DNA of 42,169 nucleotides, taken from the IMG/VR virus record IMGVR_UViG_3300037042_003858, positions 1 through 42,169 of that record. One strand, given 5' to 3'. This document shows, piece by piece, positions 1 to 42,169 of this stretch. The notes beneath the pieces are model-generated. The model did no database searches and was not told where the DNA came from. It saw nothing but the letters and a program-made list of their open reading frames with translations. Each line of letters begins with the position of its first letter. Within the stretch, counting starts at the first letter, position 1. Made by a program: the position numbers and the translations under genes. Origin of the DNA: a virus.

Positions 1-418
1 CCGCCGTTCCCGACACAAGATAGAAGTAGTGAGACAGATCATTCCATTTCGTGTACTTCCATGCACGGGTAATGATCGTGTAGCCGCGATTGGTGCCACC
101 ACCGTTGGCAAGCTGTGTGCAGGTTCGCATAGCGTAAAACACCGGACTTCCGGCGGTTCCCACCATCACGCTGTCAAACCACGTCGAGTCGGTCGCATAG
201 GTTGCCCGCGTGAAAAGCTGAGTGGCATTTGCGGTTGTCGATCCCAAGACGACGAGTTGCACCGAATCGGGACGCACCTGATTCCCCGCCGTCGTGTCTG
301 AAGGATAGAATGGAATCCACAGTGTATCATTCCCGATGTGCATTCCGAAATCGACGGCCCACCCCGGAACCGCCATGCACACCACCGCCGCCACCAGCAA
401 CACCCGCCACGTTCTCAT
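1..418 (-). CDS. Signal-peptide, fibre-like virion protein (5' part, cut by window edge)
   Basis: The open frame runs from an ATG at 418 off the left edge (139 codons visible). The N-terminus MRTWRVLLVAAVVCMAVPG is a clear Sec-type signal sequence with a likely cleavage site after GWA. The visible mature part is rich in Asp-Ser and Asp-Thr pairs and beta-prone, with no enzyme motif. Its start overlaps the stop of the 426-aa gene as ATGA, so it is the next gene of the late operon. Its 3' part is probably the fragment at the right edge (41227-42169): the styles match and the gene order continues there, but joining the ends directly is one base out of frame. An exported or fibre-like virion component is inference from position. 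Confidence 0.7.
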   Translation of the reverse strand, partial: MRTWRVLLVAAVVCMAVPGWAVDFGMHIGNDTLWIPFYPSDTTAGNQVRPDSVQLVVLGSTTANATQLFTRATYATDSTWFDSVMVGTAGSPVFYAMRTCTQLANGGGTNRGYTIITRAWKYTKWNDLSHYFYLVSGTA

Positions 419-1695
419 CGCGCACCCGCCCTGCCCGGTGAAATCCACGGGCCAATATCCTCATCCGTCGTGCCGTTCTCGCTCAACTGAATCCGCCGCC
501 GCTTGCCCCACTGTATTCCCGTGTCCTCAACTCCCGCGCTCAATTGGCTCACGATCAGTCCCATGTGGGGCACAACCTTTAGGGCGTTGTCAGTCCACGT
601 AGTTGTTACAGAGTCCCGCGCCGTGTACGTGATTCCGGCCCCGTAGATTTTCGAGGTCGAATCTTTGAACGAGTACGTCATCGCCCACACGTATCCCGCC
701 GTGGTCTTTGGCGCAATCACAAGCCGGTAGGTCTGATTGGCATTTAGCGTGATTTCGCCGCCCCAGTAGAGATACTTGGTCGATGTCTCGGAACCCGATG
801 CCGTGTTGATCGTATCGCCAAACGTTGCCGCCGCGATCTGCGTTCCATTTGTCCCGGTGGTATCGTACAGCTTGATCTCGAAGTTGTACGGTGCATCGCC
901 GATCTGGAGCGCGGCCCATGCTCCAATCACCTTCATGGGAAACGGGAAATTCAAGCGGTTGCCGTACTCTTTCGGGGTGGCGACAGTAATGCTCCCAATG
1001 ACGTCCACCGGCATTCCCGCGTCCAAATAAGATGAGCGTGTTGCATAATCAGAGTACTTCAGCCCGAATCCCGGAACGGCTGCAAGGCGTGTCCATGACG
1101 CTGAAGCAAGCCGGATCGCGCAATATGGGAACAACTGATTTGCGGCATTTACCGATGACATCGTCCGGTATATGTAGAGGGAGGACCCCCCGCCACCGGC
1201 GCGGCAGAATATTGCCGCGATCGTCTGGCCCGCCGTGCACACCGCCGCCGTGGTAAATCCAACGTATACAATTCCCTCTGGTGCTGAGTACGTCACGGCG
1301 CTGCCGCCGTGCGGAGTTGATGGATGATACGGCTTCCCTGGAACCCCCGGCGCAAGTTCCGGCACACCATTTTTCACGTTGTAGAGAGTGCACAGCAGGC
1401 TGCTGTCTGTTCCGATGATTGTCGCTATCACACGCGCATACACTCCAAACAGCGTGATCGTATCCGGCGTGAACCCCCGCGCCGGGACCTTGAAAATCAC
1501 GGCAACACGGTGGGTATCCGCTCCCAGGGTGGTTCCCGTCCAACTGCTAAGGACGTTCGGACTCAAGACCTGATAGGACGACGGAATCAGGATCGGCGTG
1601 GACAGCCGCACAAATGACGGCGTCGCCCCGATCAATGCCGCCCAGCCAATCGCAAGCAGAGCGGCCGCCGCGCAAAGCCTCAGAAGGAATCTCAT
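415..1695 (-). CDS. Signal-peptide, beta-rich late protein, possible fibre or receptor-binding component
   Basis: 426 aa from the ATG at 1695, which has a GGGGAA motif six bases upstream; an in-frame ATG at 1713 would overlap the previous gene and has a poorer site. The N-terminus MRFLLRLCAAAALLAIGWA is a hydrophobic signal sequence or anchor. The rest is predicted beta-rich with many Thr, Ser and Gly, and two stretches that resemble jelly-roll sandwiches (about residues 60-180 and 240-370). I recognise no family. It lies among the last genes of the late operon, where fibres and host-contact proteins usually sit. A secreted or virion-attached adhesin is inference. Confidence 0.7.
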   Translation of the reverse strand: MRFLLRLCAAAALLAIGWAALIGATPSFVRLSTPILIPSSYQVLSPNVLSSWTGTTLGADTHRVAVIFKVPARGFTPDTITLFGVYARVIATIIGTDSSLLCTLYNVKNGVPELAPGVPGKPYHPSTPHGGSAVTYSAPEGIVYVGFTTAAVCTAGQTIAAIFCRAGGGGSSLYIYRTMSSVNAANQLFPYCAIRLASASWTRLAAVPGFGLKYSDYATRSSYLDAGMPVDVIGSITVATPKEYGNRLNFPFPMKVIGAWAALQIGDAPYNFEIKLYDTTGTNGTQIAAATFGDTINTASGSETSTKYLYWGGEITLNANQTYRLVIAPKTTAGYVWAMTYSFKDSTSKIYGAGITYTARDSVTTTWTDNALKVVPHMGLIVSQLSAGVEDTGIQWGKRRRIQLSENGTTDEDIGPWISPGRAGAR

Positions 1696-1697
1696 CT

Positions 1698-2456
1698 TCA
1701 GTTCCCCGGCCATAGTTTACCCAGCCAGTCGTCAGCATACAAAACCACACCACCGCCCACACCAATCGACTCGATCCGCCCCGGTTTGTTCTGGAACACC
1801 TTGGCACCAAGGAAAATCGAGGACTGATCGGAAATGTGCAAATTAGCGGCAACGCCTGTTATCAACCCCCAATCTTTCTCTCCGGCATCGCCTGCGGCCA
1901 GCTTGTTTGCCCCGCCAATCTCATAGATCATGTCCAGCCGGTTCCAACCCATGACGTTGTGCTCGATCCAGAGGCCTGACACACCAAAGGATGTCGGCGA
2001 CTGATCTTCGATCTTCAAGGCACGGAACAACAACGCCATGTGCGCCGACCGCATCTTGTAGATGCGATAGCTGACACCCGCATCGAGCCAAAGGTCGCCA
2101 GCGTGTGGCCCCATGACAATGGCGACAACGGAACTGTTGACGCCGATCCTGGGATCAAATTCAAATTCCGGCGTGTACTGCGCCATTGCCAGCGTCGGCA
2201 GCAGACACAGAACAAGTGTCGCCACGACGATCTTTGCCGGGACTCCCGCGCCGAGCTTCTTCCATCTCTTGATCTTCTCGCGCTGTGCGTAGTTCGGCTT
2301 TCCGACCGTCACCATGACCGACTGACTTCGTACTCCTTTCAACCGCTTCCCATGAAAGGTTGCCGTCACAACCGATGTTGGACTCACGTACTTCGTGGCG
2401 CGCTTGGCACCACCCGTCAAAACCGCGTCAACTACTGCGGCAATCCACTTCTCCAT
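1698..2456 (-). CDS. Fusion of a small phage protein with an exported, outer-membrane-like domain
   Basis: 252 aa from the ATG at 2456, preceded by a strong AAGGAG site at a good distance. Residues 1-70 (MEKWIAAVVDAVLTGGAKRA onward, with VGKPNYAQREKIKRWKK) look like a small stand-alone phage protein of unknown function that I recall from many phages. Residues about 72-93 form a signal-like hydrophobic segment ending LPTLAMAQ. The remaining 160 residues alternate polar and non-polar residues in short strands (GVSYRIYKM, GVAANLHI, SIFLGAKVF), as small outer-membrane barrels do. The charged N-terminal domain ahead of a signal sequence is unusual and could mean a membrane anchor or fused genes. 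Superinfection exclusion is one possible role, unproven. Confidence 0.7.
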   Translation of the reverse strand: MEKWIAAVVDAVLTGGAKRATKYVSPTSVVTATFHGKRLKGVRSQSVMVTVGKPNYAQREKIKRWKKLGAGVPAKIVVATLVLCLLPTLAMAQYTPEFEFDPRIGVNSSVVAIVMGPHAGDLWLDAGVSYRIYKMRSAHMALLFRALKIEDQSPTSFGVSGLWIEHNVMGWNRLDMIYEIGGANKLAAGDAGEKDWGLITGVAANLHISDQSSIFLGAKVFQNKPGRIESIGVGGGVVLYADDWLGKLWPGN

Positions 2457-2590
2457 GTTACTCTCCTTTTGTCTTTGAACGTAAACCAGCAATACCGACA
2501 AAATGCCCTCGGCAACCCCAACCAGAACGACAGACTGCCACCGTCGGCGTAGTCCCAAGATTCACGAAAGAACCCCCTCCACTTCTTCAT
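2432..2590 (-). CDS. Small aromatic-rich protein of unknown function (52 aa)
   Basis: ATG at 2590 overlaps the stop of the 96-aa gene as ATGA, the coupling used throughout this operon. The product (MKKWRGFFRESWDYADGG...) is rich in Trp, Phe and Arg and contains a C-x-x-C-W cluster. Its 3' end overlaps the first 25 bases of the 252-aa gene and carries that gene's ribosome binding site. It fills a gap that would otherwise be empty. No family recognised; a chance frame cannot be excluded. Confidence 0.5.
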   Translation of the reverse strand: MKKWRGFFRESWDYADGGSLSFWLGLPRAFCRYCWFTFKDKRRVTWRSGLPQ

Positions 2591-2877
2591 GCTGGTTCTC
2601 CTTCTTCTACTGGTTCGTATGTCATGGTGAAAATCTCATCTTTGCAGGGGTAGAATTCCCCTCGGATTCCCCTGATAACCGAATCTCCAACTATAGCCGT
2701 CATAATTCCTTCCAAGGTCTTGATCTGGAGATAACGCCCAGTCGGATTGTCCTCTGTCGGTTCAAGTACGGGAGATTCCACGACAACATCATTTGACCAT
2801 TGGCAAATGTCGTGTCCGTTATTCCCGGTGTACTCCATTGCCTCGATCACGATGGGTTTTTTCCTGAACTTGCTCAT
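2587..2877 (-). CDS. Conserved small phage protein (KKPxxIEA type), 96 aa
   Basis: Opens with MSKFRKKPIVIEAMEYTG and continues with a TLEGIMTAIVGDSVIRGIRG core and an EFYPCKDEIFTMTYE C-terminus. This is the pattern of a widespread small phage protein family, often found near lysis or tail genes, whose function is not established. The length is usual for the family and the protein looks intact. Its start overlaps the stop of the holin-like gene as ATGA and its stop overlaps the next small gene. Family assignment rests on recalled motif order. Confidence 0.8.
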   Translation of the reverse strand: MSKFRKKPIVIEAMEYTGNNGHDICQWSNDVVVESPVLEPTEDNPTGRYLQIKTLEGIMTAIVGDSVIRGIRGEFYPCKDEIFTMTYEPVEEGEPA

Positions 2878-3212
2878 GGCGTCCCGCCGTTCTTCTTCGC
2901 CGCCGAACTCTTCGTCAGTGACGTTGTGAAGAAGGTCCGAATGATGATGGTGACCACCGATCCCACCGCCATGATCGCCGCCATGACGGTCGCTTGATCT
3001 GTCTCTGAGATTTTGTAGCCAAACAAGGCCGCGACCGCGATCAAAAGCGTGATCGCGCTATTCCAGTTGACCTTGCTGGCCCACGAAGACTTGACTCCAG
3101 CAGCCACTGTCTCTGTCTCTTGCACGTTCCGCCTCCATTCTGTTATGAGTTTAGACGCTTGACCCCACAGCTTGTAGGCCTTCAACATCTGGCCGATCTT
3201 CTTGAACATCAC
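2874..3212 (-). CDS. Holin-like membrane protein
   Basis: 112 aa. An N-terminal charged helix (residues 1-45) is followed by two hydrophobic segments, about 50-66 (SAITLLIAVAALFGYKI) and 74-93 (ATVMAAIMAVGSVVTIIIRT), separated by a short SETDQ turn, then a basic tail KSSAAKK. Two closely spaced transmembrane helices with a charged tail and about 110 residues are typical of class II holins, which form the inner-membrane hole that releases the endolysin. It is coupled by ATGA overlaps to a one-helix membrane protein upstream and a conserved phage gene downstream. The candidate endolysin is at 40866-41219, downstream in the same operon if the genome is circular. Confidence 0.65.
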   Translation of the reverse strand: MMFKKIGQMLKAYKLWGQASKLITEWRRNVQETETVAAGVKSSWASKVNWNSAITLLIAVAALFGYKISETDQATVMAAIMAVGSVVTIIIRTFFTTSLTKSSAAKKNGGTP

Positions 3213-3538
3213 CGGCCCCCCGTCGTGTCCGGTTCAACGTATGCCCGCCGTGATTCTGGTATGCGTAGTTCATCCATGATCGCTTCGATGTTCTTGGCAA
3301 CGGCGATCTTCCATTGCAGATCCAGCGCCTTTTCCGTATTCTGCCGCGCCTGTGCCGTGTCCTGAATGTTGATCCGAACCCCGATCTCGACCAGCTCGTT
3401 CACGATGCGATTGATTTGCTTCTCGATAGCTCCCACATCGGAGGCGCGTATCGTGAGAAACAACGTCAGGAACACGGTCGCCATAGCGACGAAACTTCCC
3501 GCCACCCACTTCCAAATCCCGTTCCCGTTGCCCGCCAT
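3209..3538 (-). CDS. Single-pass membrane protein with coiled coil, possible lysis accessory
   Basis: 109 aa. Residues about 9-29 (WKWVAGSFVAMATVFLTLFL) form one transmembrane helix. Residues 35-90 are heptad-like and charged (IEKQINRIVNELVEIGVRI...), consistent with a coiled coil. The layout resembles inner-membrane spanins and other lysis accessory proteins, but no lipobox partner is visible, so the role is open. It begins three bases after the 1715-aa gene stop and overlaps the holin-like gene as ATGA. Confidence 0.6.
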   Translation of the reverse strand: MAGNGNGIWKWVAGSFVAMATVFLTLFLTIRASDVGAIEKQINRIVNELVEIGVRINIQDTAQARQNTEKALDLQWKIAVAKNIEAIMDELRIPESRRAYVEPDTTGGR

Positions 3539-3541
3539 GCG

Positions 3542-6500
3542 CTACTTCCCCCCTGGTGTAAACACCTTCTTGATTGCCGTCGGTGCCGTTTGCAACATCC
3601 GTTCGGCACGGTTCTGCGTTGTCGATTTCTTGCGGGCCTCAACCCGGTCATCAATGGCCCCGTTCGTGATCGGGAACTCTGGGTAAAGCGCGTTGAACCG
3701 ATGCGCTTCTGGGCCAGCATCGTACTGTGGGTTCGCCATCTTTTGCGCGGCAATCCGATCAAGAACCGCATCGCGCTTCGCCATTGCGTCAACCAGCGCA
3801 TCGGTCCAAATGTCCAGCGGTTCATTGATCGGCCTTCCGAGAACGAGAACCTTGTCGCCGATGGTCTTCCCACCAAGAGCGTAGATCAACAGGTCTTTCA
3901 GGTCGGCCCGATACTTCAGTTTGCCGTCCGGTGTATTGAAGTTGTACAGTCCGCGATCCGCGCCCTTTCCGAGTTTGTAGAGGCCATCAATCAATCTACC
4001 GATACCGGGATTCCCCTGAACCGCCGTGTTGAAGAGTCTCTTGAATACTGATGGCTCCGCCGTGTCCTTGCCGATAATGGCCCTGCTGTACCGTTGTATG
4101 TCCCCCCCCACCGGACCAAGATTCTCAAGGACGTTCTCGCTTGGGGCATCTACCATCTGGAGAGAGTAGGACATGTCCAGCCCAATCAACCCCGGTAGTC
4201 CGTAGGCGAGAAAATCCGCGACACCCTTGCCGTGCTCCTTGGAGATTTGTTGGTACATCTTGTGCGTGAGGTATCCTCCCCCAATGGCGAGGATGGGACT
4301 CGTGGCCCCCTTCAATCCACCGATAACGAGCTTGGCCCCCAACCACTTCATCGCACCGGGGAAATTCTTGTTTCTGAGAAGTCCCGCGCCAAGTTCCAGA
4401 TCGTTCACCGTAAACCGTTTGAACATCAGGATCGTAGAAGGGATAGCTCCGCGCATGATCGGCGGCACGTCTGCCGGATTGTAGGCAAACTGCGATTCCA
4501 GATTCCCCTTGAGATAGGCGTAGTCGTTTGCTGCCGCGTCATCCATCCCTGCCTTAATCCCCTTGCGATAGAAGGCAGACCACGCCGACCGCTGGTTGAA
4601 TGTCTCTGTGCCCGCCATGTGTGTTGGCCGGAGTTTCCCGAACTCTAGGAATCGACCACCAGCAAAAGACTCCACGCTATGCGCCTTCATCGCAGCATGG
4701 CCCTCTGCCGTGTGTGCAAAGCGAATCCCTTCCGCTAGCTCAGGAGCCGTGAGTTTCACCCCCGTCTGCGCCAACTGGAGTGAATTGAGGAGCTGCGCAC
4801 GTGGACTCAACTTCCATTTCAGGTAGACAATGGGTTGCTTTAATGCTGCCGCCGTCCATCGTTCCAAGGCGAACGGAGAAACGAAATCACGAATCCCCGG
4901 AATGTGCTGCAATGAGGCGTCGAACGCTTCGGACAGGGCACTCCGCTTCGTGCCCCAGACCGCATCGAAATTTGATTGCAGGTAGTCGGCCAGTTGTGGA
5001 TTGTCACCGCGAATCCGTTCGATCATCGGTGTAACTTCGCGCCCCATCTTGGTGGTGTAGATGTTCCGGGCAATTGAACGGTTGTACAATCCCATCGCCC
5101 GAATCATGTCTTTCGTGAATCCCTCTGCGCCCGTCCGATGCTGTAATGGAGCCGCCCATTTCTGACGAGCGGCCCGCATTCCGATCTTGCCTTTCATCGC
5201 CTCCTGCAAGTCGGCCTTACTGATGTCTGCTGCTTCCTTGATTTCCTTTAGGAGCGACCAGTACCGGCCAGCACCAAGCCGGACCACATCGGGCGCGCTG
5301 AATCCCTTGTTGATAACTTGGAACTGTGCAGCATCGGTAATCCCCATGTTGTGCGCGACTTCCGCGACCTTGCTCATCGCTTCCATGCGCGTCGTTGCCG
5401 ATCCCACAGTCACAAACTCACCATCGGCATTCATAATCTTGACGAGGTAATCACCGGGGAACATGTGCGGCAGGTAGTCTTCGATCCGCCAAGTCTCCGG
5501 CACCATTTCTTTGAGTCTGGCATCAACACGTCGGGCCACTTCCGCCCGCGCCGGATCACCCTCCGCCCCAAGCGGCTCGCCCCTTGCCCCAATCTCCTGA
5601 CGATATTGCTTCTCGATTTCTGCCGTCACCCAATTCCGATTTCGCTCTCTGATTCGCTGGAGCTGTTCGGTACGATCTTGGTCGAGAAATTGCCGGAGTT
5701 GCTTGGCTGCCGTCTTGGTTCCGGGTTGCAGGTTCGGATCGGCCATGATTTCTTCGATGGGACGACTCTCAAACGACTTCCAGAACCTCTCCCCCTTAAC
5801 ACCCCAATCCTGACTCGGAACCTGACGCTTGATCTCATTCATCAGGTTGTCACGCCGCCAGATTTCGGCCTGCACATCACGGGCCGCTAAGACGATTTTC
5901 TCTTGCGCCTGCTTTGCGTACTGGCCGAATTGCTCGACAAAGTTAAGGGGCCGCCGGAAGAACCGAGCCACACTCGGCTTCTTCATCTCCCGTGCCATCT
6001 CGACACTGACATCCGGTGTCTTGGCCGCTTGACGGCGCATCTCAAATCCGAGTTTCGCGCCAAGGCTCGTGGTCATCCCCGGAGTACCAACACCACCACC
6101 CGCCTCCATTGTCGGCTTGACAATCTCAACGCCCCCCCCGCCCTCCCCGGCGAGCGGCGGCTTGGCGGATTTGGTTACTGCCCTGATGGGTTTGATGATC
6201 GCCGCTTCGGCCTCTGCACTCAACCTTATGGGCATCAAAGCACCAACGGGCTTTCCTTTAGAGAGAATCAACGCATGAGGAATCTCTCCCGCTCCCTCTC
6301 CCTTGGCAAACGCAAGCGAGAAATCCTTCACGTTCCGATGGAAGAAGTCTACATAGTACCCGTTGAACTCAAGTCGAGTGTTCCCATCGGTGAAAACAGC
6401 CGTCTCCGCTTTATCCCGACCACTAATACGACCAACCTCTTCCAGCGCAGATCCGATTTCCTGTTGCAGGTATTTCGCCGCGTGGTCATTCAACTTCTTG

Positions 6501-8689
6501 GCCGGAATTGTCATCGGCTCGGTCGGTTTCTCCAGTCGCGCATCGGGAATCGCAGTCTTCTTAATGAAATAACACCCGTCAGTCACATAGGCTGTTGTCC
6601 CCTCGACATTCCTGGTGGAGATCGACGTTGCATTTCTTGGTGACGACGGGATCGGAACGGTCATGTTTTCCTCGCCGAGAACATCGAAGGGAACATCAAA
6701 CGTATACTTCGGTGTTGGCGATTCTCCCGTCTTGACAAACGCGGGGAATTTAGCGACTCTCGTAGTCCCTTCACGAAGACCGGAAATCCGTGTCTTCAAC
6801 TCGGAAAGCGCCTCTTGGGTCTTCTCTATTTTGAATGTGCCGTCACCGGGAATCTCGATTGTAACCGTAGGAACATTCATCCTTTGACGTGTCGAAGCCA
6901 TTCCAGCGTCAAGTTCTGCGATGGCCGCATTCCTCTTTTCCTCTTTTATCCAAGACCGATCGGTGGCCTTCAAGTTCCTTTTGTAGATATCGACAACCTC
7001 GTTCAATGAGGTTGATCGTGGTGGCGCGACCTTCAACTCCTCATCAATCCGCACCACCATCTGACGTTTGAATTCCTTCAGACCCAGAGACGATTCGCGC
7101 TTTCCGTCGATGATTTCCGCAACGGCAGTCTCCGGCGTCGCCGCCTTCGCCGCGTTGACCTCATCAATCTTCGGCTGCACTTCGCGCTTCATCCGCAAGG
7201 CCGCCGCGCCGGGGGGTTCATTCGCAGTAGGCGGTTGCGTTCGCAGTGCCCGTTGACGTTCCATTCCGTCGATCAAATGGCCCGTAACAACGTTACCATC
7301 GACTGTGATCTTCCAGTACTTGGTAAAACCGGTCGGCTCCTCTTTAACTATCGTAAAACCATTGGCTGTCGGAATAACGTACCGTGGTTCACCAGTCTTC
7401 TTGGCAGACTTTGCAGCAGCCCCAACCGCCGACTGTTGATTTCCCCGATTATACTTTGACGAGATTGTGGCAAACTCCTCGTCAGTGATTTCCTTGGTCA
7501 CCGTCTTGACGAGTCCGGGAACACTCACCTCCGGCGTCTCAGGGCGGACAGCCGTTTCTTGAGGACGCCGCGATATGGCACTGCCCGCCCGTAGTTGAGA
7601 CGGCTCCGGGGGCAACTCCGGAGCGGGGATTCCGGCTGGAGGAGGACCAACCGGAGAAGTCTGCAATTCAGCCGGGCCGGGAGCCGCGCCTTCCTTGGCA
7701 ATCCCCCCAGCGGCTTCAGTAGGGGCTGGCTCTCCGGCCCGCGCTCGTGCATCCTGCAATCGGTAATCCTGTCGGCCCGTCCTGAGTGCCGTTTGACGTT
7801 CGGCAAGAGCCGCCCTTCCTTCCCCCGTAATTCCGGCCACGAGGTCAATGGGTTTCGGTACGATCATCCCCTTAAGCGGCGCAACTATACCGACGATCCC
7901 CAGCGCCGTGCCGAATAGGTTCTTGTCTACCTGATCGCGTGCCGCTGCGTAGTCTGGGTACTTCCGGTCGATTTCCTCGTGCCTGCGCTTGGCGTCCGCC
8001 GCCGAAAGGTTCTGATCGAACCACACCTTGGCGTGTTCGATGATCGGATTGAACCCACCGGCAAAGGGGTTTGTCCCGATGGCGGTTCCGGCGTTGTGGA
8101 TGGCGTCGATGCTGGCAGATACCATGCCTGTCAGATCCTCAACAACAGCATTTGCCGCTGCCGGGTTAGCGATGGGACCGCTCGCCGCCGCCAGATCGAC
8201 AACCTGTTTGCCGATACCCTTGGCCAGCCCAATGGCTTCACGCCCAAGGTTCCGGACCAGTGGACCAATGCCAGTCACTTCCTCTTGTTCTTGGTTCACC
8301 CACGAGTCTGGTGTAGCCCCGATCTTGGCCCTGTAGTCGATCCCTGGACCCGCACCAATCGTATCGCCACGAGGCGGTATCGGAGTCACCACCCCTGTCG
8401 AACTCGCCGCCAGCGGGCCGGAAGGGGCGGTCGCGGCAAGACGGGAAGTATCAATCGGCCCCCGCGCCGGGATTATCGTTGGTTGCTGATCTTGGGCCGG
8501 TTCCTCATTCGGCTTCATCCCCGCCAGCAATTGGAAATCGGTAAGCCCCGCTTCCGGTCCCAACTTCTGTGCGTTCTTTGCCACCCGATACCCGGCGATC
8601 TTCTGCCGTAGTTCGGCAATGCGCTGCCGAAGACTGGCGATCCGCTCTGCCCGGCGCTCAGTACCGATTTCTTCAAGAATTCCCGGCAT
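3542..8689 (-). CDS. Very large internal virion (ejection) protein with LPD-like C-terminal region
   Basis: 1715 aa, the largest protein in the window. Residues 1-60 form a basic coiled coil (SLRQRIAELRQKIAGYR). A Pro/Ala-rich linker follows (about 300-400), then several mixed domains and a long helical second half from about residue 870. The last 500 residues contain hydrophobic stretches near LVIGGLKGATSPILAIGGGY and FLAYGLPGLIGL. The C-terminal region resembles 'large polyvalent protein associated' domains in huge phage proteins, from memory. No transglycosylase or protease motif is clear. Position after the nozzle and fibre-like genes and the membrane-prone segments suggest a protein ejected with the DNA. 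It begins TAATG on the previous stop. Confidence 0.7.
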   Translation of the reverse strand: MPGILEEIGTERRAERIASLRQRIAELRQKIAGYRVAKNAQKLGPEAGLTDFQLLAGMKPNEEPAQDQQPTIIPARGPIDTSRLAATAPSGPLAASSTGVVTPIPPRGDTIGAGPGIDYRAKIGATPDSWVNQEQEEVTGIGPLVRNLGREAIGLAKGIGKQVVDLAAASGPIANPAAANAVVEDLTGMVSASIDAIHNAGTAIGTNPFAGGFNPIIEHAKVWFDQNLSAADAKRRHEEIDRKYPDYAAARDQVDKNLFGTALGIVGIVAPLKGMIVPKPIDLVAGITGEGRAALAERQTALRTGRQDYRLQDARARAGEPAPTEAAGGIAKEGAAPGPAELQTSPVGPPPAGIPAPELPPEPSQLRAGSAISRRPQETAVRPETPEVSVPGLVKTVTKEITDEEFATISSKYNRGNQQSAVGAAAKSAKKTGEPRYVIPTANGFTIVKEEPTGFTKYWKITVDGNVVTGHLIDGMERQRALRTQPPTANEPPGAAALRMKREVQPKIDEVNAAKAATPETAVAEIIDGKRESSLGLKEFKRQMVVRIDEELKVAPPRSTSLNEVVDIYKRNLKATDRSWIKEEKRNAAIAELDAGMASTRQRMNVPTVTIEIPGDGTFKIEKTQEALSELKTRISGLREGTTRVAKFPAFVKTGESPTPKYTFDVPFDVLGEENMTVPIPSSPRNATSISTRNVEGTTAYVTDGCYFIKKTAIPDARLEKPTEPMTIPAKKLNDHAAKYLQQEIGSALEEVGRISGRDKAETAVFTDGNTRLEFNGYYVDFFHRNVKDFSLAFAKGEGAGEIPHALILSKGKPVGALMPIRLSAEAEAAIIKPIRAVTKSAKPPLAGEGGGGVEIVKPTMEAGGGVGTPGMTTSLGAKLGFEMRRQAAKTPDVSVEMAREMKKPSVARFFRRPLNFVEQFGQYAKQAQEKIVLAARDVQAEIWRRDNLMNEIKRQVPSQDWGVKGERFWKSFESRPIEEIMADPNLQPGTKTAAKQLRQFLDQDRTEQLQRIRERNRNWVTAEIEKQYRQEIGARGEPLGAEGDPARAEVARRVDARLKEMVPETWRIEDYLPHMFPGDYLVKIMNADGEFVTVGSATTRMEAMSKVAEVAHNMGITDAAQFQVINKGFSAPDVVRLGAGRYWSLLKEIKEAADISKADLQEAMKGKIGMRAARQKWAAPLQHRTGAEGFTKDMIRAMGLYNRSIARNIYTTKMGREVTPMIERIRGDNPQLADYLQSNFDAVWGTKRSALSEAFDASLQHIPGIRDFVSPFALERWTAAALKQPIVYLKWKLSPRAQLLNSLQLAQTGVKLTAPELAEGIRFAHTAEGHAAMKAHSVESFAGGRFLEFGKLRPTHMAGTETFNQRSAWSAFYRKGIKAGMDDAAANDYAYLKGNLESQFAYNPADVPPIMRGAIPSTILMFKRFTVNDLELGAGLLRNKNFPGAMKWLGAKLVIGGLKGATSPILAIGGGYLTHKMYQQISKEHGKGVADFLAYGLPGLIGLDMSYSLQMVDAPSENVLENLGPVGGDIQRYSRAIIGKDTAEPSVFKRLFNTAVQGNPGIGRLIDGLYKLGKGADRGLYNFNTPDGKLKYRADLKDLLIYALGGKTIGDKVLVLGRPINEPLDIWTDALVDAMAKRDAVLDRIAAQKMANPQYDAGPEAHRFNALYPEFPITNGAIDDRVEARKKSTTQNRAERMLQTAPTAIKKVFTPGGK

Positions 8690-9609
8690 TACTGACCACT
8701 CCGTAACCGTTGGAATTCCTCAATCAAACTCCGCAATTCGGCTTCTAGGGCATCAATCAACGGATCAGCGCCGCTCCCCTGGGGTTGTTGACCAGCAACG
8801 TCCTGTTTCTCTCTGGTCAGTTGTTTCGTGAGAACACGGGCCGAATCAGCAACTTCTTTAGAAGTCAAAACTCTGGCGGCTGTTGAGTCTGGCCAGACCG
8901 GCCCCCGCTTCGCAACTTCCGCCGGGGTCTGATCTTTGGCCAACAGACTTCTTTGTTGCTCATAATCAGATGCCACTACTTCAGGAGATGGAAATGTCTT
9001 ACTCCCCGGCATCTCTCCGCCAATCGCAACCCACAACCGCGTCTTTGCATCGTCGGGCAACTTGTCCCGCGCATACTCAGCACGCGCCGCACGATCCATC
9101 GCGGAGTCGGTCGCCTTCTCCGGTTTTTCCGGCTTGGGCGGTTCCAACTCCTGAATCGCCTCACGACTCTGAGCAATCGTACCGTGCAACGCCGCATCGG
9201 CAATCGACTGACGACGAGGATCATCGCGTGTCAACTTCTGAAACTGCGGATTCTTCAGCAGTCCCTGCCCACGAGAAATCGCTACCGATGCTTCGCGGGC
9301 GCTATCCTCTGCCGCCGTTTCTCTCTGTAACGACTCCGATTGCCGAATTTTCCCTGCCAACGCCATGCTGACCACATCATCTGCCGTGCCACCGGAGTCG
9401 ATCATCCGATCGTGATCTGGCTTCCATTGAATACCACGCGCAGAAAGTTTGAGGCGGGCAACGGCCTTCTCTCCCCGCTTACGCCTCTCGGCCTCTTCTT
9501 CTTCGGTCTTGCGTTGCTGACTGGCCGCAATCAAAGCACCAATACCACGACCCAGCGCAGCACCGCCAAGGTCATCGCCTGCCTGCCATCTCCCCGCACT
9601 GGTTGGCAT
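8689..9609 (-). CDS. Helical virion protein, probable internal or ejected component
   Basis: 306 aa, almost entirely charged and helical. A small Gly/Ala-rich segment at residues 14-30 (LGGAALGRGIGALIAA) could touch a membrane, followed by a strongly charged KTEEEEAERRKRGEK run. A Pro-Glu-Lys linker near 150 and a C-terminal coiled coil (LIDALEAELRSLIEEFQRL) complete it. No catalytic motif. It is coupled by TAATG to the 961-aa gene upstream and by TAATG to the 1715-aa gene downstream, so the three are probably made in fixed ratios. Internal virion protein is inferred from location and composition. Confidence 0.65.
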   Translation of the reverse strand: MPTSAGRWQAGDDLGGAALGRGIGALIAASQQRKTEEEEAERRKRGEKAVARLKLSARGIQWKPDHDRMIDSGGTADDVVSMALAGKIRQSESLQRETAAEDSAREASVAISRGQGLLKNPQFQKLTRDDPRRQSIADAALHGTIAQSREAIQELEPPKPEKPEKATDSAMDRAARAEYARDKLPDDAKTRLWVAIGGEMPGSKTFPSPEVVASDYEQQRSLLAKDQTPAEVAKRGPVWPDSTAARVLTSKEVADSARVLTKQLTREKQDVAGQQPQGSGADPLIDALEAELRSLIEEFQRLRSGQ

Positions 9610-12494
9610 TATAGTCTCGCCTCAAGCGCCTTCACCCGCGCCGCCAGTTCTTTCACCGCCGCCAGCAAGACGCCGTTGCAATCCAGCAGATTGATGTGCG
9701 TATCGTCCGCATTCAGCGGGAACGCCTCGTGGAAATCTTGCGCCATCGGGCCAATGTGTCGGACGCCGGGATTATCGCCCTTGAAGTTCCACTGCGACAC
9801 CGCCAACTTCTCGATCCTCGCCAGAACCTCCGCGCCGTCCACTAACGCGAAGTTTTCCTTGAGATTCACGTCAGACGTAGCAACCGCCGCCGCCGCCGCC
9901 CCCGACATGTTACTATAGTAGTCCATGACGTCACCAGGCCCGATGTCATCCGCCCGGTTCGTCTGCCACCGATTTTGCTCCTGCCGCGTCATCTCGATCA
10001 CAAACTGCAACGCGGCGTTCTGATCCTGGAACAATCCACTGGCCACCAGTGCATTCGCCGCCTGCTGGCCGCTCTGCTTGCCACTCAGAACATCGTTGGC
10101 GAGTTGCCCCGTCTGGATGGCATTGTTCAACTGATCGCGTTGCTGCGTAATCTCGTTGCTCTGCCGGTTCACGTCAGTCGAGTACATATTGGCAGTCGCA
10201 GCCAGTTGCGCCCGGTAATTCTCACCAGTCTGCTCCCCGCGCCCAAGTTCGCCAGCCACGTCAGTCTGATACCGCTGATTCGCCTGAGTGTTGATGTCGT
10301 TGCGCTCCTGAGCTGACAGGGCATCGTAATCCTTGCCGAGTGACGCCGCAAACTGCCGGGCGTTTTGCTCAAGTTCCCGCTCCTGGAATCCCTGTTGCCC
10401 GGATGTCTGCATGAGATTCCCCGCCGCATCCAACCGCTGCCCCTCACGGGTCACATCGGTCTGATACCGGGTGTTCGCACTGCGGTTGAGTTCCATCCGC
10501 TGATTGGCGTCCAGAGTGTTCCAATCCAATCCCTGAGCTTCAGCCGCACGGCGGCCAGCCTCTTCACCCAACCCACGTGTCGTCTCTGCCCCGAACTGTG
10601 CGGTATCAGCCGCGCGCCCCTGACTGGCAATATCGCCCTGAGCCGTCATCCGCCCAGTCTGTGCGTTGTACCCGCCAAGCTCGCCCTCCTGATTGGCTTT
10701 CCCCGTGTCCAGTCCCAACCGGGCGCGCTCATTCTTCATGCGTTCGTAATCTGTACCCTGTCCGCCAGTAGCGTTAATCAGAGACGCTACCCCGGAAAGA
10801 TTCTGACTGCCCTGACCAGCCCCAAACTGGGCGTTCTGAATATCCTGCCCGCGTTGTGTTACACCGAATCCGCCCGCCGTTTCGTTTTGCCCAATGTCTT
10901 GCTCACGCTGCCGGATTCTGAACTCAGCATCCGTCTCATTCTCATTCTGCAACAACCCGGCTGTCCGCGCTCCTGCCTCAGACGCTGTCCCGCCAAGACT
11001 GGTCAATCCCGATGCCCCGGCCCTGCGGTTCTCGCCCCTCATCCCCAGCGTCCTAAGCTTGGCATCGAGAAGCCGCTGTTGCGTATCCTGTGACGCCGCT
11101 AGCGCCGCCTCACCGATCCGCGTTCCCATCTCTCCACCGGCTACGGTTCCCTCGGCAGAAGTAAAGCCACGCGCACCAGCAGCATTCCTACCAGCCAATC
11201 CCGCACGGGCGAAGATCGCATTCTGATTAGCGATTGCCGCGGCATCCATCGCCGACGTGTCGGCGGTCACATCATCATTCGCAAGCCCCTGATTGGCCGC
11301 CAGAGACGCATTGAACCCCCGGCTGGCGACGGAGTTGGGATCGGTGAAAAGCTCATTCCCGGCAAACCCGCTGCCCTGAATGTTCTCCCGCCCAACCGGC
11401 CCCGGCAGATTCTCACGCGCCACATTCGTCGATCCACCGAATCCCTTAGCCGCATCAAGCGCCTCTTTGAAACTCGGAGTCCCGGCAGCGCCAGACAAAC
11501 TCAGTCCCGAATCTGCAATCCTACTCACGCTCGGACCCGCTACACTGTTCGGATCGAAGTTGCCGCCGCCCCTGTTGGCGTAGTCGTATCGCGCATCGGC
11601 GGGTTTTTGATAATCCTGCACACCCCCCAACTCAGGGCGTCCCTGATCCCCGTACAGCATGTCGTACCCAGCGTCGGCAAACCGATCCGTGCGCCCGGTG
11701 TCATTTAGCGACATCGACCCCCAGGTGTCGGGTTTCTGATATGGCCCCGCTGGCCCCATGAGATCGGGGCGTTGTGACGTTGGTTGCGCGCCGGGCGCAT
11801 TGTTGATGAGATCACGCCCCTGATCTCGGAAATCGCTCAGGTAATCTGCCCCCGGTGGCGGTTTGTTCGGATCACTGGTTAGCACTCGGTTGAGATTGTA
11901 CTGCGCTGCGCCGACTGCCGGGTTATAGACATCACTCGGATTCGGAAGATTGGCAATGTCGCCACTGACTTCGGGCATCTGCGCGTATGAACCTCGTGCG
12001 TTGCGCACTTCCTTCGACCCCATATCCGTCGGGTATTGATCTGCTGTGCGGTTGTATCCCGGATCACCGGGTTGGAGAAGGGGAGCTTGCGGTGGAGGCT
12101 TATACGCCTTTGTTCCACTCGGAGCCCCGCCGCCCATCGGGTCTGCCATGCGAGAATCCCCCCCAGCCGGTTGCGCCGTATTCCGATCAGCGTATGTTCC
12201 ACCGGGTCCCCCGGTCGTTCCCCCGCCCCTTGACGCGGCGAACCCCGGCGTAGCGGCCACTGGTGCCGGAGCCACCGCCGCTGGCCGCACAGCCGGTAAC
12301 GCCCCGCCCGCCACCGCGGGTTGCACCGCAGGCGGCCTCACACCGAATCCCGCCACTTGTGGTTGCGCCGCCGCCGGCCTCACCCCAAATCCCGGTACGG
12401 CTGGCGCAGCAGGTCGCGCCGCCCTTGCCGCCTCCTTCGCTTTTCTTGCCGCTGCTTGCGCCGGACTCTCACGATATACTCCTGCCCCTGGCAT
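9609..12494 (-). CDS. Long Q/N/G-rich virion protein with C-terminal S74 self-cleaving chaperone
   Basis: 961 aa. Residues 20-95 are a low-complexity Ala/Pro/Val/Gly region with repeated GFGVRP motifs. The middle (about 400-830) is rich in Gln, Asn, Gly and Arg, with two copies of a unit containing NxRYQTDVxxE preceded by helical Q-E-R-x-x-I/L-N. The last 88 residues form a peptidase S74 intramolecular chaperone: SDVNLKEN with the expected Ser (about residue 874) and Lys, then HIGPMAQDF and a final coiled coil. In tail fibres and endosialidases this domain drives trimer assembly and cuts itself off. The long middle does not look like the usual beta-helical fibre, which is odd. Start overlaps the previous stop as TAATG. 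Confidence 0.75.
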   Translation of the reverse strand: MPGAGVYRESPAQAAARKAKEAARAARPAAPAVPGFGVRPAAAQPQVAGFGVRPPAVQPAVAGGALPAVRPAAVAPAPVAATPGFAASRGGGTTGGPGGTYADRNTAQPAGGDSRMADPMGGGAPSGTKAYKPPPQAPLLQPGDPGYNRTADQYPTDMGSKEVRNARGSYAQMPEVSGDIANLPNPSDVYNPAVGAAQYNLNRVLTSDPNKPPPGADYLSDFRDQGRDLINNAPGAQPTSQRPDLMGPAGPYQKPDTWGSMSLNDTGRTDRFADAGYDMLYGDQGRPELGGVQDYQKPADARYDYANRGGGNFDPNSVAGPSVSRIADSGLSLSGAAGTPSFKEALDAAKGFGGSTNVARENLPGPVGRENIQGSGFAGNELFTDPNSVASRGFNASLAANQGLANDDVTADTSAMDAAAIANQNAIFARAGLAGRNAAGARGFTSAEGTVAGGEMGTRIGEAALAASQDTQQRLLDAKLRTLGMRGENRRAGASGLTSLGGTASEAGARTAGLLQNENETDAEFRIRQREQDIGQNETAGGFGVTQRGQDIQNAQFGAGQGSQNLSGVASLINATGGQGTDYERMKNERARLGLDTGKANQEGELGGYNAQTGRMTAQGDIASQGRAADTAQFGAETTRGLGEEAGRRAAEAQGLDWNTLDANQRMELNRSANTRYQTDVTREGQRLDAAGNLMQTSGQQGFQERELEQNARQFAASLGKDYDALSAQERNDINTQANQRYQTDVAGELGRGEQTGENYRAQLAATANMYSTDVNRQSNEITQQRDQLNNAIQTGQLANDVLSGKQSGQQAANALVASGLFQDQNAALQFVIEMTRQEQNRWQTNRADDIGPGDVMDYYSNMSGAAAAAVATSDVNLKENFALVDGAEVLARIEKLAVSQWNFKGDNPGVRHIGPMAQDFHEAFPLNADDTHINLLDCNGVLLAAVKELAARVKALEARL

Positions 12495-12955
12495 TACAAC
12501 CCCCTGACTCTCTCGTAGAAAAAGGCAATCGCCTCATTGATCTTGGAAATCTGCTGCTTCCATACGCGCTGATCGAACGCACTCATTTCCATCAGCAGGG
12601 ATGGAGGCGTCAGACGTGCAGGCGCTTCACTCAGTTCCTTGGTCCGTATTGCTTCAAGCGCCGTCTTGACAACCTCATTGAACTTTCGCGTTTCCTCTGT
12701 CCATGCCTGCCGCTGTACATCACTCGCCAGCTGCAATTGTTTAGGCCCAGTGATCTTGCCCATGTCAAAGATGGTGCTGTCCCGTGCCGCCTCGTAGAGA
12801 ACAGCAAGTGCCGCGTTCATTTTCGCGCATTGCTCTTTCCAAGTCTGCTGATCGAGGCGGCTCAATTCCCCGAACGGCGCGGGGATCGAGATGGCCTGCT
12901 GGTTTTCGACAGGCGCAGCAGCCAGCACAAACAGCATGGCGAGAATCGTCATCAT
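12494..12955 (-). CDS. Signal-peptide protein with three helical repeats (153 aa)
   Basis: Start ATG at 12955 overlaps the stop of the 890-aa gene as ATGA; the frame stays open further upstream but that part is antisense-like and inside the previous gene. MMTILAMLFVLAAAPVEN is a short signal sequence. Three copies of a helical unit of about 25 residues follow: near 33-57 (LDQQTWKEQCAKMN), 80-104 (VQRQAWTEETRKFN) and 125-149 (FDQRVWKQQISKIN). The shared pattern is D/V-x-Q-x-W-K/T-x-x-x-x-K-x-N. Copies 1 and 3 are closest. Function unknown; a late, exported or virion-associated protein from position. Confidence 0.65.
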   Translation of the reverse strand: MMTILAMLFVLAAAPVENQQAISIPAPFGELSRLDQQTWKEQCAKMNAALAVLYEAARDSTIFDMGKITGPKQLQLASDVQRQAWTEETRKFNEVVKTALEAIRTKELSEAPARLTPPSLLMEMSAFDQRVWKQQISKINEAIAFFYERVRGL

Positions 12956-15624
12956 CGCGGCTTTACCGTCCCCACTGGCACGACGTCCATTGCGAATCTG
13001 GAGACAAGCACATCGCTTGCGAGTGAATCTGCGCCCGTAAATCGTATCCCGAAAGACAGATGGTGTCCTTGTACTGCCCCAGGTACAGGCATTCTCCTTG
13101 AGGTTGTCATGGTCGTCGCCGTGGTTCCCCCGAATGTTATGCGATCCGACCACACCGCTGTCTCGGAAAAGTCCTTGTAGAAACTGACGATGATTGAGTC
13201 GGGTAGACCGCCGTAGAAGAACCGGCTCCAATCTCCCTGATACGTAATTCCGTATCCATTGATCCGTTTCCGTTGTGTGGGGTCGCCGAAATCCATCCAG
13301 CCGGAACGCCACTCGCCCGCCGCGCCGTAATTTCTGAACTGGTCCAAAACGTCCCCGGTTTCCGCATAACTCTTCGGTGGAATGATCTCCATTAGCATCC
13401 CGGTATCCGCCGCCCCGGCAAACACCCGGTCCTGATATCCCGGTATTCGCAGAAGTTTCATCGAGCATGGAACCCAGGTCCCAGGGTTCGGAACAAACGT
13501 CACGGCCCCGTCTACAAGGTCGATGGTGAGGAATCGGTTATTGATGGTCGATGTTCCAAACGGCGCGGCCAGCCAGTAGTGGTTGTCGAACACGACTCCG
13601 CAGATTTGCGTCTCTGCCGCCCAGTTGATCGAGTCCTGAAAAATCGACTCGCAATTTGTCTCGACTTTAGTGACGGAACTGCCGTCGCACCACCACAACC
13701 CCAGGTTGTTCGGGAAGTAGTCAGCCTCATCCAAGGGGTTCCGGCAAATGGACTGATCTGATACCGCGCCAACTCCGGTACTGAGTGGACTGAAGTAGAA
13801 ATCCTCATCCGAGAACCCGGAAAGAGAAATGATCGCATTGGGCGGGCGGCGGCGGTAGAAAATCAGATTGGACCCCATCGAACTGAGGCCGACCACCTCG
13901 GCGTCACCCTCGAAGCGTTCTATCCCGCTTCCTGCACCGCCAAGGGTATCGTAGTGATCCAGGGGCGACCACTTGACCATCACACTGCTATCCCACGGTG
14001 TCTTGAGATGATTGCCAGAATAGAAGGCTCGCGCCCGGTGGTTCTCCGCTATCGTCCAGTGAGACGTGACAGCCGTAACCCCAGACGTGTCATTCTGGAC
14101 AATGGGAAAGCGGGATACAGCGCGATAGACCACCACACCATTCGGAAACCCCACATGCCCAAAACCATATGTAGGGATAGTCGTATGTAGTGAATCATAA
14201 ATTGCCGTTATCCGAACAGCATCGTCTACATCCTGGGTAAGCGTTCCAGAACCGTAGGTAACCGTATTGCCCGCTACCCTATGAAAGATCACGCGGGCAC
14301 CCCATCTGGATGGCGGCCAACCGGGGCCGCCCTGCTCTCGAAATTCCCAGAAGTCATTTTCGAGTGCGTGCTTGTCCGCCCGAACACTATCCTTCCACGC
14401 ACCAAACATCGCCCCGAACGTATTCCAGGTTTGAGAATATATATATTGGGCAGAACAGAGCGGGTTGTACAACACGAGCGAGTCGTTCTGTTTCACCCCA
14501 TAGATCGACGAATACATTTGTTTCGGTGTAATCCCACTACGCGCAACTTCTTTCATCGCGGGCCTGGTAAACACCTGTATACGGATCGGCGCGGCTTTGT
14601 ACACGTTCATCAGACGATTCTTTGTGGCCGTGTCCGCCAGAACGCAGTAATTCACACTGTCATACCCAGCAACCGAATCGGCCCGGACGATCATAAACAT
14701 CGAACCGCGATAGACGCAGGACGTGTCTTGTGGGTACAGAAACTTGCCCACATCCAGCTTGCGGAATTGTGGAGCATGACCCTTGAAGCGCAACATCCCG
14801 CACTTGTTGGTATCCACGTCGTCTGCCGTGATGTATCGAATCAGTGTCGTATCCGGCGGACCCGCCGTTACGTATGTTTGGCCCTGACCGATGTTGTCAT
14901 TGGTCATAACCGTCATCTGTTGACCGTTGAAAAACAGCGTCGTGTCCGGATACGAAAGCGAAGTCAGATTCCGGTTGCCAATGACGCTCCCGGCGATCTT
15001 GATGAAGTATTGAGTACCGTTGACCACCAGCCCCGTGTCACGCAGTCGGATATACTTCTCCGAGTAGATCGCCCGGATCGGCACAAACTTCAACGCCCCG
15101 CCAAAAGGAGTGATCTGCAACCCCTCCAGCGTAGAGAGGGCAAACTTGCCGATTGTGGTATCGAGGTCGGGGAGTATCAGCAAGTCGCCCAGCGTATCGG
15201 CCAGCGCCGTGAACTCAATCCCCCGCGCTGTGTCCGATCCCACAACAACCGTGTCCTGCATGATGTAACTGGAATCCCCGGTGGCGTCATACCATTGGAG
15301 AAAGCCATTGTCAAACAGGACGCCGTTGTTCAGGGAAAGCCGTCCCAAGACCCGGCACGGCTCTGTACTCACATACGACATCCCGCAATACTTTAGGTAA
15401 TCCCCATTGACCAGTTCGCCGTCACGGATGTAGACGCCGACCGCATAGCGGGCTTCGCCCATCTTCAGGTGACTGGCGTTGATGTCGGTATTCAACCCGC
15501 CGAATCTGTCGATCGTGACCCATTCCGCTTTGACGTCGCAACCACGAATGAGAATCAGCACCACAAAGAGAATCGCGGTGCAGATTCCGAACTCCAGCCA
15601 GTTGATCGGGCGGCGGCGTCTCAT
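12952..15624 (-). CDS. Tail nozzle / hub protein (P22 gp10-like class), membrane-anchored N-terminus
   Basis: 890 aa, predicted beta-rich throughout. After an N-terminal hydrophobic segment (residues 9-28, LEFGICTAILFVVLILIRG) comes VTIDRFGGLNTDINASHLKM and GEARYAVGVYIRDGELVNG. This 'GG-N-x-x-x-x-x-x-L-x-x-x-E-A' plus 'R-D-G-x-L' signature opens many podovirus nozzle or DNA-stabilisation proteins that close the tail below the portal. The body shows repeated short strands and Asp-Thr turns, as in a beta-propeller. It follows the adaptor genes, the expected place. The hydrophobic N-terminus is not usual for the family. Start overlaps the previous stop as ATGA. Confidence 0.75.
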   Translation of the reverse strand: MRRRRPINWLEFGICTAILFVVLILIRGCDVKAEWVTIDRFGGLNTDINASHLKMGEARYAVGVYIRDGELVNGDYLKYCGMSYVSTEPCRVLGRLSLNNGVLFDNGFLQWYDATGDSSYIMQDTVVVGSDTARGIEFTALADTLGDLLILPDLDTTIGKFALSTLEGLQITPFGGALKFVPIRAIYSEKYIRLRDTGLVVNGTQYFIKIAGSVIGNRNLTSLSYPDTTLFFNGQQMTVMTNDNIGQGQTYVTAGPPDTTLIRYITADDVDTNKCGMLRFKGHAPQFRKLDVGKFLYPQDTSCVYRGSMFMIVRADSVAGYDSVNYCVLADTATKNRLMNVYKAAPIRIQVFTRPAMKEVARSGITPKQMYSSIYGVKQNDSLVLYNPLCSAQYIYSQTWNTFGAMFGAWKDSVRADKHALENDFWEFREQGGPGWPPSRWGARVIFHRVAGNTVTYGSGTLTQDVDDAVRITAIYDSLHTTIPTYGFGHVGFPNGVVVYRAVSRFPIVQNDTSGVTAVTSHWTIAENHRARAFYSGNHLKTPWDSSVMVKWSPLDHYDTLGGAGSGIERFEGDAEVVGLSSMGSNLIFYRRRPPNAIISLSGFSDEDFYFSPLSTGVGAVSDQSICRNPLDEADYFPNNLGLWWCDGSSVTKVETNCESIFQDSINWAAETQICGVVFDNHYWLAAPFGTSTINNRFLTIDLVDGAVTFVPNPGTWVPCSMKLLRIPGYQDRVFAGAADTGMLMEIIPPKSYAETGDVLDQFRNYGAAGEWRSGWMDFGDPTQRKRINGYGITYQGDWSRFFYGGLPDSIIVSFYKDFSETAVWSDRITFGGTTATTMTTSRRMPVPGAVQGHHLSFGIRFTGADSLASDVLVSRFAMDVVPVGTVKPR

Positions 15625-16334
15625 TGCTGTGCCCCCACCGAACCTCGCCGCGCCGTCACAAAGGCGGCGTACTTGTCCCGATAGTCCTGTGCCCGTGGGT
15701 CCACGCGATTCTCAAGGATGATGGCGGCTGCCCAGTAGACAACTCCCCAACGGCGGTCGTTTGGCATCCCTGTTAAAAGCGAAGTAGGAACCGTCGCCGG
15801 AACCCAGTCGCCGGGTCCATAGACGTAGAGTTTCGATCCTGCCGGTGCTGCCGGATAAATCAAGAGGGTTTGCCCCTCTACCCGTGCTCCAAACACCTGC
15901 CCCGGCGCGTTGATAACGACGCCGAAGTCAGTGGCCGTTCGGATTGGAATGCCGTTGATCCCATCTCCCTTCTTTGTGATCTGGAAGATGTCGTATGGCC
16001 GTTGCGGGTGTCCCCCGTGCATGAAATTGGTGTTGAGAGCGTAGACAAACACGTCGGGAGCAATCGTGATCGTGTCCGCCACCGTGAACGGCAAATCCGC
16101 CGCCACCTGTCTCCCACCGGCATTGAGCGCATAGATCAACTCCGCGGACGTGTCGAGGACGGCGCTGTTGCTGCTGCCGAAGTCGAGATACGACAACCCC
16201 ACACAGGCGGCTATCGCTCGGTAGGCTTGGCGGGCAGAGTCAAGCTCCTGGGCGTGCGACCCTACGGGCCATAACCCAGCCAAGAGGGCCGCTGCAACGA
16301 CGATGAACCAGAGTTTATGCGTCTTATACGCCAT
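15621..16334 (-). CDS. Signal-peptide late protein, possible adaptor or tail protein
   Basis: 237 aa. MAYKTHKLWFIVVAAALLAGLWPVGSHAQ is a textbook signal peptide with an A-x-A-like site after SHA. The mature part has strands rich in Ile, Val and Asp-Thr and ends in a helical C-terminus (YWAAAIILENRVDPRAQDYRDKYAAF) like the C-terminal helices of small adaptor proteins such as its upstream neighbour. It starts inside the 244-aa gene (73-base overlap, different frame) and ends in an ATGA overlap with the nozzle gene. An exported version of a neck or tail adaptor is an inference. Confidence 0.6.
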   Translation of the reverse strand: MAYKTHKLWFIVVAAALLAGLWPVGSHAQELDSARQAYRAIAACVGLSYLDFGSSNSAVLDTSAELIYALNAGGRQVAADLPFTVADTITIAPDVFVYALNTNFMHGGHPQRPYDIFQITKKGDGINGIPIRTATDFGVVINAPGQVFGARVEGQTLLIYPAAPAGSKLYVYGPGDWVPATVPTSLLTGMPNDRRWGVVYWAAAIILENRVDPRAQDYRDKYAAFVTARRGSVGAQQ

Positions 16335-16996
16335 TGGGTACTCTCCGGGTATCTCTGAATGGAAACCGAGGCCGCCGCCCCCCCCAACGCTCTTTGGGCG
16401 TTCTTCTTGGCCTCGGTAACATCATCTCTCAATGCTCCGCCCGTCATGCGATTCAACACCATGATCGTGACAAGCGGGTGTAGTTCCGGGGGCAATTGCG
16501 CCAGATTGTAAGGCTCAAGGGGCCGGTAGATATATCGGATCAACAAACTCCCCGAAACCCCCGGTCCTGGGATCAACGTCACGTGCCAGTTGCCACTTGC
16601 CGCATCACGGTTGGCGTAGATCGCCTGTATCGTGCCCGTGTCCGGTGACGGGTAATGATCCGCCATGTACCGGTCATACTCATCTGCTGACGCGAGAATC
16701 GTCAGGGGTCGTTCATTCACCGCTGCTCGCACATTGATCGGGCGACCGACATACGCCGGTAAATCGTAGCCGGTCGCCCCTGTCAATGTCAGTGTGTAGG
16801 TGCTCTCCCGAATCGACCGGACAATCGCCTGATCCGTCAGAATCATCCCAATGGCCAACACAAGATTCTGCGTGGCCCTGGTCTGCAACTCCGCCGGTGT
16901 CGCGGGTCTTACTGTACCATCTGCGTCCGACGTTGCGCCCCGCTCTTTGACCAGCGGGTCATTGATGACAGCCTGAATCAGCGTCGCATCGGTCAT
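16262..16996 (-). CDS. Head-tail adaptor (connector) protein candidate
   Basis: 244 aa. Helical N-terminus (LIQAVINDPLVKERG), a central beta-rich part (STYTLTLTGATGYDLPAYVG, NWHVTLIPGPGVSGSLLIRY) and a helical C-terminal part (LHPLVTIMVLNRMTGGALRDDVTEAKKNAQRAL). This helix-sheet-helix order with a charged helix near the end is seen in phage adaptors that dock to the portal. No signal peptide. It lies four bases after the 165-aa gene and before the nozzle gene, the expected place. Assignment rests on layout rather than on a recognised motif. Confidence 0.55.
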   Translation of the reverse strand: MTDATLIQAVINDPLVKERGATSDADGTVRPATPAELQTRATQNLVLAIGMILTDQAIVRSIRESTYTLTLTGATGYDLPAYVGRPINVRAAVNERPLTILASADEYDRYMADHYPSPDTGTIQAIYANRDAASGNWHVTLIPGPGVSGSLLIRYIYRPLEPYNLAQLPPELHPLVTIMVLNRMTGGALRDDVTEAKKNAQRALGGAAASVSIQRYPESTQWRIRRINSGSSSLQRPSWLGYGP

Positions 16997-17000
16997 GATC

Positions 17001-17498
17001 CTACACCGTCCTCATGCCAGTCTTTACTCTCTGCGCAGGAGGCGATACCACAACCTCGCCGCGCATCGCCGCCTCTTGCCGCTGGAGATAGATTGCGTCG
17101 CGCTCCTCGGCTGAAAGGTTCTCAACCTTCACAGGCTGAACGGGGACACCCTTGACCAAATGAAGGACGCCAGCGTTGGCCTCCAACCACTCATCGAGTT
17201 TCTCTTTCCAGACAACCTTGACAAACCGGATGTTTTCGGTTGTCTTGATGTCTTCACCGTCCTTGCCCTTTTTGGTGACCTCCTCTGTCTTGAAAGTCAC
17301 TTCATCCGGCCAGCATTTCCGCAGTTCCGCGATCTCATTCTCCGGCAACTTGTCGGTGTCGATGAAGTCTGGTCCTTCGGCCCAGAGTGTGATGCCGGTA
17401 ATGTACCCAGCCGGACCCCGCAAGTCGCCGGGAAGTTTCCGTTCCGGGTATACCGTCACTGTTCCAAGCCGCCCTGATGCACAATACCATCGTGACAT
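17001..17498 (-). CDS. Late protein of unknown function downstream of capsid (165 aa)
   Basis: The ATG at 17498 shares its A with the stop of the homing endonuclease gene (TAATG), and the AGGAG site lies in the last codons of that gene; the earlier in-frame start at 17555 lacks such support. MSRWYCASGRLGTVTVYPERK is followed by a strand-rich segment and a charged region (TKKGKDGEDIKTTEN) and a helical C-terminus. No recognised domain. Before the endonuclease gene inserted, it would have followed the capsid gene directly, so a head-completion or decoration role is possible. Confidence 0.6.
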   Translation of the reverse strand: MSRWYCASGRLGTVTVYPERKLPGDLRGPAGYITGITLWAEGPDFIDTDKLPENEIAELRKCWPDEVTFKTEEVTKKGKDGEDIKTTENIRFVKVVWKEKLDEWLEANAGVLHLVKGVPVQPVKVENLSAEERDAIYLQRQEAAMRGEVVVSPPAQRVKTGMRTV

Positions 17499-18019
17499 TA
17501 CTTGCTCCTTTCCATCTGCCAACGTTTTTGCCGTGCAATTACTAACTGAGCACATGCTTTTGCACGGTGTTCTGGAGATTTAGATTTTCCTTTTGATGCC
17601 GCACTCATTTTTGCACGATGTTCCGGGGAAAGGGCTTTCCCTCGCAAAGAGAGAATCGCCCTGCCGCGATGTGATTTAGCAATCTTGGCACGATGTTCTG
17701 GAGACAACGGCCTACCAGATACTCCATCCCCCCCATCGGTGCCATTCACCAAATGGCAGAACTTCCGGTGGGTGGCAATCCAAAACCGCTCCCGATCCTG
17801 CCACCCCCCCCCCTGACCATATTCCAGCACGAGGTAAATAGGTTTGAATCCAAGATTGAGAAGTCCCCGAATCCAATTATATAGGTAGGTCTTCCCATTC
17901 GACGCATGCCATAGATGTTCTTTGTAGCGGACATCAGGACGAAATGTCACACCGACGTACCGCGCACGTAATGTGCGCGGGTCCGTCAGTGTATAGATTT
18001 CCCAAGAACGAGTACTCAT
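17498..18019 (-). CDS. GIY-YIG homing endonuclease with NUMOD3 repeats
   Basis: 173 aa from the ATG at 18019, ten bases after the capsid gene stop. Residues 7-9 EIY and 21-23 YVG are the GIY and YIG motifs. RYKEHL near 31-36 supplies the usual Arg, E77 in QDRERFW the metal-binding Glu, and LVNGTDGGDG (90-99) the conserved Asn/Gly turn. Three NUMOD3-type DNA-binding repeats follow (LSPEHRAKIAKSHRG near 105, LSPEHRAKMSAASKG near 127, KSPEHRAKA near 143). This is a free-standing homing endonuclease like T4 Seg proteins, which cut a related phage allele so the gene spreads. It separates capsid from the next late gene and looks inserted. It appears intact. Confidence 0.88.
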   Translation of the reverse strand: MSTRSWEIYTLTDPRTLRARYVGVTFRPDVRYKEHLWHASNGKTYLYNWIRGLLNLGFKPIYLVLEYGQGGGWQDRERFWIATHRKFCHLVNGTDGGDGVSGRPLSPEHRAKIAKSHRGRAILSLRGKALSPEHRAKMSAASKGKSKSPEHRAKACAQLVIARQKRWQMERSK

Positions 18020-18029
18020 GCCGTCACCA

Positions 18030-19277
18030 TTACGACGTGGTGATGAATTTCCCCACGCAGTGAGCATTCGGCTGCTTGAAAATTACTGCGCCCGTCTCGG
18101 TGATTTCGTCGATCCGGCGATGGTAACCGTCCTGCACCACGTTCTGCTTGACACGGGTATCCATGCCGTTGTATGGCTGCCAGGTCAGAAACCGGGTATC
18201 CACCGAGAAATACCGGTTGATACCACCAGCCACACGCGCCGACAAATGCTCCATCAACTTCAACTTGATGGTGCCAAACGGACTGTCCCACTCGTTCCAG
18301 GTCAAGCCGAGATTGGCTCCGGTTCCCATCTTGGCGTTGAACCGGACGCGCCCCATGTTCCAAAGGGATATGCCCGTCGCCAGCTCCTTGGGATAGAACA
18401 CCAGCACGTTTTCGATGTGCTGCGGCTCTTGTTCCGCGAAGAACATCATCTCGAAGTTCTTGGTCATCTCCGGCTCGGTCAGATCGGTGTCGGTCAGAAT
18501 GTGATCGGCATCAGCAACCGAGTCCATCCACGGGAAGAATCCCCAGCCGAATTGCACCTGGTTGGCCGCCGCCGCACCGTCGGGATCGAGGTCGGTGTAT
18601 GTGCCGAGTGTGGACAGAGCAACTGCACGGCCCTTCATGCCCCACAGCGCCTTGTACTCCCGCTGTTTGACGTGCTCGATGAAGAACAACTTGTTTTTCT
18701 GGTATGGGTAGTCCTTCGGCGTGAAGTACGAATCGGCATTCTCCGCTTCCTCGGAGAACTCAATGGATGTGCTGTGTGTGTGCAGGTAGTGTGTCCGCTG
18801 CACTTCGGTTACGGTCTTCGCACGCGGATATGGGCCGCCCTGCTCAATGTAGGCCGAGAGAATCATCAACTCGTCGCCCACTGCCCCAGCCGTGGATGTG
18901 CCCGAATCGACGTTCGCCCATACAGTCCAGGTGTCAGTAGAAAGCGAAACACACATGTGACGGCCACCGCCGGCTGTCTTGTTGTAGATGATGTCGCGGC
19001 TGGCGGCATACTGTCCCGTGCCAGACGCGAAAACAATCGAAGTCGCGCCTGCGGCATACGCCGTGGCCACCGTGGTCCAGTTCTTCAACAGCAAGTCCTC
19101 GCCGACTTTCGGCTGGAGCGTGCCGATGGATTTGCTTTTCTTGAGTTTGGCAACGAACGAGAACCCCATCGCACTGCCCGTGATGACCGCCAGCGCCTTA
19201 TCCACAAATAGAGTCGGGATAAGTGCCGACTGTGCGCCGTGAGTGGTTCGCTGCCCCGTGGTTACTGTCTGTGACAT
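18030..19277 (-). CDS. Major capsid protein
   Basis: 415 aa, no signal peptide, directly downstream of the scaffold-like gene with a strong GGGGGAAG site before the ATG. A small insertion-like domain lies at about 58-95 (VGEDLLLKNWTTVATAYAAG, then SIVFASGTGQ). EEAENADSYF and a long central helix region follow, and a beta-rich C-terminus ends VKQNVVQDGYHRRIDEITET. It resembles the SU10-type (DUF5309) HK97-fold capsid proteins as I remember them. Size, place between scaffold and connector genes, and absence of other candidates support the call. Confidence 0.82.
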   Translation of the reverse strand: MSQTVTTGQRTTHGAQSALIPTLFVDKALAVITGSAMGFSFVAKLKKSKSIGTLQPKVGEDLLLKNWTTVATAYAAGATSIVFASGTGQYAASRDIIYNKTAGGGRHMCVSLSTDTWTVWANVDSGTSTAGAVGDELMILSAYIEQGGPYPRAKTVTEVQRTHYLHTHSTSIEFSEEAENADSYFTPKDYPYQKNKLFFIEHVKQREYKALWGMKGRAVALSTLGTYTDLDPDGAAAANQVQFGWGFFPWMDSVADADHILTDTDLTEPEMTKNFEMMFFAEQEPQHIENVLVFYPKELATGISLWNMGRVRFNAKMGTGANLGLTWNEWDSPFGTIKLKLMEHLSARVAGGINRYFSVDTRFLTWQPYNGMDTRVKQNVVQDGYHRRIDEITETGAVIFKQPNAHCVGKFITTS

Positions 19278-19314
19278 AACTTACTTCCCCCTATGTCTTC
19301 ATTCCCTTGTTGAC

Positions 19315-20211
19315 TTACTGAAAGATCGTGCCGCCAGGTCCGTTGATTTCAGCGGCCATCTTATTGGCCCATTCCTCGTCCGGGTTAGTCACCTTTTGAC
19401 GCGGTGCTCCGCCCATCGAGGGGGTCTGTGCAACCTTTCCTCGTGCAATTTCCTCCGCCGACACAACTGTCTGCGCCGCTTCGGGAATCCCCTGCGTATG
19501 CGCCGCGAAATACAACGCATTGCGACAGTCCTTCCATGCCATTGCGAGATCCGGCTGATGCGCCCAATTACCGTGGGCCAAAAAGACCTTTTTGATTTGA
19601 TCCTCTTTCAGCCCCAGTGATTTCCCGTAGTTGTAGGCGCGTTCCGTCGCAACGTCCATGTCGTGCTTCAGCTGGATTTGCTTGCGAATCTGATCCTGAC
19701 TTTGGAGTTGCGCCCGGTGCTCTGCTTCCCGCGATTGTGCGGCGCGATTGTCAATGATCCGGTCGGCCAGCGACAGGGCACGGAAATACGCTGTCGGACC
19801 AAGACGGTCGAGTTCCGTACTCGCAAAGTCCGCATCGTTGCTGCAACGATTCGCCCACGAAAGATGCCCGTTTTCCTTCTGGCGTTGCTGTTGGGTGTTG
19901 AATTCGTCAATCTTGCGTTGCGCCTCTTCGCGGGCCTCCAACTGCTGCACCCTGACCGCCTTTTCGATTTCCTGTTCGCTGAGCGGAGGAATCGGGGCAA
20001 GTTCCGGCGCGGCATCTGGCGCGGGTGTGACTTCCGGCTCTGCCGGGGGTGTTTCCTCTGGAACGGACGGCTCTGCAATCACGGCATCCGGCGTCACAAC
20101 CTCTTCCGCAACCGGTGTGGGTTCTGGTGAAGGTGTTGACGCTGGCTCCGGCTCTGTACTGGCCGACGCAAATGGATCGTTCGTTGGGAATACCACCTTG
20201 TCGTCACTCAT
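19315..20211 (-). CDS. Capsid scaffolding protein
   Basis: 298 aa. Residues 1-75 are a disordered Pro/Glu/Ala-rich acidic region (TPSPEPTPVAEEVVTPD). Residues 78-115 form a charged coiled coil (LSEQEIEKAVRVQQLEAREE). The C-terminus is helical with basic residues near the end, as in many scaffolding proteins that bind the capsid protein. It sits just before the major capsid gene, the standard order. Start overlaps the previous stop as ATGA. No protease motif was seen, so prohead maturation would not use a protease encoded here. Confidence 0.78.
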   Translation of the reverse strand: MSDDKVVFPTNDPFASASTEPEPASTPSPEPTPVAEEVVTPDAVIAEPSVPEETPPAEPEVTPAPDAAPELAPIPPLSEQEIEKAVRVQQLEAREEAQRKIDEFNTQQQRQKENGHLSWANRCSNDADFASTELDRLGPTAYFRALSLADRIIDNRAAQSREAEHRAQLQSQDQIRKQIQLKHDMDVATERAYNYGKSLGLKEDQIKKVFLAHGNWAHQPDLAMAWKDCRNALYFAAHTQGIPEAAQTVVSAEEIARGKVAQTPSMGGAPRQKVTNPDEEWANKMAAEINGPGGTIFQ

Positions 20212-20645
20212 GACGTTTTCTCCTTCGTTGACCGCGTTCGCAGCGCGTCAACGGCGGCCCGAACACCAGTCTTGTGAGTGCTGGTCAGTTTTTCGATCCC
20301 GTGAATCTGGGCGCGAAGCAGCTTGATTTCAACGGCGTGCTGGTAAGCCCGTTGCGATTTGGCCACAACCTCATCGGCCAGTCCCTCGGTCAGCCGCCGT
20401 TCGATTTCGGACATCTGATTGAGCAAGGCCCGTCCTGCCGCCAAGTCCGGCAATCCCGCCAGGTCTTCGGTTGTCTTGCGGAGATTGCGCCACTCGGTCA
20501 AAATGGGGGCGAGTTCCCGCTCGGACAGTTTGCCTTCGCTCAGTTTGTTTGAGAGTTCATCCAGCCGCCGCGCCCGTTGCAGCGTGGTTTCCGCTTCCCG
20601 TGGCGTCTGAAAGAAGGTCCCAATTTCGATGCCGGCAACTTTCAT
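20208..20645 (-). CDS. Helical protein upstream of scaffold (145 aa)
   Basis: Start ATG at 20645 overlaps the stop of the 189-aa gene as ATGA; the frame stays open upstream but without support. After MKVAGIEIGTFFQTPREAET the protein is nearly all charged helix (LQRARRLDELSNKLSEGKLS, then SEIERRLTEGLADEVVAKSQ). It could be a second scaffold-like or chaperone component. No recognised family. Confidence 0.55.
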   Translation of the reverse strand: MKVAGIEIGTFFQTPREAETTLQRARRLDELSNKLSEGKLSERELAPILTEWRNLRKTTEDLAGLPDLAAGRALLNQMSEIERRLTEGLADEVVAKSQRAYQHAVEIKLLRAQIHGIEKLTSTHKTGVRAAVDALRTRSTKEKTS

Positions 20646-21211
20646 GGGTAACTGTTCTCCACGAACATCAAATAGAGGATGTAGATCGCATTCAGCGGCA
20701 GTAATCCCCCGCCCGGTCCAGCGGCGGCAACATCCCGCCATTCGGCCTCTTCTGCGATCAGTGCAAACTTCACGCGGAACAGATTGCCAATGCCCATCGT
20801 GTCGGCGTCAAAGTATGTTGTAGATGTCATGGAATCGGCCTTCGTATTCATAACATCTTCTTCTTTTTTCGCCACACCTCCGATCTTCCACCATGTGCTG
20901 TCGTAGGGTGAGTCAAACTTCGACTGAATTTCATACCCGATCGTGTCGATGGTCGAAGTTGTGTCCACGGTTTTGTAGAACAACCGGGCCTTGCAGACAG
21001 TCCATGCCTGCGTTACCCCAAACGTCGGCGAGTAGAAAATCAGGGAGTCGTTCACCGTGTCATCTGCACCATCGAGATAACTCGCCGTGTCGATGGTCCC
21101 CGGCGTGAATGTTATCACTTTCTGAAAGTAGCCGTCACCGGCCACAGCGCCGGACGCCATGCAGCACAGCACGGCAACCAGCGCCACCGTTGGCGTCCAG
21201 CGCGTCATCAC
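20642..21211 (-). CDS. Signal-peptide late protein (189 aa)
   Basis: MMTRWTPTVALVAVLCCMASGAVAG is a signal sequence with an A-V-A cleavage site. The mature part is beta-rich with many Asp-Thr pairs (TVDTTSTIDTIGYEI) and ends in a hydrophobic YILYLMFVEN. It is coupled to the preceding signal-peptide gene by ATGA and probably forms a pair with it: both are similar in size and composition. Its position between portal and scaffold modules is unusual for an exported protein. Function unknown. Confidence 0.6.
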   Translation of the reverse strand: MMTRWTPTVALVAVLCCMASGAVAGDGYFQKVITFTPGTIDTASYLDGADDTVNDSLIFYSPTFGVTQAWTVCKARLFYKTVDTTSTIDTIGYEIQSKFDSPYDSTWWKIGGVAKKEEDVMNTKADSMTSTTYFDADTMGIGNLFRVKFALIAEEAEWRDVAAAGPGGGLLPLNAIYILYLMFVENSYP

Positions 21212-21807
21212 TTGTTCACCTCATCAATGAGATAGACGTTCCAGCCGCAGGCCGCATCCGCCGTTGAGTCGGCATCGTCCATGCTCAAGACGAACCTCCC
21301 GATCCCGGCACTGACGGCGATATGGCCATAAAGGTGAAGTGAGTCGCTGGGAATGTCGGACCCGGCCCCTGTGCCGTTGATGACGCTATCGAGCGGCGGA
21401 AAGTAGAACTGGTAGCACGTGGTATTGGCCTTGTGCGTTTTCGCCATCACGAAATCTTTGACCAGTACCCAATTCCATCGGTTGTATCCCGAAGTGATCG
21501 AATCCTTGACCGCAATAGAACCTTCCGGCGCAGTCATCAGCGCGATGTGAAACGTGTCGGCGTTCCAAGCGGCGGTTGAGTCGCGATCTGGTTCAATGCA
21601 CACCATATATCCAGCGCCGACAGGCAGTTTGAACACCGGACTAACTTGAGCAAGACTGGATTTGTGATCGCTGCCAAGACTCGCACCCGACGCAACAGCG
21701 AAATTGTGCTTGAATGGGCCTTTTGGAGTGACGGCCTGCCCCGCCGAAAAGGACATCACGACAAAGGCAACCAGCGCAATCAGTACGACAATTCTCTTCA
21801 CTTGCAT
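21208..21807 (-). CDS. Signal-peptide late protein (about 199 aa)
   Basis: The frame is open from 21900, but MQVKRIVVLIALVAFVVMSF from the ATG at 21807 is an obvious signal sequence, so translation probably begins there or at the GTG at 21801, which overlaps the stop of the 32-aa gene as GTGA and has an AAAGGGGGA site at a better distance. Mature protein beta-rich with Asp-Ser and Asp-Thr pairs (DRDSTAAWNADTFHI) and resembles the next gene product. No recognised family. Confidence 0.6.
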   Translation of the reverse strand: MQVKRIVVLIALVAFVVMSFSAGQAVTPKGPFKHNFAVASGASLGSDHKSSLAQVSPVFKLPVGAGYMVCIEPDRDSTAAWNADTFHIALMTAPEGSIAVKDSITSGYNRWNWVLVKDFVMAKTHKANTTCYQFYFPPLDSVINGTGAGSDIPSDSLHLYGHIAVSAGIGRFVLSMDDADSTADAACGWNVYLIDEVNK

Positions 21808-21896
21808 CCCCCTTTGGTCTTGCCGCCCTTCGGCGGAAATTTGTTGTCTGGAAACTTCTTTTCGATCTTGTCCTTCTTGACTTTCGACCTCGCCAC
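21798..21896 (-). CDS. Lysine-rich small protein (32 aa)
   Basis: A GTG at 21896 follows a GGGAGG site (21901-21906) by four bases. The frame encodes 32 residues, ten of them Lys (VARSKVKKDKIEKKFPDNKF...), and its stop overlaps a start of the next gene as GTGA. It is the first possible gene after the terminator at 21925-21978. Short and basic, it could bind nucleic acid or act only as a leader that couples translation. A chance frame is possible. Confidence 0.4.
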   Translation of the reverse strand: MARSKVKKDKIEKKFPDNKFPPKGGKTKGGCK

Positions 21897-21924
21897 ACAA
21901 CCTCCCTTCAACTCCGTTGAGCCG

Positions 21925-21978
21925 AAAAAGGGTCTTGCCGTTCTCTGCCTGCTGGGTAGCGGCAGAGTGGCAAGACCC
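21925..21978 (-). terminator. Strong Rho-independent terminator inside the late region
   Basis: On the minus strand a 10-bp perfect stem (GGGTCTTGCC with GGCAAGACCC, 21969-21978 with 21930-21939) is extended by a second 7-bp stem (CTCTGCC with GGCAGAG) and followed by TTTTTC. It lies between the portal/163-aa genes and the capsid block, so it would reduce or gate expression of all genes downstream. No promoter fits in the 28 bases between it and the next start. Confidence 0.8.
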
Positions 21979-22039
21979 AGACTTTCGTCGTCGCGCAGCG
22001 GATCAGGCTTGCGACATTTCGGCTATGGTTACGTCATCG

Positions 22040-22531
22040 TCACCTGGTAACTTCCACTGTCCCAATCGAAATGCTGTTGTCAAACGGGCTGATAATCAGC
22101 GCCGTCTTCGTGATCCCGAACTTCTTCAGACACACATCCCCGCTCAGAATCACATGCGTCAGTTTGCCCCGGTAAATCACACGCCGGTCGCCGTCCATGT
22201 TGATCGGCCCGCTCAACCGGCCATCACCGTTCGATACGCTATCCACAATGGCATTAAACATCCGCCCGCCCGCGTCAGGACTCTCCGGCCATTCCATCAT
22301 GGCCACTTCACCCGGAGCGCCCCCCTCGGTCATCTCAAGTATCTGCTTGTTGTACATCGCCTCGCGCATGGCCCTGGCCTTGGCATTGGCCTGGTCACAC
22401 GTCAGAACCACGTCTGTCCGGCTCCGGGTCACGACGGCCTGCAAAGATGCGTCCACGGTCTTGGGAAGCGGCACCTTTCCGGTTTGGGTAACGCGGCGGC
22501 GATCTCTGAAAATGTGTCCGGCTTTCTTCAC
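22040..22531 (-). CDS. Late protein of unknown function after portal (163 aa)
   Basis: Start overlaps the portal stop as ATGA. Basic N-terminus (MKKAGHIFRDRRRVTQTGKV), a helical part (CDQANAKARAMREAMYNKQI) and a C-terminal strand-rich part (RRVIYRGKLTHVILSGDVCL). It ends just before the terminator at 21925-21978. Position suggests a head-completion or portal-associated role; I recognise no motif. Confidence 0.6.
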   Translation of the reverse strand: MKKAGHIFRDRRRVTQTGKVPLPKTVDASLQAVVTRSRTDVVLTCDQANAKARAMREAMYNKQILEMTEGGAPGEVAMMEWPESPDAGGRMFNAIVDSVSNGDGRLSGPINMDGDRRVIYRGKLTHVILSGDVCLKKFGITKTALIISPFDNSISIGTVEVTR

Positions 22532-24504
22532 TGCCCCCCACCTTCTACCGCCGCCTGTTCGTTAGAGGCCGGCGCCGCCATCTCATCCGGTGGCGTCATT
22601 GTCGGTGCTTGTTGCAGCGGGGCTTCCGGCACCCCCGGTCGTGGCGGTGCCGCAGGCGGTGGTTGCCCCTGCATGTCACCCATTGACGCCTGCAATAGCG
22701 CCATTTGCTCTGGAACCGGCAGCAATTCACCCTTGAAACTGACACTGACCTTTGGTCCCTGCGGAACCGAAGCCGGTGCCGGTGGCGGTGGTTCTGGAGG
22801 CGGCGGCGGTGGCGAAGGCGCCGTCATCACCTGCTCAATCTTCCTGTCATCCATCCCCGCCATTTTCAGGTATTCCTCGATGAACACATTCTGCGCCTCG
22901 TCGCTGGACGCGATCCTTGGCAACTGCGACAAATCGCTCCATGCCTCCTTGATGCGCTCGAATCGCAATTGCCGCTGCACTACCCGCTCCGCCCCGTCAA
23001 ATTGCATGTGATACCCGCCCGGTATCGAATTGGGATCGGGCGTCATATTGACCGCCTGCGTGTCTTCCCAACCAACAAGTTCCGCCATTTGCGGAATCGT
23101 GATGTTGCTACCAAATAGTGAGGTCACCAGCGCCGCCATCTCGACCAGATATGTGTTTTCGTCGTAGCGCGCCCCAAAACCAAGATTCGTCTGCTGTTCC
23201 GACTGAAGAATACTCATCCCCTTGGCCGTTGGCGTCCCCGCTGGCTGCTGGCCCCGCGTAATCTCCGTCTGACTCGACATCCGCGTGATCTGATCGTCAG
23301 TAAACCCGTGCATCTCCATCATTCCAGACCCCGGAGGCGCAGATTCCCATTCATCAATCACTTCGCGCACATCCCGAACCGACTCCGGGATCTCAACCAC
23401 TGCGCCATACGGCAATCCCGCCGTGAGTTTCTCCTTGTCGATCAATCCTTCGCGGATAAACTTGATCCGGTTTCCGCTCTGTAACAACTGGTGCGCGTAT
23501 AGCGTCATCCAGAGCGAATCCAGCATACTCTTATCGCGAATCGTCGCCCACCACGGCTCACCCCAGAACCGTGATGCGCCCACACCCACGTTCCGGCGCA
23601 GTTGCGCCACCGGTTTGGTACGCAAATCGACGTTGTACAGCCGGGGCGACTGATCCATCTTGAAACTCAGGTCAATTTCGTAATTCCACAGACACGCCCA
23701 TCGCTTGTCTGAGTAGAACTCGGTCAGCACACCCACCCTCTGCGTGTCCGATCCCTGATAGGCAACGTCAACGTCTTTCTCGAACTGCTTCTGCCACTCG
23801 ACACCCTCCGATGTCATACCACTCTTGAGCTTTGCGATCCCGACCGCCGGATCAATCGCGTACCGTTTGGTCTCAATCCCGCGCTCAATCTCCGCCAGAT
23901 TCACAACCCGGTTGACGATAAAAAACTCTTTCGACAACAACGTATCACCGTTCGGCGGAGCCAGCGCCGCCCAGCATGGGATATATTCAAACCTCAGGCC
24001 ATCCCGCATCATGCGTTGCACCTGATTCGACAACCCCTGAATCTGACCATCCGGCCCAAACTGCGGCTGCCTGATCTGCTGATTCTCGTACCAGGCGTCC
24101 CAAAATGGCCGCACAAACCCGCACCCGTAATTGAGCTTGCCCCGCTCGCCATCGACATACGACGGGAAATACCCGCCCCGATCCATGCTGTTGTCGATCG
24201 CGCGCTCGTAAATGCGCGCCGCCCACTGGTTCTCTGTCAGATTTGCACGTAATGGCAAATAGGGCCGCTGAGGATGAACAGCCTGTATCTCCCTTGGAAG
24301 CAACCGTTCGATGAGTGGATTGACGTGGTTGACCTCTATCGACACCTCGTTCGAGTTGACAATCGGCGCAACCGTCTCATACGCATCCTTCGCCTCCAGC
24401 CACAACGCAACACGCTCCGACATCCCCTGACGGCATACCTTGATCGCCTCCTGGATCATGTCGATCGTGTCCGTTGTTCCCTGATCGACAGTCAGTTGGG
24501 TCAT
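22528..24504 (-). CDS. Portal protein
   Basis: 658 aa, typical portal length. Helical and charged N-terminus, then a core with YGCGFVRPFWDAWYEN and a MLDSLWMTLYAHQLLQSGNR helix, then TEITRGQQPAGTPTAKGMSI, a pattern seen in podovirus-type portals. A Pro-rich linker (PSPPPPPPEPPPPAP, about residue 570) leads to a low-complexity tail. The portal forms the dodecameric ring at the vertex through which terminase pumps DNA. Position right after terL and before scaffold and capsid agrees. Start overlaps the 59-aa gene stop as ATGA. Confidence 0.88.
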   Translation of the reverse strand: MTQLTVDQGTTDTIDMIQEAIKVCRQGMSERVALWLEAKDAYETVAPIVNSNEVSIEVNHVNPLIERLLPREIQAVHPQRPYLPLRANLTENQWAARIYERAIDNSMDRGGYFPSYVDGERGKLNYGCGFVRPFWDAWYENQQIRQPQFGPDGQIQGLSNQVQRMMRDGLRFEYIPCWAALAPPNGDTLLSKEFFIVNRVVNLAEIERGIETKRYAIDPAVGIAKLKSGMTSEGVEWQKQFEKDVDVAYQGSDTQRVGVLTEFYSDKRWACLWNYEIDLSFKMDQSPRLYNVDLRTKPVAQLRRNVGVGASRFWGEPWWATIRDKSMLDSLWMTLYAHQLLQSGNRIKFIREGLIDKEKLTAGLPYGAVVEIPESVRDVREVIDEWESAPPGSGMMEMHGFTDDQITRMSSQTEITRGQQPAGTPTAKGMSILQSEQQTNLGFGARYDENTYLVEMAALVTSLFGSNITIPQMAELVGWEDTQAVNMTPDPNSIPGGYHMQFDGAERVVQRQLRFERIKEAWSDLSQLPRIASSDEAQNVFIEEYLKMAGMDDRKIEQVMTAPSPPPPPPEPPPPAPASVPQGPKVSVSFKGELLPVPEQMALLQASMGDMQGQPPPAAPPRPGVPEAPLQQAPTMTPPDEMAAPASNEQAAVEGGGQ

Positions 24505-24680
24505 GCCCGGACCCTCTTGCGATTACAATAGACGCCCACCCGTGGCCGCGTATATCCAGCAGCTCCCATATCGTCGGCAACTCTGTCGGCCATCTCCTTG
24601 GTTGGATAATACATCACGGGGTCATCCTGCGGAACGGACATCATCCGCCAGTAAAGTTGCATAAACGCTGATTTTGTCAC
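24501..24680 (-). CDS. Small protein between terL and portal (59 aa)
   Basis: A GTG at 24680 overlaps the terL stop as GTGA, and its own stop overlaps the portal start as ATGA. The frame fills the space exactly. The product (VTKSAFMQLYWRMMSVPQDD...) has a helical start, a MADRVADDMGAAGYTRPRV segment like a small alpha/beta fold, and a basic tail CNRKRVRA. Coupling on both sides makes a real gene likely. No family recognised. Confidence 0.7.
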   Translation of the reverse strand: MTKSAFMQLYWRMMSVPQDDPVMYYPTKEMADRVADDMGAAGYTRPRVGVYCNRKRVRA

Positions 24681-26089
24681 GCAGCCGCCCTCTTGTACTT
24701 CCGTGAAAGACTCGCCGTCATCTTCGGCTCGTAGACGACAGGGATCGCCTGTCCCGCATACCTCGGATTCGTCTGCACAAAGTAACGCGCACAGGTTGCG
24801 AAATCGTCACGCTCGTCTATTGTCTGCCACCGATCCGCCTCACGCATTGCCTGAGTCTGCGGCTTCCAACTGTAGCGTGACAACTGATGCGCTGTCTCCG
24901 GGCACGTGTCCATAACCTCGAACATAGCCCGTTGTGTCGTCGGCGACTTCTCCAACGCCGTCTGCAACAGGTGAATTCCGCCGATCTTGTCGTCACTGGC
25001 GGGTTGGACGGGAATGCCATTCTCCTGATACTGCTGCTGGATAGACTTCCCTGTCTCGTTCTCCGCCCAACCCCAGTGACGATCAATCCAGAAGCGGCGG
25101 ATGTCTTCGTTGGCGGATACCGCCCGAATCAGGTCGCAAATCTCAGGGATCGGCACGCGGTAAATCGCCTCACGATACGAATACATGCGCTGGTCTTGAT
25201 CCACCGCACACCAGAGCAGATGATGACCCTTGGTACGGGATGGGTGTGGATCGACAATGAGGGACTTCGTGGAATCACGCAGTCGCCTGGCATCGAATAG
25301 CACTATCCGCCCGTCATACATCGGGTAGACTTGCCCGCCCGCTTGAGTCCAGACCCCACTCTCGCGGATCTCGCGTTGTTCTGGGGGCAACGTGTCGAGG
25401 TATGTCTGGATCACCTCTTTACTCAGGACAGGGTTGTCCCAGATCGTGCCAGTGAAACACTCATATCCGGTTTCGCCCCGCTCCCAGCGCATCCAGATTT
25501 CGTCGTATTCCCATGCCGCACGTCCGAGCAGGGGCGTGTAGGCTATCAGGAATTGCGGCTCGATACCCGGCCCGATACGGGCGCCAGCCTCACGGTACAC
25601 CTCAAGCTGCCCGTGCTCGTCGAATATGTTTAGGTGCACTTCGGCACCAGCATAGGCTTGTGTGCCGCGTGATGTGTCGCCCAGGTTGTAGGACAGGAAC
25701 TTGATTGTTGAACCGTTCTTAAACGACAGTAGCCTCTCGCCCGCCTTGTAGACTTCGTCAAACGCGCCGCCCGTGTCTTTAGGATCGAGGTAGCGCCGGA
25801 ACTTAGGCCGGATTACGTCAGTCCAGTGCGGCCCATCGTACCCATCCATGTAAAACCGGATGGAAACGGGAGGCTTTGGAGTATCGCGGTGGGGGTGGGT
25901 GTGCGTCGCCCACCAAAGAGCCTCCTTGACGATTAGGTCTGTCTTGCCAAATCGGTTACCCGTCGCCAAGAACCGCACACGCGCCGTTGACTCGTGACAC
26001 GCGAGCTGCTTCGGGCTAGGCGTGTAGGCGCGAGAGTCAGCTTGTGATTGAGCCTTGGCCGTCCGCCGATCCAGAGTTAGTTGAGCCAT
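24677..26089 (-). CDS. terL: Terminase large subunit (packaging ATPase and nuclease)
   Basis: 470 aa from the ATG at 26089; the open frame continues upstream through the terS gene in another frame, which is not coding. Walker A is GNRFGKT (44-50) and Walker B LNIFDE (153-158), with AYTPLLG (184-190) as the coupling motif. The nuclease half begins at LIVDPHPSR (D280), with a further acidic site at IDRHWGW. It pumps DNA into the procapsid and cuts it. It overlaps terS by 53 bases and the 59-aa gene by 4. Intact by length and motifs. Confidence 0.92.
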   Translation of the reverse strand: MAQLTLDRRTAKAQSQADSRAYTPSPKQLACHESTARVRFLATGNRFGKTDLIVKEALWWATHTHPHRDTPKPPVSIRFYMDGYDGPHWTDVIRPKFRRYLDPKDTGGAFDEVYKAGERLLSFKNGSTIKFLSYNLGDTSRGTQAYAGAEVHLNIFDEHGQLEVYREAGARIGPGIEPQFLIAYTPLLGRAAWEYDEIWMRWERGETGYECFTGTIWDNPVLSKEVIQTYLDTLPPEQREIRESGVWTQAGGQVYPMYDGRIVLFDARRLRDSTKSLIVDPHPSRTKGHHLLWCAVDQDQRMYSYREAIYRVPIPEICDLIRAVSANEDIRRFWIDRHWGWAENETGKSIQQQYQENGIPVQPASDDKIGGIHLLQTALEKSPTTQRAMFEVMDTCPETAHQLSRYSWKPQTQAMREADRWQTIDERDDFATCARYFVQTNPRYAGQAIPVVYEPKMTASLSRKYKRAAA

Positions 26090-26540
26090 CACTGCAAGCT
26101 CTTCGCTTGGCGATAATGGCCCGGAGCTGGTCGTCACTGAGTTTGTCAAGGGCTGCCTGTAGTTGTTCGGGGGTGGCGTCTTCAAGCCTGACGCTGTGCT
26201 GCTGCTTGTCTTCGAGAACGCCAAGACCATGGCCAAGCTTAAGAGCAACCTGAGCACAGGGGGCCATGGCCGGGTCATCCATCCCGCGTTCAATCGCCGC
26301 GACCTGCTTCTTCCCGAGGCTCCGGTAGGAAGCTCGCATATTTTGAACCCATGTCGTCCTGCGGAGTCGAGTAATTCGGTCGTAACTCGTTGAGGTGCTA
26401 CAACCTGCATAATCGGCGGCGGACTGATACGTCCAGTCTGGGTTATCCTGAACGTGTGCAACGAGTTTTGAATCCAACTCGTCGAAGTCATTGGAAGCCT
26501 TGATATTCGGAAGCTTTCGCCCTTGCGCCACACCCACCAC
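26037..26540 (-). CDS. terS: Terminase small subunit (DNA-recognition)
   Basis: 167 aa, GTG start; two further GTG codons follow within four codons and the second is better spaced from the GAAGG site. Residues 27-60 hold a helix-turn-helix (WTYQSAADYAGCSTSTSYDR), followed by helical oligomerisation segments (SLGKKQVAAIERGMDDPAMA) and a C-terminal tail rich in Ser and Gly. Small terminases bind the packaging site and load the large subunit. First gene after the late promoter at 26574-26601 and directly before terL, as usual. Confidence 0.82.
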   Translation of the reverse strand: MVGVAQGRKLPNIKASNDFDELDSKLVAHVQDNPDWTYQSAADYAGCSTSTSYDRITRLRRTTWVQNMRASYRSLGKKQVAAIERGMDDPAMAPCAQVALKLGHGLGVLEDKQQHSVRLEDATPEQLQAALDKLSDDQLRAIIAKRRACSDGSTNSGSADGQGSITS

Positions 26541-26547
26541 CGCCTTC

Positions 26548-26568
26548 GACGCACAAGTTCTGTGCGTC
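26548..26568. promoter_or_regulatory. Perfect inverted repeat at the late transcription start
   Basis: GACGCACA, a 5-base spacer and TGTGCGTC form a perfect 8-bp inverted repeat. It begins where transcription from the minus promoter should start (about 26567). It could be an operator or, in the RNA, a 5' hairpin that protects the late message. Confidence 0.55.
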
Positions 26569-26573
26569 TGTGG

Positions 26574-26601
26574 TTTATACGCAACAGTTTGTGGAAGTCA
26601 A
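26574..26601 (-). promoter_or_regulatory. Sigma70-like promoter of the late operon
   Basis: On the minus strand TTGACT (26596-26601), a 16-base spacer and TATAAA (26574-26579). It lies 34 bases before terS and points at the whole structural operon. Confidence 0.65.
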
Positions 26602-26663
26602 GGGGGAAAGTGGTTCGAATGAGCCAATCGGCTGTTTATTTCGCATCGGGGTGCAGATTTTCC

Positions 26664-26692
26664 TTGACATTACCTATATGGTTGTCGATACT
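26664..26692 (+). promoter_or_regulatory. Sigma70-like promoter of the small plus-strand operon
   Basis: TTGACA (26664-26669), a 17-base spacer and GATACT (26687-26692). It is divergent from the late promoter, with about 60 bases between the two -35 boxes, and points at the 59-aa gene at 26742. Confidence 0.65.
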
Positions 26693-26741
26693 GGTATCGG
26701 ACGCCGGGAATGATCCTGGCGCAACAGAGAGGATCGGCAGA

Positions 26742-26921
26742 ATGAGACGAATCATCACACTGGGGCTGACGCTGGCGGTTGGTGCGGCTATGTGGTGGCT
26801 GTCATTCTCCTACAACATCGACGGTCACATTGATGCGAGGCAATTGGCGGGAGAGCTGGGCGGCACGGTCATCGAGATTGGATCGCTCGGTTTTCTGGTT
26901 GTTCCGTTTGTGGAGTTTTAA
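26742..26921 (+). CDS. Small membrane protein (59 aa)
   Basis: ATG at 26742 with GAGAGG upstream; first gene after the plus promoter. Residues 4-21 (IITLGLTLAVGAAMWWLSF) are a transmembrane or signal segment and the C-terminus (IEIGSLGFLVVPFVEF) is also hydrophobic. The frame is open further upstream through the promoter, which is not expected to be coding. No family recognised; early host-directed protein is a guess. Confidence 0.6.
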   Translation: MRRIITLGLTLAVGAAMWWLSFSYNIDGHIDARQLAGELGGTVIEIGSLGFLVVPFVEF

Positions 26922-26944
26922 CAGCACAGAAGGAGGATCGGCAA

Positions 26945-27253
26945 ATGAAACGAGAGTACACTGCGGGGGGTCTGATTGCTGCTTACCGTTGGGCAAGAGC
27001 CAATCCTGACGGTCAGATTCAGATTGACCGCTTTGAGAATCTAACGGGGGCAGAGTGGTTGGTGTGGTTTCGCCAATGTCTGCACCGGAAGGCTTCGAGG
27101 GGATTGGTACAGGTTGGGCGGAAATGGTCGTCAGATTGGTTCAATCAGGCACGACGGACGGCGCGCGAGGTCAATACTCCTCGGTTGGTTGTCCGTTGGA
27201 TTCCGTTTGAGTTTCGCAAGCAGCTGGCGCACAGACTGTTTACGGAAGATTAA
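26945..27253 (+). CDS. Early protein of unknown function (102 aa)
   Basis: ATG with a strong AGGAGG site (AGAAGGAGGATCGGCAA before it). The product is basic and aromatic (SLTGAEWLVWFRQC-like core, then RKWSSDWFNQARRTAREVNT) with helical character throughout, consistent with a small nucleic-acid or protein-binding factor. No recognised motif. Second gene of the plus operon. Confidence 0.6.
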   Translation: MKREYTAGGLIAAYRWARANPDGQIQIDRFENLTGAEWLVWFRQCLHRKASRGLVQVGRKWSSDWFNQARRTAREVNTPRLVVRWIPFEFRKQLAHRLFTED

Positions 27254-27286
27254 CGGGGCGCATAGCGCTCAGAAACGAGGGAGAGA

Positions 27287-27607
27287 ATGAGCAAGACACA
27301 GAAGCACACGCCGGGACCGCTAACAATCAAGTATGGCGACGGCTGGTGTACGATCAGACCTGACGACGGGCACGGCAAGATAGCGACCGTCCACATGCGC
27401 CGCAGCAAGCCAAACAACACCGAAGAGCTGGACGCCAACGCCCACCTATTCGCTGCCGCGCCGGACCTGTTGGCGGCGTCGGAGGTGGCATTCCAAAATC
27501 TGCAATTCCGGTCTGAGACAAAACAGAAGTGGACACTACGCGACCAGGCCGCGTTTGAGATTCTTGAGGCCGCAATCGCCAAGGCGACGGGAGGGGCAAC
27601 CCAATGA
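27287..27607 (+). CDS. Conserved early phage protein (HTPGP type), 106 aa
   Basis: Opens MSKTQKHTPGPLTIKYGDGW and has ELDANAHLFAAAPDLLAASE followed by a helical C-terminus. The HTPGP start and the 'ANAxLxAAAPDLL' block mark a very common small phage family found in early operons; its function is not established. Stop overlaps the next start as ATGA. Confidence 0.75.
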   Translation: MSKTQKHTPGPLTIKYGDGWCTIRPDDGHGKIATVHMRRSKPNNTEELDANAHLFAAAPDLLAASEVAFQNLQFRSETKQKWTLRDQAAFEILEAAIAKATGGATQ

Positions 27608-27816
27608 CTTGGGTAGAGACGATCCGGCAATTCCGGCGTGACCATCCGGGGCCGAAGGGCCGGGACATGGCGCAAGAGACGTTGTCGCGCTACTTGGGAG
27701 TATCGTCACAGTCAATCTCGAACTGGGAGCTGGGATACTCGGAAAGCGTGGGCGCGTTCCGAACAATGATCCTGGTGAAATTGGCGGCATATACGCCGGA
27801 AGCGAGGGAGATATGA
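27604..27816 (+). CDS. Cro/XRE-like HTH regulator (70 aa)
   Basis: TLSRYLGVSSQSISNWELG (residues about 25-43) is a helix-turn-helix of the Cro/XRE type, preceded by a basic N-terminal helix and followed by one more helix. The size fits a Cro-like repressor with no dimerisation extension. ATGA overlaps join it to both neighbours. It may act on the divergent promoters at 26574-26692, which is not shown. Confidence 0.7.
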   Translation: MTWVETIRQFRRDHPGPKGRDMAQETLSRYLGVSSQSISNWELGYSESVGAFRTMILVKLAAYTPEAREI

Positions 27817-28157
27817 GCACACAGACGAGCGAAGCGTTGAGTGGGCTGGCCAGCCGAATATTGATATTGTCGGTGGACTTTTTTGACTTGTCCAAGCCGG
27901 TCGGCATGATGCAGGGTATGGCCGTCAAGGAAATTCTCAAGAACGTGCACGGCAAGCTGTTACGTGCCGGCATGGTCGTAACCACACCCATCGACGTGGA
28001 CTACGAAACAGACGGTGAGGGTGGGTATCTGCTATATCTGGAAACGACTTACCCAAACTGCAAGCTACTGCAGTCGATTTGGCTGGACGATGGATGTGCG
28101 GTGGCGTGTGTCGCTCTGAACGATGGCACGGGCTGGCGGAAGATCGAAGCCCATTAG
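27813..28157 (+). CDS. Early protein of unknown function (114 aa)
   Basis: Last gene of the plus operon, starting in an ATGA overlap. Helical N-terminal half (LASRILILSVDFFDLSKPVG), then a strand-rich part (PIDVDYETDGEGGYLLYLET). The terminator at 28180-28215 lies 23 bases downstream. No family recognised. Confidence 0.55.
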   Translation: MSTQTSEALSGLASRILILSVDFFDLSKPVGMMQGMAVKEILKNVHGKLLRAGMVVTTPIDVDYETDGEGGYLLYLETTYPNCKLLQSIWLDDGCAVACVALNDGTGWRKIEAH

Positions 28158-28179
28158 CTGCCCGTACAGCGCGTTTCGT

Positions 28180-28215
28180 GCCGGGGGCGTCCAGTTGATG
28201 CCCCCGGCCCTTTTT
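28180..28215 (+). terminator. Rho-independent terminator of the plus operon
   Basis: GCCGGGGGC (28180-28188) pairs perfectly with GCCCCCGGC (28200-28208), followed by CCTTTTT. It closes the 26742-28157 operon just before the convergent minus operon ends at 28305. No T-run is present for the minus direction. Confidence 0.85.
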
Positions 28216-28304
28216 GGGGCCGTAGCGTCAAAAGACAGCCGTTTGCAGGCGTTTGGGGGCACGATCTCGGACCAGCCCGACTCCCAACACGGCGGAAATC
28301 GGAG

Positions 28305-28745
28305 TTATCCCGTCACGCTCGCTTCCCCGGCAAGGATCTGGTCGATCAACCGGGCGGCCTTTTCGGGTGGGGCGTGCATGAGGTCGCCGTAGTTGAGCGA
28401 CGTCTTGCGTTCGGGGCGCTTAGTTGGCCCGGCCTTAGCCTTGACGTTGGCGACCGCGTTCCCCCGCACGGTAGACCGGTTCTTGTCACAGTTCGCGCGG
28501 GTATCACGCAGCTGGGCGCAACGTGCGTGCAGTTCCTGGGTGGGTTTCGCGCCCCTGATTGGGTGGTGACACTCGATGCAGATGCGGCGTCTCTTCGCGT
28601 CCCGTTTGACTTGCCAGTAGTGATGGTACGTCCGGCGATAGATTTTCCAACACAGGGGACAGCGCAGCAGGGCGACATCGACGTTGAGCATCACGGTGCC
28701 ACAGTCGGCGCACGGGTGGTCGTCTCGCTTGTGCCGTCCTCTCAT
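28305..28745 (-). CDS. Zinc-ribbon protein at the end of the replication operon (146 aa)
   Basis: CADCG (12-16) and CPLC (29-32) form one Cys4 site and CIEC (56-59) a further Cys pair, inside a very basic, His-rich domain (RTYHHYWQVKRDAKRRR). A second basic part ends with LNYGDLMHAPPEKAARLIDQ. Zinc-binding and nucleic-acid contact are likely; the exact role is unknown. Start overlaps the previous gene's stop as ATGA. It lies downstream of the origin and initiator. Confidence 0.6.
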   Translation of the reverse strand: MRGRHKRDDHPCADCGTVMLNVDVALLRCPLCWKIYRRTYHHYWQVKRDAKRRRICIECHHPIRGAKPTQELHARCAQLRDTRANCDKNRSTVRGNAVANVKAKAGPTKRPERKTSLNYGDLMHAPPEKAARLIDQILAGEASVTG

Positions 28746-29380
28746 GGGGTCCGCCTTTCGGCTGCGTGTAGGGCTTTACGCTCGGACTGATAGGCCATGA
28801 CGCCGTGGCGGACTTCGAGCGTCTTGCGCTTGGCTTCTGCGAACTGATCGGGTTCATGCTGGGGGATTCCCCGGCGCTTCCCCTCTTCGATGATCTTGTC
28901 GTAGGCTTCGGGTATTGATGGGTGTCCCCCTGGCAGATAGCCACCGGGGATTATCTTGTGTGTACGTAATCCCCATGTAGTCGCCTGCATGACGAATCGA
29001 GCCCAACTGTTTGGGGCGTTTTTCGCGAGCCGCTCAAACGTCTCAGGAATGGATTCTGTGACCGGTGGCATCAGGGGATCTTCACGGCGTGGTCGTAGCC
29101 GATCCCAGTCGTAGGGCGTCGGGAACCGGGGGCAGTCGGACAGGATGAATCGCATAGTTGCCAGAACGTCGGGCCGCGGCCACGGGGCAAGTAATTCACT
29201 CAGAAGATCAACCTGCTTCTGATTCAGGCATCCCCCGCTCAGTTGCGGGGCGAACGCCCCCTCCAGCGGGCAGAGAACGTGTTGCGTCAGCCACGCGAGC
29301 CATGCGCTGTAGTCGCTCGACGGGGCTTTCGGGCTTGTTTCGTTTGCGGTTGTTCTCTGAGATTCGGTCGAAGTTGGCAC
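28742..29380 (-). CDS. Replication-module protein in the lambda P position (212 aa)
   Basis: GTG start at 29380 with a GGAGGATTCT site in front; it overlaps the initiator gene by 173 bases in another frame. The predicted protein is coherent across the overlap (SAWLAWLTQHVLCPLEGAFA, LLAPWPRPDVLATMRFILSD, FPTPYDWDRLRP). In lambdoid phages the gene following O loads the helicase; here no helicase is encoded, so a loader role for host helicase is reasonable but only inferred from place. No Walker motif, so not a DnaC type. Confidence 0.6.
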   Translation of the reverse strand: MPTSTESQRTTANETSPKAPSSDYSAWLAWLTQHVLCPLEGAFAPQLSGGCLNQKQVDLLSELLAPWPRPDVLATMRFILSDCPRFPTPYDWDRLRPRREDPLMPPVTESIPETFERLAKNAPNSWARFVMQATTWGLRTHKIIPGGYLPGGHPSIPEAYDKIIEEGKRRGIPQHEPDQFAEAKRKTLEVRHGVMAYQSERKALHAAERRTP

Positions 29381-30131
29381 AGAATCCTCCGAAGTCGTGG
29401 GGGGGGGTGATGAACGCCGGGGATCCAGCGAAGTACCACGCGAGCTTTTGGGTGATTAGCGGTTCAGGGTGGTGTCGGCGAAGTTCGGCCAGGTTGACGA
29501 AGTGGGCCTTTTTTGGTGTTGGGGCGCACCCGTTTTCAGACCGGTAGAGTTCGGCAAACTTGTCCCAAGTCGAGTCCCGGCGCGGCGCACGTTTTTCGGC
29601 GTGCGCGCTTCTTTTGTTCTTTGTGGTTTCTAGGTGAGGTGATATAATGTGGGGCGGTGACGTTTCGTCACCGTTTTGGTGACGTTTCGTCACATAGGCG
29701 GTGACGTTTTGGCACATGTGACGTTTCGTCACATGTGACGTTTCGTCACCGTTTTGGTGACGTTTCGTCACATCGGGCGGTGACGTTTCGTCACCGATCC
29801 ACTGGTCAAAATGCTCATTGAAAGACAGTCTGATTTGTTGATCTTCGGTGCCAGACGATACATGGACCTGGTTGGCCGCAATCATGGCCCGAAGCTCCCG
29901 ACTGGCCGGTGCATGATCCAATCCGGTCAGCCGACATATTCGCGCCACCGGCATGGGATCGCGGGTCCAATTGCACAATTCGGGATCGTCGCCCTTGCGG
30001 TAGTGCGCCCACGAGTCGGAAATGATCGCAGCCGCAATTTGTAAGCGCCGCTTGGATAGACGCCCCTGGGCAATAATCCCCAGTAGCACGCGCTCAGTCT
30101 GAATGCTCGTCCAGCGTCGTTTCTCGCCCAC
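29208..30131 (-). CDS. Replication initiator, lambda-O-like, with the origin inside the gene
   Basis: 307 aa, GTG start preceded by GAGGG. Residues 1-90 form a winged-helix DNA-binding domain (LSKRRLQIAAAIISDSWAHY, then PVARICRLTGLDHAPASREL). Residues 113-158 are made of VTKRH and GDETS units that encode the iteron array at 29657-29794. A helical C-terminal part (WDKFAELYRSENGCAPTPKK, then SENNRKRNKP) would contact the loader. The layout of an initiator that binds iterons inside its own gene is that of lambda O. Naming it O-like rests on this layout; no sequence comparison was possible. Confidence 0.72.
   Translation of the reverse strand: MGEKRRWTSIQTERVLLGIIAQGRLSKRRLQIAAAIISDSWAHYRKGDDPELCNWTRDPMPVARICRLTGLDHAPASRELRAMIAANQVHVSSGTEDQQIRLSFNEHFDQWIGDETSPPDVTKRHQNGDETSHVTKRHMCQNVTAYVTKRHQNGDETSPPHIISPHLETTKNKRSAHAEKRAPRRDSTWDKFAELYRSENGCAPTPKKAHFVNLAELRRHHPEPLITQKLAWYFAGSPAFITPPHDFGGFCANFDRISENNRKRNKPESPVERLQRMARVADATRSLPAGGGVRPATERGMPESEAG
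29657..29794. repeat. Iteron array, probable replication origin
   Basis: Six perfect copies of GTGACGTTTCGTCAC start at 29657, 29679, 29718, 29735, 29757 and 29780; a degenerate seventh (GTGACGTTTTGGCAC) starts at 29701. Spacing is 22, 22, 17, 17, 22 and 23 bases. Each copy is itself a palindrome (GTGACG, TTT, CGTCAC). The flank at about 29600-29650 is richer in A and T and could be the unwinding element. Seven direct palindromic repeats inside the initiator gene indicate an iteron-type origin. Confidence 0.82.
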
Positions 30132-30147
30132 CGACCCTCACTGTTCT

Positions 30148-30816
30148 CTACACTTCGATGCCCAAATAACTGCACAGGTTCTTCGTCTGGACAGCCCTGG
30201 TAGTGGTCCAGGCAAAAGGGGTAGCGTCCGAGAAAACGGCCCGGGCAGCAGCCCGGGCAGCAGCCCGGGCAACAGCCCGGGAAGCGGCCATGGCAGCGGC
30301 CCACAAGGAATCGACCATGGAAGCGACCCGGGCAGCAGCCGTGCTAGCGTCCACGGCAGCGTCGAAGGCAGCGGCCAATTCCTCCGCATCCGTTTCGCTA
30401 TTGGCAAACCGCCGCGCTGCGTCAATGGCCCAATCGGCGGCTACCCGATATTCGTTGGCGACCAGATGAACAACCGACTCGGCGCAATCGGCGGCAAATA
30501 AGCGGGCGGTCCGGTTGTTCCATTCCTCGAGTCGATGCAGCAATGCCGCCTGTCGTACCACTATTTTGTCCCATTCAAACAGTGCTCCGTCCCAGTCGAT
30601 GGAGGCTGGGTCAATCTCCCAGAGTTCCGGACCAAGCCAGTGGATCAAATCCTTCGCGCGCAGAATGTGATAGCCCCGTTTACACGCGACCAAATCCCCC
30701 TCGATGCGCGGCATGGGCTGGGGAATGCCATTAATCGGCGGCAACCAAGTTCCGACCCCACCATGAAAAGACGCACCATTCATTCCGAGCACCTTGAAAT
30801 ACCGTTGCGTTCTCAC
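30148..30816 (-). CDS. Small phage protein (DUF7666-like) with Ala-rich repeat tail
   Basis: 222 aa. Residues 1-60 (YFKVLGMNGASFHGGVGTWL, then CKRGYHILRAKDLIHWLGPE) match a small phage family with a GYH core that I recall as DUF7666; function unknown. The tail (about 115-205) is almost pure Ala with Arg, Val and Asp, including ASRAVARAAARAAARAV encoded by the 12-bp repeats at 30239-30286. GTG start overlaps the previous stop as GTGA. The Ala-rich helix is probably variable in length between relatives. Confidence 0.65.
   Translation of the reverse strand: MRTQRYFKVLGMNGASFHGGVGTWLPPINGIPQPMPRIEGDLVACKRGYHILRAKDLIHWLGPELWEIDPASIDWDGALFEWDKIVVRQAALLHRLEEWNNRTARLFAADCAESVVHLVANEYRVAADWAIDAARRFANSETDAEELAAAFDAAVDASTAAARVASMVDSLWAAAMAASRAVARAAARAAARAVFSDATPFAWTTTRAVQTKNLCSYLGIEV
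30239..30286. repeat. 12-bp tandem repeat in the Ala-rich tail
   Basis: Four tandem units of GCCCGGGCAGCA, the third with one change and the fourth with two, coding Ala-Arg-Ala-Ala units on the minus strand. A likely site of slippage. Confidence 0.75.
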
Positions 30817-31193
30817 TGCATTCCTCCATTCGTCACAGCCCAGCGCCGAATATCGGCGTCCGGGGATCTGCGCAACAACTCCGCGTCCAATGAGATTTTA
30901 TCCACTGGAACCATCAGGCGATACCGACCGAGCCGGTCATTCTCAATTAGGTTTTGCGTGGCACCCCTGACGCCCGCACGTGTGAGCTCCCGCCGCAACT
31001 GGTAGACGTACCGAATCTGGTTGTCGCCCGGTTCGATGTCGGTCTTGTGGATCCAACCGTCAACCGTGGCGTGCCGCGCCGCGGCCAATGCCAGCAAGTA
31101 TTTGAAGCTTTTCATGCGCAACCAGACCCGCCGGCCGTCGAACTCAACAGACAGGCGCACACCTGACGACTTCCCGTCGATGAATAGTGTCAC
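30813..31193 (-). CDS. Stand-alone winged-helix protein, OmpR/PhoB C-terminal type
   Basis: 126 aa, GTG start overlapping the previous stop. A short beta-rich N-terminus (VRLSVEFDGRRVWLRMKSF) leads to a winged helix: FKYLLALAAARHATVDGWIH, then IRYVYQLRRELTRAG and NLIENDRLGRYRLMV. This is the order of the effector domain of OmpR/PhoB response regulators, with the L-R-R-E-L recognition helix and the Y-R-L wing. There is no receiver domain. A phage transcription factor acting without phosphorylation is likely. Confidence 0.65.
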   Translation of the reverse strand: MTLFIDGKSSGVRLSVEFDGRRVWLRMKSFKYLLALAAARHATVDGWIHKTDIEPGDNQIRYVYQLRRELTRAGVRGATQNLIENDRLGRYRLMVPVDKISLDAELLRRSPDADIRRWAVTNGGMQ

Positions 31194-31534
31194 AACCCCA
31201 ACTCCTCCTGCAGCGCCCCCGGTCCGGCCGCCTTGACAATCCCCTCAACGCTTAGTCGCATCGCCCGATGCCGGCTGGCGAATTGCGCCATCGCCTCTCG
31301 CGCCGCTTCCTGACTCTGATCCCATCGGTATCCATTGCTGTCGCCAATGATCGACGACAAATCCTTGTCGCCCTGGGATCGCGCCCACTGAATCGCGTAC
31401 TGGAGATCCCGGCTGTTGACATGGAGCGCATTGCAGAGTTCCGCCGCCGTATGACACCCCGGCACCGTCCGCAGATACCAGACAACGCGGCGCGCATCAT
31501 CGGGCGTGCGATCCGGGAAGTCGTGGGGCGTCAC
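31190..31534 (-). CDS. Small winged-helix or HTH protein (114 aa)
   Basis: GTG at 31534 overlaps the methyltransferase stop as GTGA, so the longer frame upstream is not used. RRVVWYLRTVPGCHTAAELC then ALHVNSRDLQYAIQWARSQG resemble an HTH, and SSIIGDSNGYRWDQ a wing. A second DNA-binding protein next to the 126-aa winged-helix gene suggests a regulatory pair. Confidence 0.6.
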   Translation of the reverse strand: MTPHDFPDRTPDDARRVVWYLRTVPGCHTAAELCNALHVNSRDLQYAIQWARSQGDKDLSSIIGDSNGYRWDQSQEAAREAMAQFASRHRAMRLSVEGIVKAAGPGALQEELGL

Positions 31535-32229
31535 AGCGCCAACTCCTCCTGCGCGAGTCGGCGGACGGCGATCATGGATTCCCCCCATTGTTCCGCCATC
31601 GCCTCTGCGATTCCCGAAAACGTCCGACTCCTAATCTTCCAACGCTCCTCGTTTCGTGGCAACGGCATCAAGGGCGAGTAAGCAATCTTTGCTCGCATTG
31701 TGTGTACTCCGCCGTGTTTGTTTCCCCTTGGGTCCACGTAGATCAATCCTCTATCCACGATCTTTGTCGGCGTCAGCGGCTTAAGGTTTTTTAGCCATAG
31801 GCACGTTGCTTTTTGAATCGAATCCCCAAACCAGAACGGTTGAATTATCTGGTTGGGCTTGCGAATGCGTGTCGATATGATACCGACCGGATTCTCCAAA
31901 GCGATCCGGTCAATGGGCGCCGCCAGAAGTATCCGTATAAATTCAAGGGCCTCTTTCTGCTCTGCCTGTTTGCCCTTGAACCAGCGGGCGCCCGATACGG
32001 CCAAGTGTATACATGGCGGATGCGCAATCATCAAGTCCCAACCGTCAGTCAGGACCGTGAGAACGTCGCCCTGAATGTGATTGCCTGGTCGCTCGGTCGG
32101 CAACAGGTCGCAACTCCACGCATCATGCCCGCGTGCGGCAAACGCATCGCGTACAATGCCGGAAAACTCGCACGCCACTAATACGCGGAGTTTCACGATT
32201 CCCCGCCCATCGTCGTAGTACGGCGTCAC
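31531..32229 (-). CDS. Cytosine-C5 methyltransferase-like protein
   Basis: 232 aa from GTG at 32229 (a GTG at 32196 with GGGG upstream is an alternative). Motif I region VLVACEFSGIVRDAF (17-30), then IAHPPCIHLA with the catalytic PPC (71-73), and LENPVG (111-116) in place of the usual ENV. The C-terminal half is short, and no clear target-recognition domain or QRR motif is seen. Such short DCM-like proteins are common in phages and may modify DNA or act on bases in some other way. Resistance to host restriction is the usual inference. Confidence 0.72.
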   Translation of the reverse strand: MTPYYDDGRGIVKLRVLVACEFSGIVRDAFAARGHDAWSCDLLPTERPGNHIQGDVLTVLTDGWDLMIAHPPCIHLAVSGARWFKGKQAEQKEALEFIRILLAAPIDRIALENPVGIISTRIRKPNQIIQPFWFGDSIQKATCLWLKNLKPLTPTKIVDRGLIYVDPRGNKHGGVHTMRAKIAYSPLMPLPRNEERWKIRSRTFSGIAEAMAEQWGESMIAVRRLAQEELAL

Positions 32230-32263
32230 TTCCCCGTCTCTCCGTTCGCGGCGGTCGCGGGCG

Positions 32264-32329
32264 TCACGCGGGGGACTCCGATTCTAACCAGCCTTTTAAT
32301 ACCGATAGGCTGATGTAGACGACCTTCAT
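32264..32329 (-). CDS. Possible 21-aa microprotein or leader
   Basis: ATG at 32329 overlaps the stop of the 117-aa gene as ATGA with a GGAGGGGGGAGA site before it. Product MKVVYISLSVLKGWLESESP plus Ala. Its stop overlaps a GTG that opens a 13-codon frame (32226-32267), whose stop in turn overlaps the methyltransferase start. May serve only to carry ribosomes to the methyltransferase. Confidence 0.35.
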   Translation of the reverse strand: MKVVYISLSVLKGWLESESPA

Positions 32330-32679
32330 TCTCCCCCCTCCTCCGGATCGAGGATCGACAGAAGGCGGGTGAGAACTGTCGCACATTCATCGAGTGGGAT
32401 CATCAGTGGTCCGGTTTCATCGAGCAATTGCGACTCAATACGTCGCAAATCCTCGAGCGTCATCCCCGGCGGCAGGAGATGGTCAAGGTCAAACTCAGCC
32501 CAGTAACGATACCAGCTCTTGTCCGCGATCTGTTCGTAGGAGAGATTGTAGGGGCCGCCATCATCGTGTCCACTATTCGGATGCGTGGCATGGAACCACG
32601 CACACCAGCAGTCGTGCAGTTGCTTGGCTCGCCGCTCAATGGCGCTTTGATGAGTGACATTGTGTTCTTGATCTCTCAT
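32326..32679 (-). CDS. Unknown acidic protein (117 aa)
   Basis: ATG at 32679 with GGGGAGAG in front; the frame continues upstream over rusA and is not coding there. The product begins MRDQEHNVTHQSAIERRAKQ, has a Cys/Trp/His-rich stretch (LHDCWCAWFHATHPNSGHDD) and ends in a helical acidic part (LTRLLSILDPEEGGE). No recognised family. Confidence 0.55.
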   Translation of the reverse strand: MRDQEHNVTHQSAIERRAKQLHDCWCAWFHATHPNSGHDDGGPYNLSYEQIADKSWYRYWAEFDLDHLLPPGMTLEDLRRIESQLLDETGPLMIPLDECATVLTRLLSILDPEEGGE

Positions 32680-32716
32680 TTCACTCTCCCCGCCGCGACG
32701 TAGGCCACGGTAGCCG

Positions 32717-33061
32717 TCATGGTTTCCCCAACACAATTTCGAGGATGGTTTGTGGCTTCGGCCCCCGATGAATTTGGAGCCAGTCGAATTGCGAATCACT
32801 GTCGAACAACCTGGCTGCCTGGAGCGCATCGAGCGGCGCCTTAAGCCGGTTGTCCAAGTCCAGAACGCACTCGGTCGGCGGGTAGGCATGGAACTCTGCA
32901 CCCAGTCGCATATCTCCCAGCCGTTCTGTGATCCCCTGTTCCAGCAAGATCAGCCCAACCAGCTTTCGGTAATCCTTGCCCGCCTGACTGAGTACGCGTT
33001 TGTGCCCCACGGTTGGGAACAAGTGGTTGCTGCTCGGTGGCCATGGCAGGATGATCCTCAC
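32717..33061 (-). CDS. rusA: RusA-type Holliday junction resolvase
   Basis: 114 aa, the normal RusA length. MRIILPWPPSSNHLFPTVGH is the family opening, and DLDNRLKAPLDAL (68-80) with FDSDSQ (86-91) supply the catalytic acidic residues. RusA cuts four-way DNA junctions; in a phage it resolves recombination and replication intermediates before packaging. It is coupled to the next gene upstream by ATGA and lies in the recombination operon with YqaJ and RecT genes. Confidence 0.88.
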   Translation of the reverse strand: MRIILPWPPSSNHLFPTVGHKRVLSQAGKDYRKLVGLILLEQGITERLGDMRLGAEFHAYPPTECVLDLDNRLKAPLDALQAARLFDSDSQFDWLQIHRGPKPQTILEIVLGKP

Positions 33062-33399
33062 GCCCCGCCCCCCGCCTTGCGTTCATCTTCTAACTTGATC
33101 CGCTCGGTGATTTCGTAATAGAGTCGATTGAGAACTGTCTGCATCGTTCCGAACGTGAAGCCAAGGTCCTGTGGCGCATATTGGTCGATCAGGGCTTGGT
33201 ATCCGATCACGTCGGCGTCACTGGCCACTTCTATCCCTCTCATTGCCCCCGCTCCCCGTCCGCCGCTTGCAGGTCGGCGGCCTGAGATCGAATCAAATGC
33301 AGCCAGCGCCCATCGTTCAAGGTCGCGCTGACGTGCCTTAACACACGATGCACAACCACAACCAGGCCACGGCTCCCACGGTTTTAGTTCTGAGGGCAT
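33058..33399 (-). CDS. Unknown protein with Cys cluster (113 aa)
   Basis: ATG at 33399 with GAGG upstream, inside the last codons of the previous gene. The N-terminus holds GCGCASCVKARQRDLERWAL, a Cys-Gly-Cys-x-x-Cys cluster that may bind metal. The C-terminus (DADVIGYQALIDQYAPQDLG, then MQTVLNRLYYEITERIKLED) is helical. The stop overlaps rusA as ATGA. No family recognised. Confidence 0.55.
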   Translation of the reverse strand: MPSELKPWEPWPGCGCASCVKARQRDLERWALAAFDSISGRRPASGGRGAGAMRGIEVASDADVIGYQALIDQYAPQDLGFTFGTMQTVLNRLYYEITERIKLEDERKAGGGA

Positions 33400-33899
33400 C
33401 TTTTGCCTCGCTTCTGCGCCGCCCGCAGGGAGCGAATCAGGGCGTTGAAGGCGGCACAACTGGGCGCAGAACATTCCTCGAAGTCTGCTTTGTAGCAACA
33501 GGGTGAACCAGATTGATGGCTTCGAATGTGTCTGCCGATTGCCCGCGTCTCAATATCGTACAGCTCTCTTTCGGTCATGGCCCCGCCCCCTGCCCTCTGT
33601 AGGTCCATCACCTCGACCATCGCGTCGTGCGCGGCGAGGCGATCCAACAGGAACCGGGAGGCTCCTCGTGCTTCATGGGCACCGAGAAATTCCAGATTGA
33701 TCTCTCTCGCCGCCCACTCGATCCCCGCCCGGACTCCGGCGGCACGGATTTCGACGTGATGTTTTGCCGCCATGCGCTTGCGTTCTGACCATGATTTTAT
33801 GTCCTCAAGCCCCATTAGAGCCAGATGCGAAAGTTCGCTTTCTTCATTCGTCGATTCCCGGTTCAGCCCCGGAATCAGGGCGCTAGGCGTGGCGGTCAT
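33384..33899 (-). CDS. Unknown helical protein (171 aa)
   Basis: ATG at 33899 overlaps the 51-aa gene stop as ATGA; the frame is open further up but that part is antisense to reason. Charged helices (LMGLEDIKSWSERKRMAAKH, then VRAGIEWAAREINLEFLGAH) precede a Cys-rich region (SPCCYKADFEECSAPSCAAF), perhaps a metal site. No known motif. Confidence 0.5.
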   Translation of the reverse strand: MTATPSALIPGLNRESTNEESELSHLALMGLEDIKSWSERKRMAAKHHVEIRAAGVRAGIEWAAREINLEFLGAHEARGASRFLLDRLAAHDAMVEVMDLQRAGGGAMTERELYDIETRAIGRHIRSHQSGSPCCYKADFEECSAPSCAAFNALIRSLRAAQKRGKRCPQN

Positions 33900-34051
33900 C
33901 GGGCATCTCCCTGCACTGAACGAATCCCCTCCATCGCTCCAATTTGTTCGCGGATGTCCCGGCAGAACGCCCGAGGGCATTTCGCAAACGCCCCCACATG
34001 ACGCTGGTCTCGGTGGTGACGTTTGCCGTCCCACAACTTATTGCGGAGCAT
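33896..34051 (-). CDS. Small basic protein (51 aa)
   Basis: ATG at 34051 with GAGAAG in front, stop overlapping the next start as ATGA. The product is basic and contains two Cys (MLRNKLWDGKRHHRDQRHVG, then AKCPRAFCRDIREQI). It fills a gap between the 61-aa and 171-aa genes. No family recognised. Confidence 0.5.
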   Translation of the reverse strand: MLRNKLWDGKRHHRDQRHVGAFAKCPRAFCRDIREQIGAMEGIRSVQGDAR

Positions 34052-34085
34052 TCTTCTCGTGATTATCATTTCCTTTTCCCTCTTT

Positions 34086-34271
34086 CTAATTGGGCGGCGG
34101 CGGATCGGGGATTACACCATGCGAGACTTCGAGAATCTGTACCTCAACATTGGTTGGCTGGTCATATAGAATTCCCGCCGGTAACTTGTGCTCATTGCCA
34201 CACGCCACCCAATAGTCACAGGCATAGGCCACCCGTTTCTCTTTCAGTTTTATCACATACTCACTAATCAT
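34086..34271 (-). CDS. Small protein downstream of recT (61 aa)
   Basis: ATG at 34271 follows GAGAGGAGAAT. Product MISEYVIKLKEKRVAYACDY, then a strand-rich part with one further Cys and a Pro-rich end PDPPPPN. No recognised family; small single-domain protein. Confidence 0.55.
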   Translation of the reverse strand: MISEYVIKLKEKRVAYACDYWVACGNEHKLPAGILYDQPTNVEVQILEVSHGVIPDPPPPN

Positions 34272-34299
34272 ATTCTCCTCTCGCCCGCGACCGGCGGGG

Positions 34300-35130
34300 C
34301 TAGGTGGTTGGTTCGGACACGCCCATCTTCTCCCGGAGTCCCTTGGTGCCGCCGTCGGCCTCAGAGACTGGCGTGCTAATCGCGTCCTCAATCTCGCCAA
34401 AGTCCGCAAAGGCAAGTTCCCCCCCCTCGGACTTCTCTTCGATCCCGTGCGCCATTGCCATCTCGGTGCTCATCGGCATGTACGGTTCAAGTCGGTGGAT
34501 TGCCGTCTTCCGGGCCATCTGTGCGTAGTCCGTGACCCAGGGACCGGAATCGGGCGATTGAGATCGTTTCCTCGATGCATCGATCTCGGTCCTGGGAACC
34601 ACGCGAAACAATGGCCGGGTCGATCCTTTGAGGTACGCAATCGCGTATGAGGCCACGATGTTAGACGGGGCGCGATTTGGGGACGCCCCCTCTGGGATGT
34701 GCCGGATGAAAGCCGCGGACCCGTACTCGTACTCGAACTTGTCGTCTTTGTAGACCACATCCGCGTAGACTGATTCGAACATGCCAGATCGGTAGTTGAG
34801 GGCCAGCTTGCCCTTGTATCCAAGTTGGAACTGCGCTTCAAGTTTCCCGGTCTTCTTGTTGTTGCGCGGGATCATATACGCCTGACCCATCAGGCTGCCA
34901 GGCTCCAACCCGAGCTGGGAGAACGCCAGAGCACACAAGATCAAAGAGGCCGGATCGCACTCTGCCAGCTTGGGGTTCTTGCTGAATTCACCGACCACGA
35001 GCTTGACGACACGCTCGGCAGCCAGGTGTTTGGTCGCCACGCTTTTCAGGGCGGCCATGATTCGCTCGTTCGACAGGGCGGCGAGTGCGGCCTGCTTCCC
35101 GGTCTTGGCGACAGCGGTTGTTTCACTCAT
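34300..35130 (-). CDS. recT: RecT-family single-strand annealing protein
   Basis: 276 aa from the ATG at 35130, which overlaps the exonuclease stop and has GAGG before it. The core shows the RecT pattern: KNPKLAECDPASLILCALAF, SQLGLEPGSLMGQAYMIPRN, QFQLGYKGKLALNYRSG, then YAIAYLKGSTRPLFRVVPRT and a MARKTAIHRLEPYMPM helix. It anneals complementary single strands made by the partner exonuclease. Gene order exonuclease then recT, coupled, is the classical two-component recombination module. Confidence 0.92.
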   Translation of the reverse strand: MSETTAVAKTGKQAALAALSNERIMAALKSVATKHLAAERVVKLVVGEFSKNPKLAECDPASLILCALAFSQLGLEPGSLMGQAYMIPRNNKKTGKLEAQFQLGYKGKLALNYRSGMFESVYADVVYKDDKFEYEYGSAAFIRHIPEGASPNRAPSNIVASYAIAYLKGSTRPLFRVVPRTEIDASRKRSQSPDSGPWVTDYAQMARKTAIHRLEPYMPMSTEMAMAHGIEEKSEGGELAFADFGEIEDAISTPVSEADGGTKGLREKMGVSEPTT

Positions 35131-36076
35131 GGTTTTCCTCATTCAGCTTGACGGTGAACCGGCGCGACGGCGCCGATACTTCGGTATGCGCCTCGATCAG
35201 ATCGGCGGGCGCGTTCAGTTCTTCGGCGACAGCTTTCCAGTTGACGGTGCGGCGACCGGCGACAGAAGACCAGAGGACGCGGCCACCGGGAAACTCCAAT
35301 CCCTTGTCGGTGCCGATCCGTTCTTTCACCTGGTTAGCAAGTTCGTCTTCACGTTCCCCGATCCTGTTCAACTCTCGCCGGACGGCCGTATACTCGCTCA
35401 GAAGAACAAGCTCCGCCCCATCGGCCTGTCTCACGAATTGCCCCGCTTCCGGGTACAGGTGCTTGAGCAGACGGTCTGATGCGACCGTGGCGTCGAGCGG
35501 TGGCGGGACACGGGCAATGACGTGGTCCTGCCAGAAGACGCAGAGACGCCGCATGATTTCACGCTCAAGCGTCAGATCCCTTGTCAGTGCATACTCACGT
35601 TCTTTCTGACCGCCCACCAGCGCGTCGAGGAATTCAATCTCAAACCCACCACAGGCCATCTCATGGATGCACTGGACCAAGTAACGGTCAGGTGGGTTGT
35701 CGTCGGGCCAGTAACGCACCGCATTGGAGCCAACCGTCTTGACTTGGAGGAATCCCGGCTGCGCGCCATTGACGGGCTTGAGGTAGTAGTCCGGTGTGCA
35801 GAAGATGAAGTTCAGTTCCGGGTGCCAGACCATGTGGTACTCCGGTGGCGTTTCGATGGTGTACTCCGGGTGTCTTTCCGCAAAAGCCTGAGCGACGAAC
35901 GGCTCCAGCTTCCGTCCCCACTTCATCGCTTCCGTCTCGATCACGTCCGGCCCGATTCCGAGCTTGTCACTGTAGACGGCCACCGGCCCGCTGTAGGGAT
36001 TCAGGCCAAGGATTGCGGCCGCGTCACTCGCGCCGATCCCCTTGCGACGCTCAATCAACCATTCATCCCGCGTCAT
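35123..36076 (-). CDS. YqaJ-type phage exonuclease (RecT partner)
   Basis: 317 aa from the ATG at 36076, which overlaps the previous gene by 14 bases; the upstream open frame is antisense to that gene's content and not coding. GIGASDAAAILGL (13-25) is the YqaJ opening, KWGRKLEPFVAQAF (52-65) carries the conserved Glu, CTPDYYL (93-99) the metal-binding Asp and FLQVKTVG (109-116) the nuclease motif, with Gln where Glu is more common. It digests one strand from double-strand ends. Coupled to recT. Confidence 0.88.
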   Translation of the reverse strand: MTRDEWLIERRKGIGASDAAAILGLNPYSGPVAVYSDKLGIGPDVIETEAMKWGRKLEPFVAQAFAERHPEYTIETPPEYHMVWHPELNFIFCTPDYYLKPVNGAQPGFLQVKTVGSNAVRYWPDDNPPDRYLVQCIHEMACGGFEIEFLDALVGGQKEREYALTRDLTLEREIMRRLCVFWQDHVIARVPPPLDATVASDRLLKHLYPEAGQFVRQADGAELVLLSEYTAVRRELNRIGEREDELANQVKERIGTDKGLEFPGGRVLWSSVAGRRTVNWKAVAEELNAPADLIEAHTEVSAPSRRFTVKLNEENHE

Positions 36077-36578
36077 GGCCCACGACCCTTCTCGCCTCAT
36101 CCGCCGCGTCGCCGTCGGCGTCAGGCGGTTCGGCAGGAACGATGCGCGGCGCGATACGCTCTGCCAGCCACGCAAAAAGAGCTTCGGCGTCCATGAACAC
36201 TTCACCCGCCTGTTCTGGTGTCTCGTAATGCGAGAAATGATCGTCGTGCAGGTGTCGATAGTCAGCGCCGATTTCGACGCAACCGATTTCTTCGCTTTTG
36301 TAGCGCCGATGGTAATCTCGGAATGTGCAACCACAGTGCAGGGGCATGTTGCCAGTGCCCTGACCCAGATCGGCATCCAACGCTTTCGACAGCGCGGCGA
36401 AATGAGGGTGACGATCTGAAATGTAGGCATGAACCTGCCATCCATTAGAACCCCAAGAAAAGTCAAGCGGTCTCACGGGGAGCGGTCTCACGGGGAATCG
36501 CGTCACTTCGACCGTGAACGATCCGTCCGCGCTGTTCTTGCGCCATGTATCGACCTTGTTCCATCCGTCGGTAATCAT
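36063..36578 (-). CDS. Unknown phage protein (171 aa)
   Basis: ATG at 36578 overlaps the 85-aa gene stop as ATGA. The region MPLHCGCTFRDYHRRYKSEE, then GADYRHLHDDHFSHYETPEQ and VFMDAEALFAWLAER recalls a conserved family of uncharacterised phage proteins with a Cys/His-rich centre. Near residue 40 a repeated VRPLP comes from a 15-bp duplication (36466-36495). Function unknown. Confidence 0.6.
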   Translation of the reverse strand: MITDGWNKVDTWRKNSADGSFTVEVTRFPVRPLPVRPLDFSWGSNGWQVHAYISDRHPHFAALSKALDADLGQGTGNMPLHCGCTFRDYHRRYKSEEIGCVEIGADYRHLHDDHFSHYETPEQAGEVFMDAEALFAWLAERIAPRIVPAEPPDADGDAADEARRVVGHDAG

Positions 36579-36832
36579 TCCGCCTCCAATATCTGAACCA
36601 ACCACGACGGCGCATTGCCGAGGCAGCGGTCACAGAACAAGGCGTTCTTTCGCCTATCCGTGTAGCAGGTGCAGACCGACACGGCACCGCATGATGGGCA
36701 CCAGTGACGGTGGGGTTTCGGCGCAGGGGGGCGACTCCTGGACGCCTCAATGGCATTCATCGCCGCGAGCATCATCCCGAATTCACTACCGAATCCCCCC
36801 GCCGGTTTTCCGCTTGACAATTCGTCTGGCAT
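36575..36832 (-). CDS. Small zinc-ribbon protein (85 aa)
   Basis: AAAGGT lies before the ATG. The C-terminal half holds WCPSCGAVSVCTCYT and FCDRCLGNAP, two Cys pairs plus extra Cys that would make a zinc ribbon. N-terminal Gly/Ser region. ATGA overlap with the next gene. Role unknown; nucleic-acid or protein binding is likely. Confidence 0.6.
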   Translation of the reverse strand: MPDELSSGKPAGGFGSEFGMMLAAMNAIEASRSRPPAPKPHRHWCPSCGAVSVCTCYTDRRKNALFCDRCLGNAPSWLVQILEAE

Positions 36833-36884
36833 AATTACCTTTCTCTCTGGTTGAAGTTCTCGTTGTCCTCAGGCCCCGGTGCGA

Positions 36885-37103
36885 TCAAGGTTGCACTGGG
36901 GTCTGCGTTTGTGGTTTCGGCTGGATCGTGAACACTTCATTGATTGTCTCATCAACGACGGCCTGCATCATGCCTGTGATGCCCTCTCGAATCTCGGTCA
37001 GCTGCGAGAATTTAAGGTCCTCGTAATAAGACGGGTCCTTCTGTAACCACCGAGAAAAAACAAGGACAAGCGCCTTCTTGACTGGTTCGAGTTCTTCGTT
37101 CAT
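36885..37103 (-). CDS. Small helical protein (72 aa)
   Basis: ATG at 37103 overlaps the previous stop as ATGA. MNEELEPVKKALVLVFSRWL then acidic helices and a Pro/Thr/Gln tail (IQPKPQTQTPVQP). No family recognised. The following 52 bases to the 85-aa gene hold only that gene's ribosome binding site. Confidence 0.55.
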   Translation of the reverse strand: MNEELEPVKKALVLVFSRWLQKDPSYYEDLKFSQLTEIREGITGMMQAVVDETINEVFTIQPKPQTQTPVQP

Positions 37104-37225
37104 CGTTGTTTCCTCAATTCTGCGATCAACTCCCGCACGTCCACGACCAGAGGATAGATTACCAAGGCCATAGCGCCCCAACCGACAACCACGATTATCA
37201 GCGTGATCCACTGCTCAAGCATCAT
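37100..37225 (-). CDS. Membrane microprotein (41 aa)
   Basis: ATG at 37225 overlaps the stop of the 42-aa gene as ATGA. The product MMLEQWITLIIVVVGWGAMA continues hydrophobic and then ends RELIAELRKQR: one transmembrane helix with a basic cytoplasmic tail. Coupled at both ends. Function unknown. Confidence 0.6.
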   Translation of the reverse strand: MMLEQWITLIIVVVGWGAMALVIYPLVVDVRELIAELRKQR

Positions 37226-37350
37226 GGCCGCCGCTCCCCAAGTTGCAACTTCACGCCTGCTTCGTGATGCTCGGCGCGCTTTGTCTCCAGCGCCTCGATC
37301 ATGTCCTGCTTCGCCTGAATCAGGTCTTCCATCTGCTGTGCCGTGGTCAT
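37222..37350 (-). CDS. Coiled-coil microprotein (42 aa)
   Basis: ATG at 37350 overlaps the stop of the 159-aa gene as ATGA. The product (MTTAQQMEDLIQAKQDMIEA, then LETKRAEHHEAGVKLQLGER) is one long charged helix. Stop overlaps the membrane microprotein start. Coupled at both ends; function unknown. Confidence 0.55.
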   Translation of the reverse strand: MTTAQQMEDLIQAKQDMIEALETKRAEHHEAGVKLQLGERRP

Positions 37351-37826
37351 GGCGTCTCCTTCGCAATTTTCTGCGCCGCACGGATTGATGCACAGTACAC
37401 CTTCCTAGCCGGGACAACCACGTCGGCGTACACCTTCCTAGCCTGGGCAACCGCGTCGTCCTTCACCTTCCTAGCCTGGACAACCGCCATAGCCTGGTCA
37501 ACCGCGTCGTCGAACACGTTCCACGCCGGGACAACCGCCCTAGCCTGGACAACCGCGTCGTCGAACACGTTCCACGCCGGGACAACCACATCGTCGTACA
37601 CCTTCATAGCCTGGACAACCGCGTCGTCGAACACGTTCCTAGCCGGGACAACCACGTCGTCGAAACCAACAGGGACATCGATCAGACCATGCGCTATAGC
37701 CCACAGCATCCACTCGGGACGATCACACTCAAGCCAGAATAAGTCGAACGTCGCGTATCGCGCCGCGCATTCGAGGGCCTCGGTACAGGCCCCGCCTTGT
37801 CGTGGTACATCTGTCCAATGACTCAT
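37347..37826 (-). CDS. Protein with seven 11-residue repeats (159 aa)
   Basis: Residues 1-55 form a small domain (FDLFWLECDRPEWMLWAIAH). Residues 56-144 are seven repeats of the pattern DDAVVQARKVY/F (11 residues), two of them enlarged to 17. The repeats are also clear in the DNA (33-base units, 37393-37661). Amphipathic 11-mers recall LEA-like or apolipoprotein-like helices. The C-terminus is a basic helix. Start overlaps the 177-aa gene as ATGA. Confidence 0.65.
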   Translation of the reverse strand: MSHWTDVPRQGGACTEALECAARYATFDLFWLECDRPEWMLWAIAHGLIDVPVGFDDVVVPARNVFDDAVVQAMKVYDDVVVPAWNVFDDAVVQARAVVPAWNVFDDAVDQAMAVVQARKVKDDAVAQARKVYADVVVPARKVYCASIRAAQKIAKETP

Positions 37827-38356
37827 GGCGTCCCCGCTGACTCTCCGAGCGGCAGTTGCTCCTGCATCTCGTGGGCGTCCATCTTGTCAACGCGGACAAC
37901 TTCGCCGGAGTCCGTTCGAGTGATGGTCTTCTTGCCATTCGCGGGAACATGGAACGCGACGACACATTCAAGGTTCCTCATCTCGTACCCCTTGTTCAGG
38001 GCAAGAGCGAGCGCGGACCCCTCAGACGATGCTTTCGTGATCCGGGCCTTGATCGCGGAATCCACATCGGCTTTCTCGGCTTCGAGTTGAGCGACCCGCT
38101 CAGTACATTGGGCGAGCTCCAGCCCCATCCGAAGCTTTTCCGCCTCGGTAAAGTCGTAGCGGAGATATTCTTTCGTCTTGTGGATGAGCGGAGCCACCGC
38201 TCCCTTTATCGTTTCGATCATGCCATCGACCACAGCATTGACCTCATCGAGACTGGCGCTGTGTTCGCCGATTGTGATCGTGGTTGTGGGTCCGGGCTCG
38301 CCTCTCGGCTTCCTGACCTCGTGCGGCTTTGCGTTCTTCGGTGCTGGAATCCTCAT
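37823..38356 (-). CDS. Unknown helical protein (177 aa)
   Basis: N-terminal basic and Pro-rich (MRIPAPKNAKPHEVRKPRGE), then ITIGEHSASLDEVNAVVDGM, a long coiled-coil-like helix (LRMGLELAQCTERVAQLEAE) and a strand-rich end (NLECVVAFHVPANGKKTITR, SGEVVRVDKM). Second gene of the early operon with ATGA coupling on both sides. Not recognised. Confidence 0.55.
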   Translation of the reverse strand: MRIPAPKNAKPHEVRKPRGEPGPTTTITIGEHSASLDEVNAVVDGMIETIKGAVAPLIHKTKEYLRYDFTEAEKLRMGLELAQCTERVAQLEAEKADVDSAIKARITKASSEGSALALALNKGYEMRNLECVVAFHVPANGKKTITRTDSGEVVRVDKMDAHEMQEQLPLGESAGTP

Positions 38357-38550
38357 GATGCCACCGCCTTCGGTTTCGCCGTCCGCGGCTTGCGCGTCGG
38401 CCAGACTTCGCGCAGAATCTTGGTGGCGGCCGTTTCGATCAGGGCGAGTTGCGAAAAACTAACTGGACGGTTGACATCGGCTCTCGCGTTCACCTCATCA
38501 CAGATCTGCGTTGCCACCGACTCCGGTGTGTATTTCGGTGTTCTACTCAT
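38353..38550 (-). CDS. First gene of the early operon (65 aa)
   Basis: Good GAGGA site before the ATG; a strong leader hairpin (38568-38610) lies just upstream. Helical middle (SFSQLALIETAATKILREVW) and a basic tail TRKPRTAKPKAVAS that could touch nucleic acid. No family recognised. Confidence 0.6.
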   Translation of the reverse strand: MSRTPKYTPESVATQICDEVNARADVNRPVSFSQLALIETAATKILREVWPTRKPRTAKPKAVAS

Positions 38551-38567
38551 TCGGTCCTCTTTTCATT

Positions 38568-38610
38568 CCCGGCGGTCAGTTCACAAGGGGTAGGTTCGCC
38601 GACCGCCGGG
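38568..38610. other. Leader hairpin before the early operon
   Basis: CCCGGCGGTC (38568-38577) pairs perfectly with GACCGCCGGG (38601-38610) around a 23-base loop. On the minus strand it ends eight bases before the AAGAGGA site of the 65-aa gene and has no T-run, so it is more likely a leader structure than a terminator. Confidence 0.6.
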
Positions 38611-38706
38611 TGACAGCACAATCAGTCAGTACGTCCTTGCGGGAGCTTGGCCGCCGCTGATCGGCACGGTTGGTTGATGACGTTGTTTCCGCTAGTTGAC
38701 AGGGGG

Positions 38707-38737
38707 GCCGCCCGATGAGTTGCGGACATCGGGCGGC
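38707..38737. other. 11-bp perfect hairpin between the RNA and the early operon
   Basis: GCCGCCCGATG (38707-38717) pairs with CATCGGGCGGC (38727-38737) around a nine-base loop. No T-run on either strand. With 38568-38610 it makes the leader unusually structured. Confidence 0.55.
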
Positions 38738-38751
38738 TGACTGCGTGGAGC

Positions 38752-38774
38752 AAAAGCCGCCCTCGCAAGGCGGC
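38752..38774 (-). terminator. Terminator after the structured RNA
   Basis: On the minus strand GCCGCC (38769-38774) pairs with GGCGGC (38756-38761), followed by TTTT. It lies nine bases after the RNA element's closing stem and before the early operon. Confidence 0.65.
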
Positions 38775-38782
38775 GAAGTCTT

Positions 38783-38950
38783 GTGCAGTGGTGCCGGATT
38801 TGAACCGGCTATTCGGTTTTGCGTTCATCTTTCGGGCTTTCGCCCTGGTGGATCGCTGCGCCTCTGGCATGTCCGACGTGCTCTCACCGGCAACGCTTAC
38901 GCCCCAGCAGATGACTCGCTCCTGCGTTTCGCACACGCGGACCACTGCAC
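38783..38950 (-). ncRNA. Predicted structured RNA with tRNA-like T arm (about 168 nt)
   Basis: GTGCAGTGGT (38941-38950) and ACCACTGCAC (38783-38792) on the minus strand form a perfect 10-bp closing stem. Directly against its 3' side is a T arm, GCCGG-TTCAAAT-CCGGC (38793-38809), with a perfect TTCRANY loop, as in tRNA and tmRNA. Inside are a GGGC-GAAA-GCCC hairpin (38834-38845) and a TGCC-AGA-GGC(G)CA hairpin (38857-38869). A terminator follows. It is too long for a tRNA and shows no tmRNA tag. Candidates are a HEARO/OMEGA-type RNA or an antitermination RNA; no IscB-like gene is present. Only the pairing is seen; the class is unknown. Confidence 0.6.
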
Positions 38951-39052
38951 GGAATTCTTTGGGCGCGGAGATCCCGGAGATCGACCGCACCCGTTCGGCC
39001 AACGTGGAGGAGGTGGTACACACGTGGCCTAAATTTCTATGTGGAAGATTGC

Positions 39053-39277
39053 TCACCACAAATCCTTCTCTGCTACTGACAGGCCCATCGAATGGAGACC
39101 CTTAAGAATTGCACGTTTGTCCTCAGCCGTTGCCGAGAATCCACGGGCAAACTGGTAGACCGGGACGTGGTTCTTTAGGCCCATCGCCATTGCCAGTTCC
39201 CGGTACGTCACCTGATGGGTTCGCAGCCATTCTTCCATGCGCGTCAGTGTTCTCTTTTGTCTTTTCACAGTCGGCAT
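39053..39277 (-). CDS. HTH protein, possible switch regulator (74 aa)
   Basis: ATG at 39277 is nine bases after AAAGGAG; two closer ATG codons precede it. Basic N-terminus (MPTVKRQKRTLTRMEEWLRT), then HQVTYRELAMAMGLKNHVPV as a helix-turn-helix and a further two helices (TAEDKRAILKGLHSMGLSVA). It lies between the divergent promoter region and the RNA element, the usual place of a phage repressor. Stop falls 102 bases before the RNA. Confidence 0.6.
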   Translation of the reverse strand: MPTVKRQKRTLTRMEEWLRTHQVTYRELAMAMGLKNHVPVYQFARGFSATAEDKRAILKGLHSMGLSVAEKDLW

Positions 39278-39308
39278 CCGCATCATCTCCTTTACCGTTT
39301 TCGGCAGC

Positions 39309-39336
39309 AAGATACAACACCGTTAGAACAGCGCAA
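39309..39336 (-). promoter_or_regulatory. Candidate promoter of the HTH gene, RNA and early operon
   Basis: On the minus strand TTGCGC (39331-39336), a 16-base spacer and TATCTT (39309-39314). Divergent from the plus promoter at 39440. It is the only promoter-like site found upstream of the RNA and the early genes. Confidence 0.4.
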
Positions 39337-39367
39337 GAGAAATCTGTGTTTTCCTGAAAATAGTTTT

Positions 39368-39382
39368 GCACTAAAACAGTGC
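39368..39382. promoter_or_regulatory. Small palindrome between divergent promoters
   Basis: GCACT, AAAAC, AGTGC: 5-bp arms in the AT-rich stretch upstream of the HTH promoter. A possible operator for the HTH protein; no second copy was seen. Confidence 0.3.
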
Positions 39383-39439
39383 GTTCCGGGTGCCAGAAGC
39401 AACCGTCCGAGAATTTCGGACAGTTGAAGTAGAAAGGTC

Positions 39440-39469
39440 TTGACACTCAGCCCCCGGTCCGCGTAGATG
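39440..39469 (+). promoter_or_regulatory. Candidate promoter of the plus microprotein operon
   Basis: TTGACA (39440-39445), an 18-base spacer and a weak TAGATG (39464-39469). The 108 bases to the first gene contain repeated CCGCTGGCG and GC-rich pairing, probably a structured leader. Confidence 0.35.
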
Positions 39470-39577
39470 GCTGTGTGTGGACCGGCAATCACACAAAAGA
39501 GACCCCACCCTGCCCGCTGGCGTTGATTCTCGCCGGTCCTCCGCTGGCGGGCGGGGATCGGGGTTTAGGAGGATGTG

Positions 39578-40216
39578 ATGAGCTTTTGGAAATCAGGTGA
39601 GTTGGTCGGACTCAAAGAATGTGCCCAGGCGATTCAAGACATCGCGGGACGATTACAAACACTCGAGTTCCGGCTGGCGGCGGGAGGAAACTTTGAGTTG
39701 TGGCGATTGGAATTTGCCCAATGGAAAGATTCGCTCATGACGCGGCTGGCGAGGGTCGAGGATGCACTGAATCAACGCGGAATGCTCAAATCACCCAAAC
39801 CCCCCGCCCCCAGCGCGCCGATCCTTGAAGCAGCACTTGGAATGCCTGGCCCGATAACGGCATTCTGTCCCAAGTGTAATTCTTCGTGGGCGCCGTGGGA
39901 CCCCACGAACATCAAACCCGGAGATCGCTGCCCGAAGTGTTCTTCACCGAAGACCGACATGCCGATCCTTGAAAAACGCAACATGACTCATCGTGGACAG
40001 GGGGAGGATTACCACACTGAATCAGATGATGAGGTCACCTCTTGTCCATGTTGTCGAACCATGATCGTCGGAAGAAAATACAAACCCGGCGACCCCTGCC
40101 CAAAGTGCGCGGAGAACACCGATCTCCTTATGCCCTGCGAGATATGGCTACGCGATACTGATCTTGTGGCGTTCCGGGTCTACTGGGCCAACAAGCAGGC
40201 CAAGGGGAGACAATGA
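39578..40216 (+). CDS. Coiled-coil and double zinc-ribbon protein (212 aa)
   Basis: ATG at 39578, five bases after AGGAGG. Residues 1-70 form a coiled coil (QAIQDIAGRLQTLEFRLAAG, then MTRLARVEDALNQ). Two zinc ribbons follow: CPKC (97-100) with CPKC (118-121), and CPCC (154-157) with CPKC (172-175), each with a PGD-x-CPKC knuckle. A short alpha/beta C-terminus ends the protein. Zinc-binding is clear; a partner or nucleic acid is unknown. First gene of the plus operon that continues in five microproteins. Confidence 0.65.
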   Translation: MSFWKSGELVGLKECAQAIQDIAGRLQTLEFRLAAGGNFELWRLEFAQWKDSLMTRLARVEDALNQRGMLKSPKPPAPSAPILEAALGMPGPITAFCPKCNSSWAPWDPTNIKPGDRCPKCSSPKTDMPILEKRNMTHRGQGEDYHTESDDEVTSCPCCRTMIVGRKYKPGDPCPKCAENTDLLMPCEIWLRDTDLVAFRVYWANKQAKGRQ

Positions 40217-40356
40217 ACCGCAAGAGGAAACCTCGCATTGTTCCGATCTTCAATGAGAATAATCACATGATCCTGCTTAATGGTGGGATTCCATCCCCAC
40301 CGTCTCCGTTCCTGAAGTTCTTGCAAAACAAGCAGGGGAAGAAGGACGTGGCATGA
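40213..40356 (+). CDS. Microprotein 1 of the coupled cascade (47 aa)
   Basis: ATG overlaps the stop of the zinc-ribbon gene as ATGA. Basic start MNRKRKPRIVPIFNENNHMI, a Pro-Ser turn and a basic end KNQ-like KQGKKDVA. Soluble. Its last codons (AAG AAG GAC) carry the ribosome binding site for the next gene. Confidence 0.6.
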   Translation: MNRKRKPRIVPIFNENNHMILLNGGIPSPPSPFLKFLQNKQGKKDVA

Positions 40357-40466
40357 CAGGATGGGAAGTTATACAGGCGTGTTGTTGGTTATGCGTGATC
40401 GCCGTCCTCTATTATAAGGCCGGTTTTGATGCTGGCAAAGGACAGGCCAAGAAGGACGGTGAGTGA
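40353..40466 (+). CDS. Microprotein 2, membrane (37 aa)
   Basis: ATGA overlap with the previous gene. MTGWEVIQACCWLCVIAVLY is one transmembrane helix with three Cys, followed by a Gly/Lys tail ending KKDGE. Stop overlaps the next start as TGATG. Confidence 0.6.
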   Translation: MTGWEVIQACCWLCVIAVLYYKAGFDAGKGQAKKDGE

Positions 40467-40609
40467 TGGACTGGGAAAACTGGAAAGATTGGACTCCCGG
40501 CGTTATCTGTCTGATTGGCAGTTGTTTCGCGATGAGCACACCATTAGCAATCCTCGGAGCTGTTCTAATCTGGGCCAATGATTCGACCCGTCGTCAAGGT
40601 GGTGAGTGA
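40466..40609 (+). CDS. Microprotein 3, membrane (47 aa)
   Basis: TGATG overlap. Trp-rich amphipathic start MDWENWKDWTPGV, then a hydrophobic segment (ICLIGSCFAMSTPLAILGAV) and the tail TRRQGGE. The GGTGGTGAG that encodes QGGE also serves as the next gene's ribosome binding site. Confidence 0.6.
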   Translation: MDWENWKDWTPGVICLIGSCFAMSTPLAILGAVLIWANDSTRRQGGE

Positions 40610-40710
40610 TGGACTGGTTGTTATGTGTCTTGCGCGGAATTACAGTGATTCTTAATATCGCTGCGATGATTTTACTATGGCCATCGGCCCCTCGCCAAGG
40701 GGGTGAGTGA
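40609..40710 (+). CDS. Microprotein 4, membrane (33 aa)
   Basis: TGATG overlap. MDWLLCVLRGITVILNIAAM plus ILLW is one transmembrane helix; the tail is PRQGGE, like microprotein 3. The shortest of the set. Confidence 0.6.
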   Translation: MDWLLCVLRGITVILNIAAMILLWPSAPRQGGE

Positions 40711-40886
40711 TGACAGACGAATTTCGGAATCATAGCCTATCCCCCGAAGGACGTGAACAGATTCGACGATTGTTTGATGGCACGCTGCTGGATTCTCCGG
40801 CTCGGACTACCAAGAACAACAACTCATCATGGTGGCTTCGATTCCGATTCTGGTTACGGCGACACCTACACCTCTTTCACCTGTAG
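40710..40886 (+). CDS. Microprotein 5, basic (58 aa)
   Basis: TGATG overlap. Charged N-terminal half (MTDEFRNHSLSPEGREQIRR) and a strongly basic, aromatic C-terminus (WWLRFRFWLRRHLHLFHL) that could bind membrane. Its last 21 bases overlap the convergent endolysin gene. Confidence 0.55.
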   Translation: MTDEFRNHSLSPEGREQIRRLFDGTLLDSPARTTKNNNSSWWLRFRFWLRRHLHLFHL

Positions 40887-41219
40887 ATGAATGTGAACCT
40901 TGTCCGGTTCATCGTTGAATCCAAAAGCCATCGACGGTTTGTAGCGGTTCCAGTGCTGGTGCAGTTGTTCAATCTGCATTTTGTTCAGCGTCCGCCGCCG
41001 GATGTCTACCGCCCGGATCGGCTTGACCATGTGCAGGGACGTGGGCTTGCCGCCCACCGCTGTGTTCTCATCTGAAGTCCGATAAAGGCACGTCACAACC
41101 AGATCGGGGACTCCCAGCTCTTCGGCGAAGCAGGCTAGGTTAAGAACCTGTGCCCGGAGTGGCGGGTATGTCTCTCTCCACTCAGCTTCTAGATCGTCGT
41201 GTTTGAATTTCAGACCCAT
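40866..41219 (-). CDS. M15-type peptidase, candidate endolysin
   Basis: 117 aa from the ATG at 41219, with AAGGAG just upstream (spacing short). SLHMVKPIRAVDI (61-73) fits the S-x-H-x-x-x-x-A-x-D zinc motif of D-Ala-D-Ala carboxypeptidase and L-Ala-D-Glu endopeptidase families, and VHIHLQ (108-113) gives the third ligand. Such small M15 enzymes serve as phage endolysins cutting peptidoglycan cross-links. It follows the fibre-like gene at the end of the late operon. No signal peptide, so the holin-like protein at 2874-3212 would be needed for release. Confidence 0.75.
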   Translation of the reverse strand: MGLKFKHDDLEAEWRETYPPLRAQVLNLACFAEELGVPDLVVTCLYRTSDENTAVGGKPTSLHMVKPIRAVDIRRRTLNKMQIEQLHQHWNRYKPSMAFGFNDEPDKVHIHLQVKEV

Positions 41220-41226
41220 CGACTCC

Positions 41227-42169
41227 TTATGGACACGTGACTCCATTCGCTATATGTCCGATGCAATCTGTTGTCTCGGTGGTGATATTGATCGTCACCG
41301 ACCAGCGCGCCGCCCCGCTGAAATCATAGCAGGTGATTTTCCACCGGCTTCCAGATGGCTTGATGTTGCTGTTGAGCGGCAGATCGACGTACCACAACCC
41401 AGCGTCATCAGTCTTGTCCCCAATTTGCATTCCCGCCGAATACTGCACTCCATTTGAATTGTCCACCACCACGCTGTCACCCGTCAACGTCGGGCAGATC
41501 AGGCTGGCCGTGACCTGCAATCCCTCAAGGGCGTCGCCGCCCTGGAACTCGTACCCATAGACACGTTTCAGCCCCGCCGTGGAGGGTGTCCCAATCACGA
41601 TGTTGTAGCCACGGAGCGTATCACAGAACGTCGTCCCCGCGCCGGTGGTGTCTTTGAACAGCGGGAACACGTACCCCGGCAGATAACCCACCAGACAGAT
41701 CGCCGTAGACACTTGATTGTTGCCCGTTGCGATTCCGAGCGAATTGGTTCCGTTCTGCGTGCTCCACAAGCTGGTCGTCTGGGCAAGGTTCTGGACATCG
41801 ACACTGACTGCCGAGACGGGACTATCTGTCCCCGACGTGTCGATCACGAACACGGTCAGGGTTTGTGGCCCGGTACCACTGGAGCCAGTCTGGGCGTAGT
41901 ATTGCCCGGAGTCCCGCATGGCCTTGGCGGCAGTCAAGAGTTGATTGAGCGTGTCGCGCCAGTAGGTCGAGGGATCGGATGCGCCGGCTCCCTGCCCCCA
42001 ATCATCCCCGTGAGGCGCATGGGCAAGAAGCGTATCCACAAACGCCTTTGCGTATGCCTTGGTGAGACTGTCCTGAGTCGAATCCTGTTTGATGGCATTG
42101 TAGGCCGTCTGCAGAACCTGATGGAGTTTGCCCGCCCCGTCATAGCTTTTCAGAGTGTCGAGAATAGCA
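41227..42169 (-). CDS. Fibre-like late protein (3' part, cut by window edge)
   Basis: The frame is open to the right edge (313 residues visible); an internal GTG at 42039 is not needed. A helical N-terminal part (LKSYDGAGKLHQVLQTAYNA, then TQDSLTKAYAKAFVDTLLAH) is followed by a beta-rich part with Gly/Thr/Asp-Thr repeats (LTVFVIDTSGTDSPVSAVSV), like the other late exported proteins. It probably continues the gene cut by the left edge (1-418). Adding one base at the join gives a protein of about 453 aa with a signal peptide. Confidence 0.65.
   Translation of the reverse strand, partial: AILDTLKSYDGAGKLHQVLQTAYNAIKQDSTQDSLTKAYAKAFVDTLLAHAPHGDDWGQGAGASDPSTYWRDTLNQLLTAAKAMRDSGQYYAQTGSSGTGPQTLTVFVIDTSGTDSPVSAVSVDVQNLAQTTSLWSTQNGTNSLGIATGNNQVSTAICLVGYLPGYVFPLFKDTTGAGTTFCDTLRGYNIVIGTPSTAGLKRVYGYEFQGGDALEGLQVTASLICPTLTGDSVVVDNSNGVQYSAGMQIGDKTDDAGLWYVDLPLNSNIKPSGSRWKITCYDFSGAARWSVTINITTETTDCIGHIANGVTCP

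Follow-up and report, generated by a model that had tools for sequence, protein, structure and literature searches.

What is encoded in a long noncoding gap of this virus, between a putative regulatory gene and the genes of early recombination? The window, which is the whole IMG/VR virus record of 42,169 bases, carries nearly all of its genes on the minus strand, and the record is possibly incomplete, as its ends are classed as linear. The gap (38551-39052, 502 bases) is the longest noncoding stretch within the minus-strand gene block, with the exception of 26585-28304, a stretch that contains a group of plus-strand genes. The preliminary description had placed a structured RNA in the gap and had named translation of a 145-codon frame across the segment as counting against it.

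A noncoding gap with clustered inverted repeats

Using a codon usage model trained on the virus's own genes, we obtained a score of -0.10 for the 145-codon frame, compared with +0.17 to +0.27 for genes, and detected no coding signal in the remaining frames of the 502-nt gap. By codon usage, then, neither the gap nor the 145-codon frame codes for protein, which rules out the translated frame and contradicts the objection raised in the preliminary description. Inverted repeats of 10 bp are ordinary in number over the whole genome (15 observed, 11.5 expected), whereas the gap alone contains 4 of them, compared with 0.13 expected.

In an otherwise minus-strand genome, overlapping plus-strand genes (26945-28392) lie in a stretch of reversed GC skew. 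One of these encodes an HTH_3 regulator (27604-27816) and the preceding one (27287-27607) matches phrog_1273; the two are perhaps a toxin-antitoxin-like pair or a second regulatory operon.

Anatomy of the element

The features that we assigned to the gap, all on the minus strand, are as follows.

38783-38950, minus strand: 168-nt structured RNA with a closing stem, a hairpin after its 5' strand, a long central arm and a T arm (fold prediction)
38941-38950, minus strand: closing ("acceptor-like") stem, 5' strand GUGCAGUGGU (sequence and pairing)
38825-38914, minus strand: central arm, closed by UCAUCU/AGAUGA at 38914-38909/38830-38825 (fold prediction)
38834-38845, minus strand: tetraloop hairpin GGGC-GAAA-GCCC, whose loop reads UUUC on the opposite strand (fold prediction)
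38793-38809, minus strand: canonical T arm GCCGG-UUCAAAU-CCGGC, adjoining the closing stem without a gap (sequence, fold and shuffles)
38783-38792, minus strand: closing stem, 3' strand ACCACUGCAC (sequence and pairing)
38756-38774, minus strand: intrinsic-terminator-like hairpin GCCGCCUU-GCG-AGGGCGGC, followed by UUUU at 38755-38752 (sequence)
38707-38737, minus strand: perfect 11-bp hairpin (38737-38727/38717-38707) with a 9-nt loop and no U after it (pairing)
38568-38610, minus strand: perfect 10-bp hairpin (38610-38601/38577-38568) with a 23-nt loop, shortly before the next gene's ribosome-binding site (pairing)

The structural claims of the preliminary description were borne out. The 168-nt element is closed by a perfect 10-bp stem, and its coordinates were right, being strictly 38783-38950. 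The T arm is stacked directly on the 3' strand of this stem with no unpaired base between them, the GAAA-capped hairpin is present at 38845-38834, and a terminator hairpin (38774-38756) lies nine bases past the stem, with a run of only four Ts. The further 11-bp and 10-bp hairpins, both perfect, lie before the first early gene. The loop GUGCGAA follows the 5' strand of the closing stem, and the sequence at the 3' end is ACCACUGCACAAG. A pseudoknot between UCCGC in the loop of the 11-bp hairpin and GCGGA at 38692-38688 is possible and within chance expectation.

Fold prediction gave pairing probabilities of 0.97 for the closing stem, 0.97 for the T arm and 0.92 for the central helix UCAUCU/AGAUGA, with only about 0.4 for a D-arm-like hairpin after the 5' strand. 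In topology the predicted fold is like a cloverleaf whose anticodon arm has been enlarged. Folding energy was -69.2 kcal/mol (z -3.2) for the minus strand compared with -65.4 kcal/mol (z -2.1) for the plus strand. Only on the minus strand do the GAAA loop, T loop and U run read correctly.

The pairing pattern and its stability in relation to chance

In none of 600 dinucleotide shuffles of the whole window did a T arm abut a stem of 10 bp or longer. The shuffled windows contained 445 T arms in total, with an abutting stem of 9 bp once and of 8 bp seven times. The combination of T arm and stem is beyond chance in this test, which was made post hoc on a feature already picked out. Nearly all T arms that abut a stem of at least 8 bp in 1.46 Mb of viral DNA from elsewhere had a tRNA-like span (56-111 nt); at long spans we observed three 8-bp matches (220, 335 and 404 nt) and none of 9-10 bp.

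Overall folding stability of the element is only moderately unusual. For the exact 168 nt the folding energy had a z of -3.2 and one of 200 shuffles was as stable, while with flanks or in other registers z was -2.2 to -2.5. In a scan of the genome the element ranked 28th among 497 windows, with 27 others scoring equal or better. As the pairing pattern is more unusual than the stability, the claim of a structured RNA rests on the specific pairing pattern. On these grounds the structure looks real and the element unusual, as judged from the sequence.

The strongest predicted fold in the whole genome (z -9.8) is elsewhere, at 29657-29796, where seven copies of the palindrome GTGACGTTTCGTCAC, one of them imperfect, are spaced by 17-23 bases. 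In appearance this array suggests an iteron, operator or partition site.

Comparison with known RNA families

The preliminary description had proposed a comparison with Rfam and had suggested, as one reading, an orphan HEARO/OMEGA guide RNA. No family reached threshold in an Rfam scan of the element, a local scan at E up to 10 returned chance-level matches only, and direct tests of the HEARO, tmRNA and tRNA models at E = 10 were also negative. We therefore rejected the guide-RNA reading on the lack of any RF02033 match at E = 10; the element shares nothing with HEARO/OMEGA RNAs except being a structured RNA.

The element is also not a tRNA, with no RF00005 match at E = 10 and no ARAGORN call. 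Its T arm is an exact match to the tRNA consensus (UUCRANY loop) and is stacked on a long stem, but it has no D-loop GG, anticodon loop or 3' CCA, and the stem is of 10 bp and not 7 bp. As in tmRNA, the T arm runs directly into an acceptor-like 3' strand, a long insert replaces the anticodon arm and a terminator follows the gene. In contrast to tmRNA, the element lacks CCA, is 168 nt long and has a 10-bp stem; there was no RF00023 match at E = 10, ARAGORN gave only noise even with relaxed settings, and no qualifying tag reading frame was present.

Bacterial and phage Y RNAs (YrlA) are noncoding RNAs with a tRNA-mimicking domain and paired ends, features that the element shares. It is larger, however, has no match to the YrlA model (RF02553) at E = 10, and the record, which may be incomplete, contains no Ro/Rsr (TROVE) gene. 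Y RNAs, as a tRNA-mimicking class, have been reported in mycobacteriophages (PMC12282133). We also found no match to the C4 antisense RNA model (RF01695) at E = 10. The C4 RNA of P1/P7/P22, which is released from a longer transcript by RNase P, is a phage RNA to which the processing proposed below may be likened.

The put RNA of HK022 mediates factor-independent antitermination via the zinc-binding domain of the RNA polymerase beta' subunit. It is an RNA of ~70 nt that forms two stem-loops and a triplex (PMC9378689). Like put, the element would be a structured RNA of the early transcript ahead of the early genes, but its predicted fold is one closed multibranch domain, 168 nt long and bearing a T arm, and not two adjacent stem-loops of ~70 nt in all. 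Two further candidates were rejected: a weak plus-strand match to the chloroplast ycf2-5'UTR family (21.9 bits, gathering threshold 65.7), which is a mirror of the T arm and stem and not genuine membership of that family, and a T-box, for which the string GUGGUCCGCG is T-box-like and yet no T-box match was found in Rfam at E up to 10.

Genomic position of the element

The genes on either side of the element are the following.

39053-39277, minus strand: Cro/repressor-fold protein, 74 aa from an ATG behind AAAGGAG, in an ORF extending to 39310 with a TTG start (codon score, AlphaFold2, Foldseek)
38353-38550, minus strand: first early-operon gene after the element, 65 aa (codon score 0.191)
34300-36466, minus strand: early recombination genes, YqaJ exonuclease (35123-36466) and RecT (34300-35142) (profile matches)

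The upstream ORF (39053-39310) has a gene-like codon score of 0.178, and searches of Pfam and PHROGs yielded no valuable match for its 74-aa protein. A single-sequence AlphaFold2 model (pLDDT 80) was matched by Foldseek to C.AhdI, a lambda-repressor-like protein and 434 Cro with probabilities of 0.89-0.99 and TM-scores of 0.54-0.67, at weak E-values, none of which was below 0.15. The protein is thus predicted to have a five-helix lambda-repressor/Cro fold. Upstream of its gene, the dyad GCACT-AAAAC-AGTGC (39368-39382) is a possible operator. Farther downstream of the element, YqaJ and RecT are preceded by a protein of 177 aa whose GapR match is borderline. The location proposed in the preliminary description, a structured noncoding region in early-gene orientation between a repressor-like gene and an early operon, was accordingly upheld, without the guide-RNA interpretation attached to it.

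In lambda, nutR/tR1 sits in the pR operon between a cro-type gene and the early genes. The order observed here (Cro-like gene, structured RNA, terminator, early genes) parallels that operon and the arrangement in HK022, where putR is about 270 nt from PR (PMC9378689). We found no promoter-like site next to the element and no sigma-70-like promoter between the terminator and the early genes, with a model that may not fit the promoters of the host.

Elsewhere on the minus strand, the gene at 17498-18067, which overlaps the end of a capsid-like gene, probably encodes a homing endonuclease, as its protein has a NUMOD3 motif and weakly matches GIY-YIG, and the gene at 37347-37826 encodes a protein with a repeated motif like VVPAWNVFDDAVVQA.

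Search for related elements

The element is known from this one genome, with no homologue in the collections searched. Nor did these contain close relatives of the structural and regulatory proteins that we tried: searches with the Gam/GapR-like, portal-like, capsid and Cro-like proteins gave no close relatives, and a terminase search gave only distant phage hits and none in genomes. DNA pattern searches returned 22 chance hits or none, and blastn against phages and plasmids found no homologue, the closest hit (E = 0.2) being a T arm of haloviruses that lies shortly before their integrase gene and looks like a tRNA-derived attP. We also examined 80 RecT-bearing viral loci, all with RecT and often with YqaJ; beyond that module, these had at most one or two weak matches with this virus, and an orphan T-arm element of this size was present in none of the 80.

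In one halovirus, HSTV-2 (KC117376.1), positions 1490-1550 of the segment examined contain an intergenic T arm, a hairpin and a T run directly before a XerCD integrase gene. This T arm is probably an unannotated tRNA attachment site.

A candidate tRNA-mimicking RNA and competing explanations

From this single genome, we tentatively propose that the element is a tRNA-mimicking RNA that derives from the transcript of the Cro-like gene, is trimmed by RNase P and ends at the terminator, a reading that we hold to be a serious possibility short of probable. The element would mimic the acceptor/T-arm half of a tRNA, and its position and strand suggest that it is co-transcribed with the Cro-like gene; its 3' end would be set by the intrinsic terminator nine bases past the closing stem. 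The 10-bp stem and the 5-bp T stem could form a 15-bp coaxial stack capped by a canonical T loop. If RNase P and other tRNA-elbow-binding factors recognise this stack, the RNA would be cut free near 38948/38947 and then stabilised as a discrete small RNA, in which the long central arm may carry the specific function. This reading is supported by a T arm that has an exact UUCRANY loop and a GC stem of 5 bp and directly adjoins a perfect 10-bp stem, by motifs that read on the minus strand only, noncoding status, a terminator after the element and the precedent of phage Y RNAs (PMC12282133). It is weakened by the absence of a promoter-like site, CCA, D-loop GG and a match to the tRNA model, the lack of homologues in the collections searched, the 10-bp length of the stem and the pairing probability near 40% of the D-arm-like hairpin. 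T loops occur too in RNAs that do not mimic tRNA, which also counts against it.

Could the segment instead be an ordinary structured 3' UTR and terminator of the Cro-like gene, protecting or ending its message, with an incidental T arm? We consider this unlikely. The terminator and the additional hairpins suit the end of a transcript, the stability is unexceptional for the genome (rank 28/497) and 10-bp inverted repeats taken alone are near chance in the window, but no exact T arm directly next to a 10-bp stem arose in 600 shuffled genomes, and a terminator does not need a 168-nt domain. It is unlikely, too, that the element acts in cis in the manner of put, nut or an attenuator, with the nascent RNA folding behind the polymerase and controlling read-through of the terminator into the early operon. 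The site, which lies between a Cro-fold gene and an early operon of RecE/RecT type and is followed at once by a terminator, is like that of nutR/tR1 and putR (PMC9378689), and no sigma-70-like promoter was found past the terminator; these missing promoters prove little, however, as those of the host are possibly of a different type. The put architecture (~70 nt, two stem-loops) is absent, only eight bases separate the end of the element from the terminator stem, and antitermination leaves the T arm unexplained. Moreover, a simple attenuator switch is not apparent, as the element and the terminator have no pairing strand in common.

The remaining explanations fit less well. In haloviruses such as HSTV-2, a closely similar T arm immediately precedes a XerCD-type integrase, which indicates that a T-arm sequence can enter a phage via attP and leaves the closing stem unexplained. 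A captured 3' end of a host tRNA serving as attP is nevertheless improbable for this element: the record has no integrase or resolvase, a search of the genomes of 84,980 species, of which the host need not be one, did not find the 23-base 3' end CGGTTCRANTCCGGCACCACTGC, an A and not the usual pyrimidine 48 precedes the T stem, and the 10-bp partner strand 148 nt away is unaccounted for. Clustered perfect dyads in a long noncoding gap could also mark a site acting at the DNA level (a replication origin, a packaging site or protein-binding dyads), with RNA folding as a by-product. We regard this as likewise improbable, with the closing arms 148 nt apart, the GAAA, T-loop and U-run motifs strand-specific, and the palindromic array at 29657-29796 a better candidate for a DNA site.

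Going beyond the tRNA-mimicking RNA itself, it is distinctly unlikely, though conceivable, that the element represents a novel class of regulatory RNA in phages, with an acceptor/T-arm mimic at the nut/tR1 position behind a Cro-like gene linking early transcription to a tRNA-handling host factor such as RNase P or an elbow-binding protein. If the RNA is not made, the segment would be an unusual but inert untranslated region. If it is made, none of the curated RNA families tested would include this tRNA mimic, which would come from a virus without close relatives in the collections searched and sit where temperate phages decide on continuing early transcription. The question whether phages employ tRNA-type structures to attract host tRNA enzymes, for processing early RNA or controlling it, could then be put to a direct test.

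Follow-up and report, generated by a model that had tools for sequence, protein, structure and literature searches.

A rightward row of overlapping microgenes joined by repeated start modules in an unclassified tailed phage

Phage annotation often omits genes of 30–60 codons, which are difficult to predict. The virus record analysed here (hereafter the window: the whole record, 42,169 bases) holds five such genes in a row, which raises the question of whether they are genes at all and, if they are, how the row was put together and what its products might do. A first-pass annotation of the sequence had described a five-gene cascade in which each gene supplies the ribosome binding site (SD) of the next, had taken two of the genes for duplicates and had offered small holins and host membrane modifiers among the possible roles. 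The genes concerned, which we refer to as m1 to m5, and the gene that precedes them are as follows:

39578–40216, + strand: zinc-ribbon gene, 212 aa, the first gene of the operon; N-terminal helical part and two CxxC..CxxC zinc ribbons
40213–40356, + strand: m1, 47 aa; basic, without a transmembrane segment; tail KQGKKDVA; SD -8.3
40353–40466, + strand: m2, 37 aa; one hydrophobic helix; tail KKDGE; SD -6.5
40466–40609, + strand: m3, 47 aa; one hydrophobic helix; MDW start and RQGGE tail; SD -9.2; alternative start GTG 40463
40609–40710, + strand: m4, 33 aa; one hydrophobic helix; MDW start and RQGGE tail; SD -8.3; alternative start GTG 40606
40710–40886, + strand: m5, 58 aa; soluble N-terminal half and basic aromatic C-terminus WWLRFRFWLRRHLHLFHL; SD -11.8; alternative start GTG 40707

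The coordinates of the row (40213–40886), the five lengths (47, 37, 47, 33 and 58 codons) and the ATGA or TGATG overlaps given in the first-pass annotation were correct on re-check. All five microgenes are present; the cascade, however, comprises six genes, the zinc-ribbon gene overlapping m1 by ATGA just as m1 overlaps m2, with TGATG in the context GGTGAGTGATG at m2/m3, m3/m4 and m4/m5. At the five junctions leading into m1–m5 the start overlaps the previous stop by 1 or 4 nt and the SD lies inside the previous gene, the arrangement by which translationally coupled gene pairs are recognised. All six starts have an SD of -6.5 to -11.8 kcal/mol against the 16S end (-10.2 kcal/mol for the zinc-ribbon gene, which has GTG 39575 as an alternative start), and only 3.8% of + strand ATGs reach -8. 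The SDs AAGGtGGTGA (m3/m4) and AAGGgGGTGA (m4/m5) are each one base off the full AAGGAGGTGA, with six bases from the GGnGG core to the ATG. The proposal that the last codons of each gene double as the next ribosome binding site is therefore borne out by an SD match within the preceding coding sequence at every microgene start; of the recurrent tails that had been linked to it, KKDGE was seen in m2 and RQGGE in m3 and m4, with m1 carrying KKDVA.

Three of the five genes had been said to encode one hydrophobic helix each, and a simple Kyte–Doolittle window method agreed, the best 19-residue means being 1.70 for m2, 1.98 for m3 and 2.33 for m4; a value of 1.7 is reached by only 1.2% of random ORFs of 33–58 aa. 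The highest coding score among the five microgenes belongs to m1. A lipobox in m2 (VIQAC) was ruled out by inspection, there being no signal-peptide layout ahead of it, and antisense frames at 40369–40578 and 40503–40733 were rejected as genes on coding scores of -13 and -24 bits. No homologue of the zinc-ribbon protein was found among phages; its two zinc-ribbon halves, at 39913–39939 and 40081–40107, are an internal duplication that is still visible in the DNA (85% over 27 nt).

How readily would such a row arise by chance? The overlap chain by itself was discarded as evidence, since it is common in simulated genomes once GTG and TTG starts are allowed. Because chains of 5–8 are frequent in such simulations with any start codon, the improbable part is the combination of ATG and SD at every start and not the overlap alone. 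When chains were defined by an ATG start, a stop overlap, an SD at -6 or better and a length of 30–70 codons, the window held a chain of five, while none of 300 simulated genomes went above three (one reached three, the rest one or two) and the longest chain in 87 other viral loci (1.04 Mb) was three, in one locus. The microgene row is non-random, and the earlier remark that small genes of this kind are easily missed applies to what look like real, coupled microgenes.

It could still be argued that only the zinc-ribbon gene and m1 are functional, with m2–m5 being decaying or neutral frames that stay open by chance behind repeated junctions. The synonymous codon scores of m2–m5 are slightly negative, such that codon use does not support them as native genes, and they have no homologues. 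We nevertheless consider this improbable: ATG, SD and overlap at five consecutive starts were absent from the simulated genomes, three of the five frames are hydrophobic against the 1.2% expected of random frames, and the same design recurs elsewhere with unrelated hydrophobic sequences, as described below.

The junctions themselves resemble one another in two pairs, D1 and D2:

40333–40367, + strand: junction repeat m1/m2, D1 copy 1; gene end, SD and start; 35 nt, 71% to 40443–40477
40443–40477, + strand: junction repeat m2/m3, D1 copy 2; gene end, SD and start
40583–40611, + strand: junction repeat m3/m4, D2 copy 1; gene end, AAGGtGGTGA and ATG; 29 nt, 86%; motif CAAGGNGGTGAGTGATG
40684–40712, + strand: junction repeat m4/m5, D2 copy 2; gene end, AAGGgGGTGA and ATG

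This likeness (TCGrCCCsTCGyCAAGG) exceeds what an SD requires, and the motif CAAGGNGGTGAGTGATG is present in two exact copies and one with three differences, every copy at a start. From their common start and tail, m3 and m4 had been taken for duplicated genes. The MDW start, the tail and the junction (29 nt, 86%) are indeed repeated, but the bodies are no more alike than shuffles: the proteins align significantly through their ends only, the z score being 0.46 once MDW and RQGGE are removed, and the DNA cores give a z of 0.22. Gene duplication was ruled out for this pair, the bodies being unrelated. Both repeats run from the end of one gene through the SD to the start of the next, and the cores score so low, that the copied unit is a start module (gene end, SD and ATG) and not a whole gene. 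At the m5 start the SD is predicted to pair with codons of m4 in a local hairpin, a fold that would make m5 more reliant on translation of what precedes it; hairpins over the junctions were no more stable than in shuffles.

The phage that carries the row is unclassified. It is a tailed phage, encoding a T4-type large terminase, SU10-like capsid and adaptor proteins and RecE/RecT recombination proteins, and nearly all of its genes point leftward, with early genes from about 39.3 kb downward followed by structural genes. A late leftward unit runs across the ends of the record, with a tail-like gene and then an M15 endolysin ending at 40866, and the rightward operon (39578–40886) fits in between, bounded on one side by where the early genes begin and on the other by where the late genes end. 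Both ends of the record fall inside the tail-like gene (- strand, 41227–42169 plus 1–448). Its halves are out of frame by 2 bases where they meet, which suggests a probably circular genome whose record lacks at least one base. A second small rightward block at 27.3–28.2 kb (27287–28157, + strand) encodes a 106-aa protein (phrog_1273), a 70-aa HTH_3 protein and a 114-aa protein with ATGA overlaps and looks like a toxin–antitoxin or repressor pair. The G-C skew changes sign at 26–30 kb.

Codon use in the 674-base cassette is atypical, and the cassette is the lowest-G+C stretch of that length in the genome (50% versus 57%); the operon is most likely a compositionally foreign, moron-like accessory cassette. 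Two features upstream of it may bear on its transcription:

39440–39469, + strand: candidate promoter of the rightward operon, TTGACA-18-TAGATG (9/12 consensus match, 18-nt spacer); a weak, consensus-only match that was missing from a stricter promoter scan
39500–39567, strand not assigned: very stable hairpin directly 5' of the first ribosome binding site, followed by the T-rich TCTCTTTTGTG on the - strand

The region of the hairpin (39470–39600) has a minimum free energy of -57.2 kcal/mol on the + strand, with z scores of -2.2 for this strand and -0.4 for the minus strand. The hairpin resembles a terminator for leftward late transcription and could halt late transcripts, which would otherwise continue past it, antisense to the cassette, and enter the early region. 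The AT-rich region that separates the divergent operons also contains an operator-like palindrome, TCCGAGAATTTCGGA, at 39407–39421.

Within m2 lies the best sigma-70-like match of the genome, TTGCCA-16-TATAAT (11/12; 40438–40411, - strand), which may be a chance occurrence. An RNA made from it would be antisense to m1 and the zinc-ribbon gene and, taken together with small hydrophobic and basic aromatic products, this would suit small hydrophobic toxins (type I toxin-like or killing peptides) under antisense control from the - strand. We regard this as the least probable of the readings set out here, as five coupled genes behind a zinc-ribbon gene are not type I anatomy, one 11/12 site in 84 kb of strand is compatible with chance, and there was no defence or toxin profile match, a PADLOC scan of the operon for known defence models being empty.

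Two genes elsewhere in the phage bear on the proposal of small holins:

40866–41246, - strand: M15-family peptidase, likely endolysin (Pfam Peptidase_M15_3, E 4.5e-8); last gene of the leftward late unit
2874–3212, - strand: holin candidate with two hydrophobic segments, in the late operon; four PHROG holin families, best E 0.003

With one hydrophobic segment each by the Kyte–Doolittle window, m2, m3 and m4 do have the one or more transmembrane helices expected of a holin, and they adjoin an endolysin gene; a lysis module of small holins, antiholins or pinholins serving the M15 endolysin could be envisaged from this, the more so as profile support for the main holin candidate at 2874–3212 is weak. 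Such a role is disfavoured and we judge it unlikely. The M15 gene lies on the opposite strand to the microgenes, convergent with m5 and overlapping its end by 21 bases, which would place the row outside the leftward late transcript. Neither Pfam nor PHROG holin families matched any of m1–m5, whereas the two-helix protein of the late operon weakly matches four holin families; 2874–3212 thus appears the better holin candidate and argues against a holin role for m2–m4. Similar microgenes are also found away from lysis genes in three of four unrelated groups of phages (below). Just before the holin candidate, a 109-aa protein (3209–3538, - strand) with one N-terminal helix and a helical rest is possibly a second holin or spanin part.

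Searches of viral contigs with the endolysin, zinc-ribbon protein, portal, terminase, capsid and RecT found no close kin of the phage, and nor did a terminase search of bacterial genomes; the nearest terminase is 30% identical and its source had nothing else in common above E 0.01. Annotated phages gave no match by megablast of the region or by tblastn with the endolysin, zinc-ribbon and capsid proteins. None of the six operon proteins had a homologue in the collections searched. Because neither operon homologues nor close phage kin were found, the design was sought instead of the sequence, as two copies of GGTGAGTGATG whose starts lie 87–117 bases from each other, irrespective of the intervening sequence.

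Nine viral contigs matched this two-junction pattern. Two (L093 and L097) had no plausible microgene between the junctions or were of low complexity; the remaining seven, in four unrelated groups, have SD-rich junctions with microgenes between them. The same design therefore recurs in unrelated phages. A single helix was found in 7 of 12 distinct doubly coupled microgenes, compared with 63 of 556 (11%) other SD-preceded small ORFs of the same size range from unselected viral loci (Fisher p 1.6e-4), in a comparison designed after seeing the window, with identical sequences merged and the low-complexity contig removed by hand. By contrast with the viral contigs, none of 22 pattern loci in bacterial genomes had a doubly coupled microgene, those that were read out being low-complexity repeats or lacking a microgene. 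The rows neighbour a primase/helicase (L092), a DNA methyltransferase and DNA polymerase (L094) or an integrase operon convergent with lysis genes (L091), whereas that of L089 lies near the terminase small subunit and not among early genes; three of the four groups thus hold their rows in early/replication or integrase regions and not in lysis cassettes. In one group of related contigs (L090, L092, L095 and L096) every record contains four to seven gccgcactgAAGGAGGGTGAGTGATGGA-like modules, which share a single strand, and a reversed-pattern control found none. Each gccgcactgAAGGAGGGTGAGTGATGGA copy in these records (e.g. L096:2053–3400) precedes a small gene, and several of the genes share both ends (MDIVE..., ...ALKEGE); these modules are possibly a new SAS-like family (see below). 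Such rows look like a recurring phage way to add very small membrane genes.

On this evidence the reading that we favour, with a probability of roughly 0.55, is that the microgenes close a rightward operon of six genes that is foreign in composition and moron-like; they would be a set of coupled genes with membrane products that serve an accessory function and not that of a lysis holin. We infer the coupling, membrane insertion, timing and function of the microgenes as follows. As every stop overlaps the following ATG and each gene's final codons form the next SD, ribosomes would travel down the row by termination–reinitiation, and the products would be made in linked amounts. A copied start module would give any short frame behind it a ready start, and unrelated bodies between near-identical ends would be expected for that reason. 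The products would act in or at the host cytoplasmic membrane, m2–m4 as single-span helices and m5 perhaps through its basic aromatic tail, and would serve early in infection or as accessories, for example by modifying the host or keeping other phages out; the effect of these membrane microproteins on the host envelope may fall early or in the lysogenic state. Among the roles proposed in the first-pass annotation, a modifier of the host membrane is the most likely. Early action at the host membrane, if it occurs, would make the products candidates for exclusion or for takeover of the host. The junction motif also offers a simple finder of coupled membrane-microgene rows in phages that share no other sequence.

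Morons are foreign accessory genes in phages, and the cassette resembles them in lying on the opposite strand to the neighbouring late genes, in having the lowest G+C of the genome and in its position at a transcription-unit boundary; it differs in that its own promoter and terminator are only suggested. The overlaps are of the ATGA/TGATG types described generally as a route to translational coupling by termination–reinitiation (PMC6728339), for which linked expression of neighbours is expected, although here there are five successive genes of 33–58 codons in place of one pair and coupling is presumed. Like the prokaryotic small single-span membrane proteins that annotation has missed (PMC10903887), m2–m4 have fewer than 60 residues and one membrane-spanning helix; in contrast, they are phage-borne and stand in a coupled row, and no homologous member was found.

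The closest parallel to the junction repeats is with the Start-Associated Sequences (SAS/ESAS) of cluster K mycobacteriophages, a conserved SD-containing repeat found where several unrelated genes start, for the most part away from the structural module; about half are of an extended form with 17-bp imperfect inverted repeats upstream (PMC3203893). Similar start-associated repeats have been described in Microbacterium cluster EF phages (PMC7302621) and Citrobacter phage Mordin (PMC4611695). The junction repeats are also conserved, SD-containing and placed directly at several starts (D2 29 nt, 86%). However, they are part of the 3' coding sequence of the gene before and overlap its stop (TGATG), whereas SAS lie between genes, and their consensus is AAGGNGGTGAGTGATG, in few copies within one cassette. 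The SAS consensus GGGATAGGAGCCC, with at most two differences allowed, had no match in the window, and the inverted repeats of 39550–40950 included no 17-bp pair of the extended form at the junctions. Because consensus, non-coding position and extended repeats all differ, the junction repeats are a variant that works like SAS and not a member of that family. The role of SAS repeats was still open in 2025 (PMC12699233), and one testable explanation for start-associated repeats in phages is that they may serve as start modules to be reused when small genes are inserted. More speculatively, phages may repeatedly build membrane-microgene rows with copied coding start modules (gene end, SD and stop-overlapping ATG), the module acting as a mobile or duplicating seam that gives short, even newly arisen, hydrophobic frames immediate expression; the rows would then be nurseries of new membrane proteins, and SAS the non-coding form of the same thing.
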